Positions 1 through 64,000 of a stretch of 64,000 bases of DNA are shown piece after piece (position 1 is the first letter of the stretch; every line of letters starts with the position of its first letter). A program made the position numbers and the translations under genes. The DNA is from Bacteroidota bacterium (GTDB taxonomy: Bacteria > Bacteroidota > Bacteroidia > 2-12-FULL-35-15), in assembly GCA_025963715.1 (NCBI GenBank), contig JAOQAG010000010.1:1-64000 (forward strand), read 5' to 3'. Under the pieces are notes generated by a model. That model was not told the origin of the DNA. It ran no database searches and worked only from the letters and a program-made list of their open reading frames with translations.

Positions 1-2
1 AA

Positions 3-2202
3 GATGTTTATCAATAAGTCAAAGATACATTTTGAAAGCAAATCACAACTCTTCACGTCAAAGGAGGAACAAGAACAACGATGTTTATCAATAAGTCAAA
101 GATACATTTTGAAAGCAAATCACAACCCGGGAATCGAACCGGGTACACACCGCCTGGATGTTTATCAATAAGTCAAAGATACATTTTGAAAGCAAATCAC
201 AACAAGCCCAGTCCATCTTCGTTATTGCATCCAGATGTTTATCAATAAGTCAAAGATACATTTTGAAAGCAAATCACAACAAAACATCGGAAAGTATAAA
301 AAATATCGCGATGTTTATCAATAAGTCAAAGATACATTTTGAAAGCAAATCACAACCAGCTTTGGAATTGGGGCATTATAATAAATGATGTTTATCAATA
401 AGTCAAAGATACATTTTGAAAGCAAATCACAACAACACCGCCATGCATGCTATCAAGACATGCGATGTTTATCAATAAGTCAAAGATACATTTTGAAAGC
501 AAATCACAACAAGGGCCATGTGATGTGGAATCGGATTTTCGATGTTTATCAATAAGTCAAAGATACATTTTGAAAGCAAATCACAACCAAAGGAAATACA
601 TTGTATTGATAGCTCGTGATGTTTATCAATAAGTCAAAGATACATTTTGAAAGCAAATCACAACCGATCAATGCTTTAAATGCGAAGAATACATGATGTT
701 TATCAATAAGTCAAAGATACATTTTGAAAGCAAATCACAACAGGCACCTCAACATCGTAAGCATTCGCAATGATGTTTATCAATAAGTCAAAGATACATT
801 TTGAAAGCAAATCACAACAAAGGCAACGCATTTTGATCAAAGTCCAAAGATGTTTATCAATAAGTCAAAGATACATTTTGAAAGCAAATCACAACTATGA
901 AGACTTCATTAAAAGAATAAATAAGGATGTTTATCAATAAGTCAAAGATACATTTTGAAAGCAAATCACAACACAAAACAAATAAACCGAATAAACCACA
1001 ATGATGTTTATCAATAAGTCAAAGATACATTTTGAAAGCAAATCACAACATCACGGCGGATTTTGCGGCAAGCCGTACGGATGTTTATCAATAAGTCAAA
1101 GATACATTTTGAAAGCAAATCACAACGATGCATGCAAAATATCTTCCCATTTAGCGATGTTTATCAATAAGTCAAAGATACATTTTGAAAGCAAATCACA
1201 ACAGAAAATCAAATTTTAATTTTGCAAAATTTGATGTTTATCAATAAGTCAAAGATACATTTTGAAAGCAAATCACAACAACAAGCCGCAACACCTCAAC
1301 GCCAGGTTGGATGTTTATCAATAAGTCAAAGATACATTTTGAAAGCAAATCACAACGTGTCGTAACTTCTAAGTAAAGCACCGGTAGATGTTTATCAATA
1401 AGTCAAAGATACATTTTGAAAGCAAATCACAACGCCTTTGCTTATCGCCGTAAAATCAGTAATGATGTTTATCAATAAGTCAAAGATACATTTTGAAAGC
1501 AAATCACAACAATAAATAATTTCATAAATTTGTAATAATGATGTTTATCAATAAGTCAAAGATACATTTTGAAAGCAAATCACAACGCTTCTAATTCTGG
1601 ATAATCAAATCCAGTTGATGTTTATCAATAAGTCAAAGATACATTTTGAAAGCAAATCAAAACCACCTGCCCGCTTGGCTTTGTAATTTTGGTGATGTTT
1701 ATCAATAAGTCAAAGATACATTTTGAAAGCAAATCACAACTAGTGGTATCAAATGGACTTAGTTTATACAGATGTTTATCAATAAGTCAAAGATACATTT
1801 TGAAAGCAAATCACAACAAAAAACAGTTGCGCTATTTCAAATCGGACGATGTTTATCAATAAGTCAAAGATACATTTTGAAAGCAAATCACAACTATCTC
1901 GCAATCTTTTAAAAAGGGAACTAAGATGTTTATCAATAAGTCAAAGATACATTTTGAAAGCAAATCACAACTTATTATTTATTTTGTTTTTGCCTGGATT
2001 AGATGTTTATCAATAAGTCAAAGATACATTTTGAAAGCAAATCACAACTGGGTTCCATTTGATTGGAAAAATAACAGTGATGTTTATCAATAAGTCAAAG
2101 ATACATTTTGAAAGCAAATCACAACCGTTTCAACTCGTTTGCAAGTGAATATTTGGATGTTTATCAATAAGTCAAAGATACATTTTGAAAGCAAATCACA
2201 AC
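3..2202 (-). CRISPR. CRISPR array, type II-C-like; 29 repeats of 47 bp (GTTGTGATTTGCTTTCAAAATGTATCTTTGACTTATTGATAAACATC on minus strand), 28 spacers of 29-30 bp
   Basis: Repeat read directly at 3-49, 80-126, 157-203 ... 2156-2202; regular 77-bp spacing; all identical except one C->A at 1660 in the repeat at 1617-1663. Repeat resembles the 47-bp GTTGTGATTTGCTTTC... repeats of Bacteroidetes type II-C systems (from memory). Array probably continues left of the window; strand inferred from repeat orientation. Confidence 0.97.
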
Positions 2203-2240
2203 ATGCGTAAAACATCACCTGTCTCATACTAAATTTAAAC

Positions 2241-2265
2241 AAAAAAATCCGGTATCAAACCGGAT
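2241..2265 (-). terminator. Intrinsic terminator of cphA, between cphA and the CRISPR array
   Basis: Stem ATCCGGT(2247-2253)/ACCGGAT(2259-2265) followed on minus strand by a T-run. Confidence 0.75.
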
Positions 2266-2292
2266 CTTAATAAATTATAAAATTGAAAAATT

Positions 2293-4998
2293 TTACGCCG
2301 TCCTTGTTAAAATCAATTGTGGCAGCGAGTATACTTCATTCTTCTCTTCCTCCAGATCTTTTGCATTTGTTACCTGCCGGATAGTATGCTGAATTTTATC
2401 TGCACAAATCGTAATGAATGCACCCTTTACGGCGTGCTCGATCGCATATTGCACCGCCTCCACTTCATCCGAAATAATTTTTACCGGCATTTGTTTTACC
2501 GAATTTATTCCTTCCATTAAAAAATGTGTAACAGATTCCTGCGTGCGTCCGCGCAGATCATAATCATGCTTGATAATAATTTCATCAAAAATTTCCGCTG
2601 CCAGTTTACCCATCTTTATAATATCTTCATCTCTCCTGTCGCCGGTTGCCGAAAGCACTCCCACTTTCAAAGGCGATTTTATTTCATTCATAAATTGCTG
2701 CAGCTGATAAAATCCGTCGGTGTTATGCGCATAATCGATCATCACATCAAAATTTTTGAAATTGAAAATATTCATTCTGCCCGGCGTTGTGGATGCCGAC
2801 GGAATAAATGTTTTTAATCCTTCACGGATCTCATCAGCGCTCATTCCTTCAATGATCGCGGCTAGTGTTGCAGGCATGATATTTTTGATCATGCAGCTGG
2901 CTTTTCCTTCCATGGTTAGCGGAATATTTACAATCTTTTCGATGTTGGTTTTCCATTTTCCTTTATACACCACAAGATACCCATTCTCCACTACAGCAGC
3001 TAATCCACCGTCCTCACAATGTCTTTTAATGCGTTCGCTGTTTGCATCCATACTGAAAAGTGCCACATTGCAGCTTGCAATTTTCCGCATGCGGTACACC
3101 AGGTCATCATCCGCATTCAAAATCGTGTAACCGTTATCAAATGTACTCCTCACTACCACACTTTTTACTTTTGCCAGCTCATCAATCGTGTGAATGTCAC
3201 TCAGTCCCAAATGATCCTCCGTAACGTTGGTTACAATGCTGATGTTGCAATTATCAAATCCCAATCCGGCTCTTAAAATTCCGCCGCGGGCGCATTCCAG
3301 TACTGCAAAATCAATAGTCGGATCAAGTAATACCGTTTCTGCACTTGCCGGACCGGTACAATCTCCTTCCGTGATCAGGTGATCCTGGATGTAAATTCCA
3401 TCGCTGGTAGTATAACCGGTTTTGTATCCTTTATGTTTCATCAGATGCGCCGTTAAACGCGTGGTGGTGGTTTTTCCATTGGTACCGGTAATCGCAACCA
3501 ATGGGATTCTTCCGTTCTCATTTTCAGGGAACATCATTTGCATGATCGGTTCTGCTACATTGCGCGCAATGCCTTTTGCAGGACTTAAATGCATACGCAA
3601 ACCCGGGCAGGCATTCACTTCTACAATGCCGCCGTTTTTATTTGTCAATGGCATTTCCACACCGTTCGCCACCACATCAATCCCGCAAATATCAAGGTTG
3701 AGCAAACGCGCCACACGCTCTGCCATAAATTTATTGAAAGGATGTACGCTATCCGTTACATCCGTGGAAGTACCGCCGGTGCTCATGTTGGCCGTATCTT
3801 TCAAAAATAAAATTTCTCCAACCGGAATTACAGATGATAATGTTAATGCATGTTTCACTAAAATGCTTTCTGTAATTTCATCGACGTAAATTTTCGTCAT
3901 TACTTTTTCATGCCCCTCGCCTCTCAATTCGTTTTCATTTTCTTTTTCGATCAGCTGCGCAACCGTTGATCTGCCATCGCCCATTACCGAAGCAGGTGTG
4001 CGTTTTGCAACCGACACCAACTGGTAATTAATTACTAAAAAACGGTAGTCGGATCCATTGAGGAATTTTTCCACAATAATATATTTTGATACTTTTTTTG
4101 CAATGTTAAAAGCGGCAATTGCATCCTCAATTGTAGTAATGTTTGTAGTAATTCCCCTTCCGTGATTTCCATCCAGCGGTTTGATCACCACCGGAAATGT
4201 GATCGTATCAATCGTGTTTTGCAATTCTTTTTCATCCACCATTAAAATTCCTTTCGGCACCGGAATGTGTGCTTTCGAAAGAATGCTTTTTGTTTCATCT
4301 TTATCTGCCGCCATCTCAATACCAATTCCACTGGTTTCGCCGGTAATGGTTGCACGGATCTTTTTCTGTTTGTTGCCGTAGCCAAATGTAACCAGCGATG
4401 CATTGTTCAATCTCCGGTAAGGAATGTTGCGCTTTTCCGCTTCCGCGACGATGGCACCGGTGCTCGGGCCGAAAGTCATTTTTTTGTTAATGTATCGTAA
4501 TTCCGAAAGCTCTTCTTCCAGGTCAAATGCTTCATTTTTGATCAGCGCTTCCGCGATCCGGATGGCCGATTTAGCAGCATAAACACCCGCCTTTTCATGC
4601 ACGTAGGAAAATACGACATGATAAATTCCACGAATATTTGTAGAGCGCGTTCTCCCGTAACCGCACTCCATTCCCGCCAGCGACTGAACCTCTAATGCTA
4701 TGTGTTCGATCACATGCCCCATCCATGTTCCTTGTTTTACACGTTCAAAAAAACCACCATCGTGCCCTTCCGAGCAACCGTGCTTGTACATGCTTGGCAG
4801 CAATTCTTCCAGGCGTTCCGAAAAACCGCCAATTTTACTGGTCGGGAAATCTTCCAGCTCTTCAAGATCTAATTTTAAAACAATTAATTTTTTGCGGTAG
4901 TTCGACCAGCGGTTAGGCCCGCGCATCACTTTTATATCAATAACTTTCATAAGAATAGGGGTTTTTAAACTTGAATGCCTTTTCTTTGAGAATTTCAT
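2293..4998 (-). CDS. cphA: Cyanophycin synthetase
   Basis: N-terminal MRGPNRWSNYRKKLIVLKLDLE..., ATP-grasp region and Mur-ligase-like GTNGKTTTTRL motif in the translation; likely true start at the internal Met (MKVIDIKVMRGPN), ~4950. Confidence 0.95.
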   Translation of the reverse strand: MKFSKKRHSSLKTPILMKVIDIKVMRGPNRWSNYRKKLIVLKLDLEELEDFPTSKIGGFSERLEELLPSMYKHGCSEGHDGGFFERVKQGTWMGHVIEHIALEVQSLAGMECGYGRTRSTNIRGIYHVVFSYVHEKAGVYAAKSAIRIAEALIKNEAFDLEEELSELRYINKKMTFGPSTGAIVAEAEKRNIPYRRLNNASLVTFGYGNKQKKIRATITGETSGIGIEMAADKDETKSILSKAHIPVPKGILMVDEKELQNTIDTITFPVVIKPLDGNHGRGITTNITTIEDAIAAFNIAKKVSKYIIVEKFLNGSDYRFLVINYQLVSVAKRTPASVMGDGRSTVAQLIEKENENELRGEGHEKVMTKIYVDEITESILVKHALTLSSVIPVGEILFLKDTANMSTGGTSTDVTDSVHPFNKFMAERVARLLNLDICGIDVVANGVEMPLTNKNGGIVEVNACPGLRMHLSPAKGIARNVAEPIMQMMFPENENGRIPLVAITGTNGKTTTTRLTAHLMKHKGYKTGYTTSDGIYIQDHLITEGDCTGPASAETVLLDPTIDFAVLECARGGILRAGLGFDNCNISIVTNVTEDHLGLSDIHTIDELAKVKSVVVRSTFDNGYTILNADDDLVYRMRKIASCNVALFSMDANSERIKRHCEDGGLAAVVENGYLVVYKGKWKTNIEKIVNIPLTMEGKASCMIKNIMPATLAAIIEGMSADEIREGLKTFIPSASTTPGRMNIFNFKNFDVMIDYAHNTDGFYQLQQFMNEIKSPLKVGVLSATGDRRDEDIIKMGKLAAEIFDEIIIKHDYDLRGRTQESVTHFLMEGINSVKQMPVKIISDEVEAVQYAIEHAVKGAFITICADKIQHTIRQVTNAKDLEEEKNEVYSLPQLILTRTA

Positions 4999-5169
4999 GC
5001 CAACCGGTTTTTATTCCTCTCATCCCTAATTACACATTTTCCACGCCCCAAAACGGGAAAAATTTCCCCTAAACCCAATCCCCGTAATACCTTTCTAACA
5101 TTCATTTAACCTCACAATGATGGCATAGTATTTTAGATACAGCAGTATGTTTAACTAAATTATACGATT

Positions 5170-5499
5170 TTGGAAATGAGCTATCATAAAAATAAAACCT
5201 GCATTGAAGAATGCCTGAAATGCGCCGCGATTTGCAATCACACTGTTTACGCCTGTTTGCAGGAAGACGATATTAATAAATATAAAAAATGTATTCAGTT
5301 ATGCTCGGAAGCTGCAGCCATGTGCTACGCAGCCGTACAGATGATGAGCCTGGGAAGCACCACTGCCCGCCAGGTATGGGGTTTGTGCTCCGAAGTGTGT
5401 ATCGCTTGCGCCGATGAGTGCAGAAGACATATTGATTCCGTTCATTGCATGGAATGCGCTGAAGCCTGCGATGTATGCGACGAATGCATGAGCATCTAG
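5170..5499 (+). CDS. Four-helix bundle copper-binding protein (Csp/DUF326-like), cytosolic
   Basis: 109 aa with about 17 Cys in repeated CxxxC/CxxC patterns (CIEECLKCAAIC, CSEVCIACADEC, CMECAEACDVCDEC), no signal peptide. Confidence 0.85.
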   Translation: MEMSYHKNKTCIEECLKCAAICNHTVYACLQEDDINKYKKCIQLCSEAAAMCYAAVQMMSLGSTTARQVWGLCSEVCIACADECRRHIDSVHCMECAEACDVCDECMSI

Positions 5500-5520
5500 G
5501 GAAATACTATAAAATAAAAA

Positions 5521-5550
5521 ACTCCGGTTATTTTGGGAATAAACCGGAGT
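5521..5550 (-). terminator. Intrinsic terminator between convergent genes (T-tract on minus strand)
   Basis: ACTCCGGTTAT...ATAAACCGGAGT stem, preceded on plus strand by AAAATAAAAA. Confidence 0.7.
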
Positions 5551-5636
5551 CTGGAATGCAGAAAAGTTAAATGCTACGAAAACCTTGCCTGCTATGTTGA
5601 GGTAATTACACTGTGACAACGCAAATTGTCAAACAT

Positions 5637-6257
5637 TTATTTTATGCTGATCATTTTTATAAATTGTTTTTCCATTGCCTTTGCATTGCCTTTGGTCATG
5701 TATTTTTTAGATTGAAAATACAAACGGTACATTCCCAATATGGATGAAATCACCTGCAAGGCAAGCACCAACGCAGGTATTCCCTTTTTGAACACTCCTT
5801 TTTTTTGTCCGCGTTTAATAATTGCGGCAATTTCTGTCACCAACAGTTCGTTGGTTGCTCCCTGGTAAAAAAACTTATGTTCGATCATACTCGATTCAAT
5901 TTTGAACCAGGTAAAATGAATGAATCTGTTGAAACGCTTATTTTCAAAAAAGTTTTCGATGATGTGATCGAGGATCTTTTTCAAATGCACTTCCGGCTCT
6001 TTCTTTTCTTTAAACAGGTCCTGTAATTTATTCTCAAATGAATTCCGTTCCCGCCTGATCACCGCATTTAAAAGATCCTCCTTGGATTTAAAATGATGGT
6101 AAAAAGCACCGCGTGTCATTCCTATTTTTGCCGCGATCTGCTCCAGCGTAACAGCCGTGTAACCATCTTTAATAAAAAGACTGATAGCACTGTCCAGCAG
6201 ATCATCGATCGTTTTGGCGGTATCTTCTTTTGTTTTCCTCACGCTACAAATATACAT
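5637..6257 (-). CDS. TetR/AcrR family transcriptional regulator
   Basis: RKTKEDTAKTIDDLLDSAISLFIKDGYTAVTLEQIAAKIGMTRGAFYHHFKSKEDLL is a canonical TetR_N helix-turn-helix, AcrR-like. Confidence 0.93.
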   Translation of the reverse strand: MYICSVRKTKEDTAKTIDDLLDSAISLFIKDGYTAVTLEQIAAKIGMTRGAFYHHFKSKEDLLNAVIRRERNSFENKLQDLFKEKKEPEVHLKKILDHIIENFFENKRFNRFIHFTWFKIESSMIEHKFFYQGATNELLVTEIAAIIKRGQKKGVFKKGIPALVLALQVISSILGMYRLYFQSKKYMTKGNAKAMEKQFIKMISIK

Positions 6258-6274
6258 ACATTTGTGTATGTATA
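6251..6274. promoter_or_regulatory. Putative TetR/AcrR operator (10-bp perfect inverted repeat)
   Basis: TATACATACA-TTTG-TGTATGTATA in the divergent intergenic region, overlapping the annotated TetR start. Confidence 0.75.
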
Positions 6275-6400
6275 ATTAAAAATAATGTTAATTTTAAATT
6301 ATGAATCATTTTTACCGTTCAGATTTCATTTCAAACCGTTCAACAAAAACCGGGAACAAAAAAAGCAGGCAGGCGTAAATTTGCAGCAAATACATTCCCG

Positions 6401-8830
6401 ATGAAAAAACTGATCCTGTTCGTTCTTATCCTGTTATCCGCTCACATTGGTGCTGCCAGGGCAAACGGAAGTAGTATAAAAGGCGTACTCAGAGATGAGC
6501 AAAATGCTCCCATTCCCTTTGCTACTGTGATCTTAAAGAACAGCAGCGATTCCGTTTTGTACAAAGGAGAGATCAGCAATGAAAAAGGCGAATTCAATTT
6601 TGAGAATGTAAAGCAGGGAAATTATTTTTTGCAGGTACAAATGACCGGCTACCAAAAATTCACAAAACTAAACATCAATATTCCCGAAAACAGTGAGGCG
6701 ATCGACCTCGGGACCATTATTGTTCCACCTTCGTCCAAAGACCTGCAGGCAGTAACCATACAGGGCGAAAAACCATTTATTGAGCACCAGGTGGATCGCA
6801 CTGTGGTGAACATTGAGAACAGCATCGTGCAAACGAACTCCTCCATACTGGAAGTAATGGAAAAACTGCCCGGCGTATTGGTAGACCAGGATGGCAACGT
6901 AAGTCTGAAAGGCAAACAGGGTGTAATTATTATGATCGACGGAAAACCAAGCGCTTTATCCGGGCAGGACCTGGCGAATATGTTACGCGGTATGTCTTCT
7001 TCCAATATTCAAAAAATTGAGATCATTACCAATCCATCCGCAAAATACGATGCCGCAGGAAATGCGGGGATCATTAATATTGTGATGAAAAAAAATAAAC
7101 TGGAAGGTTTTACCGGCAATGTGAGCACCGGGTTCGGACAAGGTCGTTACTCAAAATATAATGCCGCGCTAAGTCTGAATTATAAAAAGAACTGGTTTAA
7201 TTTATTTTTCAATTACAGTTATTCCAACCGCAAAGGGTTTAATAACCTGGTGCTCAACCGCAAGTTTTATGAAGGCGACACATTGAATACTGTTTTTCAA
7301 ACCAACGATTACATTATTTTTCCATTCAATACACACACGCCTCGTTTAGGTGCAGATATTTATCTTTCTAAAAAAACAACGCTTTCCTTGCTCGGTACTT
7401 CGGTGATCAACAGTTTTAACCCTTCTGCAAATAATCATACCGATATTACAGACGGGCACAACAATCGCGTGAGCAGCTACGATTTCATAAACGATTCAAA
7501 AGATAATTTCTATAATTATGCATTCAATGCGGAGCTCACGCATCAGATTGATACAGCGGGGCAGGAAATTTCGGTGGATCTCGATTACGCAAAGTACTGG
7601 AATACCACCAACCAGTTATTTACAACTACTTCCAGAAATGCCGCCGACAGTATCATGGATCGCACCTATTTAGTGGGGAAACAGGACGGCGCACTTTATT
7701 TATATTCCATAAAAGCGGATTATTCCAAACCGTTGAAAAAAAATGCGCGTTTTGAAGCCGGAGTAAAATCAAGCTATGTAAATTCGGATAACAACATGCA
7801 ATTCCTGAACAGGATCAACAATGTAGATTATTTTGATACCGCCCGCAGCAGTCATTTTTTATACAGCGAAAATATAAACGCTGCTTATCTGAATTATAAA
7901 AAAGAATTTAAAAAAATATCGCTGCAATTGGGCGTACGTGCCGAACATACTGCTGCGCATGGCAAGCAGGTGCTTGACGGACAAACATTCAACCGCAATT
8001 ATGTGCAGGTATTTCCAACTGCATTTGTAGATTATAAATTAAATGCGAACAACGATATTAACCTGAGCCTGGGCAGAAGGATCGACCGGCCGGGATATGA
8101 GCAAATGAACCCTTTCCGCCGCCTGATCGATGCCACGACTTATAGTGAAGGAAATCCATATCTATTGCCGCAACTGACCTACAATTCGGAATTGACGTAT
8201 TCGTATAAAAATGTATTTTTCATTACTGCCGCTTACAGCCTCACTACTAATAACATCACGGAAGTACTGATCCAGGATTCACAAACCCGCACCACCATCC
8301 AATCAACTGTAAACCTTAACCGTTTTAATTACGGAAGTTTGAATATTTCCTATTCAAAACGCTTAACGCCTTGGTGGACAACCAATACAAGCATACTCTC
8401 CTATTATGGGATTTATACCGGTACAATTAATAATTACCAGATCAATAAAGGAACACCTTCTTTTTATGTAAACACAAGCAATAGTTTTTCTATCAAAGAT
8501 GGTTTATCAGCCGAATGCAGTTTTGAGTACAACTACAAAAATTTATATGGCGTAACACTGGTAAAAACCAGTTATAATTTAACGATCGGTGTTCAAAAAA
8601 GTGTTTTGAAAAAACGCGGTTCTATTACACTCAACGTAACAGATATTCTCTGGAAAGCATACCCAAGTGGTGATACACAATTCGGAAATGTAAACGAGGA
8701 ATGGACCGCGATCCGCGATACACGCGTAGTAAATTTAAATTTTTCGTATAAATTCGGGAAAGGACAAGGCGCGAGAATGCGGAGAAATACCGGTGCTGAC
8801 GATGAGAAAAACCGGATCCAAACCAATTAA
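6401..8830 (+). CDS. TonB-dependent receptor-like outer membrane beta-barrel protein with N-terminal carboxypeptidase-regulatory-like domain
   Basis: Signal peptide, GVLRDEQNAPIPFATVILK (CarboxypepD_reg-like), plug-like LEVMEKLPGVLVDQDGNVSLKGKQGVIIMIDGKP, C-terminal barrel. Confidence 0.9.
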   Translation: MKKLILFVLILLSAHIGAARANGSSIKGVLRDEQNAPIPFATVILKNSSDSVLYKGEISNEKGEFNFENVKQGNYFLQVQMTGYQKFTKLNINIPENSEAIDLGTIIVPPSSKDLQAVTIQGEKPFIEHQVDRTVVNIENSIVQTNSSILEVMEKLPGVLVDQDGNVSLKGKQGVIIMIDGKPSALSGQDLANMLRGMSSSNIQKIEIITNPSAKYDAAGNAGIINIVMKKNKLEGFTGNVSTGFGQGRYSKYNAALSLNYKKNWFNLFFNYSYSNRKGFNNLVLNRKFYEGDTLNTVFQTNDYIIFPFNTHTPRLGADIYLSKKTTLSLLGTSVINSFNPSANNHTDITDGHNNRVSSYDFINDSKDNFYNYAFNAELTHQIDTAGQEISVDLDYAKYWNTTNQLFTTTSRNAADSIMDRTYLVGKQDGALYLYSIKADYSKPLKKNARFEAGVKSSYVNSDNNMQFLNRINNVDYFDTARSSHFLYSENINAAYLNYKKEFKKISLQLGVRAEHTAAHGKQVLDGQTFNRNYVQVFPTAFVDYKLNANNDINLSLGRRIDRPGYEQMNPFRRLIDATTYSEGNPYLLPQLTYNSELTYSYKNVFFITAAYSLTTNNITEVLIQDSQTRTTIQSTVNLNRFNYGSLNISYSKRLTPWWTTNTSILSYYGIYTGTINNYQINKGTPSFYVNTSNSFSIKDGLSAECSFEYNYKNLYGVTLVKTSYNLTIGVQKSVLKKRGSITLNVTDILWKAYPSGDTQFGNVNEEWTAIRDTRVVNLNFSYKFGKGQGARMRRNTGADDEKNRIQTN

Positions 8831-8868
8831 ATATTATTGGTTATTAGGAATTTATATCAAATCTGGCA

Positions 8869-8885
8869 CGTCATTGCGAGGGCTT
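8869..8885 (+). repeat. Half-copy of the CGTCATTGCGAGGGCTT repeat seen complete at 60953-61044
   Basis: 17-nt exact match to the left arm of the 60953-61044 inverted repeat. Confidence 0.7.
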
Positions 8886-8920
8886 AAAATATTTTTTTAG
8901 TACAAATTCGGGATACTCAT

Positions 8921-10642
8921 TTAAGTATTTAATAAAAAACTAAACGTGGAACCGGCACCTAATTCGCTTTCCACATTTATTTTTCCGCCTTGTGCTTCAA
9001 TAAACTCTTTGCTGATGGCTAGTCCCAGACCGGTTCCCGTTTTATTACTTCCCGGCACCTGGAAATATTTATCAAATATTTTATCGCGGTAACGGCTGTC
9101 GATCCCTTTGCCATTGTCTTTTACAGCAAACAAAACCCGCTCCTGCTCTTGTTTTACAAAAATCGTTATTTTACTTTGATCGGGGGAATAACGGATCGCA
9201 TTGGTTAAAAAATTGATCAGCACCCAGGCCGTTTTTTCCGTATCTGCATTTACTCTTGGCAAACGTTCGTTCGCTTCTGTTACAATTTCTATTTGCTTTT
9301 GCTCTGCCTGTATTTTCACAGCATCCATGGCATACTGAATAATCTCATACGGATCGCTTTTTTGAATGTTCAGTTGAATATTCCCGGTTTCCACCTGCGA
9401 TAAATTCAGCAGCTCGCTGGTTATTTTCAGCAACCGGTTGCTATCGTCTTTAATGCTTTCGATTAGTTGCTGCTGCTCTTCATTGATCTCACCTGTTTTA
9501 TCATTTTCAAGTAATTGCAAGCTCATTTTGATCGACGCGATCGGCGTTTTTAATTCATGCGAAATGGTAGCAATAAAACTCGTTTTTGCAAAATCCAATT
9601 CTTTGAACGGTGTTATATTTTTTAATACGATCACATGCCCGATCAGTTTTTTTTCTTTTTCTCCCGTTGGAATAATAGTAATATTTATGATCTCCTTTTC
9701 AAAAAAACTTTCTTTATTATCAGCAAAAATATTGATGTGCTTTTTCTCCGGTTCTGCCGGTTTCACAATCAGATCCTGGATCAGCGAGCGGACCAGGTCG
9801 TTGGTAACAGATACATCCTGCGCTTGTTTACCAATAATATTTTCGGGTTTTAATCCTGTTATTTTCAGCGCCTGGTCATTCACAAAAATAATTTTCATTC
9901 CTTCATCCAGCCCGATCACCGGATCATGCATATTGTTGACAAGCGTTTCAATTCGCTTTTTCTCAAATAATAATTTCGACAAACTGCTATTGTTGTATTC
10001 CTCCAGTTTTTCGGACATGGAGTTAAATGATCTTGCCAGTTCGCCAAATTCATTGTGACTTTCAAAATGCACGCGTTGTGAATAATTTTTCGCTGCAATT
10101 TGCTTAATACTATCCGTTAATTCTTTGATCGGGTTGGAAATATTATTCGGTAAATTGATCAGTAATGTAAACGCAATAATAAAGCAAAACGTTCCCGTGA
10201 TAGCGATCCACCATGTTGCACTGTGCGCTGTATCCTTTGCCACATTGCTTTTCCGCTGGATCGCTTCCATGTTCAGCTTCATGATCTCCGAAATATCCTT
10301 ACGGATCAATGGATGAATGGAGTTGTCGGCAATATTATTTTTCAGTAATGCAAAATGCTGCTCCAATAACGCAGTCGCTTCTTTTTCACCGATCTCCGTA
10401 ATGTTTAATTCCTGCTGTTTCAGATTGGACTCAAACCTTGTAAACGCTTCTTTATCAGCAGGCAGCTCGTCCAGTGCCAGCATCATGTTGCGCGAGTATT
10501 CCAGTGTATTATAATTAGCCACCAGAATATTTTTCGTATCCGATTTAAGCGCATTGATATACGCCGCACCCACAACCGATAAAATAATGATCATGATAAA
10601 AAGCAAGCCGACACCCAGCGTTAATTTTGTTTTAATTTTCAT
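8921..10642 (-). CDS. HAMP/PAS sensor histidine kinase at the distal end of the kdp locus
   Basis: Two N-terminal TM segments, HAMP, PAS, H-box FIATISHELKTPIASIKMSLQLL, GTGLGLAISKEFIEAQGGKI. Confidence 0.92.
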   Translation of the reverse strand: MKIKTKLTLGVGLLFIMIIILSVVGAAYINALKSDTKNILVANYNTLEYSRNMMLALDELPADKEAFTRFESNLKQQELNITEIGEKEATALLEQHFALLKNNIADNSIHPLIRKDISEIMKLNMEAIQRKSNVAKDTAHSATWWIAITGTFCFIIAFTLLINLPNNISNPIKELTDSIKQIAAKNYSQRVHFESHNEFGELARSFNSMSEKLEEYNNSSLSKLLFEKKRIETLVNNMHDPVIGLDEGMKIIFVNDQALKITGLKPENIIGKQAQDVSVTNDLVRSLIQDLIVKPAEPEKKHINIFADNKESFFEKEIINITIIPTGEKEKKLIGHVIVLKNITPFKELDFAKTSFIATISHELKTPIASIKMSLQLLENDKTGEINEEQQQLIESIKDDSNRLLKITSELLNLSQVETGNIQLNIQKSDPYEIIQYAMDAVKIQAEQKQIEIVTEANERLPRVNADTEKTAWVLINFLTNAIRYSPDQSKITIFVKQEQERVLFAVKDNGKGIDSRYRDKIFDKYFQVPGSNKTGTGLGLAISKEFIEAQGGKINVESELGAGSTFSFLLNT

Positions 10643-10823
10643 GATTTTAAAATCAAATGATCCTCTTTAAATTTTTTTTAGCAAACACAGTAACTACAGA
10701 GTCTTAAGACTTGATACTCACTACTTTTTAACACACAGCTAATTCCTAAATCCCAAATCCTTATTCCTTAATTATTTAACATACACAGTCTTGATACTAA
10801 CGACTTGATACTTGAGACTCTTT

Positions 10824-11954
10824 TCAACTAAGAATTACAAGATCCACATCCGCTGCGCTTAATTTTTTCAATAATTCGTTAAAAATAGTAGTAGACAAAA
10901 TTACTTTAAATAAATTTAAATGCGGTTTTCCTATGCACAAAGTCGTGATGTTTCGCTGTTCCGCCACTTCCAGGATTGTTTTGGAAACATTTTCGCTTTC
11001 CACCCGCACTATTTCAGCGCCCAGCTGCGTGGCCAGCTTAAAATTATTGATCAGGTGGCGTTGTTTGTCCAGCGCAATTTTATCGCTGCTTTCGGATGGA
11101 ATTTGCACATACAGCACGTACCATTTGCAATTATAATAACTGGCCAGCCTCGCCGTTTTCCGGATCACATTTTTCGCCGTTTGCTCGTTGCTGCTGATAC
11201 ACGCTAAAAACTTCTCGTGCCGGAAAGCATTATTTTTGGGAACTTCCGATTCCACCTTTCGCTCCACCTGGCTTGCCACCGCTTTTAACGCCAGCTCACG
11301 CAATTGCAATATCTGATCCGGTTTAAAAAAATTAGTCAGCGCCGTCTGGATCTTATCACTCGTATAGATCTTCCCTTCCTTCAACCGTGCGATCAGCTCA
11401 TCAGCAGTCAGATCTATGTTCACCACTTCATCCGCCATCTGCAACACGCTATCCGGGATCCGTTCTTTTACTTCAACGCCGGTAATGTGTTTTATTTCTT
11501 CATTCAAACTTTCAATGTGCTGGATATTCACCGCACTGATCACATTGATGCCCGCGTCTAAAATATCGACTACGTCCTGCCATCTCTTTTCGTTTTTACT
11601 ACCTTCCACATTCGTATGCGCCAATTCATCCACCACCACAATTTCCGGTCGCAGACTGATCACTGCCGGTACATCCAGTTCTTCCAGCTCTTTGCCTTTG
11701 TAAAATAATTTCCTTCGCGGGATCAGTGGTAGTCCTTCCAGCAGCTCATGTGTTTCCTTCCGGTGATGCATTTCAATATAACCAACCTTTACATCAATGC
11801 CGTTTTTCAATAAAGAACTTGCTTCCTGCAGCATACGATACGTTTTACCCACACCGGCGCTCATGCCGATGTAGATCTTGAATTTCCCGCGCCGCGATTT
11901 TTTGATCAGCTCCAGGAAATGCTGGACGTTTTCTTCTTTATTAGTTGAGTTCAA
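10824..11954 (-). CDS. kdpD: KdpD N-terminal sensor protein plus USP-like domain, no kinase domain
   Basis: GKFKIYIGMSAGVGKTYRMLQEA Walker A, ELAHTNVEGSKNEKRWQDVVDIL typical of KdpD N-domain; ends after the USP-like region (376 aa). Confidence 0.92.
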   Translation of the reverse strand: MNSTNKEENVQHFLELIKKSRRGKFKIYIGMSAGVGKTYRMLQEASSLLKNGIDVKVGYIEMHHRKETHELLEGLPLIPRRKLFYKGKELEELDVPAVISLRPEIVVVDELAHTNVEGSKNEKRWQDVVDILDAGINVISAVNIQHIESLNEEIKHITGVEVKERIPDSVLQMADEVVNIDLTADELIARLKEGKIYTSDKIQTALTNFFKPDQILQLRELALKAVASQVERKVESEVPKNNAFRHEKFLACISSNEQTAKNVIRKTARLASYYNCKWYVLYVQIPSESSDKIALDKQRHLINNFKLATQLGAEIVRVESENVSKTILEVAEQRNITTLCIGKPHLNLFKVILSTTIFNELLKKLSAADVDLVILS

Positions 11955-12192
11955 AGTTCGAAAGTTTAAAGTTTGCTGTGCGGATCGCTTGCGCGATTAT
12001 TTTACTACAAAGGCACTAAGGCGCAAAGAAAAAATGTATTCAGAGAAATATTAATACCTGGTCACAAGCTAATTCACATAGTCCACATGCAGCAAACCAA
12101 TGAACCATTGAACATTGAACCAATGAACGCATTTCAAACACAGTTCAGGCATCGCCCCCTCTCTTGCGGAGAGGGGATGAAGGGGAGAGGTC

Positions 12193-13551
12193 CTAGATTC
12201 TAAACAACACAGCAAAAATAATCCGGTTCTCCGATCTCACTAAATCCGGAACCCAACCTGCAGGCAAAGCTGTTGTTGTATATCCCGACGGTGATGTAAC
12301 ACCGCCATGTCCCGCAAAATACGGCACACTCGATTCCCTGTGTACATATTCCACTCTGAACGAAATACTCTGGTTCGGCATCCATTCTAAATTCGTGGAA
12401 GCATCCCAGCCTTCAAACTGATCGCCGGGATTTGCACTAAACGGATGCGTTCCTGCAGTTGTTGTTGGATTTGTTGGATTCGGCAACGGGCTTGCATCTC
12501 CTGTTGGATAAAGCACTAAATAACGGCCGGGGTTCGACATGTATCCGCCTCCGAACGTCCATGCGAATTTATTTTTATGAAACCAGATCCGGTTATAAAA
12601 CATTGCGCTTGCAAAATATTGCGCAGGACCTTTTACCGAATCCGTCGTAAATCCATTTACACCATCTCCTTTTTCAAAACCAATATCTCCTGTCAACGAA
12701 AATGCCATCTGGCTAATTCCTTTTGATCCTTTGTTATGATAATACCTTACCAACAAACTATTATCGGAATGGAATCTATGTCTGCCCGGTAAACCTGCAG
12801 CATCGCTTCCCCAATAATCATTTGTAAGCAATTTTACATTTTCATTCGGGCACCACGTAATATTTCCGCCTAAACCGGGCATTTCATTAAACATTCCGTA
12901 ACTCTGCCATCCGTTGATCGCCCACAATTCCACTTTTAATTTAGCCGATGGAAATAATTGCACACGCAAACCATTGAAAAACCAGGGCGTATTATCCGAT
13001 GTAAACGATGCCTGGTATTCCCAGTTCTCCGATTGATAATAAGAGTTCAAACCAATGTACGACATAAACATTCCCGCATCCACATTGATCCCGTGCATCA
13101 CATTAAAATGATAACCCGCATAACCTTCGCTGATGTAACGGTACACATTCGCCAGGTCATATTGTCCGCGGAACGGGCTGTAATCATTGCGCGGAACAAC
13201 GGTTGAGCGCGTTCCGAACTGCGTCATGATCCTTCCCCGCGCGCCTTTGTAATAAAAATCGCCGCCCAGGTTTACACTCGATACTTCCATTTCATTGTTA
13301 CGTGCCAATGCCGTAGAACCCACCACCGTATGGTCAATTGGGTTGTTGCCGGAATAAGTATAATTCACATCCACCATCACAGTGGGCGTAAAATAAGGAA
13401 TGTGAAAAACCGATGAATCCCTGCGGTCGCTACCATTCTGCCACGTTTGATCCTGCCCTTCAAATGCAATTTGTGATTTAACGGAATCTTTTTGCGCCAT
13501 CAAACTCAGTGTTGATCCGATGAGTACGATGGAAATAAAGTGTGTTTTCAT
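12193..13551 (-). CDS. Outer membrane beta-barrel porin-like protein in kdp operon
   Basis: Signal peptide, aromatic/glycine-rich beta-barrel pattern, C-terminal ENRIIFAVLFRI; same strand between kdpC and kdpD. Confidence 0.8.
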   Translation of the reverse strand: MKTHFISIVLIGSTLSLMAQKDSVKSQIAFEGQDQTWQNGSDRRDSSVFHIPYFTPTVMVDVNYTYSGNNPIDHTVVGSTALARNNEMEVSSVNLGGDFYYKGARGRIMTQFGTRSTVVPRNDYSPFRGQYDLANVYRYISEGYAGYHFNVMHGINVDAGMFMSYIGLNSYYQSENWEYQASFTSDNTPWFFNGLRVQLFPSAKLKVELWAINGWQSYGMFNEMPGLGGNITWCPNENVKLLTNDYWGSDAAGLPGRHRFHSDNSLLVRYYHNKGSKGISQMAFSLTGDIGFEKGDGVNGFTTDSVKGPAQYFASAMFYNRIWFHKNKFAWTFGGGYMSNPGRYLVLYPTGDASPLPNPTNPTTTAGTHPFSANPGDQFEGWDASTNLEWMPNQSISFRVEYVHRESSVPYFAGHGGVTSPSGYTTTALPAGWVPDLVRSENRIIFAVLFRI

Positions 13552-13575
13552 TTGTTTTATTTTTTTGTTTGTTTT

Positions 13576-14175
13576 TTAGTTTACAGATTGACTTGCTAAA
13601 TAATTTACCCTGTACATTTTATGAACAGCATCATAAGCTGAACTATTTTTTAAATCATTAAATTCAACATCCAGCAGGTCATGAAATTTTATGTTTCCCG
13701 GAAATGCCTTTTTAAGATTGATAAGTGTTAAAGGATATATTTCAGAACTGAGCGTAGTGCTGAAAAAATAATGCGGCACCAGCTGCGTTGTTTTACCTGT
13801 ACTGGAAACAACCGGTACATCTGCAATATAGATCACGATCGTTCTATTCTCAACGATCAAAAATTCCTGGTCGTTATTTTTGAAAAAACGATACGTCTTT
13901 CCATCACAGGCACGATAACCGAAGATGCTATCCTTTTTTAATTGCGTTTTTTTATTTCCACAAATCACATCCACGTAATTTTTTGCTAAAAAATGATTCA
14001 GCTTTATTTTCCCCGCTGATGAATCACAATTGATTTCATAGGAAAGTTTATTGTTAGTATAATCCGTGGCATTCATGTACATTCCGCTTTGCGCGAACAA
14101 CACTATCGGTGCAAACACTAATTGTATAAAAAATAATTTCAGCGATTTCATGATAATTTGTTTTTTAGAAAACAT
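13576..14175 (-). CDS. Hypothetical exported protein within kdp operon
   Basis: Signal-peptide-like MKSLKLFFIQLVFAPIVLFAQ; no recognised family. Probable start at Met9. Confidence 0.75.
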   Translation of the reverse strand: MFSKKQIIMKSLKLFFIQLVFAPIVLFAQSGMYMNATDYTNNKLSYEINCDSSAGKIKLNHFLAKNYVDVICGNKKTQLKKDSIFGYRACDGKTYRFFKNNDQEFLIVENRTIVIYIADVPVVSSTGKTTQLVPHYFFSTTLSSEIYPLTLINLKKAFPGNIKFHDLLDVEFNDLKNSSAYDAVHKMYRVNYLASQSVN

Positions 14176-14201
14176 AACACAGTCTTGCTACTTGATACTA
14201 A

Positions 14202-14768
14202 CTACCTGATACTATTTAATTCTATATTCAATTCCAGCACATTTACTTTCTCTGTCCCGAACATTCCCCACAACGGTTTCTGAATATTTTTTTCAACAAG
14301 CTGTTTTACTTTTTCTTCCGGGATCTTTCTTACTTGCGCAATCCGTTTCACTTGCACCAAAGCCGCTTCCGCCGAAATATCCGGATCCAGTCCGCTCCCC
14401 GATGCGGTCACCAGGTCCGCCGGAATATCTTTTTTCTGCAGATACGGATGTCGCACTAAAAACGCATCGATCCTCGCCTGCACTTCTTTTAAATAATCCG
14501 GGTTGCTCGGACCTTTATTACTTCCGCCACTTCCCGCTGCATTATAATTTACTGCAGAAGGACGGCCTAAAAAATAAATTGAGTCCGTAAACGATTGCCC
14601 GATCTTTTGAAAACCCACAATCTTTCCGTTTACTTCCACCGTTTCGCCTTTACCTTTTGCAGGAGCAAATTGTGCAATCCCCGTGATCGCAAGCGGATAC
14701 AGAACCGAGAAAAATACAAGGCAAATAATTGTTAACCTGAATGCTGAAAAAATACCAGAGAATTTCAT
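14202..14768 (-). CDS. kdpC: Potassium-transporting ATPase subunit C
   Basis: LVFFSVLYPLAITGIAQFAP; GSGLDPDISAEAALVQVKRIAQVR; follows kdpB. Confidence 0.97.
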   Translation of the reverse strand: MKFSGIFSAFRLTIICLVFFSVLYPLAITGIAQFAPAKGKGETVEVNGKIVGFQKIGQSFTDSIYFLGRPSAVNYNAAGSGGSNKGPSNPDYLKEVQARIDAFLVRHPYLQKKDIPADLVTASGSGLDPDISAEAALVQVKRIAQVRKIPEEKVKQLVEKNIQKPLWGMFGTEKVNVLELNIELNSIR

Positions 14769-14780
14769 TGTATAATTTTT

Positions 14781-16823
14781 TTAAATAAATAAGGAAACAA
14801 ATAAATCGATCAGCTTGATCCCGATAAACGGAATGATAATACCGCCCAAACCATAGATCAATAAATTACGTTGTAAAATGGCGCTCGCACCAATCGGTTT
14901 ATACGCAACTCCCTTCAATGCCAATGGAATCAGCACCGGAATGATGATCGCGTTAAAGATCACCGCCGAAAGAATCGCACTTTGCGGACTGTGCAGATTC
15001 ATAATATTTAATCCCTGCAAAGCCGGAATAGAAGCAATGAACAAAGCCGGAACGATCGCAAAATATTTTGCCACATCATTCGCAATGCTAAACGTGGTCA
15101 GCGTTCCACGTGTCATCAATAATTGTTTTCCAATCTCCACGATCTCAATTAATTTGGTCGGATCATTATCCAGGTCCACCATATTCCCCGCTTCTTTTGC
15201 CGCCTGCGTACCACTGTTCATCGCCACGCCCACATCTGCCTGCGCCAGTGCCGGTGCATCATTCGTACCATCACCCATCATCGCCACCAGCTTACCGCTT
15301 TGTTGTTCTTTTTTGATATAATTCATTTTATCTTCTGGTTTTGCTTCCGCGATAAAATCATCCACACCTGCTTTTTGGGCGATAAATTTTGCGGTAAGCG
15401 GATTATCTCCCGTTACCATTACTGTTTTTACACCCATTTTCCGCAGGCGCTCAAAACGTTCCAGGATGCCGGTTTTAATAATATCCTGTAATTCGATCAC
15501 ACCCAATACTTTCTCATTTTGTGACACTACCAGTGGAGTTCCGCCATTGCTCGAAATTATTCTTACTTTTTCAGCAACTTCCGTTGGAAAAATATTTCCC
15601 GCCTTTTCAGAAATCGTTTTGATCGCATCATATGCTCCTTTCCGGATCCGCGTGTCTCCAAAATTAATTCCCGAACTCCTGGTTTCCGCAGTAAATTTGA
15701 TGTACGTAGGATTGTTGATTTCGTAATCACGCGGATTAATTCCCGCCAGCTCAATGATCGATTTCCCTTCCGGCGTTTCATCCGCCATCGAGCTTAATAC
15801 AGCACTTTTAATTAATTGCTGTTCCTCAATTCCATCTGCTGCATAAAAATGCGTCGCCTTCCTGTTCCCGATCGTGATCGTTCCGGTTTTATCCAGCAGC
15901 AATACATCAATATCACCGGCCGTTTCCACAGCCTTCCCGGATTTAGTGATCACATTTGCACGCAATGCCCTGTCCATTCCGGCAATCCCGATCGCCGATA
16001 ATAAACCGCCGATCGTGGTCGGGATCAAACACACAAACAACGAAATAAATGCCGCGATCGTGATCGGTGTATGCGCATAATCCGCAAACGGTTTCAGCGT
16101 TACACACACAATAATAAAAATCAATGTAAATGCCGCAAGCAGTATCGTTAACGCAATTTCATTCGGCGTTTTTTGTCGGCTCGCACCTTCCACCAACGCA
16201 ATCATTTTATCCAAAAAGTTTTCGCCCGGCTCGGTTGTTACCTGCACTTTTATTTTATCCGACAGCACTTTCGTTCCACCCGTCACGCTGCTTTTATCCC
16301 CCCCCGATTCCCTGATCACCGGTGCCGATTCACCCGTAATAGCACTTTCATCGATCGTTGCAATTCCTTCAATGATCTCCCCATCGGTCGGAATAATATC
16401 GCCCGCTTCACAGATAAACACATCGCCTTTTACCAACGATGCCGATGAAACAATTTTTATTTCATCCACTTTAAATTCGCCCAGCGGAAATATTTTTTTC
16501 GCCGGTGTTTCTTCCCGCGTTTTTCGCAAGCTGTCTGCCTGTGCCTTTCCTCTTGCTTCTGCCAGCGCTTCCGCGAAATTGGCAAACAACAACGTGGCAA
16601 ACAGAATTAAAAAAACAGTGAGATTATATACAAAGCTTCCCTGCTCTTTTTCTCCGCATAAGATAGATGCACACACTAGCAACATCACGGCAGTTCCAAT
16701 CTCTACCGCAAACATCACCGGATTTTTATACATGTTTTTCGGGTTCAGTTTTATGAACGACTGTTTTAAAGCGCCTTTCATTAAAGCACTATCAAACAAC
16801 GACACGTGATTTTTATTTTTCAT
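14781..16823 (-). CDS. kdpB: Potassium-transporting ATPase subunit B (P-type ATPase)
   Basis: [14 protein letters not shown] phosphorylation motif, [53 protein letters not shown]. Confidence 0.99.
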
Positions 16824-16841
16824 TTTAAAATTTCTTTACAA

Positions 16842-18566
16842 TTAATTCATGCTGAAATATTCTGCGAACGGGCCAAGCGCCAATGCCGGGAAGAAGGATA
16901 AAGCCGCAATAATAAAGATCACTGCAAACACCATGATCCCGAATGTGGATGTATCCGTTTTCAACGTCCCTGCGCTTTCAGGGATGTATTTTTTTTTTGC
17001 TAATAAACCTGCAATTGCCAGCGGGCCAATGATCGGGAGGTAACGGCTCAGTAACATTACAATTCCTGTAGTAATATTCCAGAATGGATTATTATCACCT
17101 AATCCTTCAAAACCACTTCCGTTATTCGCAGCACTCGAAGTATATTCATACAGCATTTCGGAAAAACCGTGATGCCCCGGATTATTCAGCCAACCGCTTG
17201 CTTTGCCATTGTACCAATATCCCATATCGGTGTTATGCGCTGTAAAATAAGCAGCAAGCGCTGTTCCCGCCAGGATCAGTAATGGATGCAGGATCGCAAT
17301 GATCGCCGCAATTTTCACTTCACGTGCTTCTACTTTTTTACCTAATAATTCAGGCGTTCTTCCTACCATCAAACCCGAAATGAATACAGCGAGTATTATG
17401 AAAATATAAAAATTTAAAAAACCTACACCTACTCCGCCATAAAGCGAATTTACCATCATCCCAAGCATTGCCAAACCTCCTGTGAGCGGTGTAAAACTAT
17501 CATGCATCGCATTTACCGATCCGTTGGAAGTTACCGTTGTGGTAATCCCCCAATACGCCGAAGCTGCCGAACCAAAACGGACTTCTTTTCCTTCCATGCT
17601 TCCCATCTGCTGGTCGATCCCCATTTTTGTGATCGCGCTGTTGCCTTTCATTTCCTGCATTACCGCCGGGATCAGCAGCATCAGAAAACCGATCGTCATC
17701 ACACCTAAGATCATCCAGGCTAATTTTTTACGTTTCAAATAATAACCCAATGCAAACACCATCCCGATCGGAATTAAAATGATCAGTATATTTTCTACCG
17801 CATTTGTCAGGTATGTTGGGTTTTCCAGCGGGTGTGCCGAGTTAGCCCCAAAATACCCGCCACCGTTCGTTCCCGCCTGCTTGATCGCCACCATGGCCGC
17901 CGCCGGGCCGCGCGAAACCTGCACCGTATCACCCTGCAAAGTGGTGATCGTTTGTTTTCCTTCCCAGTTCATCGGTGTACCGCTAAACACAAGGATGATC
18001 GCAGCAATAAAAGAAATTGGAAATAAAATGCGCGTACAGCTTTTTATAAAATAATCATAAAAGTTACCCAGCTTCTCCGATTGCCTGTCCTTCATTGCGT
18101 TGAAAACCATTGCACATGCTGCCATTCCCGTTCCTGCAGTTACAAATTGTAAAAACATAATTCCAGCAACCTGCGATAAATACGTCAGTCCGCTTTCACC
18201 CGAATAATGCTGCAAATTGCAGTTCACTAAAAAAGAAATAGTGGTATTAAATGCCAGATCCGGCGACATCGACGGATTTCCATCCGGGTTGAACGGCAGC
18301 CAGCCCTGGTTCATCAAGATGAAAAAACAAAGAAAAAACCAGATCACATTAATGATCAGCAGCGCATACAAATGCTGCTTCCAGTTCATTTCCGCTTTTG
18401 CATCAATTCCGCTTGCGCGAAAGAACAAGCGTTCCAGCGGGTTAAAAACCGGATCTAAAAATGTTTTTTCACCGGCATATACTTTTGCAATGTATTTTCC
18501 CAGCGGGATCGCTAATCCAACAGTAACAATAAACATAGCAACAATGCCAAAAATTTCTGTATTCAT
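16842..18566 (-). CDS. kdpA: Potassium-transporting ATPase subunit A
   Basis: Translation matches KdpA (NCNLQHYSGESGLTYLSQ, NGGGYFGANSAHPLENPT, TPELLGKKVEAREVKIA). Confidence 0.99.
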   Translation of the reverse strand: MNTEIFGIVAMFIVTVGLAIPLGKYIAKVYAGEKTFLDPVFNPLERLFFRASGIDAKAEMNWKQHLYALLIINVIWFFLCFFILMNQGWLPFNPDGNPSMSPDLAFNTTISFLVNCNLQHYSGESGLTYLSQVAGIMFLQFVTAGTGMAACAMVFNAMKDRQSEKLGNFYDYFIKSCTRILFPISFIAAIILVFSGTPMNWEGKQTITTLQGDTVQVSRGPAAAMVAIKQAGTNGGGYFGANSAHPLENPTYLTNAVENILIILIPIGMVFALGYYLKRKKLAWMILGVMTIGFLMLLIPAVMQEMKGNSAITKMGIDQQMGSMEGKEVRFGSAASAYWGITTTVTSNGSVNAMHDSFTPLTGGLAMLGMMVNSLYGGVGVGFLNFYIFIILAVFISGLMVGRTPELLGKKVEAREVKIAAIIAILHPLLILAGTALAAYFTAHNTDMGYWYNGKASGWLNNPGHHGFSEMLYEYTSSAANNGSGFEGLGDNNPFWNITTGIVMLLSRYLPIIGPLAIAGLLAKKKYIPESAGTLKTDTSTFGIMVFAVIFIIAALSFFPALALGPFAEYFSMN

Positions 18567-18663
18567 TTTTTAAAGGATTTAATTTTTCAGTCACAGATTC
18601 ACAGATTTTTTGGAAGTAAGCCAATAAATAATCTGTGTAATACTTTTTTGTTTTTTTATCTGT

Positions 18664-18683
18664 GTCCCGATAGCTATCGGGAC
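18664..18683. repeat. Perfect 20-bp palindrome GTCCCGATAGCTATCGGGAC
   Basis: Read directly; lies between kdpA start and kdpF stop. Confidence 0.85.
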
Positions 18684-18697
18684 TGTGGCAGAAACCA

Positions 18698-18775
18698 TTA
18701 AAATTTCTCCGGTTTAAACAACACATACACCAGGTAACAAAACATCACAATGGATAAAATAAATAGTGCGGTCAT
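18698..18775 (-). CDS. kdpF: KdpF-like 25-aa membrane subunit
   Basis: Minus-strand translation MTALFILSIVMFCYLVYVLFKPEKF*; single TM ending in KPEKF, immediately upstream of kdpA; below the ORF-track size cut-off. Confidence 0.9.
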   Translation of the reverse strand: MTALFILSIVMFCYLVYVLFKPEKF

Positions 18776-18778
18776 GAT

Positions 18779-18862
18779 TTATATTTTTTCAAAAAATTGA
18801 ACTGCTTTAAAACACAAGGCAAACAAAGCCATGGTTACGATCATTAAAATTATTGTTGCCAT
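18779..18862 (-). CDS. 27-aa single-TM microprotein upstream of kdpF
   Basis: Minus-strand translation MATIILMIVTMALFALCFKAVQFFEKI*; 3-nt gap to the kdpF start codon. Confidence 0.7.
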   Translation of the reverse strand: MATIILMIVTMALFALCFKAVQFFEKI

Positions 18863-18874
18863 TTTTTTATAGGA

Positions 18875-19219
18875 TTAAATTCCGGATGCATTCACCTGTT
18901 TTAAATATTCCGCTTTAAGCGATGTTGGAAATAAATTATGAATGTTGCATTTATGCAATTCCATAAAACACGAAACCGAATACACAAACACATTCGATAC
19001 GGCATTTTTCACTTCCGCATTTCCGGTTTCCAATAACATTTCCGCAACACGAAAACATTTTTTTGCTCTTGCAATATTTCCACTGATGATCATTTTTTTT
19101 GTTACCGAAGCAAAACGGTCCATTTGTTTGTAAATGGTAGTGACTTGATTTTTCATCTGAATTAAGATTTGTTTTCCCCCACATTCCAAAACACATTCCG
19201 GTTTGCCATAAACCAGCAA
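18875..19219 (-). CDS. Hypothetical alpha-helical protein at the head of the kdp cluster (likely starts at internal Met, MKNQVTTIYKQMD, ~19153)
   Basis: Same strand, 12 nt from the 27-aa ORF; helical composition, no family recognised. Confidence 0.65.
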   Translation of the reverse strand: MLVYGKPECVLECGGKQILIQMKNQVTTIYKQMDRFASVTKKMIISGNIARAKKCFRVAEMLLETGNAEVKNAVSNVFVYSVSCFMELHKCNIHNLFPTSLKAEYLKQVNASGI

Positions 19220-19271
19220 AACAATTGTAAATAAAGGGAAGTAGAGAAATAGCAGAATTCCGGAAATAAAA

Positions 19272-19296
19272 AAAGCCTATCAAAACGATAGGCTTT
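19272..19296. terminator. Bidirectional intrinsic terminator
   Basis: AAAGCCTATC-AAAAC-GATAGGCTTT stem with flanking A and T runs. Confidence 0.75.
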
Positions 19297-19385
19297 TATC
19301 AAAATGGTAATGATAATATTTGGCAGTTAAAACATTCTCCCAAACAAATTACAAATAAACACACTTCCCATTCCTTGACTCTTCC

Positions 19386-19539
19386 GTCTTGTTCAGCAAT
19401 AGCGGGAATGAGCGCCGAACTAATGAAACTGAGAAAAAAGATGATTTTGTTTTTATCAAATCAGTGCGGAGAATTAATTGGCGATCATTAACCGCGGTTC
19501 TTCTGAGCGAGAGCGGAAGAAGAAATTGCATTACAAGAC
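19386..19539 (+). repeat. Structured dispersed repeat, copy A (154 bp)
   Basis: GTCTTGTTCAGCAATAGCGGGAATGAGCGCC ... GGCGATCATTAACCGCGGTTCTTCTGAGCGAGAGCGGAAGAAGAAATTGCATTACAAGAC. Confidence 0.9.
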
Positions 19540-19542
19540 AGG

Positions 19543-19558
19543 TCCCGCACGTGCGGGA
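19543..19558. repeat. Palindrome TCCCGCACGTGCGGGA adjacent to copy A
   Basis: Perfect 16-bp palindrome, also at 21546-21561. Confidence 0.85.
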
Positions 19559-19562
19559 TTGT

Positions 19563-19622
19563 AACTTTTTGCCCGCCCGACTGAACGAAATTTCAGTCGT
19601 TCGGGCGGGCCTTCAAAAAGTT
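19563..19622. repeat. Nested hairpin: AACTTTTTG...CAAAAAGTT with GCCCGCCCGA...TCGGGCGGGC inserted in its loop
   Basis: Comparison with uninterrupted AACTTTTTGCCTTCAAAAAGTT after copy C (~21567-21588). Confidence 0.85.
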
Positions 19623-19689
19623 AAAACCCAGAATAACATTCTCCAAAAAAATTTATCATTAATAAACCTACTCTCCCTCCAACTCTTCC

Positions 19690-19843
19690 GTCTTGTTCAG
19701 CAATAGCGGAAATGAGCGCCGGACGAATAAAACCTAGAAAGAAATTGCTTTCGAATATATCCAATCAGTGCAGAGAATTAATCGGCGATCATTAACCGCG
19801 GTTCTTCTGAGCGAGAGCGGAAGAAGAAATTGCATTACAAGAC
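19690..19843 (+). repeat. Structured dispersed repeat, copy B (154 bp)
   Basis: Same ends and right arm as copy A; divergent central segment. Confidence 0.9.
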
Positions 19844-19925
19844 AGGAAAGGTTTTTGCTACTTTTTGCCTTCAAAAAGTAGAAGAAAGCATAGCCACACA
19901 GCATTAAAAGAATAACAGAAAAAAC

Positions 19926-21266
19926 TCACTGAATCTGATACTCCTCCAGTTTCCTATACAGCGTAGCAATCCCAATCTCCAGCAAACGCGCAGTCTCCGC
20001 CTTATTACCTTTCGTATGGTTCAATACTTTTTGTATGTGTAATTTCTCAACGCTCGCCATCGAAAACGCAGAAAGCATTCCGCCCGGAGCAGCAGTTATA
20101 TGCTGCATTTCATAAGGAAGCGAATCGCAGGTAAGCACATCCGCATCCGACAGGATCACGCTGCGCTCAATAATATTTTTCAACTCACGGATATTCCCTT
20201 TCCAGGAATGGAGTTTCAATTTTGCAAGATATTCCTTGCTCAAAACAACATCCCGCTTGTTGATCTTCAATGAAAAAACTTTTGCAAAATGATTTGCCAG
20301 CTCTTCTATATCCTTTATCCGCTCACGCAATGGAGGCAGCACGATCTGGAATACACTCAGGCGGTAATACAGATCAAGGCGAAATCGTCCTTCCTCGCTT
20401 TCCTTTTGCAGATCACGATTGGTAGCCGCAATAATACGCACATCCGTTTTTATCGTTTTGGTATCCCCTACTTTTATAAACTCTTTCGCCTCCAGCACAC
20501 GCAATAATTTCGCCTGCAGATCTAAATTCATTTCACCGATCTCATCTAAAAAGATCGTTCCGCCATTCGCCTCTTCAAACAATCCTTTTTTATCTTTCAC
20601 TGCTCCCGTAAATGCACCGGCTTTGTGCCCGAATAATTCACTTTCCAGCAGCTCTTTACCAAACGCGCTGCAATTGATCGCAATAAATGGTTTGGAACTG
20701 CGCGCACCGGCAATATGGATCGCTTGTGAAAACACTTCTTTTCCTGTGCCGGTTTCACCCAGCAACAAAACAGTAGCATCCGTTGCCGCTACTTTTTTGG
20801 CAAGCGAAACCGCTTCCATTATCTTTTTTGAATCGCCAATGATCGTATCAAACGAATATTTTTCTCCAACGCGTTCCTCCAGATGTTGCAAACGCTTTTG
20901 CAGATTTACTTTTTCGATCGCCCGGTGCAGCAGCGGAATTATTTTGTTATTATCATCACCTTTCGTAATGTAATCAAACGCCCCATTCTTGATCGCCTGC
21001 ACGCCATCCGGAATATTTCCGTAAGCCGTTAAAACAATGATCTCAGTAAGCGGATAATTTTTTTTGATCTGCAGGCTCAACTCCACTCCATTTGCATCCG
21101 GAAGTTTAACATCGCACAGGATCACATCCACCTCCGTCTGTTCCAGCTTTTTCAACGCTGATTTTGCATCCCCGCATTCCAGCACACTAAATCCTTCCAG
21201 GCTGATGATCCGCGCCAGCAGCTTTCTTAGCTTCTCTTCATCGTCTATGATCAGGATTTTTTTCAC
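19926..21266 (-). CDS. Sigma-54-dependent response regulator (NtrC/AtoC family)
   Basis: Receiver MKKILIIDDEEKLRKLL...CDVKLPDANG, AAA+ GETGTGKEVFSQAIH, ESELFGHKAGAFTGA, Fis-type HTH C-terminus. Confidence 0.97.
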   Translation of the reverse strand: MKKILIIDDEEKLRKLLARIISLEGFSVLECGDAKSALKKLEQTEVDVILCDVKLPDANGVELSLQIKKNYPLTEIIVLTAYGNIPDGVQAIKNGAFDYITKGDDNNKIIPLLHRAIEKVNLQKRLQHLEERVGEKYSFDTIIGDSKKIMEAVSLAKKVAATDATVLLLGETGTGKEVFSQAIHIAGARSSKPFIAINCSAFGKELLESELFGHKAGAFTGAVKDKKGLFEEANGGTIFLDEIGEMNLDLQAKLLRVLEAKEFIKVGDTKTIKTDVRIIAATNRDLQKESEEGRFRLDLYYRLSVFQIVLPPLRERIKDIEELANHFAKVFSLKINKRDVVLSKEYLAKLKLHSWKGNIRELKNIIERSVILSDADVLTCDSLPYEMQHITAAPGGMLSAFSMASVEKLHIQKVLNHTKGNKAETARLLEIGIATLYRKLEEYQIQ

Positions 21267-21417
21267 AAAAAAAATTTAGCGTTTAAAATAAATCTCCACA
21301 AAAGTACAAACTATCCCACACTTACATTAAATTATTAATTGACCCAACGCACTCAGCTCAAAAACATTCTCCAACTCAAATCTTCAACAATAAAAACTCC
21401 CATTCCCTGATTCTTCC

Positions 21418-21542
21418 GTCTTGTGCAGCAATAGCGGGAATGAGCGTAATACAAATTATTATTTCGAAGTAATAAATCGTGTACGCGAAATTAACCGCAG
21501 TTCTTCTGAGCGACAGCGGAAGAAGAAATTGCATTACAAGAC
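21418..21542 (+). repeat. Structured dispersed repeat, copy C (125 bp)
   Basis: GTCTTGTGCAGCAATAGCGGGAATGAGCGTA ... TACGCGAAATTAACCGCAGTTCTTCTGAGCGACAGCGGAAGAAGAAATTGCATTACAAGAC. Confidence 0.9.
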
Positions 21543-21545
21543 AGG

Positions 21546-21561
21546 TCCCGCACGTGCGGGA
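21546..21561. repeat. Palindrome TCCCGCACGTGCGGGA adjacent to copy C
   Basis: Identical to 19543-19558. Confidence 0.85.
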
Positions 21562-21699
21562 TTGTAACTTTTTGCCTTCAAAAAGTTAACATCCAGCATA
21601 GCATTCTCCAACTCAAATTACAATTTTTTGCCTTCAAAAAGTAGAAGAAATAGAAACATCCAGAATTAATCATTAAGGCATTTAATCAAGCACAAAAAA

Positions 21700-21723
21700 G
21701 CCCGGATAAAACATTATCCGGGC
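21700..21723 (-). terminator. Intrinsic terminator of siaB-siaC pair
   Basis: GCCCGGATAA-AACA-TTATCCGGGC followed on minus strand by a T-run. Confidence 0.8.
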
Positions 21724-21760
21724 AATTCCTAATTCCTTAATCTATAATTCCTTAATCCCC

Positions 21761-22138
21761 CTAATCATTCACCACAAACTGAAACGTCAACTTACTGATC
21801 TTCATATAATCCTCCCCCGTCTTCTTAATATCATCATCATCATCATCATAATTCCACACCACATTGATCGTAGTCCCCGCCGTCTGATACTCCACCAGTT
21901 TTAACAAAATCTGCTTCACCGAAATGATCGAAGAAGAGCTCAGGTAAAACAAATTAAAATTCAACTGAAAGCTTGCCGGTAATTCCTTTTTATATTCCTC
22001 CAGCCAATCAATTACCGGGCGGTAAAACTCTTTACTATCCTCCGGAAACGACTTCCCTTCGATCTTAAAAACCCCAGCTGCAGGATCCAGTAAAATATAG
22101 GGTGTATTCCCTCCTTCGGGTATTTCTAATCGATTCAT
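21761..22138 (-). CDS. SiaC family (DUF1987) regulatory phosphoprotein
   Basis: MNRLEIPEGGNTPYILLDPAAGVFKIEGKSFPEDSKEFYRPVIDWLEEY; YLSSSSIISVKQIL phospho-acceptor-like region. Confidence 0.88.
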   Translation of the reverse strand: MNRLEIPEGGNTPYILLDPAAGVFKIEGKSFPEDSKEFYRPVIDWLEEYKKELPASFQLNFNLFYLSSSSIISVKQILLKLVEYQTAGTTINVVWNYDDDDDDIKKTGEDYMKISKLTFQFVVND

Positions 22139-22140
22139 GA

Positions 22141-22719
22141 TTAACCTGATACTTTTGAATGTAATGAAAATAATGAATACTCTTTGTTCAGCATCTCAAA
22201 CTCAAAATCCATATTATTGCCGGATTTTAAAGCAATTGTTAAAAAACCAAGTCCTGCACCGCCTTTGGCCGATAATTCGCCATTGGAAAGTACATCCATG
22301 TATTGCTTTTTAAGATCCGAATCGTTCAATGATTTTATGGCGTTCAAACGCTTGTTCAAACGCTCTGCCTGTGCACTTGTAATGATGTTTCCCGAATGTA
22401 TATTGAATTCATTTCCAACCCGGCCAATGATAAAATACGTCATCTGATAACCATTGTTATCCTTTTCGCCGTGTAAACAAATGTTTTGAAGGGTTTCAAT
22501 AACGATATTAAAGATCTTTTTTACAGCACTTTTACTTACCGCCAGGTTCTCCATCTGGGTTTCCACAAGCGTGGAAATGGAATTTACTTTATCCTGATCA
22601 AGCTCGCCGATATTGGAGATCAGCACTTTTTTGTCATCACCCGTATACAAAGACCTGATACTATTTACCTTGGCAGTAAAAACAGCTTCCTCAACAGAAC
22701 CACTCTTATTTAAATCCAT
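22141..22719 (-). CDS. SiaB family protein kinase
   Basis: HATPase-like VKKIFNIVIETLQNICLHGEKD ... GGAGLGFLTIALKSG; immediately upstream of SiaC homologue. Confidence 0.85.
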   Translation of the reverse strand: MDLNKSGSVEEAVFTAKVNSIRSLYTGDDKKVLISNIGELDQDKVNSISTLVETQMENLAVSKSAVKKIFNIVIETLQNICLHGEKDNNGYQMTYFIIGRVGNEFNIHSGNIITSAQAERLNKRLNAIKSLNDSDLKKQYMDVLSNGELSAKGGAGLGFLTIALKSGNNMDFEFEMLNKEYSLFSLHSKVSG

Positions 22720-22943
22720 ATAATAGTTAATCTTGATCTTTTATAACGGCAATATCCGAAAATTTACCCAATTATAAGAAATTAAATCCAGTATTTTGAG
22801 GTAAAAGCCCCTTTTTTATCCGAAAATGTAGCCCAAAAACATACAAAACACCTGGAACCAAATTAATTAGGGTACCCCATCCCGGAAAATTAGTAAACAC
22901 GGTACTTTTTGGGTGTTTTTGAAACATTGCATCCAAAACGCAA

Positions 22944-24872
22944 TTATCCCAGTTTTCCCTGCAGATTTTCCCAATTAGTCAATTCCGCCTCCAGCTGCTT
23001 TTTCATCTGCTCATAATTCGCAAATGCGGTTTTATCGTTGATCACCGTTTGGTATTGCTCCGGATCAGCCAGTTTTGTATCAAAGATTTTGATCTCATTT
23101 TCCAACCGCTCTATCTCTTTTTCTGATTTCGTGATCTGCGATTTCAATTGCTTCTGCTCTTTCTCCCGCTCCTCTGCTGCCACATCCACTTTCGGTTTTT
23201 CTTTCGGTGCTTCTACCTTCGCTTTTTGAAACGGATTCTTCGACGAATTCATCTCGTTCAAACGGCTCATTTTTAATTTCTCCATGAACTGGTTGATATC
23301 GCACAAATGCTCATTCACATGCCCGCTCTTAAACTCGTACATTTTATGCACCAGCCCATCCAGGAAATCCCTGTCGTGGGAAACAATAATTACCGTACCC
23401 TCATAATCCATGATCGCTTTTTTCAGGATCTCCTTACTTCTGATATCCAGGTGATTCGTCGGCTCATCCAGCACCAAAAAATTATACGGCTCCAGCAACA
23501 GCTTGCACAGCGCCAAACGCCCACGCTCACCACCACTCAGCACACTCACTTTTTTATCAATATCGTCACCGCCGAATAAGAACGAACCCAGCAACGTACG
23601 CACCTGTTTCCTGATCTCCCCCACCGCCAGCTCATCAATCGTCTGGAAAACAGTTTTGCTCTTATCCAGCCTCTCCGCCTGATCCTGCGCAAAATAACCC
23701 ATCATCACACTGTGTCCGTTCTGCACCAAACCTTCATAATCGATCTGGTTCGCGATCATTTTGATCATCGTACTTTTTCCTTCCCCGTTCCTTCCCACCA
23801 ATGCAATTTTTTCTCCTTTTGTCAGGATGAAATTCGCACCGCTGAAGATCTGCTTATCGCCGTATTTTTTTCCAGCATCTTCCACCGTCAGCACAATCTT
23901 ACCCGAATGTGCCGGAGGCGGAAATTTAAAGAACATCGTAGCATTATCACTTTCATCCACTTCCACAATTTCCATGCGGTCCAGCTTCTTGATCAGCGAT
24001 TGTGCAAAGGCTGCTTTACTTGCTTTTGCACGGTATCTGTCAATCAGCGCTTCCGTCTGGTCAATCACCTTCTGCTGGTTTTTAGCAGCACTTTCCTGCT
24101 GTTCCCTGCGCTCTTTACGCAACACCAGGTAACGCGAATAATTAGTTTTATAATCGTAAATTTTTTGATTCGAGATTTCGATCGTGCGCGTTGTCACATG
24201 ATCCAGGAATTGCCTGTCATGGCTGATCAGCATCACCGATCCGCTGTAAGTTTGCATGAATTCCTCCAGCCACTGGATCGATTCAATATCTAAGTGATTT
24301 GTAGGCTCATCCAGCAATAAAATATCCGGTTTTTGTAAAAGGATCTTTGCCAGCTCGATCCGCATCCGCCATCCACCGCTGAATTCGGCCGTAGAACGGT
24401 TAAAATCCGACGCCTCAAAACCCAATCCTTTTAATATCTTTTCAATCTCCTCTTCCTTGTTTGCCGCACCAATAATTTCCAAACGCATGTTAATATCCGT
24501 CAGCTCATTGATCAGGTTTGTGTACGCATCACTCTCGTAATCCGTGCGCGTTTCCAGCTCATGCGTCACCACATCCAAACGCTTTTCCAATTTCTGGATC
24601 TCTTCAAAAGCCGTTTCGGTTTCTTCAAAAACAGTTCTTCCCTGCTGATGGATCATATCCTGCGGCAAATAACCGATCCTGTAATCATTCGGCTTCGAGA
24701 TCTCCCCTTTTGTAGGGTTTTGCTGGCCCGACAAAAGTTTCAACATCGTGGATTTACCAGCACCATTCTTGCCCGCAAGTCCGATCCGGTCTTTCGGGTT
24801 GATCAAAAAACTAACATTGTCAAACAAATCGTAACCGCCAAACGTAACTGTTACTGAGTTTACTGAAATCAT
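22944..24872 (-). CDS. ABC-F family ATP-binding cassette protein
   Basis: Two ABC cassettes (GKNGAGKSTMLKLL, GRNGEGKSTMIKMI), two signature/Walker B regions (DEPTNHLD), no TM. Confidence 0.96.
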   Translation of the reverse strand: MISVNSVTVTFGGYDLFDNVSFLINPKDRIGLAGKNGAGKSTMLKLLSGQQNPTKGEISKPNDYRIGYLPQDMIHQQGRTVFEETETAFEEIQKLEKRLDVVTHELETRTDYESDAYTNLINELTDINMRLEIIGAANKEEEIEKILKGLGFEASDFNRSTAEFSGGWRMRIELAKILLQKPDILLLDEPTNHLDIESIQWLEEFMQTYSGSVMLISHDRQFLDHVTTRTIEISNQKIYDYKTNYSRYLVLRKERREQQESAAKNQQKVIDQTEALIDRYRAKASKAAFAQSLIKKLDRMEIVEVDESDNATMFFKFPPPAHSGKIVLTVEDAGKKYGDKQIFSGANFILTKGEKIALVGRNGEGKSTMIKMIANQIDYEGLVQNGHSVMMGYFAQDQAERLDKSKTVFQTIDELAVGEIRKQVRTLLGSFLFGGDDIDKKVSVLSGGERGRLALCKLLLEPYNFLVLDEPTNHLDIRSKEILKKAIMDYEGTVIIVSHDRDFLDGLVHKMYEFKSGHVNEHLCDINQFMEKLKMSRLNEMNSSKNPFQKAKVEAPKEKPKVDVAAEEREKEQKQLKSQITKSEKEIERLENEIKIFDTKLADPEQYQTVINDKTAFANYEQMKKQLEAELTNWENLQGKLG

Positions 24873-24950
24873 TTTAATTTAAAATTTAGGCGGCAAATTT
24901 AGTGAAAAATGCCTTACAAACGCCTAAATTAGTAGCTGCAAATAGCCATT

Positions 24951-25820
24951 ATGTCTAAAATAAAACCTTCCGTTTTTCAGATCAGCAACTTCAAAGGCAA
25001 CCGGGATCCCAAACCCGATTTCTATATCAAAACATTGCCGCAGCATCGCAAAGAACACCCTTTTGTTACCACACCGCATGCCCACGATTTTTATTTATTA
25101 ATGGTTTTCACAAACGGCAGCGGCACACACACCATCGATTTTAACACCTATCCCGTAAAAAAAGGAAGCGTATTTTTTATGACACCTTCCGAAGTGCATT
25201 CCTGGAATCTCAGTGATGATACCGATGGTTTTATCCTCTTTTTTAACACCACTTTTTACCTGATCGACACCATTCCTAAGCAATTATTCGAACTCCCTTT
25301 TTTTAAGCTGAAAGATAAAGTTCGTCACGGGCTGCTTGATCCCAAATCATTAAAAGAAGTAGAGATCATCGCCAAAGCAATAGTAATGGAAAACGAACGG
25401 GAATCGGCATTTCAAAAAAACATACTCCGCGCATACCTTGATGTGATGCTGTATAAATTATCCGCACTGTTAAAAACAAACAGCATAGATAAAACAATTC
25501 CGGCTTCACTTATTCCAGAGCTTCAATTGCTCATCGAACATTATTTTATGCAGCATCAGCCGGTTGCTTTTTATTCTGATAAATTAAGCGTAAGCACACA
25601 ACAGCTAAATACCATCACCAAAAATTATCTCCATAAAACAGTAACCGAACTAATCCAGGAACGCATCATCGCGGAAGCAAAACGCTTATTGGTGTATTCA
25701 ACACTTACCGTCAGCGAAATCGCTTACCAGCTCAACTTCAGCGATAATTCCTATTTCAACCGCTTCTTCAAAAAAGCCGAATCCGTAACACCCGAACAAT
25801 TCCGGAAACGTTTCCTGTGA
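24951..25820 (+). CDS. AraC family transcriptional regulator
   Basis: N-terminal cupin-like HAHDFYLLMVF, C-terminal VSEIAYQLNFSDNSYFNRFFKKAESVTPEQFRK. Confidence 0.95.
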   Translation: MSKIKPSVFQISNFKGNRDPKPDFYIKTLPQHRKEHPFVTTPHAHDFYLLMVFTNGSGTHTIDFNTYPVKKGSVFFMTPSEVHSWNLSDDTDGFILFFNTTFYLIDTIPKQLFELPFFKLKDKVRHGLLDPKSLKEVEIIAKAIVMENERESAFQKNILRAYLDVMLYKLSALLKTNSIDKTIPASLIPELQLLIEHYFMQHQPVAFYSDKLSVSTQQLNTITKNYLHKTVTELIQERIIAEAKRLLVYSTLTVSEIAYQLNFSDNSYFNRFFKKAESVTPEQFRKRFL

Positions 25821-25862
25821 AAATCAATCACAGCCAATACGTAAAGGAAGTAAACATAGCAT

Positions 25863-25984
25863 ACACACAGATTCGTAGTTTCGTTTCTGTTCGTGATCCG
25901 TACCACACAGATTCGTAAATTGGTATTAATTCGTAATTTGTAACCATCCAGATTCGTAATTTCGTTCCTGTTCGTTATCCGTAC
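25863..25984 (-). repeat. Inverted-orientation relative of the groES-groEL spacer repeat
   Basis: GATTCGTAATTTCGTTCCTGTTCGTTATCCGTAC is the near reverse complement of GTACGGATAACGAACAGAAGCGAAATTACGAATC at 45945 onward. Confidence 0.75.
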
Positions 25985-26065
25985 CCAGCAAACTTTGAAC
26001 TTTAAACTTTTGAACTTTGAACTATAATAAGTACCATAATTTGCTAAAAAAGTACCATTGCCGGT

Positions 26066-26491
26066 TTGATTATCCATGTAACTTTGCATTGTAAAACAAC
26101 AACAGCCATGAGCTATAAAGACACAAAAATGTACAGCATTTTAAGTAACAAATGCCCGCATTGCCACGAAGGAAATTTTTTTGAAGACAACAATCCTTAC
26201 AAGCTTAAAACATTTGCACACATGAACAACCGCTGCCCTGTTTGCAATGAGGATTTTAAACGCGAAACCGGATTTTATTTTGGTGCGACCTATGTAAGTT
26301 ATGCACTCACAGTGGCATTCGGAGTTGGATTGTATATTTTATTAAGCGTGATCGGCAACATGGATACCGTACCGTTTCTCATCACATTCAGTATCTTATT
26401 AATAATTCTGTTGCCGGTATTTTACAGGCTGGCACGTCTCACGTGGATCAACATGTTTGTCGGGTATAAAAAAACAAATAAGGCGAATTAA
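26066..26491 (+). CDS. DUF983 domain-containing protein; likely true start ATG 26108
   Basis: CPHCHEGNFFEDNNPYKLKTFAHMNNRCPVCNEDFKRETGFYFGATYVSYAL; TAACTTTG -7-like box at 26079-26086 argues for the downstream ATG. Confidence 0.9.
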   Translation: MIIHVTLHCKTTTAMSYKDTKMYSILSNKCPHCHEGNFFEDNNPYKLKTFAHMNNRCPVCNEDFKRETGFYFGATYVSYALTVAFGVGLYILLSVIGNMDTVPFLITFSILLIILLPVFYRLARLTWINMFVGYKKTNKAN

Positions 26492-26590
26492 ATTTGCGTG
26501 TGACCAGGTTTTATTTCAGAAGAATTACTTATTGAACACAGCAAATTTTCTTCGTGCCTTTGCGCCTTCGTGGTAAAATTTATGATAAAA

Positions 26591-27601
26591 TTATTTTCCC
26601 TCGATCCTTTTTACCAACGATGAAAAAGCATCCGAGAAAGAAGTCTTAAAACGGCTCCTGTCCAGTGCCGTAGAGTTATCTGCATTTTTATTCAGCTTGT
26701 ACGAAAACACAAATGCCGAATCAGGTCCATTCCAGCCTCCCATTTGCCCAAAACGAATGTCATTAAAAAAGATCGATGAATCGTGCTGCGACATTACATA
26801 ATAATTTTTCGAAAAATGCTTTAATATTTTTATCGATTCATCTTCCTCGAAACGCGCCAGCAATTCATCCTTTTTGTTCACATGATAAAACTGAACGTCT
26901 TTTGTTTTATCAAAAATCGAATAATAACCAAACCAATATCCAGTCGCATCCGGAGAATAACTCATCCATAAAAAATTATTCAATGCCGTCGGTGTTGTTA
27001 CCACTTCCGTTACCGCGATGTTGTTTTTTGCAAGCCCGGCCTCCATCACCGAATTGATATGCCATTTGTTTAAGATCGTAAACACCAGGTACAGCGTACT
27101 GATCCACAAGCCCGCCTTGTTCCATTTAATACGGCGCTGTGAGCTGTTTTTTGCGATCAACGCAACCAGCACACAAATTAAAAACGGTAACGTATAAAAT
27201 ATATCCGCCACAAAAATAGTGTTGAACGAAACGCGGTAATTGCTGAACGGTTCAAACCATCCCGTACCATAAGCCGTAAGCGAATCCAGTAAAATATGAG
27301 TAAATAAGCCTGAGAAAAACAACAGCGTCCAGCGTCCCTGCGATACATCCGGCCGCTTATACCATTTGTAAAAAAGCCAACCCAGCAATGGCGCCATAAT
27401 TAAAATAAACAAAAACGAGTGCGTGATCCCGCGATGCACCATCAACTGCTGTGCATTCGTAAAACACGGAGAAGCAAACACATCAAAATCCGGGATCGTA
27501 TCCGCCAAAGCGCCCCATAACATGGCTTTACGCCCGATCTTTTTTCCTAAAACCGCCTCGCCGATAGCTGCGCCCAGTACAATGTGTGTAAGTGAATCCA
27601 T
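26591..27601 (-). CDS. Membrane-bound metal-dependent hydrolase (YdjM/DUF457 family)
   Basis: MDSLTHIVLGAAIGEAVLGKKIGRKAMLWGALADTIPDFDV ... HRGITHSFLF. Confidence 0.93.
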   Translation of the reverse strand: MDSLTHIVLGAAIGEAVLGKKIGRKAMLWGALADTIPDFDVFASPCFTNAQQLMVHRGITHSFLFILIMAPLLGWLFYKWYKRPDVSQGRWTLLFFSGLFTHILLDSLTAYGTGWFEPFSNYRVSFNTIFVADIFYTLPFLICVLVALIAKNSSQRRIKWNKAGLWISTLYLVFTILNKWHINSVMEAGLAKNNIAVTEVVTTPTALNNFLWMSYSPDATGYWFGYYSIFDKTKDVQFYHVNKKDELLARFEEDESIKILKHFSKNYYVMSQHDSSIFFNDIRFGQMGGWNGPDSAFVFSYKLNKNADNSTALDRSRFKTSFSDAFSSLVKRIEGK

Positions 27602-27697
27602 TCCTTTTTTTGTATTTGCTCAAAGATACTAAACAATAATTTTTATTAATATCTTTATCAGGTTAATTACCGGATAATAATCAAAAATAATTACATC

Positions 27698-28357
27698 ATG
27701 ATCCAGCAATCCACCTTCGACTTTTTAAACAAATTAAAAAAGAACAACAACAAAGAGTGGTTCGATAAAAACCGCGACACATACGAGCTTGCAAAAAAAG
27801 ATTTCCGAACCTTCATTGATGAGCTCATCCGGGCCACTGCAAAATTTGATCCCGCAATAAAAATGCTGGAAGCAAAAGATTGTGTGTTCCGCATCAATCG
27901 CGACATTCGTTTTTCCAACGATAAAACGCCGTATAAAACAAACATGGGCGCCAGCATTTCGCCCGGAGGGAAAAAATCATTTTCTGCCGGTTATTATTTT
28001 CACCTGCAACCCGGTGCGTCCTTTTTAGCCGGTGGCATGTGGCAGCCTCCGGCTCCGCAACTGAGCGCCATCCGCCAGGAAATTGATTACAATACAGCTG
28101 ACTTTAAAAAGATCATCAATAACAAGGAATTCAAAAAACAATTTGGCGCATTATCCGATGAAGACAAAGTGAAAACCGCACCAAAAGGCTACGAAAAAAC
28201 TCATCCCGAGATCGAACATTTGAAATTAAAAAGCTTTATCGTGGTTCGCGATCTAAAAGACAAAGAAGTGCTTTCAAAAGATTTTATCAAAGAAGCAACC
28301 GCTGCTTTTAAAGCATTACACCCATTCGATCTGTTTTTAAGAAAAGCCTGCGATTAA
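27698..28357 (+). CDS. DUF2461 domain-containing protein
   Basis: FLNKLKKNNNKEWFDKNRDTYE ... FRINRDIRFSNDKTPYKTNMGASI ... GYYFHLQPG. Confidence 0.93.
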   Translation: MIQQSTFDFLNKLKKNNNKEWFDKNRDTYELAKKDFRTFIDELIRATAKFDPAIKMLEAKDCVFRINRDIRFSNDKTPYKTNMGASISPGGKKSFSAGYYFHLQPGASFLAGGMWQPPAPQLSAIRQEIDYNTADFKKIINNKEFKKQFGALSDEDKVKTAPKGYEKTHPEIEHLKLKSFIVVRDLKDKEVLSKDFIKEATAAFKALHPFDLFLRKACD

Positions 28358-28361
28358 ACAC

Positions 28362-28395
28362 AAAAGCCCTGCTAAACAAGATTAGCAGGGCTTTT
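28362..28395. terminator. Bidirectional intrinsic terminator between convergent genes
   Basis: 14-bp perfect stem AAAAGCCCTGCTAA/TTAGCAGGGCTTTT. Confidence 0.85.
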
Positions 28396-28558
28396 AAACA
28401 TTTACACATTCACTCCCGAACAGGCTTAATAAATCAAAAAATTTTACATCAGTAAAAGATCACAGGCAAAACACAGCACTATATTTGCACATTAATAATC
28501 AGTAATCATCTCCACACAGTACGTCCAATCTGCACATTTGCACATCAGAAATCAGAAA

Positions 28559-29428
28559 TCAATAGTGCCACAAATCGCTCTCATATTTAAAAATATTCTC
28601 CTTTATAGATTCAGATTCCAGCACTGCCTCCGTACCGGTTTTGTATTGTGCAATCGTACGGTCATACACATTTGATTCTTTGTAAACGTAGCTCGAAAAC
28701 ATGCGTTTCTCAAACACTTCGTCATAGCTCATGCGCGCAGCATCATTCCAACGGTTAAATACCGCAGATCGCACTAAATAAGGCCGTGCATCCGGAAAAT
28801 AGATCCAGAACAACGGTTTCATTCCCACTACTTCCCCGTCTTCCGACTTTTTTTCGGTCAATGGACAAATTCCAATGATCCTCGCTTCCATTACCGAGCG
28901 CTGTTTGTCAAAAAACCAATCCTCTTTGATCCAGTATTGATAAACACTTTCAGAAGTGATCTCTTTTTTCAGCGGAACAGTAATATAGTTGCCGGGATTA
29001 TTCGCATCCTCCACCTGGTTCGTGGAATCCCACTGAACCAACAAATTGCGGACTTCCTCTCTCGTCATAGGCGTTGTAAACTCATCATCAAACGCCGGAT
29101 TAGCATACGCTGTAAGGTTACTTTCCAGAATCGCGCATTTCAGCACATCAAACAAACTCATTAAACATACCTTGGGCTCGGTCGGATAATACAAGGGTAA
29201 ATTTAATTTCTCACGCAAGTCGAGCACACGCCACGTTCGCTTACTCCACATTACATCTGCTTCCCGCAGACTTGCATAGCTCATCGGGAACGGACGTGCC
29301 GTTCGGTCCATGTGACAAGGGTCGGGCGTTGTTGACGGGCCTGCAACTGATGGTTGTGGCGTACATTGTGCAAACATACCTGCCGACGCTATTAAAAGCG
29401 GCAACAGCATTTTAAATACCAGTTTCAT
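28559..29428 (-). CDS. Gliding motility protein GldN paralogue (GldO-like)
   Basis: SYASLREADVMWSKRTWRVLDLREKLNLPLYYP; KEDWFFDKQRSVMEARIIGICP; shared with the adjacent gene. Confidence 0.9.
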   Translation of the reverse strand: MKLVFKMLLPLLIASAGMFAQCTPQPSVAGPSTTPDPCHMDRTARPFPMSYASLREADVMWSKRTWRVLDLREKLNLPLYYPTEPKVCLMSLFDVLKCAILESNLTAYANPAFDDEFTTPMTREEVRNLLVQWDSTNQVEDANNPGNYITVPLKKEITSESVYQYWIKEDWFFDKQRSVMEARIIGICPLTEKKSEDGEVVGMKPLFWIYFPDARPYLVRSAVFNRWNDAARMSYDEVFEKRMFSSYVYKESNVYDRTIAQYKTGTEAVLESESIKENIFKYESDLWHY

Positions 29429-29599
29429 TTATACCTCCATTGGATTAGTTTCATCCGGATACAGGGAGTGGATAGTATCCGGTAATGAAATAGTTTGTAA
29501 CGAGTAGTCTATTCGTTTTTCATGCAGGATAATAAAACGGAGCAGCAGAAAATTTTATTGTATTTTATAAAAACTGATTTATTGTGCAACACACATAAT

Positions 29600-29636
29600 A
29601 AAAAAACAGCCCTTACAAATGAATGTAAGGGCTGTC
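29600..29636 (-). terminator. Intrinsic terminator after gldN
   Basis: ACAGCCCTTACA-AATGAA-TGTAAGGGCTGT followed on minus strand by a T-run. Confidence 0.85.
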
Positions 29637-29654
29637 CTTCTATTTTTTATTTCA

Positions 29655-30539
29655 CTAGAAGTGGAACAAATCGTGCTCCCACGTGAATATATCGTTTTTC
29701 ACGCGATCAGATTCCAATAAAGCATCCAAACCTGTTTTATACTCAATGATCGTTCTGTCATACACGTTTGATTCTTTACGAACAAAACTTGAAAACATAC
29801 GTTTCCAGAAAATATCTTCCAGGGTTCTGCGCTCAGCGTCGTTGTGACGCATGAACACTTCCTGGTTTGCAAATACGGGGCGTGCTTCAGGGAAATAGAT
29901 CCAGAACAGAGGATTGTCACCACCGGTAGACTCACCTGTTTCTGTTTTCTTTTCAACCACAGGACATAGTCCAATGATCCGCACATCCATTACCGAACGT
30001 TGTTTGTCAAAAAACCAATCCTCTTTGATCCAGTATTTCCAGATTTTATCGGAAGTGTAATCAATGTCTTTTGTAGGTGCCGAAATAAATGTTCCCGGAT
30101 TATTCGGATCCTCAGCCTGGGCTGTTGAATCCCAGTGAACTAATTTTTTCTCGATTTCACTTTTGGTCATGTCGTAACGAAACTCATCATCCAAAGCAGC
30201 ACGGTCAAAACAAGTGATCGTACCATCTTTTATTGCCGCATCCTTGATTACGTCAAATAAACTTTTTCTGTCCAAAATTGGCTGAGCAGGGTAATACAAA
30301 GGATGATTGATTTTTTCACGAAGATCGATCACACGCCAAACACGTTTGCTCCACATTACATCTGCTTCACGCAAATGCGCATAAGGAATTGCACGTCTGG
30401 TGCGCGTATTCTCTTTAGTGTAAACACCATCAGGATATTTAGGCGCCTTAGGCGCAACTACTTCCTGGGCGTAGTTATTAATTGTCATTACTGAAACAAT
30501 TAATGCTACTAAGAAAAATTTTAATTTTTTCATGATCAT
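29655..30539 (-). CDS. gldN: Type IX secretion / gliding motility protein GldN
   Basis: YAHLREADVMWSKRVWRVIDLREKINHPLYYPAQP; follows gldM. Confidence 0.95.
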   Translation of the reverse strand: MIMKKLKFFLVALIVSVMTINNYAQEVVAPKAPKYPDGVYTKENTRTRRAIPYAHLREADVMWSKRVWRVIDLREKINHPLYYPAQPILDRKSLFDVIKDAAIKDGTITCFDRAALDDEFRYDMTKSEIEKKLVHWDSTAQAEDPNNPGTFISAPTKDIDYTSDKIWKYWIKEDWFFDKQRSVMDVRIIGLCPVVEKKTETGESTGGDNPLFWIYFPEARPVFANQEVFMRHNDAERRTLEDIFWKRMFSSFVRKESNVYDRTIIEYKTGLDALLESDRVKNDIFTWEHDLFHF

Positions 30540-30555
30540 TCCTTTTAATACTATT

Positions 30556-32157
30556 TTATTTGATTTTTAATACACAACCCGGTATTGAACGAACTCCTTC
30601 CGGAGCCTGCACTTTTACCTGTTCGATCAAAACTTTACCGCCTGATTTTGCTCTTGTCAATAGATCTCTCATCTGTCCGGTTACTCCCGGGCCAGTTGCC
30701 GAATAATCAACGAAAGCACCGTTTACGTTCATCGACATAACCCATGATACAACAGGGAATTTTAAATCGAATACGAAATCTTCCAGTTTCGGGATCAATC
30801 CGGCTGCAGATTGCAACTCACCTTTGCTTACTTTTCCATCACCTGTAACACCGGCAAATGAAGCCGTCGGGCTAGGCACTTTTTTTACACGGAACACCAC
30901 TGGCACTCCCATTGGCTTGGTAGTACCGTCTTTTTGAGCAACCGATACAGAGATTTTACATTCACCCGGAGTAGTTACTCTCACAGTGTAATGTCCTTGC
31001 CCTAAATCCTTGATTGATCCTCCTGACATAGATGGTTTTACCTGTGAAGGACCTGCACCTGCAACAGAAATGTCAACAGGGTTATCCACACCAATGTAAA
31101 ATACGTTCATCTTTGTTGGTGAAATAGCCAATGATGGTTTTGCCACCATGTAACTTCCACTGAACGGATATGATTTCATACTCCCGTCCGGTGCCTGTAC
31201 TTCAATATTACCTTTGTACTCCTGGAAACCTTCAGCACCTGTATGTGCTACGAATTTACCAACACCTTCTGCTACCTGTACATTCGGTTGACCATCTACT
31301 TTTACAGTAGGATTCTGAGCAGAGTTATGTGCAGAGATAAAGATATCCGCAGTGTAATCATCACCCTGCATGATATAGTCGGAATGAGCTACAACTTTAG
31401 CTTCAACCTTGTCGAAAGCGAAATCCTGTCCGGCTACTGATTTTAACAGTAAGCTAACCACATCGCTTTCTGCATTTCTGATGTCGTTCTTGATCGCAGC
31501 AAAAATACACATATCAGCTGCCATTGTTGTGTGATCGAAGTTATTGAACTCCCAATGCACTTTTCCGTCATCGGTAGTTACATCATCAATATCCAACCCA
31601 AGCTTAACGCTTTTTACTTCTTTTTGGTAGGTTTTTATCTGTTCAGGCCCCAGGCCTTTCGGCGTTTGTAAAATATTGTCTTTAAATGCTTTTATAGCAT
31701 TTTTCAACTTAATAGCGGGAGCATCAGCAGCCGGTTCTTCCGGATTGTCACCTAATAAATAATGCGTTGGCTTATCATAATTATCCTTGCTATCCAATGC
31801 TGCTAAATGGAATGTATCAGACTCAATCCCTTTTGTGATGCCCTGAACCCGTGAATATAATTCAGAACGGATATCATCCACCATTTTGCAAAGGCTATCA
31901 GCTTCCTTTTGCACTTCCAATGCTTTCGCATTAAAGTGCTCCGTTTTAGCTTTGCTATCCTGCATTGATTGTTTAAATTTAGCGTAGAGCGCTTTGTTTT
32001 TACCTTCAAAAACCGAATTGGTTGTATTCAAGCCATTCTCTACGATAACGAAGGCATTCAGAATTTCTTTGGATACGTTAAGTGCCAACAGTGCTGTTAA
32101 CACCAGGTACATCATACCAATCATCTTCTGCCTTGGAGTTTCTTTACCACCTGACAT
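30556..32157 (-). CDS. gldM: Type IX secretion motor protein GldM
   Basis: MSGGKETPRQKMIGMMYLVLTALLALNVSKEILNAFVIVENGL. Confidence 0.97.
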   Translation of the reverse strand: MSGGKETPRQKMIGMMYLVLTALLALNVSKEILNAFVIVENGLNTTNSVFEGKNKALYAKFKQSMQDSKAKTEHFNAKALEVQKEADSLCKMVDDIRSELYSRVQGITKGIESDTFHLAALDSKDNYDKPTHYLLGDNPEEPAADAPAIKLKNAIKAFKDNILQTPKGLGPEQIKTYQKEVKSVKLGLDIDDVTTDDGKVHWEFNNFDHTTMAADMCIFAAIKNDIRNAESDVVSLLLKSVAGQDFAFDKVEAKVVAHSDYIMQGDDYTADIFISAHNSAQNPTVKVDGQPNVQVAEGVGKFVAHTGAEGFQEYKGNIEVQAPDGSMKSYPFSGSYMVAKPSLAISPTKMNVFYIGVDNPVDISVAGAGPSQVKPSMSGGSIKDLGQGHYTVRVTTPGECKISVSVAQKDGTTKPMGVPVVFRVKKVPSPTASFAGVTGDGKVSKGELQSAAGLIPKLEDFVFDLKFPVVSWVMSMNVNGAFVDYSATGPGVTGQMRDLLTRAKSGGKVLIEQVKVQAPEGVRSIPGCVLKIK

Positions 32158-32235
32158 AGTTTATATTAGTTTTCTTAAATTTATAATTAGTTAAATTATC
32201 CAACAATAATGAAGAGTTCCAACATTCTTCATTAA

Positions 32236-32263
32236 AAAAAATAATAGGCGAACGCCTATTATT
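32236..32263 (-). terminator. Intrinsic terminator-like hairpin overlapping the gldL stop, upstream of gldM
   Basis: Minus strand AATAATAGGCGTTCGCCTATTATT then TTTTTT. Confidence 0.7.
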
Positions 32264-33047
32264 TTCTCATTGCGGTAAGCATATTACCGTAAATTGTGTT
32301 CAATGATTCTAAGTTATTAGACAACTGACCAATTTGTTCTTTGTATTTTTTGGTATCGTCAACTGAATCATTCAGATTTTTCATCAAATCAGATAAACCT
32401 TCGTAGAATTTAGAAGTTGCTTTTAAATGATCGTTAGAACCTTGCAATTGCAATTCATACGATGCATTTAATGCTGATAAATTTTTAGAAACTTTAACGA
32501 TCTGCTCACCTAAAGAAGCGCTGTCATCATTTGTTACAGCTAATCCCATTAAGGATTCAGCAGCTTTAGAATATGCGCCGGATAATGTAGCAACATTTTT
32601 AGAAGCTGATTGTACACTTGATACATATTCATTTGTAGCAACAGAAGCATCAGTAATGTTTGAAAGCTTACCAGCCTGATCGCTTAAAGAACGCATACCT
32701 TCGCCTAAGCTTGCAATAAGCTCGGGTCCAATCTTCGCATCTTCCAGCATATTATCCAACTGCTCAGTAATCGTTCCTTTGTCTTCTTCAATTTTATCGT
32801 GTTCTTTTTCACCTTCTTCACCATGCATTCCTGCTAATTCAGGATAAACCAAACTCCAATCCACCTCTTCGTGTGGTGGCTCAAATGCCGAGAAAAAGAA
32901 GATAACTGCCTCTGTAGATAATCCAACAACAAGCATTGGACCCGCACCCGGCCAGTGCATAATTTTAAACATCGCTCCAACGATTACAATTGCCGCACCA
33001 AATCCGTATAATTTGGCCATGAAACTTTTCCATTTTTTACCACCCAT
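32259..33047 (-). CDS. gldL: Type IX secretion motor protein GldL
   Basis: KLYGFGAAIVIVGAMFKIMHWPGAGPMLVVGLSTEAVIFFFSAFEPPHEE. Confidence 0.97.
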   Translation of the reverse strand: MGGKKWKSFMAKLYGFGAAIVIVGAMFKIMHWPGAGPMLVVGLSTEAVIFFFSAFEPPHEEVDWSLVYPELAGMHGEEGEKEHDKIEEDKGTITEQLDNMLEDAKIGPELIASLGEGMRSLSDQAGKLSNITDASVATNEYVSSVQSASKNVATLSGAYSKAAESLMGLAVTNDDSASLGEQIVKVSKNLSALNASYELQLQGSNDHLKATSKFYEGLSDLMKNLNDSVDDTKKYKEQIGQLSNNLESLNTIYGNMLTAMRK

Positions 33048-33112
33048 AATTTTAAAAGTTTAAAAGTTAATTAATAATTGATTATTTAGTTTAGATTAGA
33101 GATTACTACATA

Positions 33113-34558
33113 TTAAAAGCCTTCACCCGGAGCATCGCCTCTGTTACGGCCAAGGTAAGTTTGAACACAACGGAACCCAACATAACATTTTGCAGTGTCC
33201 TGGTATTCATAAGTTCTCGTACTGGTTTGCAGATAGTATCCAACATCTTTCCACGAACCACCTCTGATTACTTTACGTTTTAACACGTTTGCTTCATTAT
33301 CCTGAGCTTCATAAACATAATCAGGATTCAAGTCATGGTCAAAATCGTAAGCCGATTCATCAAATGCATTGCTGGTCCACTCTGCAGCATTACCTGCCAT
33401 ACAATACAAACCGTAATCATTTGGATTGTAAGATGCAATTTTCACAGTATGGAATCCACCGTCATCGATATAAGAACCACGCATTGGTTTAAAGTTACCT
33501 AAGAAACATCCGAGGGCATTTCTGATATAAGGACCGCCCCAAGGGTATGGACTTAATGCATTTCCACCACGTGCTGCGTATTCCCACTCTGATTCTGTAG
33601 GTAAACGGAAGTCATTTACATAAGACTGGCCATTACCTAATAACCAGTTGTTAAATAATTGGGTTCTCCACACACAAAATGCGCGTGCTTGTTTCCAGGT
33701 TACACCTACTACAGGATAATCATCATATGCCACGTGCCAAAAGTACATATTGGTCATTGGCTCATTGAATGAATACGTAAAGTCATGCACCCATGCTAAT
33801 GTATCAGGATAAACATTGATCACATCTTTTACAATGAATACACTTCTGTCTTTGTCTTTTGTTTCTCTTACACTGTAATTCCCCTGACCATCAGAAATTG
33901 CATCTTTTACATCATAATGTCCTAATGTTTTATTATCGCCAACGCTGGTTGACTGACCGCCGTTTAAGAAATCACGTCCTTTATCATCCGGAGTTTTAGA
34001 AGGCTTGAAACGGTTGCTTTTCTGAGCTGCCAAACGCAAATTGATCCAGTAATATTCGTAATTCAGTTTACGTGTATCAATTTCTCTTCTTCTGTAATAG
34101 CGTTCTTCAGGAGGTAAATACATAAATTCCAATACCTCTCTCACATCCTGATCATCATACGCAATTTCTTCATCCCAGTTTACCAATGGAGGATCGATTG
34201 GTTGTTCGTAATCATCTGTTTCTACTCCATGCTCTGCTCTTCCGTCTTCAAACAATGCTTTATGAGCAATTGAATCTCTTACCCAATAAACAAACTGACG
34301 GTACTCGTTATTTGAAATTTCTGTCTGGTCGATGTAAAAAGCCTGAACGGAAACCGTCTTCGACTTTGTGGTGTGTGCATAAGGAGTATCCTCATCACTT
34401 GGCCCCATATTGTAACTACCCATTGGGATGTACAACATTCCGAACGGATCGATATCGAACCATTCATCACGAGGGTGAACACCTACAAGTTCTCCAGTGC
34501 CTTTATTACAACTACTAGCTAAGGCAATAACAGAACTTAACAAGAGCAATTTTTTCAT
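33113..34558 (-). CDS. gldK: Gliding motility lipoprotein GldK (FGE-sulfatase fold)
   Basis: Lipobox LASSCNKG; RLPTESEWEYAARGG, VIRGGSWKD, GFRCVQTYLGR; upstream of gldLMN. Confidence 0.96.
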   Translation of the reverse strand: MKKLLLLSSVIALASSCNKGTGELVGVHPRDEWFDIDPFGMLYIPMGSYNMGPSDEDTPYAHTTKSKTVSVQAFYIDQTEISNNEYRQFVYWVRDSIAHKALFEDGRAEHGVETDDYEQPIDPPLVNWDEEIAYDDQDVREVLEFMYLPPEERYYRRREIDTRKLNYEYYWINLRLAAQKSNRFKPSKTPDDKGRDFLNGGQSTSVGDNKTLGHYDVKDAISDGQGNYSVRETKDKDRSVFIVKDVINVYPDTLAWVHDFTYSFNEPMTNMYFWHVAYDDYPVVGVTWKQARAFCVWRTQLFNNWLLGNGQSYVNDFRLPTESEWEYAARGGNALSPYPWGGPYIRNALGCFLGNFKPMRGSYIDDGGFHTVKIASYNPNDYGLYCMAGNAAEWTSNAFDESAYDFDHDLNPDYVYEAQDNEANVLKRKVIRGGSWKDVGYYLQTSTRTYEYQDTAKCYVGFRCVQTYLGRNRGDAPGEGF

Positions 34559-34599
34559 TTTTTTTGTTTTAGTTTATATTAAACCCCTTTTTGTTAAAA

Positions 34600-34635
34600 A
34601 AATCATCACACTGTTAAAAAATAGTATGATGATTT
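34600..34635 (-). terminator. Putative terminator between porP/sprF and gldK
   Basis: AAATCATCACACT/AGTATGATGATTT stem (1 mismatch) followed on minus strand by a T-run. Confidence 0.6.
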
Positions 34636-34697
34636 AGAAAAGAAAATAGGGTAGTTTAAACGGTACTTATGCGTAAAAGTTACAAATTTATTATTTT

Positions 34698-35678
34698 TTA
34701 CAAGAACCTTACGTTCTGGTGGCTTTGTCTGTGTGGCGGCTTTTCGAATTTTTGACAGAAACCTAACATGATTTCATGTGTTCCATTGCTGTATGTTTTA
34801 ATCTGAGACAATGTAACATCGTAAGAATAACCGAATTTAACTGTTGTCTGATTGTTTTTCAACGGCCACTCTAAACCTGCCATGATTGGAATAGCATCTG
34901 TTAAACGGTAAGAAACACCAACAAACACCATATTTCTCCATTTTGCCAGCAAGTTGATATCCACCTGTGTTGAAGAAGCATCCGATTTAGTTAATACACC
35001 CGGTGTTAAGCTGAAATCTCTTCCGATATCAAATCTGTAACCAGCCATGATATAATAGTGACGTGCCATCTGGTATTGAAAATCATATACTCCGGTTGCA
35101 GCGCTTCCACCTGAATTGCTCAATGTTTGATCAGGTAAGTGAAGTGATGACAAACCAACATACAATCTGTTTGTATTATCTGTAAAATACAATCCGAAAC
35201 CAACATCATAAGTGGTTGCAGAAGTACCGCCCCAGGGAATCGACTGATCTGTACCAGGAGTAGCAGATGTTGTTCCGTCAGGAGCAATAAAATTGCCTTT
35301 AATAGACTTTTGAATCATCCCTGCATCAAGACCAATGCCTAAAGTACCCAACCCTCCAAGCGACAAATGGTATGAATAGGACAATTTAGCCTTTAACGTT
35401 TTATCAAAACCTAACTGGTCCTGGTCAACTGTTAAACCAATTCCACCACCCAGGATCTTACCATAATCCAAGCTGATCAGCGCCGTCTTAGGAGCTCCAG
35501 GGAAACTTGTCCACTGCTGACGGTAAAAGATGGTTCCACATAAGGCATGGTTAATACCTGTGTAGCCTGGATTTACAGACAGCTTGTTAAACATGTTCAT
35601 ACTGAATTGCGCGTCCTGCTGAGCAAAGGCGATCAATCCGGTAATCGATAAAGCAATAGTAGTAAGGGTTTTTTTCAT
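34698..35678 (-). CDS. PorP/SprF family type IX secretion membrane protein
   Basis: AQQDAQFSMNMFNKLSVNPGYTGINHALCGTIFYRQQWTSFPGAPKTALISLDY. Confidence 0.94.
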   Translation of the reverse strand: MKKTLTTIALSITGLIAFAQQDAQFSMNMFNKLSVNPGYTGINHALCGTIFYRQQWTSFPGAPKTALISLDYGKILGGGIGLTVDQDQLGFDKTLKAKLSYSYHLSLGGLGTLGIGLDAGMIQKSIKGNFIAPDGTTSATPGTDQSIPWGGTSATTYDVGFGLYFTDNTNRLYVGLSSLHLPDQTLSNSGGSAATGVYDFQYQMARHYYIMAGYRFDIGRDFSLTPGVLTKSDASSTQVDINLLAKWRNMVFVGVSYRLTDAIPIMAGLEWPLKNNQTTVKFGYSYDVTLSQIKTYSNGTHEIMLGFCQKFEKPPHRQSHQNVRFL

Positions 35679-35811
35679 GTTTTACTTCTTAAAAGTTAAC
35701 AATTTTTTGTTGCTTAGTTATGATTGTTAGGTCGCTAAATTAAGTATTATGTTTATAAAAACAAATTTTTTAAACATTTTATTGTTCATAGCTATATTTT
35801 TTTCTCAAAGA

Positions 35812-37074
35812 CTAACCTAATTTTTGAAATGTCTGCCACCATTTGTCCGGCATTTCGTCCTGGCAAGCGGTTTCATAATCGCTGTAAGAGCATGGTACCA
35901 TGTGATGCCGCTCGAACTTGATCTTGTGATTTACCGGATATGGTACGTCCATCCACCACCTGTCGCTCTTGTTGCTCTTGTAAAATACAATCTCGTGCTC
36001 GTGGTTGGTAATGGATACGCGGTATTTGGTGTATTCCGATTTATCAACGATCGGGTAATCCTGCTTGCGGTTATAAAACCCATCAATAAAGTACCAGATC
36101 ATTTGTGCAGCAAGGTGTGCCGTTTGTTTGTTATTGTCGAATGCGGGGTTAATCTCATAAAATCCGATGGAAGAGAGTTTATCGCTCATTCCGGCGTAGC
36201 GTGTGATCTGGCAGGCTTCCTCTCCATAAAAACCGTTGGGTGATGCATTTCCATTACCGGGCGCATCACTCTGCCGGATGGACGAAACATCAAAACTGAC
36301 AACATCTGCATTGCGGACAATGGGTTCTACATTTTCGATGTGTTTGCGGACATGGCCCAGGCGGTGTGCATCAAAATAAAGTTTATCCATGAGCCCGATA
36401 GCATTCTGCTCCACAAAATAAGTTTGAAAACCTACGTTGCTGTAGTTGAACAGGATGTTGGGCTTGTGTAAAATGATCTTGCTTAAATAACTTTGCGAAT
36501 TGAGCTCTTTGTCGCCATCACCAATATCGAAGGCAGAATCAACGGAAACGATGTTGATGGTTTGCTCCATTTTCTGATACGCCAGGTAGTTGCAATAGGT
36601 AAGATCCTGAGACCCCCCGATGACGATGGGAATGATATTTTTTTTGAGTAATTGCGCGAGCACATCGGTTACGGCAAAGTAGGTATCTTCAATGGTATTG
36701 CCTTTGCGGATGTTGCCAAGATCGGCAATTTTTGAGGAATAATTCCCCTGAAATAACCTGTAAAGATTTTCGCGGACATAATCGGCAGCTAGTCCGCAAC
36801 CCTCATTATTAACCGCTTTGCGGTCTTCTTCCACTCCGATGATAGCAAGCTGCATGCCTTCCAACTCCGGAAAATCATCTGCCTGCACGTAAGCTTTGAT
36901 CAGCTTACCATAGGAAGATGCGGTGTACAGGCTGGCGCCGGTAAACTGAGCTATATCGATTGGTGTGAAGTATTCCTGCATAATACCGATAAATTTTACA
37001 ATCGTAAATTCTTCCTGTTCCTTAGACGGACCTGTTTTATTTGGTTGCCTGTACGACAAACGCAGATAAAACAA
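35812..37074 (-). CDS. Arginase/formimidoylglutamase family protein
   Basis: IIPIVIGGSQDLTYCNYLAYQ, SFDVSSIRQSDAPGN, GFYEINPAFDNNKQTAHLAAQMIWYFIDGF. Confidence 0.88.
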   Translation of the reverse strand: MFYLRLSYRQPNKTGPSKEQEEFTIVKFIGIMQEYFTPIDIAQFTGASLYTASSYGKLIKAYVQADDFPELEGMQLAIIGVEEDRKAVNNEGCGLAADYVRENLYRLFQGNYSSKIADLGNIRKGNTIEDTYFAVTDVLAQLLKKNIIPIVIGGSQDLTYCNYLAYQKMEQTINIVSVDSAFDIGDGDKELNSQSYLSKIILHKPNILFNYSNVGFQTYFVEQNAIGLMDKLYFDAHRLGHVRKHIENVEPIVRNADVVSFDVSSIRQSDAPGNGNASPNGFYGEEACQITRYAGMSDKLSSIGFYEINPAFDNNKQTAHLAAQMIWYFIDGFYNRKQDYPIVDKSEYTKYRVSITNHEHEIVFYKSNKSDRWWMDVPYPVNHKIKFERHHMVPCSYSDYETACQDEMPDKWWQTFQKLG

Positions 37075-37139
37075 GCGTTATTCTTTCGGATTTAATTCTA
37101 TAACTGCGTGTTGCTGTAAAAGGAACACGATTTTTGCAT

Positions 37140-39587
37140 TTATTTTTTTGCTACTGTTTTTTTAACGGCCGTTTTTTTGACTGCCACCTTTTTCACAGCT
37201 TTCTTAGCGGCTTTTTTCACAGCTTTTTTAGGCGTTGCTTTTTTTGCTGCAGCTTGTTTAAATGGTTTTGCGGCTGTTTTTTTCTTGAAGCGGTTTCCTT
37301 TGCTTGCGTTTTTTGGATCAGCTGCAATATCAAGACATTCCTGCAAGGTTAATGCTTTCGGGTCGATGCCTTTCGGCAATTTAAAGTTGTTATCTCCGAT
37401 CACGAGGTACGGTCCCCAGCGACCGTTGAGCAATTGTACTTCCGGATTTTCAGGGAATGTTTTGATGTATTTATCAATTTCCGCCTGGCGTTTTGCAAGG
37501 ATCAATTCGATGCAACGGTCTGCAGAAACAGTCATTGGATCATCTTCTTTTTTGAGGGAAACGAAAATGCTGTTGTGACGGATATACGGGCCAAAGCGAC
37601 CAATTGCCACGACCATTTCCTTGCCTTCGAATTCGCCTGCCACACGTGGTAATTTAAAAAGATCCTGTGCTTCATCAAACGTAATTGTATCAAGGCGCTG
37701 ATCCTTGCGAAGGCTGGCAAATTTCGGTTTGTTATTTTCGTCATTTCCTTCGCCAAGCTGTGCCATCGGGCCAAAACGGCCAATCCGCACGTATACATTT
37801 TTCCGGGTTACGGGATCAACTCCTAACAGGCGTTCGCCGGATGCACGCTCTGAATTTTCGGAAGTATTTTCTACATTTTTATGAAAAGGCGTGTAAAAAT
37901 CAGCCAGCATTTTTGTCCATACGATCTTCCCTTCGGCAATGTCATCAAACTCTTCCTCTACTTTTGCGGTGAAGTTAAAATCCATAATCTGCGGAAATTC
38001 TTTCAATAAAAAATCGTTTACCACCATCCCGATATCGGTTGGAAATAATTTTGTTTTTTCAGCGCCCGTACCTTCGGAACGCACTTCATCAGTGATTTTC
38101 CCGGCTTTTAATGTGAGCACATTAAAATTACGCTGAACACCTTCTCTGTCCTCTTTCACCACGTATTCACGTTTTTGAACGGTAGAGATGGTTGGCGCAT
38201 ACGTAGACGGACGGCCGATTCCCAGTTCTTCCAGTTTTTTCACCAAACTTGCTTCGGTATATCTTGCAGGATGGTGCGTGTAACGCTCCATTGCCGTAAT
38301 TTCATTTGCTTTGAGCTTCTCTCCTACTTTCATCGGCGGAAGCATTCCAGCCTGATTTTCCTCGTCTTCATCATCGGTTCCTTCTAAATAAACTTTCAGG
38401 AAACCATCAAATTTTAACACTTCACCTTGTACTACAAATTTTCCGGTAGTGCCGGAAGCAGTGATCACCACAGTAGTTTTCTCCAATTCGGCATCGCTCA
38501 TTTGAGAAGAGATGGTACGTTTCCAGATCAGATCATACAAACGCTTATCGGCTGAATCTCCATCTATTGTTTGGTTTTGAATGTACGTTGGACGAATGGC
38601 CTCATGCGCTTCCTGTGCGCCTTTTGATTTGGTTTTGTACTGGCGGATGTTTAAATATTTATCTCCGTAATTGCCGGTGATGGTTTCTTTAGCCTGATCG
38701 ATGGCGGTTCCGGAAAGGTTCACCGAATCGGTTCTCATGTAGGTGATTTTTCCACTTTCGTATAAACGCTGCGCAACTACCATTGTTTGAGCAACCGAAA
38801 AACCAAGCTTGCGGCTGGCTTCCTGTTGCAACGTTGATGTTGTAAATGGCGCAGAAGGTGATTTTTTTGTTGGCCTTGTTTCGAGGCTATCGATTGTAAA
38901 ATCAGCATTTTCGCATTTTTGTAAGAATGCGCGTGCTTCTTCGAGTGTTTTAAATTTTGTAGATAATTCGGCTTTTACATTGGCGTTACCCGCCATGAAG
39001 TTGGCTGTTACCTTATAAGAGGAAGTGCTTTTAAAGTTCATGATCTCGCGCTCACGCTCCACGATGAGGCGAACGGTAACGGACTGTACACGGCCTGCAG
39101 ACAGGGACGGGCGCACTTTTTTCCACAGCACGGGTGACAATTCAAATCCAACAAGGCGATCAAGGATCCGGCGTGCCTGCTGTGCATCCACCAAATGTTT
39201 ATCGATGGTACGCGGATTGGCGATGGCATTTTTAATTGCGGGCTTGGTGATCTCGTGAAAAACGATGCGTTTTGTATTTTTTTCAGTTAATCCGAGCGAC
39301 TCGTATAAATGCCAGGAAATGGCTTCTCCTTCACGGTCCTCATCGGTTGCTAACCAAACCATATCGGCACTTTTTGATAATTTTTTTAATTCGGCGACCA
39401 CTTTCGCTTTGTCGGGAGAGATCTCGTAATTGGGTAGAAATTTATTTTCAATATCCACTCCTAATCCTTTTTTTGCAAGGTCACGTACGTGGCCGAAGCT
39501 TGATCTGACAGTATATCCTTCTCCTAAGAATCCTTCAATAGTCTTGGCCTTTGCAGGGGACTCCACAATCACTAAATTTTTGCTCAT
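37140..39587 (-). CDS. topA: DNA topoisomerase I with Lys/Ala-rich C-terminal tail
   Basis: MSKNLVIVESPAKAKTIEGFLG; DEDREGEAISWHL; YMRTDSVNLS; tail KKAVKKAAKKAVKKVAVKKTAVKK. Confidence 0.98.
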   Translation of the reverse strand: MSKNLVIVESPAKAKTIEGFLGEGYTVRSSFGHVRDLAKKGLGVDIENKFLPNYEISPDKAKVVAELKKLSKSADMVWLATDEDREGEAISWHLYESLGLTEKNTKRIVFHEITKPAIKNAIANPRTIDKHLVDAQQARRILDRLVGFELSPVLWKKVRPSLSAGRVQSVTVRLIVEREREIMNFKSTSSYKVTANFMAGNANVKAELSTKFKTLEEARAFLQKCENADFTIDSLETRPTKKSPSAPFTTSTLQQEASRKLGFSVAQTMVVAQRLYESGKITYMRTDSVNLSGTAIDQAKETITGNYGDKYLNIRQYKTKSKGAQEAHEAIRPTYIQNQTIDGDSADKRLYDLIWKRTISSQMSDAELEKTTVVITASGTTGKFVVQGEVLKFDGFLKVYLEGTDDEDEENQAGMLPPMKVGEKLKANEITAMERYTHHPARYTEASLVKKLEELGIGRPSTYAPTISTVQKREYVVKEDREGVQRNFNVLTLKAGKITDEVRSEGTGAEKTKLFPTDIGMVVNDFLLKEFPQIMDFNFTAKVEEEFDDIAEGKIVWTKMLADFYTPFHKNVENTSENSERASGERLLGVDPVTRKNVYVRIGRFGPMAQLGEGNDENNKPKFASLRKDQRLDTITFDEAQDLFKLPRVAGEFEGKEMVVAIGRFGPYIRHNSIFVSLKKEDDPMTVSADRCIELILAKRQAEIDKYIKTFPENPEVQLLNGRWGPYLVIGDNNFKLPKGIDPKALTLQECLDIAADPKNASKGNRFKKKTAAKPFKQAAAKKATPKKAVKKAAKKAVKKVAVKKTAVKKTVAKK

Positions 39588-39780
39588 CTATATCGAGTTA
39601 TTAGAGTTTACGCATTTTGAAAATGAAGTAGTACTTTGAGTAAGTGATTTTCAAAAAGCGCTGCAAAGAAAACAAATCAAAATTGAATTATCCAAATTTT
39701 GATTTGCATTTGTCAGACTATATATATAAATATATATATAAATTTTTCAAATTTTTTTAAAAAATATCAAATCGCGCCAT

Positions 39781-39811
39781 TTTGTCACGCGCTTATTTTT
39801 AATTATCTTTG
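39781..39811 (+). promoter_or_regulatory. Bacteroidetes-type housekeeping promoter for miaB
   Basis: TTTG ... N19 ... TATCTTTG fits the TTG-N(17-23)-TAnnTTTG consensus. Confidence 0.7.
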
Positions 39812-39840
39812 CCAACTGAAAAAAAGCATACACATTTTAA

Positions 39841-41319
39841 TTGCGGTTGCGCCGATGGTGCAAAAGCAAATCGAATAAAAAAGAGATGAGCGAGAATAAA
39901 GTTATTGATGAGAGCAAACAAGGCGAAGCTTTGATGATTGAACAACCGGTGCAGCCGAATGGGAAAAAGCTGTTCCTGGAAAGTTATGGCTGTGCGATGA
40001 ATTTTTCGGACAGCGAAATCGTTGCGTCCATATTAAAGGATAAGGGTTTTACAACCACACAGGATTTTTTTGAGGCGGATGTGATCTTTGTGAATACCTG
40101 CGCGATCCGTGAAGGAGCGGAACAGCGTGTACGGCAGCGCTTAACGGAATATAAAAAAGCGAAGAAAACCAATCCCGACCTGATCGTGGGTGTATTGGGC
40201 TGTATGGCGGAGCGTTTGAAATCTCAATTTTTGGAGCAGGAAAAGCTGGTGGATATTGTGGTGGGGCCTGATGCTTACCGCAGTTTACCGGAGCTGATCG
40301 AGATCGCGGAAACGGGACAGAAAGCGGTGAACGTGCTTTTATCGAAAGAAGAAACGTATGCGGACATTGCGCCGGTACGTTTGGGTTCGAATGGTGTAAC
40401 AGCGTTCATCAGCATTACGCGCGGCTGTGATAATATGTGCGCCTTTTGCGTGGTACCGTTTACACGGGGCCGTGAGCGCAGCCGCGATCCGGAAACAATT
40501 ATCCGCGAAGCTACAGAGCTTTTTGAACAAGGTTACAGGGAAGTTACACTGCTGGGGCAAAATGTGGATTCTTATTTATGGACGGGCGGCGGATTAAAAA
40601 AAGAAAATCCTTCGGCGGAGGAATTAAAGGATGCAACCACGTTTGCACAATTACTGGAACAAGTGGCACTGATCAATACGGATCTGCGGGTGCGTTTCAG
40701 TACATCGCACCCGAAAGATATGGGCGATGAGGTGTTGCATACGATCGCGAAGTATAATAATATTTGCAGCTACATTCACTTACCGGTGCAATCCGGAAAT
40801 TCAAGGATCTTAGAGATGATGAACCGCGGTTATACGCGTGAATGGTATTTGGGAAGGATCGATGCGATCAGAAGGATCATTCCGGATGCAGGCATTTCCA
40901 TGGATATTATTACGGGATTTTGCTCGGAAACAGAGGAAGAGCACCAGGATACTTTGTCGCTGATGGAAGCTGTAAAATATGATTTCGGATACATGTTTGC
41001 ATACAGCGAGCGCCCGAAAACACTTGCGGAACGGAAATATCCGGATGATGTGCCTGCGGAAATAAAAAGCAGAAGGCTGGCAGAGATTGTGGAATTGCAG
41101 GTAAAACATTCGGCGGAGCGTACGAAAGCGGGTGTTGGAAAAGTTCACAGGGTACTGACGGAAGGCGTTTCAAAAAAATCGAAGGAACAATTGTTTGGAA
41201 GGAATTCACAGAATACGGTGGTTGTGTTTCCAAAGGAGAATTTTCAAAAAGGAGATTATGTGAACGTTTACGTAGAAAGCTGTACGGGCGGAACGTTGAT
41301 TGGAAAGGCTATCTACTAA
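39841..41319 (+). CDS. miaB: tRNA-2-methylthio-N6-dimethylallyladenosine synthase; likely start MSENKV at 39886
   Basis: [38 protein letters not shown] radical-SAM motif, C-terminal TRAM. Confidence 0.97.
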
Positions 41320-41571
41320 ATACTAATTTGTACTAATGTACCAATCTGTGTGGATGCTGTGTGTGATTGGAACGCAGATTTATTAGGATTGTTAAGATTA
41401 AAAAGGATAGCTGTGTTTACAAGTACCGCTTATAATAAAAAAGATAGTTGTGTCTATTACTAAATACCAGTTTGTGTTTGGCTGCGGGAGGAAGGATTTC
41501 TGTTGAAATTAACATCGTATCTAAAAGTGTAATCAACAGCTATGATGATTTAGTAATTTTTTAAAATCGTA

Positions 41572-42816
41572 TTGGGAATGACAATTCAGGAAATAAAAAA
41601 CAGGTTTGGAATTATCGGCAGTTCGTCGGCGCTTGACAGGGCAATTGATATTGCAAAGCAGGTGGCACCAACGGATCTGACGGTACTCATCACCGGAGAA
41701 AGCGGAACGGGGAAAGAAGTTTTTCCGCAGATCATTCATAATTTAAGTGCGCGTAAACACGGACAATACATTGCGGTAAACTGCGGTGCGATGCCGGAAG
41801 GAACGATCGATTCGGAATTATTCGGACATGAAAAAGGTTCGTTTACGGGTGCACATGAAGCACGCAAAGGTTATTTTGAAGTGGCCAGCGGCGGAACTAT
41901 TTTTTTAGATGAAGTTGCGGAAATGCCGATCGCTACGCAAGCACGTTTGTTGCGTGTATTGGAAAGCGGCGAATTTATAAAGGTTGGTTCTTCCAAGGTG
42001 TTGAAAACGGATGTGCGTGTGGTGGCGGCAACGAATGTGAACATTCAGCAGGCGATCGAAAAAGGGAAATTCAGGGAAGATCTATTTTACCGTTTGAATA
42101 CGGTGCCGATCACGGTGCCGCCTTTGCGCGAACGCAAGCAGGATATTCATTTATTGTTCCGGAAATTTGCTGCGGATTTTTCGGCAAAATACCGCATGCC
42201 GACGATCAAACTGGATGCGAATGCGGAACAGATTCTATCGAATTATTACTGGCAGGGAAATGTTCGCCAGCTCAAAAATATTACGGAACAAATTTCGGTG
42301 ATCGAGCGTCAGCGCGATATTGATGCGGAAACACTGATCAAATATTTGCCGATCCATCAAACTTCCCAATTACCTGTATTGGCAAGTAATGTAAGTGCAG
42401 GCAATGATTTCAGTGAACGCGATATTTTGTATAAAGTGCTGTTCGATATGAAAAAGGACATGATGGATCTGAAAAAAATTGTGGTGGACCTGATCGAAAA
42501 TGACAATCAGCTGAACCAGGATTTTCAACCGGAGAATGCACACCTGATCAAGAAATTGTACCAGGAAGTAGGCTCGCCGGAAACAACGATCCAGTTGGGT
42601 TACAACAATACAACACCTGCGATCATCAAGCCAAATGAAGATAATCCGACACAGGTAATCGAAGTGGAAGAAACGCTTTCGCTGCAGGAAATTGAAGAGG
42701 ACATGATCAAAAAAGCGCTGATCAAACACAAAGGAAAACGGAAAAATGCGGCGAAGGAATTGGGGATTTCGGAGAGGACGCTTTACAGAAAAATCAATGA
42801 ATATAATATTAAATAG
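41572..42816 (+). CDS. Sigma-54 interaction domain transcriptional regulator (no receiver domain)
   Basis: GESGTGKEVFPQIIHNLS, DSELFGHEKGSFTGAHEARKGYFE, C-terminal Fis HTH; N-terminus begins directly with AAA+ domain. Confidence 0.95.
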   Translation: MGMTIQEIKNRFGIIGSSSALDRAIDIAKQVAPTDLTVLITGESGTGKEVFPQIIHNLSARKHGQYIAVNCGAMPEGTIDSELFGHEKGSFTGAHEARKGYFEVASGGTIFLDEVAEMPIATQARLLRVLESGEFIKVGSSKVLKTDVRVVAATNVNIQQAIEKGKFREDLFYRLNTVPITVPPLRERKQDIHLLFRKFAADFSAKYRMPTIKLDANAEQILSNYYWQGNVRQLKNITEQISVIERQRDIDAETLIKYLPIHQTSQLPVLASNVSAGNDFSERDILYKVLFDMKKDMMDLKKIVVDLIENDNQLNQDFQPENAHLIKKLYQEVGSPETTIQLGYNNTTPAIIKPNEDNPTQVIEVEETLSLQEIEEDMIKKALIKHKGKRKNAAKELGISERTLYRKINEYNIK

Positions 42817-43029
42817 ATTATTGAGGAATTAGGATTAAGGAATTGGGATTGGGTGTTAGTTGTGAGAAGTTCGTTGTTGGAGGTTCGAAGTTCGGAGACG
42901 GTAAAAAGCAAGCAAGTGTTAAATTAAGGAATTGGGATTAAGGAATTAGGATTAGGTGTTAGTTGCGATGCTGGTAGTTTAGTTTGTGGTTAGTTGTTCG
43001 GAGACGGTAAAAAATAAACAAGGAATAAA

Positions 43030-43569
43030 TTGAAGAATTTCTTTTATATAAAAAATGCATTTTTTAAAACGCTGGTATTGAGCTGCGCTGTTATGTTTCT
43101 TGCTGCTTTCAGTGGTTGTAAGGGCGTGCATTACGGTTTGAGCGGAGCAACTATTCCGCCTGAAGCGCAAACAGTATCGGTGCAATATTTCCAGACGGTT
43201 GCAACATTGGCGCCACCTACATTGAGCCAAAGTTTTACGGAAGCGCTGCGCGATAAACTGAGTGCGACAAGGCTTGCATTGGTAAGCAAAGCAGGCGATC
43301 TTAATTTTGAAGGCAGCATTACGGGCTATGCCACTACTCCAATTGCGATCCAAAGTACTGACCAGGCCGCGCAGAACAGGCTGACTATTTCGGTAAACGT
43401 AAAATATACCTGTGCTTTTGATGAGAAGAAAAATTTTGAGCAGGTATTTACACGTTATGCGGATTATAACAGCTCGCAAAGCCTAGCAGCTGTAGAATCG
43501 CAGCTGATACAGGATATTGATGAGCAGCTGACACTGGATATTTTTAACCGCGCACTTAATGATTGGTAG
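43030..43569 (+). CDS. LptE family LPS-assembly lipoprotein
   Basis: Lipobox-like AAFSGCKGVHYGLSGATIPPEAQTVSVQYFQ; typical position between sigma-54 regulator and secG. Confidence 0.85.
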   Translation: MKNFFYIKNAFFKTLVLSCAVMFLAAFSGCKGVHYGLSGATIPPEAQTVSVQYFQTVATLAPPTLSQSFTEALRDKLSATRLALVSKAGDLNFEGSITGYATTPIAIQSTDQAAQNRLTISVNVKYTCAFDEKKNFEQVFTRYADYNSSQSLAAVESQLIQDIDEQLTLDIFNRALNDW

Positions 43570-43682
43570 TGTGGAAAGTTGAAAGAAAAAGAAAGAAGGC
43601 AGTCGACAGTTGGCAAAGTAAAAAAGGCAATAAATAAAAAAAGGAAATAAGACTGATTAAACTTTATACAAAAAAAACGAAT

Positions 43683-44957
43683 TTGAACCGGAATCAATTT
43701 ATATCGTACATGGAAGATCCTGATAAGTTATCGGGGAATGACGGTGTATTGCTTTCGGGACTGGTGAAGGATTTTCCTTATTTTCAGACGGCTTATTTAC
43801 TTTATTCAAAAAGTCTGCACAATCAAAACAGCATTCATTATAACAACCAGTTGAAGGTCACGGCAGCTTACGCGACGGACCGGAAAGTGCTGCATCGCCT
43901 GATCACGAAAAAAGCGGAACCGGCGCTTGAAAAAATGCTGGAGATCGTTCATTCGCCTGTTGTGGAAGCAATAACGGAGGAAATAAAAACAGAACAAGCG
44001 GTAATTGAAGTGGTGAAAGCGGAGCTTGTAACACCAGTTGAATCGCCTGTGATACCAGTAACGACCAGGGAAGAAAAGAAAGAAGAAATTGTTGTTTCAG
44101 AAAAGATAATTGAACCGGTAAAAATAGAAATTCCGGTTGTTGAAGTACAAAAAACGGAAATCAAAGAAACGATTGTTCCGCCTGTAATTGCTGAGGTTAA
44201 AGAAAAGAAAGAAGTTGTTGCAATTGAGTCAAAAGCAGAAGAACCGAAAGCACCCGAAGAAAAAATTACGACAGAAGTAAAAAACGACAGCGGGATTATT
44301 CCGGAACTGCAACTGGAGTATTTATCGACGGCGGCAGATGCTCTGATTGAAATGGAGCTGTTGAATACGGAACCTTTTGGGGAAGATGATCATGTGATTG
44401 CCGAAGGAGAAACGGAAGAGCCGGGGGTTGAAGAAACAGCAGAAAATGAGCCGCAGGAACGTGTGGAGTCGGATTTTGTGCTGAATACCCCTGTAGTGCG
44501 TGTAATTGCTGAAATAAAGGAAGAAAAGGCCGAAACACAGCAAGCAGAGGAAAATTTCAATCAAAATAGCCCGCATTCGTTCTCGGAATGGTTAAAACAT
44601 GCTGCTGTGGCGGATGATTCAGCTAAAAAAGAAGAACCGGCACCAAAAACCAGGCAAAGGTCTGAAACTGGCATTTTTAGTGCGTTTGACCTGATCGATA
44701 AGTTTATCAAGGAGGAACCGAAGATCACGCGCCAGAAAACCGAATTTTACAGTCCGGTGAACATGGCCAAGCAGAGTGTAGCGGATGATATTACGTTTGT
44801 GAGCGAAACTCTGGCTAAAATTTACGTTTTACAGGGAAATTATACCAAGGCATTGCATGCTTATGAAAATTTACGCTTGAAATATCCAGAAAAAAGACTT
44901 TACTTTGCAACCCAAATTAAAAATTTAAGAAAACTCATTAATCAACAAAAAGCATAA
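43683..44957 (+). CDS. Hypothetical protein with charged low-complexity centre and C-terminal TPR-like motif
   Basis: ETLAKIYVLQGNYTKALHAYENLRLKYPEKRLYFATQIKNLRK. Confidence 0.85.
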   Translation: MNRNQFISYMEDPDKLSGNDGVLLSGLVKDFPYFQTAYLLYSKSLHNQNSIHYNNQLKVTAAYATDRKVLHRLITKKAEPALEKMLEIVHSPVVEAITEEIKTEQAVIEVVKAELVTPVESPVIPVTTREEKKEEIVVSEKIIEPVKIEIPVVEVQKTEIKETIVPPVIAEVKEKKEVVAIESKAEEPKAPEEKITTEVKNDSGIIPELQLEYLSTAADALIEMELLNTEPFGEDDHVIAEGETEEPGVEETAENEPQERVESDFVLNTPVVRVIAEIKEEKAETQQAEENFNQNSPHSFSEWLKHAAVADDSAKKEEPAPKTRQRSETGIFSAFDLIDKFIKEEPKITRQKTEFYSPVNMAKQSVADDITFVSETLAKIYVLQGNYTKALHAYENLRLKYPEKRLYFATQIKNLRKLINQQKA

Positions 44958-44960
44958 GGC

Positions 44961-45344
44961 ATGGCAACTTTAATTTCAATAGCAATCATCATTGTTTGTA
45001 TTCTTTTAATCCTGATCGTATTGGTTCAGAACTCAAAAGGCGGCGGACTGGCATCTTCTTTCTCTTCATCGAACCAGGTAATGGGCGTAAGAAAAACAGG
45101 AGATTTTTTAGAAAAAGCAACATGGACATTGGCTGTTGCATTGTTGGTATTAAGTATTGCATCAGCGGCGTTTACAAAAACTCCGGATGCGAATGCTGCA
45201 GGAAAAGTAGATTCGGCAACACGTAAAGTGGGTGCTAATACAAGTGCTCCTGCTCCTACAGGTGGCCCGGCTGCGCCTGCTCCAGGCGCGGCTAAACCAG
45301 TGGCACCTGTACCAGCACCAGCGAACAATGTACCGGGACACTAA
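44961..45344 (+). CDS. secG: Preprotein translocase subunit SecG with Ala/Pro-rich C-terminal extension
   Basis: LILIVLVQNSKGGGLASSFSSSNQVMGVRKTGDFLEKATWTLA. Confidence 0.95.
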   Translation: MATLISIAIIIVCILLILIVLVQNSKGGGLASSFSSSNQVMGVRKTGDFLEKATWTLAVALLVLSIASAAFTKTPDANAAGKVDSATRKVGANTSAPAPTGGPAAPAPGAAKPVAPVPAPANNVPGH

Positions 45345-45368
45345 TTATTTCAAGGAAATACATTTAAA

Positions 45369-45405
45369 AATGTCAGAATGTCCGCAGACATTTCTGGCAT
45401 TTTTT
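45369..45405 (+). terminator. Hairpin plus T-tract downstream of secG, upstream of groES
   Basis: AATGTCAGAATGTC-CGCA-GACATTTCTGGCATT followed by TTTTT. Confidence 0.65.
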
Positions 45406-45520
45406 GTTTACTGCTATATTGTCCGTTATCCCATTAATACAGCATTTGGTATAAAATGTGACTAGCAGGAAGCACAAAAAAATAACAATAAAAGTTTAAC
45501 TATAAATCATAAAAATCAAC

Positions 45521-45799
45521 ATGGCAAAATTAAGTATCAAACCGCTGGCAGACAGAGTAATTGTAGAAGCTGCTGCCGCTGAAGAAAAAACTGCAGGAGG
45601 AATTATCATTCCGGATACTGCGAAAGAGAAACCACAAAAAGGAAAAGTGATTGCTGTAGGCACCGGAAAAAAAGACGAGCCAATGACTGTAAAAGTTGGT
45701 GATATTGTGTTGTACGGAAAGTATGCCGGAACTGAGATCCAGGTAGAAGGAAAAGATCTGCTGATCATGAGAGAGAGCGATATTTTTGCAATCGTTTAG
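45521..45799 (+). CDS. groES: Co-chaperonin GroES
   Basis: [42 protein letters not shown]. Confidence 0.99.
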
Positions 45800-45800
45800 T

Positions 45801-46023
45801 ATGGATAACGAACAGAAACGAATCGGGGTTCAGCGAATAACGAATTAAACGAATAACGAATCTGTGTGTACGGATAACGAACAGAAGCGAAATTATGAAT
45901 CGGGGTTCAACGAATAACGAATTAAACGAATAACGAATCTGTGTGTACGGATAACGAACAGAAGCGAAATTACGAATCGGGGTTTGACGAATAACGAATT
46001 AAATGAATAACGAATGTGTGTGT
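45801..46023 (+). repeat. About 3 tandem copies of a 77-bp repeat between groES and groEL
   Basis: Units starting GTGTGTACGGATAACGAACAGAAGCGAAATTA at 45864 and 45941, preceded by a shortened copy. Confidence 0.9.
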
Positions 46024-46057
46024 TAAAATCAAATATAGTAAACACAGATACTAATCA

Positions 46058-47729
<1,672 letters not shown>

Positions 47730-47749
47730 TTATTTATCTTTTTAATATT

Positions 47750-47782
47750 AAAAAACCTCGTGTAAATTACACGAGGTTTTTT
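47750..47782 (+). terminator. groEL terminator
   Basis: AAAAAACCTCGTGTAA-ATTACACGAGGTTTTTT. Confidence 0.85.
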
Positions 47783-47846
47783 ATTTTGTGATTTGTTTTC
47801 TTTACTTCTACTTTTTGGCGGCCAAAAAGTAGCAAAAAGCCTTTTT

Positions 47847-47999
47847 ATCTTGTAAGGCAATTTCTTCTTCCGCTATCGCTCAGAAGAACCGCGGTTAATA
47901 ATCGCCAGGTGGTTCTCAGCATTGATTCGATATAGGCGAAATGACTCTTTGTTTCGGAAATATTTGTAGGCGATTATTCCCGCTATTGCTGTACAAGAT
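47847..47999 (-). repeat. Structured dispersed repeat, copy D (153 bp, inverted)
   Basis: Reverse complement begins ATCTTGTACAGCAATAGCGGGAATAATCGCC and ends GGCGATTATTAACCGCGGTTCTTCTGAGCGATAGCGGAAGAAGAAATTGCCTTACAAGAT. Confidence 0.9.
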
Positions 48000-48454
48000 C
48001 AAAAGCGTCTACCCGGGTGAGCAGTATTTTTAATAGTGATCAGGCGCTATGTTTATACTGTGTGTGACAACACACATGAACTAGTTGATGAATTTGCACG
48101 ATGATCAGATCATAATAAAATCATAAGCGCCACAGGCGATCCTTTTTAACATCATAAAAAATCATTTTTGATCTGCGTTCCGATACACAGCAAGCATTAG
48201 TGTAATTCGTCCGGCGATTATTCCCGCTATTGCTGCACAAGATCAAAAGCGTCTACCCGGGTGAGTATCGTTTTTAATGACGATTGCCGCGCTGTGTTTG
48301 AGTTACTAGGAAATACTATTATTATTAATTATCTGTTTGATAGATTTGCACTAAAATCAGGTCATAAAAAATCATACTTCGCCACAGGCGATCTTTTTTT
48401 ATATCATAAAAATCATTTTTGATCTGCGTTCCGATACACAGCAAGCATTAGTGT
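47971..48454. repeat. Two diverged tandem units of about 244 bp (47971-48214, 48215-48454)
   Basis: Shared CGATTATTCCCGCTATTGCTG..ACAAGATCAAAAGCGTCTACCCGGGTGAG and ATCATTTTTGATCTGCGTTCCGATACACAGCAAGCATTAGTGT. Confidence 0.88.
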
Positions 48455-48518
48455 TAACCGGATTGTGTAGTGCAAAGAATTGTAATTTTTATTTGGTTAT
48501 ACTAATTCAAAAAAACAA

Positions 48519-48549
48519 AACCCCGTGTTTGTTACACGAGGTTTTATTT
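48519..48549 (+). terminator. Second terminator closely resembling the groEL terminator
   Basis: AAAACCCCGTGTTTGTTACACGAGGTTTTATTTT. Confidence 0.7.
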
Positions 48550-48578
48550 TATGGTTTGATTCGTCTAACATTTATGAG

Positions 48579-48600
48579 ATCCCGTGTCGGGGCACGGGAT
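48579..48600. repeat. Short hairpin ATCCCGTG-TCGGGG-CACGGGAT
   Basis: 8-bp perfect arms; followed by GACAG. Confidence 0.7.
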
Positions 48601-48639
48601 GACAGCATTATTAAAGATTTGTAATTAAACAGTAATGGT

Positions 48640-49083
48640 TTATTTACTCAACAATTCTTTTACGATAGTGGAAATTATTTTTCCATCGGCTTTACCGGCT
48701 AATTGTTTGGAAGCAACGCCCATTACTTTTCCCATATCGGCTGGAGATGATGCGCCAAGGGTAGCGATGATTTTTGCTACTTCTGCGCGGGTTTCATCTT
48801 CGGTCATTTGTTTTGGCAAATATGCCTCGATCACTGCTGCCTGCGACAATTCCACTTCTGCAAGATCTTCACGGTTTTGTGTTTTGTATACATCCGCCGT
48901 TTCTTTGCGCTGCTTTACCATTTTTTGCAAGGCTTTTGTTTCCGATTCGTCGGTGTAGCCTTCCGAAGATGTTTTTAATAATAAAATCGCGGATTTTACA
49001 GCGCGTAATGCTTCTAATTTTGCTGCTTCTTTTGCAAGCATGGCAGATTTAATGTCTGCGTTTATTTTTTCTTCTAAAGCCAT
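48640..49083 (-). CDS. GatB/YqeY domain-containing protein
   Basis: EEKINADIKSAMLAKEAAKLEALRAVKSAILL ... DMGKVMGVASKQLAGKADGKIISTIVKELL. Confidence 0.95.
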   Translation of the reverse strand: MALEEKINADIKSAMLAKEAAKLEALRAVKSAILLLKTSSEGYTDESETKALQKMVKQRKETADVYKTQNREDLAEVELSQAAVIEAYLPKQMTEDETRAEVAKIIATLGASSPADMGKVMGVASKQLAGKADGKIISTIVKELLSK

Positions 49084-49306
49084 TTTTTATAAGTTTAAAG
49101 TTGGAAAGTTTAAAGTTCAAAGTTTCTGTGTGTATTCTGTGTTTGTTAAGCTTGAAAGTTTCTGTGTGTATTCTGTGTTTGCAAAAATTGCGGTGTAAAC
49201 CTGTATGTTTTTTGAAACGGACAATAAATTTAAGTGTTTAAAGTTAAACAAAATTAGTGTTGTGAATTAATATTAAATTTGGGATCGGATTTCAAAAAAA
49301 ATAAAG

Positions 49307-49474
49307 ATGGCGGATTTTAAAATTGAAATAGCAAAACCTTGTCGCGCCAGCTGGAAAGATATGACAGCAGCGGAACAAGGGAAATTTTCTACGATCCAGG
49401 CGAGAATGGATTCCACCAGGAAATACGAGGAACTGCAGGACAGCATTGCTACCTACAAAAAACAACCAAAATAA
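49307..49474 (+). CDS. 55-aa small protein, N-terminus like Bacteroidetes KPCxxxWxxMTxxExGxF proteins
   Basis: MADFKIEIAKPCRASWKDMTAAEQGKFSTIQARMDSTRKYEELQDSIATYKKQPK read directly; not in ORF track. Confidence 0.6.
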   Translation: MADFKIEIAKPCRASWKDMTAAEQGKFSTIQARMDSTRKYEELQDSIATYKKQPK

Positions 49475-49493
49475 TTTCTTAGATTTTGCTGCT

Positions 49494-50498
49494 CTAGAAT
49501 TTAGGGCAGGGAACGATCAATCGTTTTTTCTTTTTCTTGTTGAGCTTGCACAACTGGTATGCAACAGCAATTTCGTGCGCACCATTGGTCATGTTGGTAA
49601 GCTTGGAAATGGTGTAATCGTAGCTGTAGCCGATATTAAGACGATCGGTTTTGATGCCTATAATTACCGCAACAGCATCGTTGTTACTGTAACCGGGTTT
49701 GTAGGCTTTTAAGCCGGGAATCCCGCGATACCATACTCCTAAATTAAAAACGTATTGTGAGTAATAAACGCCGACATCGAGCTGATCGAATTTATTTTGT
49801 CCGTAATAATTAAACGCTGCTGAAAAGGATTTTCTCTGAAACTCATCTTTCTCATCTTCATTCACAAAATATTTATAACCGCCGTGAACGGAATATTTCA
49901 CGGGTAAAATTCCATCGGGATCACCGATAAACGATTCGTTGGGCTTGTTGAGGTGATACACGGAAACACCCAGCCAAGCTTCTTTTGTATAGGCCAATGC
50001 ACCGGCACCGATATCGAAAAACGTTTTGGTTTGTGTGGGTGTTTCTACTGTTGCTACTCCGTTCCCTCCTCGCGCGATCTGGTCGCCAAACAGCAGATCG
50101 CCGAAGTTGATGCTGCGGATGCCGATGCCGGGTTGCACGCCAACGCGCATGGTAATTCTTCTTGTCAGCGTTACTTCATACGCCAGCAAAGGATTAATGA
50201 TGGTGGTTTTTAAATTTCCGGATCCGGCTACATCGGTACCGAACACCAATCCAACGCCAATGCTGTTTTGCGGAATGTAATGATCAAAAGAAACCAAATA
50301 AGATTTGTAGGCTTTTGAAATTCCGGGCCATTGGTTGCGGTAAGTTGCTGAAACGCGCGAACATACATCTGCACCTGTAAATGCAGGATTCAGATACAGC
50401 GGCGAGGAATAGAACTGGGTAAAGTGCATATCCTGACCGGCGAGCTTACCGGAGGTAAGGAGCAAAATAAAAATGAAGAGTTTATAAAAATTTTTCAT
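49494..50498 (-). CDS. PorP/SprF family type IX secretion membrane protein
   Basis: GQDMHFTQFYSSPLYLNPAFTGADVCSRVSATYRNQWPGISKAYKSYLVSFDHY. Confidence 0.95.
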   Translation of the reverse strand: MKNFYKLFIFILLLTSGKLAGQDMHFTQFYSSPLYLNPAFTGADVCSRVSATYRNQWPGISKAYKSYLVSFDHYIPQNSIGVGLVFGTDVAGSGNLKTTIINPLLAYEVTLTRRITMRVGVQPGIGIRSINFGDLLFGDQIARGGNGVATVETPTQTKTFFDIGAGALAYTKEAWLGVSVYHLNKPNESFIGDPDGILPVKYSVHGGYKYFVNEDEKDEFQRKSFSAAFNYYGQNKFDQLDVGVYYSQYVFNLGVWYRGIPGLKAYKPGYSNNDAVAVIIGIKTDRLNIGYSYDYTISKLTNMTNGAHEIAVAYQLCKLNKKKKKRLIVPCPKF

Positions 50499-52069
50499 CG
50501 GACACGATTTGTTAATCTGTATGATAATTCATTGTCGGAGTTCAAAACAACATTGGTTGTAAATGGCTCGTATCCCACTGCTTTTAGCGTGATCTGGTAT
50601 TCTTTGTTCGGCTCGGAGATCACAATTATTTTCCCGGTCTGGTCGTTTGATTTATAAATTCCGTATACTTTTTTTCCGGAAGGATCGGTCATTACGAGCT
50701 CTACTTTTTTAATGATATTGTTTTTATCGTCGAGCACATGTGCGCTGTAAACATTCAATGGCAAAGGGTTTGGAGAAAAAGTTACTTTGTAAATATCCTG
50801 CGAGCCAAATCCGCCTTCGCGTTCGGAAGAAAAATAACCGGCGGTTGCATCTTTGTTAAGTACGAAAAAAATATCGTCATCGCGCGTGTTGATCGGGTAG
50901 CCAAGATTTTCGGGCTCGGTAAAATTTCCGGCTTCATCAAAATTGGATTTAAACACATCGTAACCGCCCATGTTTTTGTGGCCTTCGGAACTGAAAAATA
51001 AAATATTCCCGGAAGGATGTACAAAAGGCGCATCTTCATTATATTCGGTATTGATGGTAGGGCCAAGGTTAAACGGGTTTCCCCATTTGCCATTCGGTAA
51101 TTTTTTGATCATGTAAATATCTTTTCCACCATATCCGCCGGGACGGTTACTGGAGAAAAAAATGGTGTTGTTATCCGGCGAATAACAGGCGCTGGTTTCT
51201 ACGTATTCCGGTGAGTTTACACTGGCAGTAAGAATTACCGGCGTGCCCCATTTGTTCATTTCAAATGTACTTTCGTAGATGTCACCTCCGCTCAGATCAG
51301 GGCTTGTACGATAGATCAGTAATTTTTCACCATCGGCAGAAAGGCCTGTACAGGCGTCGTGCAACGGTGTGTTGATGTTTGTATCCAGCATTACGGGATA
51401 TTGCCAGGTATCGCCAAATTTTGTGGATACATAAATGTCTTCGAAATATTCGCCCAGCGGATCTTTTTTATCATGCACATTGTTTTTTCTCCTGGAAGTA
51501 AAGATTAAAAAATCTTCCTGTCCCGGGATCAGGGGTGCATACTCTGCATATTCTGTATTGACAGTGCTTCCAAGGTTTTCTATCTGGATGTTGTTATCTT
51601 TTTTTCCTTCAAACAACATGGCATTGTAACATTTACTGATGAGATCGTTGATCTCTTTTGTGCTGTGCTCTTTGTCATCTGATTTTAATTCTTTATAGTG
51701 AGTAAAGCAGGCAATTGCTTTGTCGTCCTCCCGTAGCAAATGATTCAGCCTTCCGAGATAATAATTTGTTTCCGGAAAATGTTCCGGATTTACTTTATCA
51801 AAATATTTTTTCGATTGCATTTTCAAACTACGAATATTGTAATTGCAAATACCAAGCTTGTAATTGATCTCTTCGTTGGTGCTATCAAGTGCATGCAATT
51901 TCTGGTAGATCTCCAATGCTGCAGGGTAATTGCCATATTCCAATGCCTTATCCGCTTTCAGCCACAATTGATTGTCGTGCATGGAAGTGATCTGTGCAGA
52001 GGAAAACCGCGCCAGCACGAAAAATACAATAAGTAAAAAAATCCGTTTATCTGATAAGTGTAACATCAC
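50495..52069 (-). CDS. TPR + PD40/WD40-like protein with CRD-like C-terminus (PorE/SprE-like, no OmpA domain)
   Basis: N-terminal TPR (ALEIYQKLHALDSTNEEINYKLG), PD40 blades (NTIFFSSNRPGGYGGKDIYMIKK), C-terminal NVYSAHVLDDKNNIIKKVELVMTDPSGK; 4-bp overlap with downstream gene. Confidence 0.88.
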   Translation of the reverse strand: MMLHLSDKRIFLLIVFFVLARFSSAQITSMHDNQLWLKADKALEYGNYPAALEIYQKLHALDSTNEEINYKLGICNYNIRSLKMQSKKYFDKVNPEHFPETNYYLGRLNHLLREDDKAIACFTHYKELKSDDKEHSTKEINDLISKCYNAMLFEGKKDNNIQIENLGSTVNTEYAEYAPLIPGQEDFLIFTSRRKNNVHDKKDPLGEYFEDIYVSTKFGDTWQYPVMLDTNINTPLHDACTGLSADGEKLLIYRTSPDLSGGDIYESTFEMNKWGTPVILTASVNSPEYVETSACYSPDNNTIFFSSNRPGGYGGKDIYMIKKLPNGKWGNPFNLGPTINTEYNEDAPFVHPSGNILFFSSEGHKNMGGYDVFKSNFDEAGNFTEPENLGYPINTRDDDIFFVLNKDATAGYFSSEREGGFGSQDIYKVTFSPNPLPLNVYSAHVLDDKNNIIKKVELVMTDPSGKKVYGIYKSNDQTGKIIVISEPNKEYQITLKAVGYEPFTTNVVLNSDNELSYRLTNRVR

Positions 52070-55000
52070 CTGCTTTATTGAAAACTTTTCCGTTGTTTAA
52101 TTTTATGTATGCTTTCCAAATATATACATCCTGCTGACATAATTTACCTTTGTAATAACCATCCCATCCTTTTTTAATATCGAATGTTTCGAAGATCAGC
52201 TCACCCCAGCGATCGAAGATCTGTAATTTATAATCCGTTACACCCGATACATAAGCGAAAAACACATCGTTGGTAAGGCTACCGATATCATATCCTCCAC
52301 CACCCGGTCCGTCAGGATCCGGCGTAAACGCAGTTGGGAAGGTTACATCTGTATTTGTTGTAACGGTAGTGTATGCCGTATCAGGGCAACCCAATGGCGA
52401 TGTGGCGATCAGCTGCACCGGAAATGTTCCAATGGTCGTATATAAATGTTCGGGGTTAATGGCTCCGGATGTGCTTCCATCTCCAAAGCTCCAGCTATAG
52501 CTGCTTGCTCCCACCGACTGATTGGTACATACAAGCGGATCGTAAGGCAGATCCAGCGTTGTAGAATTTACGGAGAATGCTGCAACCGGGAACGGGTTTG
52601 CCTGGATCACCAGCGGCGATGAAGCATTGGTGCTTGTACAGCCATTTCCGGTAGTTACAGTGAGGTACACGTTGTAAATTCCCGGTGTGGTGTATACGTG
52701 TGTAGGATCGGATAATTGGGATGATGTTCCGTCGCCGAAGTTCCAGGACCAGCTGTGGATCTGATCCAGCGGATTTCCGGTTTGAGAGCTATCATAAAAC
52801 TGGATCGTATTGGGTACACACACAATATTCGAATCGGAGAAAATGATGAGCGTTGGTGGCGGACTGTACAGGATGGTTATGGAATCCATCACGGAAGTAC
52901 CGCAGGAATTGGTAACGGTTACCACGTAAGTTGTGGTTGGCGTTGTGGGCGTAACGGTAAAGCTGCCCGGGCCTGTTCCCAGTCCATTGTTCCATGAATA
53001 TGTAAGCGCGCCTGTTACACCCGTTGCCGTTGCCAGCACGGATGTGCTTTGTCCCGGACAGATCAGCGTAAGCGGACTGGTTACATCCACATTGGCACTT
53101 GTTAAATTCAACACAATGGTGGATACGGTATCCGGCGTACCGGCACATCCGAGCTGATCGTAAGCAATAACGGTATAGGTAGTGCTGGTGCCCGGAGAAA
53201 CAGCCAGCGTTCCGGAATTAACGGCACCCGAGGGCTGCCATGCATAAGAATAATTTCCTGCACCGCCGGTGGCTGTAGCTGTGACCGATCCTGTTGAGCC
53301 AAGGCAAATAGTATCTGCACTTCCGCCGCTGGTGATTACCTGCGTTGGCTGTATAAGTGTTACGTTGCTTACTACCACACAACCATTACCGTCCGTAGTA
53401 GTGAGTGTGTACGGCCCTGCGGCAAGATTGTTTGCCGTGCTGCCTGTTTGCCCGTCGGACCATAAGCAGGAATACGGCACGGTTCCGCCGCCGATGCTCA
53501 CCGTTGCACTTCCGTTGGTGCTGTTATAACACGTTGGATTTACAACCGTTGCAACCGATGTTGCAAGCACAGGAGGCTCTGTAATGTTTACGGATATAGA
53601 TGCCGGGCAATTGTGCTGATCGGTAACGCTTACCGTATAACTTCCCACCGGTAAGCCGGTTATGCCCGGAGTTGAAGCTGCTCCCGGCGACCATAAATAA
53701 TTATAGCCGGGTGTTCCGCCTGATGCTGCGGCAGTGATAGCGCCATTGCTTCCACCGTTACAGGACACATTTGTAAATGAAGCAGCTGTTAATACAACTG
53801 GTGCAGGCTGACTGATGGTTGTGGAAACAGTAGCGATACAACCCAGTGAATCGGTTACGGTGATCAGGTATGTACCGGCAACAAAACCAGTTCCTGTAGA
53901 AGCGGTACCACCATAAGGCTGCCAAACGCTGGTATAAGGAGATGTTCCGGAAGTAATGCTTGCTGTTGCACTTCCGTCGTTCATACCAAAACAGGAAACA
54001 TTGGTTACCGATGAAATGGCAACTGTTGGGCCCGGAATATTTGTAAGTGTTGCAGAAATGCTGCTTGCACAGTTTGCCGAATCCCTTACTACCAAAGTAT
54101 ATGAGCCTGGCCCAAGGTTATTGATACTGGAGGTGGTTGCACCGCCCGGTGTCCAGGAATACGTATATGGCGCTGTACCACCCGATACCATTGACGTTAA
54201 CACGCCATTTGGTAAACCGCAGGATGGATTTGTAATGGAAATAGTAGATGCCACAATGGTGGGCTGAGAAATAGCTACTGCTGAAATAGCCTGACAGCCA
54301 TGTGAATCGGTTACGAGCACAAAATAATTACCGGGCGATAAGCCGGAAGCTGTTGCTGCTGTACCGCCTGAAGGCGCCCAGAGATAGGAATAAGAAGGTG
54401 TGCCGCCTGCAGGTGTAACTGTGGCTGTACCGTTGGATCCGGCAAAACAAGTAGTACCCGAGCCGGTGCTGGTGGCTGTAAGTACCTGCGCTGGCTGCAT
54501 GATGGCAATGGTAGCTGTAGTGGAACAGCCCTGCAAATCGGTTACGGTTACAGTATACGTTCCCGCTGACAAGCCCGTTGCGGTTGCATTTGATCCGCCA
54601 TAAGGCGCCCAGCTATAAGAATAAAATGGCGTTCCGCCGCTGGCATTTACCGTTGCAGCACCATTGGATCCGCCAAAACAACTTACGTTGGAGGAGGATG
54701 AAATGCTGGCATTGAATACAGGCGGTTGCGTAATGGCTACCACTCCGGAAATGGTACAGGAGCTTGAATCCGTTACGAGAACGGTATAGGTTCCGGCATT
54801 GAGGAAATCAAGTGTGGAAGCGGTGCTTCCTCCCGGTGTCCATGCGAATGAATACGGAGTTGTACCACCATATACGGCAGCATCTGCAGATCCGTTACTG
54901 GAACCTGCACAGCTTACGTTAGTTCCGGTCAGGATCAATGAAAGCGCTAATGGTTCTGTAAGTGCAGGATCGGTTATCGCCGATGAGGTACAACCGTGTG

Positions 55001-58000
55001 CATCTGTAACGGTTATAGTATACGTTCCGGCAGATAATCCCGTTGCGGTTGGCGCAGAACCACCCGATGGCAGCCATGCATAACCGAAAGGCGCTGTTCC
55101 GCCCGTTACACCTACGGTTGCAGTACCATCCGTGCCGCCGTGGCAGCTGATATTGGTTGTGGAAACAATGGCAGCTACCGGACTTACATTGTCGTTTACA
55201 GTAACGGTATCGCTAAGCGTACACCCGTTATTATCGGTAACTACTACTGAGTAGGAACCCGGAAAAAGATTGCTGGCCGTATCATTTACGATACTGCCCG
55301 GTGTCCAGATAAATGTATATGGCACTGTACCGCCCGTGGACGTTGCAAATGCTTTTCCACTGGCCGTGCTGCAATTTGCATTCTGGCTGCTGGTAGCAAG
55401 TGTGAGCTGTGTTGGCTGTGTGAGTGTTACAGAATTTGTTACAGAACAATTGTTATTGTCTGTAACGGTTACAGTATATGAACCGATGCTAAGGCCTGAA
55501 AGATTTTGTCCGCTTACGCTTCCCGGCATCCAGCTGTAGTTATAAGGCGGAGTTCCGCCTGTAGCAAGCGATGCAGCAGCACCATTGGATCCGCCGAAGC
55601 AGGAAATATTAGTTGGTGTAACGCCCACTGCAAGTGCCTGAACAGGCTGGCCTACAGTGAATGGCAATGTCTGGATACAGCTATGAGCATCTGTTACCTG
55701 CACAGTATATGTATTTGCAGGCAGGCCGGTAACGGATGTCCCTGTACTTCCACCCGGTAACCATTGGTATGAATAAGGTCCGGTTCCACCGGTTGCACTT
55801 GCGGTTGCGCCACCATCGGTGCCACCGAAACAATTTACGGCAGTGGTTGTAAGCCCGATCACAATTGCTGGCGGCTGGGTAATGCTTGGTGTTGTGGTTG
55901 CGTTCGATTGGCAACCGTTTATATCTACTACGGTAACAGTATATGTACCTGCACTTAAGCCGGTTGCTGTAGGAGCGCTACCGCCTGCAGGAGTCCAGTT
56001 ATAGGTAAAAGGACCGGTACCACCAGCTACACCAACGCTTGCGGAACCATCGGACCCACCGTGGCAGCTTACATTAACGATGGAGAAAATGGTTGCAGAA
56101 GGACCCGAATTATCATTAACATTGGCTACCTGCGTGGCTGTACAGCCGTTTGCATCGGTTACAGTAACGTCATAAGCACCGGCAAGCAAGCTGGTTGCAG
56201 TAGCGGCGTTACCACCGCTTGGCGACCATACATAGGTATACGGACCCACTCCACCCGAAACTGTAACAGATGCAGATCCGGAGGGGGTGCCACAATTGGC
56301 ATTAACAACAGATGTGACAGGCATTATTTGTACCGGCTGCGATACCGCAACAGTATTAGTGCCTGTACAGCCATGCGAATCGGTTGCTGTAACAGTGTAT
56401 GTTCCTGCAGCCAGGCCGTTGGCCGTTGCTCCTGCAATGTTACCCGGCATCCAGTTGTACGTATATGGTCCTGTTCCACCCGAAGCTGCACCTGTAGCAG
56501 AACCGCTGGCTGCTCCATAACAAGCTGTTGGAACCGAAGATGTAGCAATAGTTACAGGTGCGGCAGGTTCTGTAATCACAACTGTACTGGTAGTTAAACA
56601 ACTGTGGTTATCCCTGATAGTAAGTGTGTATGTTCCGGCTGCAAGCCCCGAAATGGAGTTGGTAACAGCACCGCCCGGCGACCATAAATAAATGTAGTTT
56701 GGTGTACCACCCGAAGGAGTTGCAGAAACAGCGCCATTGTTACCGCCAAAACAAGCGACAGGTACAATAGGGTTAAAGTTGATTGCCAGCGGCGCCGGTT
56801 GCGGTACGTTTGCAGTTGCTGTGCTGGCGCAGCCTTTGGAATCGGTTACGGTTACGGTGTAAATTGTACCGCTTGCGAGGCCGGTTGCAGTGGCAGTGGT
56901 TGCACCGCCCGGCGACCAGGAATAAGTATAGCCGGGACTTCCGCCGGAATTGTGAACAGTTGCAGATCCATTATCGAGGTAATCGCAGGTTTCGGCTACT
57001 GTGGTGATGGATGACAGAACTACCGAAGGCTGGATCAGTGTAACTGTACCGGTTTTTGTACAGCCGTTTGCATCTGTTACGGTAACGGTATAACTGCCAA
57101 TTGGTAAACCGGTGGCTGTTGCTGCGGTTCCGCCAACAGGGCTCCAGCTGTAGTTGTATGGCAGTGTACCGCCTGTTACATTAGCTGTTGCAGTACCATC
57201 GCTTCCGTTAAAACAATTCACATTTGTTTTGGTAATGGTAATGGCCAGTACTGCCGGTTGCGTAATTACAAATGTATTGATCACCTGGCAGCCTTTGGAA
57301 TCGGTTACTTTAAGCGTATAGGTTCCTGCGGCACGTCCGCTGATGGAAGAAGTTGTAAGTCCGCCGGGTGTCCATAAATACGTATACGGCGGCGTACCAC
57401 CTGCAGACGTTGATACAATGGCTCCGTTGTTTCCGCTTGCGCAGGATACATTGGTGATCACACCCGTAACACTAACCGCAGTAGCGGGTTCTGTAATGGT
57501 TACCTGATTTTGTACGGTACAGCCATTGTTATCGGTAATGGTAACGGTATAGGTTCCGGCTGCTACACCTGTTAATGTTTGGGTGGTAGCGCCACCTGGC
57601 GCCCATGAATAGGTATAAGGAGCTGTTCCACCGGTAGGACTGGCTTTTACAGAACCGTTGTTACCACCGGTACAGCTTACATTCACCAGGTTGATCATGG
57701 TAACGGCTAATGGTGGAGGTTCGATAATTACAGCAAATGCATTAACGCTGCAGCCTTTTGAATCGGTAACGGCAACGGTATAAGTCCCGGCTGCTAATCC
57801 GCTGGCGGTGGCTGTTGTAGCACTACCCGGCGACCATGCATAACTGTAAGGAGGAGTTCCGCCAGCAGGCACAGCCGTTGCTGTTCCGTTAGAAGATCCG
57901 CTGCAGGTAACATTGGTAAGCGTTGTAGTTGCTGATAATACAGTAGGTTCAGTGATGTTGACAGAGTTTGTTGCACTGCAACCTCTTGCATCGGTTACGG

Positions 58001-60749
58001 TTACGGTATAACTGGAAGCATGTAATCCTGATGCCGTTGAAGATGATCCGGCACCACCGCTCCAACTATAGGTATACGCCGGAGTACCGCCTGTAACGGT
58101 AGTTGCAGCGGTTCCGTTGTTTGCGCTAAAGCAGCTCACATTTGTTTGTGCAATGGCAATGGCAATGGGCGCCGGTTGTGTAATGGTATATGGCGCAGAA
58201 ATAACACAGCCTTTTGCATCGGTTACGGTGATGGTATAGGTGCCTGCTGCTTGTCCGCTAATGGTGGCGGCTGTTTGTCCGCCGGGAGCCCATAAATACG
58301 TATACGGAGCTGTACCTCCAACGGCTGTTACAGTAATGGCGCCGGTGCTTCCGGCCGGACAGGATGCATTGGTGATGGAAGAACTTAAGGCCAGTGGCGT
58401 TGGTTGTGTAATGGTGGCGGTTGTTTGCGACGTACAGCCAATGCCGCTGGTTATGGTAACGGTGTAGGTACCGGGCGCCAGGTTGCTTGCCGTAGCTGTA
58501 TTTTGTGGCGGAACGGTATTCCAATGATAGGTAAACGGACTGATGCCGCCGGTCATGGAAGCAGTTGCGGAACCATTTGTTCCGCCAAAACAATTGATGT
58601 TTACCGGTGTGACCACCGGCGTTCCGGTAAAACCGATAAAATATATTTTCACCACATCGGAGCCTGCAGGGCACGTTCCGTTGCCGGTAGTGGTAAGTGT
58701 AAGGTTTACAAAACCGGTAGCAATTTCTGCTGCGGTTGGTGTGTAATTCGCGTTAAGCGTGGTATTGCTTGGGCTAAACGTACCGCCGCCACCCGACCAG
58801 ATGCCACCGCTGGCGCCTGTTATAGCACCGTGCAATGTTGCAACCGGGCTTTGCGAACACATGGTATCATCCACACCGGCATTAGCAGTAATAGGAGCAG
58901 TAAAGGCTGTAACGGTTACTGTGGCTGTAGAAGAAGGACATCCGGATGCATCCGAAACGGTAACATTATAAGTACCTGCTCCTACGCTGATGCTTTGTGT
59001 AGGATTAACATTGTTCCAGAGGTATGAATATCCGGGTGTACCGCCGCTTCCGTTTGCCGTGATGGTGGTGGAAGTCTGGCCGAAACAGATCGTAGGATTA
59101 ATGGGGACAATGTTGACCGTGAGCGGAGGATTGATGGTTACCCTGACTGTATCGCAACTGGATTGCGGATTACAGGAAGCCGACATACCACATACTACAT
59201 AATCCACGTACGGCGGAGGAGAAACGCCGGGTGTAACTGTTGGCGTCATACATCCGGAAATACAGGACAGGTAACTGTTGTAAGCACCGCTTGCACCCGG
59301 AAAAATGGAATGCCATGTAACGGTAGCTGCATTGTAACCGGAAGCAGACAGATGTCCGACACAACCGTTATTGATGGTAATGTTGGTGCCACCTACCGCT
59401 ACCGGCGGGTTAGGACAGTTCACTACGTTGAACTGAAAATCGCGGAGCGTGGAGCTGACGTAATTTCCATTGCGGTATTCTTTTACCACCACGCCCACTA
59501 CAAATTGTCCGAGCATGGTAGGTGTGCCTGTAAGCAAACCGGTATTGGGATTTAAATTAAGCGGAACTCCACCTAAAGGATTGGTTGGCCCGTATCCCGG
59601 TAAAAATACGATGGGTGTAAAGGTTGCGGTGTTTGAAGAATACGTTGGATCCAGGGGACCAACGCCGGTATCGCCATCATAAGGCGTATAAAAGGAATAA
59701 TAAAGCGAATCGCCATCTGCATCGGTAGCTGCATGATCAAACACAAAAGGATTGTTGACACACAGGAAAAGCGGCGGGAAATTATTAAAAACGGGATTGC
59801 TGTTTGCCTGGAAGCTGTTGCAGGAAACCACTACGTTATCAAATTTATAGATCTCGGAAGTAGGCGAATTGGCATCGAAATGCACGCGGATCACGATCTG
59901 CACGGTGGTTCCGAAAACGCCAATGGCGCTGGCCGTTGCGTTGGTAAAGTCATCGGCAATAACGCCGCTTACACCAAACGGGATCAGCGGGCCACCGTTT
60001 ACACGATAATATACAAAGATGGAATCGTTGGCATCGAGCGTACCGTTTTCGGAAAGATCGACACGCAGGTTGGCTGTGGAGCAACCGGAAATATTAACGG
60101 TTTGCGAGGTCCAGGTTTCGGATGCATTATTAGCTCCGTCGATCTCAAACACATTGTTGTTTACTCTTGCGGCAGCAGGTGCCGGAGATCCCGCAGCGAT
60201 GCTCCATGCGGTAGCGCCGTTATCTACGGTAGTATTGTTGGCCAGTAAAAAATCTTCGTACCATGTAACCGGTTGTCCGGGAATGTAAGCGTAAAAGCTT
60301 TCGCCCACACAGTTACAAGCGGCATTTACGTTGAGGAGTGTTAAGTTACGGGCAACTACCTGGTAGGACAAATGATATCCGCCGGGATTGGGCGGCAGGT
60401 TGTTAACTGTGGTTGTATAAATAGCCTGCTGCACGCATGGCAGCGGTGTAGGCGGTACGGCGCAGGGATCGAGGTTGGAAGGAACGGAGGTAACGGTTCC
60501 GATGGACATGGTAATGTCCTTGCTTGGGGCGAATGTTGCTCCATTGTATCCGGCAACGTTGATGGTAACGGACGAAGGAAATGCTGCGGACGAAGGGCTG
60601 CAATCGCGGTACAGCTTTAATGTAACGGTATAGCTGGAGCCTCCGTTGTATACATAGGTTAAAGAACCTCCCACGATGTGCGTTGAATACGCAGCAAATG
60701 AAATGCTTAAAAATAGAATAATGAATAGGGTGTGTAGCCGTTTCACCAT
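52047..60749 (-). CDS. Giant SprB-repeat cell-surface adhesin with PKD domains and gliding-motility-associated C-terminal (type B CTD) domain
   Basis: 2900 aa; about 23-25 units of TNVSCFGGSNGSATxxxxGGTxPYTYSWxPGGxxxxxxxGLxAGTYTVTVTDxxGC....ITQP; C-terminal FPTAFTPDPDG...KLQIFDRWGELIFETFD...KGWDGYYKGKLCQQDVYIWKAYI. Confidence 0.95.
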   Translation of the reverse strand: MVKRLHTLFIILFLSISFAAYSTHIVGGSLTYVYNGGSSYTVTLKLYRDCSPSSAAFPSSVTINVAGYNGATFAPSKDITMSIGTVTSVPSNLDPCAVPPTPLPCVQQAIYTTTVNNLPPNPGGYHLSYQVVARNLTLLNVNAACNCVGESFYAYIPGQPVTWYEDFLLANNTTVDNGATAWSIAAGSPAPAAARVNNNVFEIDGANNASETWTSQTVNISGCSTANLRVDLSENGTLDANDSIFVYYRVNGGPLIPFGVSGVIADDFTNATASAIGVFGTTVQIVIRVHFDANSPTSEIYKFDNVVVSCNSFQANSNPVFNNFPPLFLCVNNPFVFDHAATDADGDSLYYSFYTPYDGDTGVGPLDPTYSSNTATFTPIVFLPGYGPTNPLGGVPLNLNPNTGLLTGTPTMLGQFVVGVVVKEYRNGNYVSSTLRDFQFNVVNCPNPPVAVGGTNITINNGCVGHLSASGYNAATVTWHSIFPGASGAYNSYLSCISGCMTPTVTPGVSPPPYVDYVVCGMSASCNPQSSCDTVRVTINPPLTVNIVPINPTICFGQTSTTITANGSGGTPGYSYLWNNVNPTQSISVGAGTYNVTVSDASGCPSSTATVTVTAFTAPITANAGVDDTMCSQSPVATLHGAITGASGGIWSGGGGTFSPSNTTLNANYTPTAAEIATGFVNLTLTTTGNGTCPAGSDVVKIYFIGFTGTPVVTPVNINCFGGTNGSATASMTGGISPFTYHWNTVPPQNTATASNLAPGTYTVTITSGIGCTSQTTATITQPTPLALSSSITNASCPAGSTGAITVTAVGGTAPYTYLWAPGGQTAATISGQAAGTYTITVTDAKGCVISAPYTITQPAPIAIAIAQTNVSCFSANNGTAATTVTGGTPAYTYSWSGGAGSSSTASGLHASSYTVTVTDARGCSATNSVNITEPTVLSATTTLTNVTCSGSSNGTATAVPAGGTPPYSYAWSPGSATTATASGLAAGTYTVAVTDSKGCSVNAFAVIIEPPPLAVTMINLVNVSCTGGNNGSVKASPTGGTAPYTYSWAPGGATTQTLTGVAAGTYTVTITDNNGCTVQNQVTITEPATAVSVTGVITNVSCASGNNGAIVSTSAGGTPPYTYLWTPGGLTTSSISGRAAGTYTLKVTDSKGCQVINTFVITQPAVLAITITKTNVNCFNGSDGTATANVTGGTLPYNYSWSPVGGTAATATGLPIGSYTVTVTDANGCTKTGTVTLIQPSVVLSSITTVAETCDYLDNGSATVHNSGGSPGYTYSWSPGGATTATATGLASGTIYTVTVTDSKGCASTATANVPQPAPLAINFNPIVPVACFGGNNGAVSATPSGGTPNYIYLWSPGGAVTNSISGLAAGTYTLTIRDNHSCLTTSTVVITEPAAPVTIATSSVPTACYGAASGSATGAASGGTGPYTYNWMPGNIAGATANGLAAGTYTVTATDSHGCTGTNTVAVSQPVQIMPVTSVVNANCGTPSGSASVTVSGGVGPYTYVWSPSGGNAATATSLLAGAYDVTVTDANGCTATQVANVNDNSGPSATIFSIVNVSCHGGSDGSASVGVAGGTGPFTYNWTPAGGSAPTATGLSAGTYTVTVVDINGCQSNATTTPSITQPPAIVIGLTTTAVNCFGGTDGGATASATGGTGPYSYQWLPGGSTGTSVTGLPANTYTVQVTDAHSCIQTLPFTVGQPVQALAVGVTPTNISCFGGSNGAAASLATGGTPPYNYSWMPGSVSGQNLSGLSIGSYTVTVTDNNNCSVTNSVTLTQPTQLTLATSSQNANCSTASGKAFATSTGGTVPYTFIWTPGSIVNDTASNLFPGSYSVVVTDNNGCTLSDTVTVNDNVSPVAAIVSTTNISCHGGTDGTATVGVTGGTAPFGYAWLPSGGSAPTATGLSAGTYTITVTDAHGCTSSAITDPALTEPLALSLILTGTNVSCAGSSNGSADAAVYGGTTPYSFAWTPGGSTASTLDFLNAGTYTVLVTDSSSCTISGVVAITQPPVFNASISSSSNVSCFGGSNGAATVNASGGTPFYSYSWAPYGGSNATATGLSAGTYTVTVTDLQGCSTTATIAIMQPAQVLTATSTGSGTTCFAGSNGTATVTPAGGTPSYSYLWAPSGGTAATASGLSPGNYFVLVTDSHGCQAISAVAISQPTIVASTISITNPSCGLPNGVLTSMVSGGTAPYTYSWTPGGATTSSINNLGPGSYTLVVRDSANCASSISATLTNIPGPTVAISSVTNVSCFGMNDGSATASITSGTSPYTSVWQPYGGTASTGTGFVAGTYLITVTDSLGCIATVSTTISQPAPVVLTAASFTNVSCNGGSNGAITAAASGGTPGYNYLWSPGAASTPGITGLPVGSYTVSVTDQHNCPASISVNITEPPVLATSVATVVNPTCYNSTNGSATVSIGGGTVPYSCLWSDGQTGSTANNLAAGPYTLTTTDGNGCVVVSNVTLIQPTQVITSGGSADTICLGSTGSVTATATGGAGNYSYAWQPSGAVNSGTLAVSPGTSTTYTVIAYDQLGCAGTPDTVSTIVLNLTSANVDVTSPLTLICPGQSTSVLATATGVTGALTYSWNNGLGTGPGSFTVTPTTPTTTYVVTVTNSCGTSVMDSITILYSPPPTLIIFSDSNIVCVPNTIQFYDSSQTGNPLDQIHSWSWNFGDGTSSQLSDPTHVYTTPGIYNVYLTVTTGNGCTSTNASSPLVIQANPFPVAAFSVNSTTLDLPYDPLVCTNQSVGASSYSWSFGDGSTSGAINPEHLYTTIGTFPVQLIATSPLGCPDTAYTTVTTNTDVTFPTAFTPDPDGPGGGGYDIGSLTNDVFFAYVSGVTDYKLQIFDRWGELIFETFDIKKGWDGYYKGKLCQQDVYIWKAYIKLNNGKVFNKAGDVTLIR

Positions 60750-60952
60750 GAGCCTCTTTCTTTTTTAAATCTTTGTATCTATTTCTATCCCGCTTTACGC
60801 GAAACAAATTTTTTAGTTTCTATTGTTGATTCTTTTTCAGCAGAAATTAATATTGAACTGTCGAATTTAATATAAAAATCAAATATTTTTATATTAGTAT
60901 TAGCAACTTTGTACTAAACCCATAACTATTTTATTGAAAATCTTGATTCGTG

Positions 60953-61044
60953 CGTCATTGCGAGGGCTTTTCGCCCGAAGCAATCTCACTCTAGTTTATA
61001 TTCTGATATGAGATTGCTTCGGGCGAAAAGCCCTCGCAATGACG
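60953..61044. repeat. Perfect 36-bp inverted repeat (REP-like hairpin, 20-nt loop)
   Basis: CGTCATTGCGAGGGCTTTTCGCCCGAAGCAATCTCA at 60953-60988 and its exact reverse complement at 61009-61044. Confidence 0.95.
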
Positions 61045-61102
61045 TTCTTAAAATAATTTATTTTCATAGTATAAATAAAGTCCAAGTACTCAATTATTTC
61101 AT

Positions 61103-62623
61103 CTAGTCTGCTAAAAGCAGGATCCACGCGTCTTTTATGCCTGCCGCTTTTGCATCATTTGCTTTTTTTATTGCTTCTTCTTTGCTCACCTGGCGCGAAA
61201 TAAATACGTAATTGTATTTTTTTGTTTCGGAATAAACCCTGCTGCTTCCTCTAAAGCCACTGTTATTCAAGCGTTTGGCTTCTGCCTGTGCAAAATCCTG
61301 GTACACAAATGTTCCGGCGATCACATAATATCCTTTTGCAGGCTGCTGATTATTTTCGTCTTTAAAATCTTTTACACTGTTGGTTACGATCCACACACCG
61401 TTATCCATTACTTTATTTGAATTGGAAGAAACGGCGGTTGCATTTTGATTCTGGTTCTGATCCGGGCTGGTGTTTTGGTTTACAGAATTTGTGCCTGAAG
61501 TGTTTGTATTATTAGCTGCAGTATTGTTATTTACAGCTGAATTATTTTGCTGTTGCTGCGCCTGCTGATTCAACTTATCATTCAGCATTTTTATTTTTTG
61601 TTCGTTACCGGCAATCTTTGCCTGGCTTTGCTCCAATTCATCTGCAAGACTATCGAGGCGTTTTTCATAAACGGGATTTTCTTTCGGTGTTTCTTTTGCA
61701 GCGGTTTCTTCGGGTGCTTCTTTCTTTTTATTTTTTCCGAATTTATAATTCACCATGATCTCGCTGGTCATGCCTGCATATTTGCCGATATCACCGATCA
61801 CAAAATCGTAGGCATATCCTACATACAATTGTTTGTACAAACAAATTCCGGCGTTGGCACCCACAGCGTAATCGCTTTTGTAGGTTGCCCCGATCCAGAA
61901 TTTATCTTTCCAGTCGAAATTTAAATTGCCATCGTATTGCATCGGTGCACCCGGAACAAAACGAACCAATGCCATTGGCGCAAGGGAAATTCCTTTGTCC
62001 TTCGAAATGTAAAATTTGTATTTGAGCGTACCCATGTAATGGCGCGCCTGCGTGTAATAAGCGCGGACATCGGTATTGTCCACATATTTTATTTTATTAC
62101 CAGGCAATTGCGGAACGGCAGCGCCAAATTCTAATCCTTTCCAGATAAAAGCCAGTCCGGCGCTTGCATCCAGCACGGTTTTACGTTGTGTTTCGGTAAA
62201 TAAAGTGGGATCGGTTGTGTTTTCTACCAATGCCTGTGAGTAGTTCATAGTTTGATCGATGACGCCTACCGACACTCCTAATAATAGATGCATATCATCG
62301 TTGATGTTCAGACGGTACGAATAATTAAGATCGCCACCCATGCGGTTGGACAATCCTTTGCGGTCGCTGATAAGGCTTAATCCCAGGCCTACTTTTTTAT
62401 TGATATTTCCATCCAGCGTAAACAGGTTGAGCTGCGGAGCGCCTTTAAATCCGGTCCATTGTGAGCGACTAATGAGCATTGCATTTACGGCATCATCGGT
62501 ACCGGTAAATGCAGGATTGTATACCATTGGCTTGTAAAAGTAATGACTGTACATGCCTATCTGCTGGGCCTTTGCAAGCACAACACTAAAAATAAACAGG
62601 GTACAGATCACTAATTTTTTCAT
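61103..62623 (-). CDS. PorP/SprF family protein fused to a C-terminal SPOR-like domain
   Basis: N-terminal AQQIGMYSHYFYKPMVYNPAFTGTDDAVNAMLISRSQWTGFKGAPQ; low-complexity N/Q linker; KGYYVIAGTFVYQDFAQAEAKRLNNSGFRGSSRVYSETKKYNYVFISRQVSKEEAIKKANDAK. Confidence 0.9.
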   Translation of the reverse strand: MKKLVICTLFIFSVVLAKAQQIGMYSHYFYKPMVYNPAFTGTDDAVNAMLISRSQWTGFKGAPQLNLFTLDGNINKKVGLGLSLISDRKGLSNRMGGDLNYSYRLNINDDMHLLLGVSVGVIDQTMNYSQALVENTTDPTLFTETQRKTVLDASAGLAFIWKGLEFGAAVPQLPGNKIKYVDNTDVRAYYTQARHYMGTLKYKFYISKDKGISLAPMALVRFVPGAPMQYDGNLNFDWKDKFWIGATYKSDYAVGANAGICLYKQLYVGYAYDFVIGDIGKYAGMTSEIMVNYKFGKNKKKEAPEETAAKETPKENPVYEKRLDSLADELEQSQAKIAGNEQKIKMLNDKLNQQAQQQQNNSAVNNNTAANNTNTSGTNSVNQNTSPDQNQNQNATAVSSNSNKVMDNGVWIVTNSVKDFKDENNQQPAKGYYVIAGTFVYQDFAQAEAKRLNNSGFRGSSRVYSETKKYNYVFISRQVSKEEAIKKANDAKAAGIKDAWILLLAD

Positions 62624-62624
62624 T

Positions 62625-63992
62625 TTATTTGCTTCTTACAAGATCTATCGAACCTTTGATCACCAGATTGCTGCTATCCAGCTTTAATGTATAATAATAA
62701 GTACCGTCGGGCAGATCGGCACCGTTGTATGTTCCCTTCCAATCATTCGCATATCCTTTTTTTGTATACACTTCGTTACCGTATATATTATAAATGTGTA
62801 CTTCATTGTCGGGGAAGCTGGAAAGATCCTGGATGTACCAGCTGTCATTAATTCCATCGCCATTCGGGCTGATGAGGTTGGCCACCATGCCGTTAAATAC
62901 GGGAATGATGACGTTTACCGTTACCGCATCCGTATTGATACAGCCAAATCCATCGGTCACAGCCATTATATAAGTAGTGGTGGATGAAGGCGTTGCCTGT
63001 GGGGTAAAAATGGTGTTGTTATTCAGACTGGCAGCAGGTGTCCAGAATACGCTACCGGTTCCCATTCCGTGCAATACGGCTGATTGTCCGGAAGTAATGG
63101 TGGTATCATTTCCGGCAGAAACCGGCGCCGGTGTAACCACTATTATTTCGGCGGGCAAAGAAGTATTCGCGCCACAGGTTCCGCTTTGTGCGGTTGCTTT
63201 GTACAATGTGGTTTGTGTTAAGTTGGAATAATTCAAGGTTGCAGTTGTATTTGCAACAGGCTGCCATGTCACACCAAAATCCGAAGAAGAGATCCAGCCG
63301 GTTATTGTTCCTACGGTGCCTGATAATGTAAGTGTTCCTGAATTAGACCCAAAACATACGGTATCGCTTCCCGAAATGGTTCCTGCATCCGAAGCGGCAT
63401 CAATATTAAAGGAAACCTGGGAAGAGGTATCGGAGGGGCAAGCAGGGCCATTTTGAACGACTGCCCTGTAAATGGTATTTTGGGTAATGCCGGAATAGGT
63501 AAGCGCCGTGGTGGTATCGGGTACATTTACCCAGGTGGCGCCGCCATCGGTTGAATATTCCCAGAAGGAAACATTCCCGGTATTGCCGGACAAATTGAGC
63601 GTTCCGGGGCCGGAAGTGACGCAAAATGTACCGCCGCCGGTTACGTTGCCGCCAACGCTTGGCTGATAAACAGTAATGCAGGTAATGGTAGATGTATCGG
63701 GCGGAAATGCACCGCTTTGAACGATGACGCGGTAACAGGTGGTTTGAGAAAGACTGGAATAGCTTTGTGCCGGGGTTGTATTTCCGGTGCCGACCCAGGT
63801 GGTTCCATCAATGGATGCCTCCCACGTGATGATGGTACCGGTGTATCCGGTTACGGAAATAAAACCGGAATTAACTGAAGAACAATACGTTGCGCCGCCG
63901 GACGTGTTCCCTCCCACTGATTGGGCATTCGCGAATGATGCAGCCAAACAGCACAGGATAAAAAGAAAAAAGCCCTTTGTAGAAATGTTCAT
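62625..63992 (-). CDS. Secreted protein with gliding-motility-associated C-terminal (type B CTD) domain
   Basis: Signal peptide; repeated beta-sandwich modules (TGxVxxWEYSTDGGATW..); C-terminal ISPNGDGINDSWYIQDLSSFPDNEVHIYNIYGNEVYTKKGYANDWKGTYNGADLPDGTYYYTL. Confidence 0.93.
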   Translation of the reverse strand: MNISTKGFFLFILCCLAASFANAQSVGGNTSGGATYCSSVNSGFISVTGYTGTIITWEASIDGTTWVGTGNTTPAQSYSSLSQTTCYRVIVQSGAFPPDTSTITCITVYQPSVGGNVTGGGTFCVTSGPGTLNLSGNTGNVSFWEYSTDGGATWVNVPDTTTALTYSGITQNTIYRAVVQNGPACPSDTSSQVSFNIDAASDAGTISGSDTVCFGSNSGTLTLSGTVGTITGWISSSDFGVTWQPVANTTATLNYSNLTQTTLYKATAQSGTCGANTSLPAEIIVVTPAPVSAGNDTTITSGQSAVLHGMGTGSVFWTPAASLNNNTIFTPQATPSSTTTYIMAVTDGFGCINTDAVTVNVIIPVFNGMVANLISPNGDGINDSWYIQDLSSFPDNEVHIYNIYGNEVYTKKGYANDWKGTYNGADLPDGTYYYTLKLDSSNLVIKGSIDLVRSK

Positions 63993-64000
63993 AAATGTAA

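Follow-up and report, generated by a model that had tools for sequence, protein, structure and literature searches.

KdpF stabilises the KdpFABC complex of Escherichia coli (Gassel 1999, as cited in PMC11364881 and PMC5401905), and the papers on KdpFABC structure and mechanism that we found concern this E. coli complex. At the corresponding place, E. coli lacks a counterpart of the small frame described here (sORF1). In Clostridium acetobutylicum, kdpZYABCXDE forms one transcript with two extra genes (orfZ/orfY = kdpZ, kdpY) 5' of kdpA (cited in PMC5401905). A study in Caulobacter treats the region 5' of kdpF as a 5'UTR of ~100 nt (PMC8552747), long enough to contain such a frame. In a different enzyme, cytochrome bd-I, two single-helix small subunits occur, CydX and CydH/CydY (PMC8951039). 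A description of sORF1 was not found in our literature search, which covered few subscription papers, and the main text of published Ribo-seq papers on F. johnsoniae and S. meliloti does not mention kdp.

The kdp cluster of the window

The window, i.e. the whole stretch of 64,000 nucleotides analysed, contains a kdp cluster with all genes on the minus strand, listed here from 5' to 3':

19926..21266, minus strand: NtrC-type response regulator (RR), ORF; adjoins the kdp cluster on its 5' side, a conserved placement
18875..19157, minus strand: DUF7674 (PF24722) protein, ~93 aa from the ATG at 19157; 76.3 bits, cut-off 27
18779..18862, minus strand: sORF1, 27-aa single-TM microprotein MATIILMIVTMALFALCFKAVQFFEKI
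18698..18775, minus strand: kdpF, 25 aa MTALFILSIVMFCYLVYVLFKPEKF; PF09604 and TIGR02115 above cut-off
16842..18566, minus strand: kdpA; PF03814, 767 bits
14781..16823, minus strand: kdpB, ORF; conserved order
14202..14768, minus strand: kdpC; PF02669
13576..14175, minus strand: hypothetical 199-aa protein, in part of the kdp loci only
12193..13551, minus strand: BBP2 family putative outer-membrane porin; PF07642
10824..11954, minus strand: kinase-less KdpD (KdpD sensor and Usp domains); PF02702, PF00582; NF038185 below cut-off
8921..10642, minus strand: two-TM HAMP-PAS-HisKA-HATPase sensor kinase (HK) of the kdp cluster, conserved 3' of kdp

With small variations, this gene order is common to Bacteroidia kdp loci. 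Across 8921-21266, the window displays a feature of Bacteroidota kdp clusters: in place of KdpDE they have a kinase-less KdpD, a two-TM HK separate from it and an NtrC-type regulator. From its sequence, the response regulator is a putative sigma-54 activator. TGGCAC-N5-TTGC-like sites lie ~40–60 nt 5' of sORF1 in several loci that lack the DUF7674 gene (e.g. L221, L222, L218); however, a sigma-54 promoter directly 5' of sORF1 was dropped as a candidate, given a small excess of such sites over shuffles (16.8 vs 15.5 of 22) and no convincing site in the window. The DUF7674 gene, for which a longer TTG frame reaches 19219, usually lies next to sORF1 on the 5' side in Flavobacteriales, and Bacteroidota kdp loci regularly contain DUF7674 (PF24722) proteins, at times at least two per locus (window; L149, L155, L161). 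The BBP2 porin is likewise frequent in these clusters. Additional KdpA copies occur in L226 (G019), where two KdpA follow kdpC and the porin, and in L192 (G282), where a second KdpA follows kdpC in the same cluster.

Re-reading the minus strand returned both small frames at the positions and with the translations given by the initial annotation. sORF1 starts with the ATG at 18862 and stops with the TAA at 18781-18779; after ATC, a spacing of 3 nt, kdpF starts with the ATG at 18775 and runs to the TAA at 18700-18698 (minus-strand text ...aaaaaaATGGCAACAATAATT...GAAAAAATATAA atc ATGACCGCACTA...). The latter frame, described at the outset as KdpF-like, indeed exceeds the cut-offs of both PF09604 (26.2 bits, cut-off 21.2) and TIGR02115 (28.3, cut-off 26.85) and is the sole KdpF match above cut-off genome-wide. 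The intergenic region between kdpF and kdpA holds a perfect palindrome, CCCGATAGCTATCGGG, at 18666-18681, with one occurrence in the window. In some Bacteroidota kdp loci (L026, L027, L031, L034, L098, L190, L200, L204, L207, L227), a third small single-TM ORF (e.g. MNKAKIKEIIVVICAWLVAFALVFLVFFKAKLLLNIK) is located near kdpF, either between kdpF and kdpA or 5' of sORF1; the window has none.

sORF1 is a conserved gene under purifying selection

The initial annotation had named absence of the 27-aa frame 5' of kdpF in other genomes as the outcome that would speak against it, and had predicted an FFEKI-type C-terminus. Across Bacteroidota, the frame proved to be conserved, and so did this C-terminus. 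A homologue of sORF1 lies directly 5' of kdpF in 80/80 of the best kdpA relatives from named genomes (77, together with the window, by scripted extraction and L010-L012, which the pattern missed, by reading), and all 79 distinct sequences end in E/D-K/N-I/V/M. The homologues are 27 or 28 aa long, with L6, L13, F14, F24, E25 and the C-terminal K/N-I conserved, and they are separated from kdpF by 3 nt in 64/78 loci and by 4 nt in 10/78. The 80 relatives include Flavobacterium, Fluviicola, Emticicia, Runella and Ignavibacteria, yet they are strongly weighted towards Flavobacterium, and kdpA relatives at family and order level belong to one genus only. Horizontal transfer to Proteobacteria via one of them, the record named Glaciecola amylolytica (CP034120, L010, CP034120.1), was considered and rejected, the phylum sample consisting of the same Bacteroidota genomes; the record is probably a misnamed Bacteroidota genome.

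Given the weighting towards Flavobacterium, we used a more even panel of 295 Bacteroidia genomes, evenly drawn, of which 44 have KdpA above the cut-off. We defined the Bacteroidota sORF1 family by a length of 26–33 aa, one TM segment and an aromatic-acidic-[KNHQ]-[IVM] C-terminus; sORF1 shows these features and lies 5' of kdpF in the kdp operon, with G079 and G268 as exceptions. Leaving out G262, whose kdp locus begins at a contig end, sORF1 is present in 41/43 assessable loci, counting G154 (a truncated sORF1 in a low-completeness genome in which kdpA is split too), and absent from those of G106 and G180. When whole genomes of the panel were searched with the sORF1 profile, 43 genomes matched at E <= 0.01. 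Upstream of kdpA lie 38 of these 43 matches; those away from kdpA comprise three weak matches and two apparent kdp-remnant loci, and three kdp loci that the profile missed contain a diverged sORF1 (G069, G119, G218). In a panel spanning the phylum, every match whose locus was read has an adjacent kdpA, with one genome from outside the class (G549). Whole-genome profile matches are thus found almost only at kdp loci.

The substitution pattern is that of a coding frame. For the 79 distinct sequences, compared by the Nei-Gojobori method in pairs with at least 75% nucleotide identity, dN/dS is 0.146 for sORF1 and 0.106 for kdpF, and 1.43 and 2.66 for the sORF1 span in the other frames, figures that are descriptive and without a formal test, the pairs being phylogenetically dependent. 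The corresponding pN/pS is 0.21 for the sORF1 frame, compared with 1.4 and 2.4 for the two alternatives, which are interrupted by stops in 94–96% of sequences; on average, codon positions 1/2/3 differ by 0.25/0.13/0.43. In a column-shuffle null, computed for a subset, pN/pS reached a minimum of 0.54 versus 0.32 observed. Placement was assessed by counting ATG-started, strongly hydrophobic ORFs of 24–36 aa that end between -60 and +15 of a gene start. Such an ORF precedes kdpF in 40/46 loci (including L200, where a different TM ORF is counted and the sORF1 homologue sits one gene farther upstream), but kdpC in 0/45, the KdpD-N gene in 0/43, the HK gene in 0/42 and the RR gene in 0/43; matches before kdpB are the in-frame C-terminus of kdpA. 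Being short and unannotated, sORF1 could be taken for a chance open frame. Against this speak its conservation, its specificity in genome-wide searches, the substitution pattern and the placement counts, and we rejected it on conservation and substitution pattern as extremely improbable. Altogether, sORF1 is a genuine gene that annotation pipelines mostly miss; it is under protein-level purifying selection across Bacteroidota.

Topology, exceptional loci and look-alikes in other phyla

Although the two proteins stand side by side, sORF1 differs from KdpF in its conserved motif, and it neither matches a KdpF model nor resembles KdpF at profile level. It has no match in Pfam, NCBIfam or PHROG and stays under the cut-offs of both KdpF models (0 families in Pfam/NCBIfam), which kdpF of the window passes. 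Profile comparison of sORF1 with KdpF by hhalign, a method insensitive for such short proteins, gave a probability of 3.8 over one aligned column, so that an origin by KdpF duplication is without support from this comparison. In the PDB, an insensitive look-up found no credible chain for the sORF1 family and likewise none for the Bacteroidota KdpF profile. The initial annotation's view of a single TM segment followed by a charged C-terminus agrees with the family as a whole, in which a hydrophobic stretch is present and nearly all charges fall into the last half: basic residues are absent from the first 14 positions and acidic ones nearly so, while the last 13 carry on average 1.5 K/R and 1.8 D/E. 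By the positive-inside rule, this distribution predicts an N-out, C-in topology, as for KdpF.

A few loci loosen the association of sORF1 with kdpF and the pump. DUF7674-like genes intervene between sORF1 and kdpF in three of them (two genes in G283, one each in G119 and G094), hence sORF1 is not strictly a leader of kdpF. In G268 (L153/L225; 99% complete, no KdpA found), kdpFABC and KdpD-N are gone and sORF1 is intact, in the order DUF7674 - sORF1 (MEAIILTIIGLLFFGLFYKSIQWFDQI) - porin - full-length HK; in its congener G628, sORF1 is followed by kdpA. G079 shows RR - sORF1 - C-terminal HK fragment, which looks like a deletion. Such copies outside a kdp operon reflect either recent losses or a partner that is not the pump alone.

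Beyond Bacteroidota, plasmid records bearing kdpA contain a 26–34 aa single-TM ORF directly 5' of kdpF (e.g. MMDIILLGTAIIFFALCFAYTRACDRL) in Rhizobium, Shinella, Sinorhizobium, Phyllobacterium, Azospirillum, Roseomonas, Pseudoroseomonas, Acetobacter, Neokomagataea, Paracoccus, Mycetohabitans and Deinococcus, and in Caballeronia too; most of these microproteins are unannotated. The Deinococcus order is kdpB, sORF, F-like, kdpA, kdpC, i.e. the pair stays with kdpA although kdpB lies upstream. No such ORF precedes kdpF/kdpA in the examples inspected from E. coli, Klebsiella, Proteus, S. aureus, Listeria, Enterococcus, Lactiplantibacillus, Halobacterium and Synechococcus. A tblastn search with the Rhizobium ORF hit 165 plasmids from five alphaproteobacterial genera, at places that are nearly all unannotated and that, where compared with the kdpA plasmid records, lie ~180–230 nt 5' of the matched part of kdpA; for six rhizobial sequences, pN/pS is 0.37 in frame versus 1.03 and 1.43 out of frame. 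In Mycetohabitans, the 34-aa single-TM ORF directly 5' of kdpF (MDLIYLAGIVLFLGLCMALAAGCDKL..., WP_212667346.1 / WP_191287747.1) is misnamed 'potassium ABC transporter ATPase' and has no family model; unlike Bacteroidota sORF1 it has a longer basic tail, and it is a candidate homologue only.

The look-alikes share with Bacteroidota sORF1 the place, size, topology and acidic-basic-aliphatic end, while sequence similarity is weak. The Bacteroidota profile ranked the Rhizobium ORF first of 1146 ORFs (E = 6e-4), and in the reverse search the top three of 12910 ORFs were sORF1s, only at E = 0.07–1.2; profile A3 did not find sORF1 genome-wide in G000. Homology is suggested, not proven. These look-alikes, like the loose coupling to kdpF and the retention of sORF1 after loss of kdpFABC, were not anticipated by the initial annotation.

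Possible roles and comparison with known systems

The gene was first put forward as a candidate for either an additional small KdpFABC subunit or a regulator of this complex. To this candidate, conservation can now be added, and the role remains the best reading yet, drawn from linkage, size, topology and selection. We favour the view that sORF1 probably provides KdpFABC, alongside KdpF, with another single-helix accessory subunit, because a selected, kdp-linked frame with this predicted topology and with counterparts elsewhere finds precedents in KdpF and in cytochrome bd-I. Its product would reside in the inner membrane with the N-terminus outside and the charged C-terminus (F/W-F-E/D-K/N-I) facing the cytoplasm, and its helix may pack against the membrane part of KdpF/KdpA/KdpB and, like a second KdpF, stabilise or tune the K+ pump. 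The KdpF-like function is suggested by analogy. That the pump is the partner is suggested by linkage, by the Deinococcus pair that stays with kdpA, and by the occurrence of counterparts where kdp regulation is expected to differ: we expect alpha- and betaproteobacteria to be regulated by KdpDE, and Bacteroidota by the NtrC-type RR and the two-TM HK, and counterparts despite different expected regulators point to the pump as what is shared.

The main rivals are turnover control and partnership with the HK. As MgtS and MgtR do in their systems, sORF1 could set the abundance of the pump in a non-stoichiometric manner, shielding KdpFABC from a membrane protease or sending it there. Size class and topology match those of known single-TM regulators, and operon linkage and selection fit as well; nothing specific speaks against such a role, which sequence cannot separate from that of a subunit; we consider it unlikely. 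Modelled on MgrB and PhoQ, sORF1 might instead be a partner of the membrane HK of the kdp cluster that reports on or damps kdp induction rather than a part of the pump. This HK is present in 15/15 sORF1 genomes tested, G268 keeps sORF1 with an intact HK and without kdpFABC, and in G106 (L209) the absence of sORF1 goes along with an HK that lacks the periplasmic domain. Yet G180, also without sORF1, keeps a periplasmic HK, the sORF1 gene adjoins kdpF-kdpA and not the HK gene, and look-alikes exist in genera for which this HK is not expected, namely Rhizobium, Azospirillum, Mycetohabitans and Deinococcus. With two or three cases, genomes lacking kdp or sORF1 are too few to decide the partner; on balance, HK partnership appears distinctly unlikely. 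The close spacing to kdpF would also suit a leader peptide, whose translation rather than product is coupled to that of kdpF-kdpA. Against it stand purifying selection at the amino-acid level, the one or two intervening genes in G283, G119 and G094, and an upstream region without an Rfam element above the gathering score, such that neither a fixed distance to the regulated start nor an RNA element, as expected of a leader or attenuator, is found; we regard this role as very improbable.

If sORF1 is an accessory subunit, KdpFABC might be a five-subunit complex in much of the bacteria (Bacteroidota, many alpha- and betaproteobacteria, Deinococcus), a generalisation that we offer tentatively. The fifth subunit, of ~27 aa, would have been overlooked because it is missing from the model species E. 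coli and passed over by gene callers. Were a second single-helix subunit standard elsewhere, the parts list of a textbook ion pump would be incomplete, studies of pumps from other phyla that omit the microprotein may be misled, and many unannotated genes would gain a name.

The orfZ/orfY genes of C. acetobutylicum resemble sORF1 in position, as two extra genes preceding kdpA; they presumably encode small hydrophobic peptides, and kdpZ/kdpY are a possible earlier sighting. Closer is KdpF itself, which shares with sORF1 a size of ~25–29 aa, one TM helix, the place at the head of the kdp operon and a charged C-terminus with an acidic-basic-hydrophobic end (KPEKF in KdpF, FFEKI in sORF1). CydH/CydY beside CydX is likewise a second single-helix small subunit limited to part of a family (PMC8951039); it belongs to another enzyme and CydH is encoded outside the operon, whereas sORF1, which we infer to bind the pump, is encoded next to kdpF.
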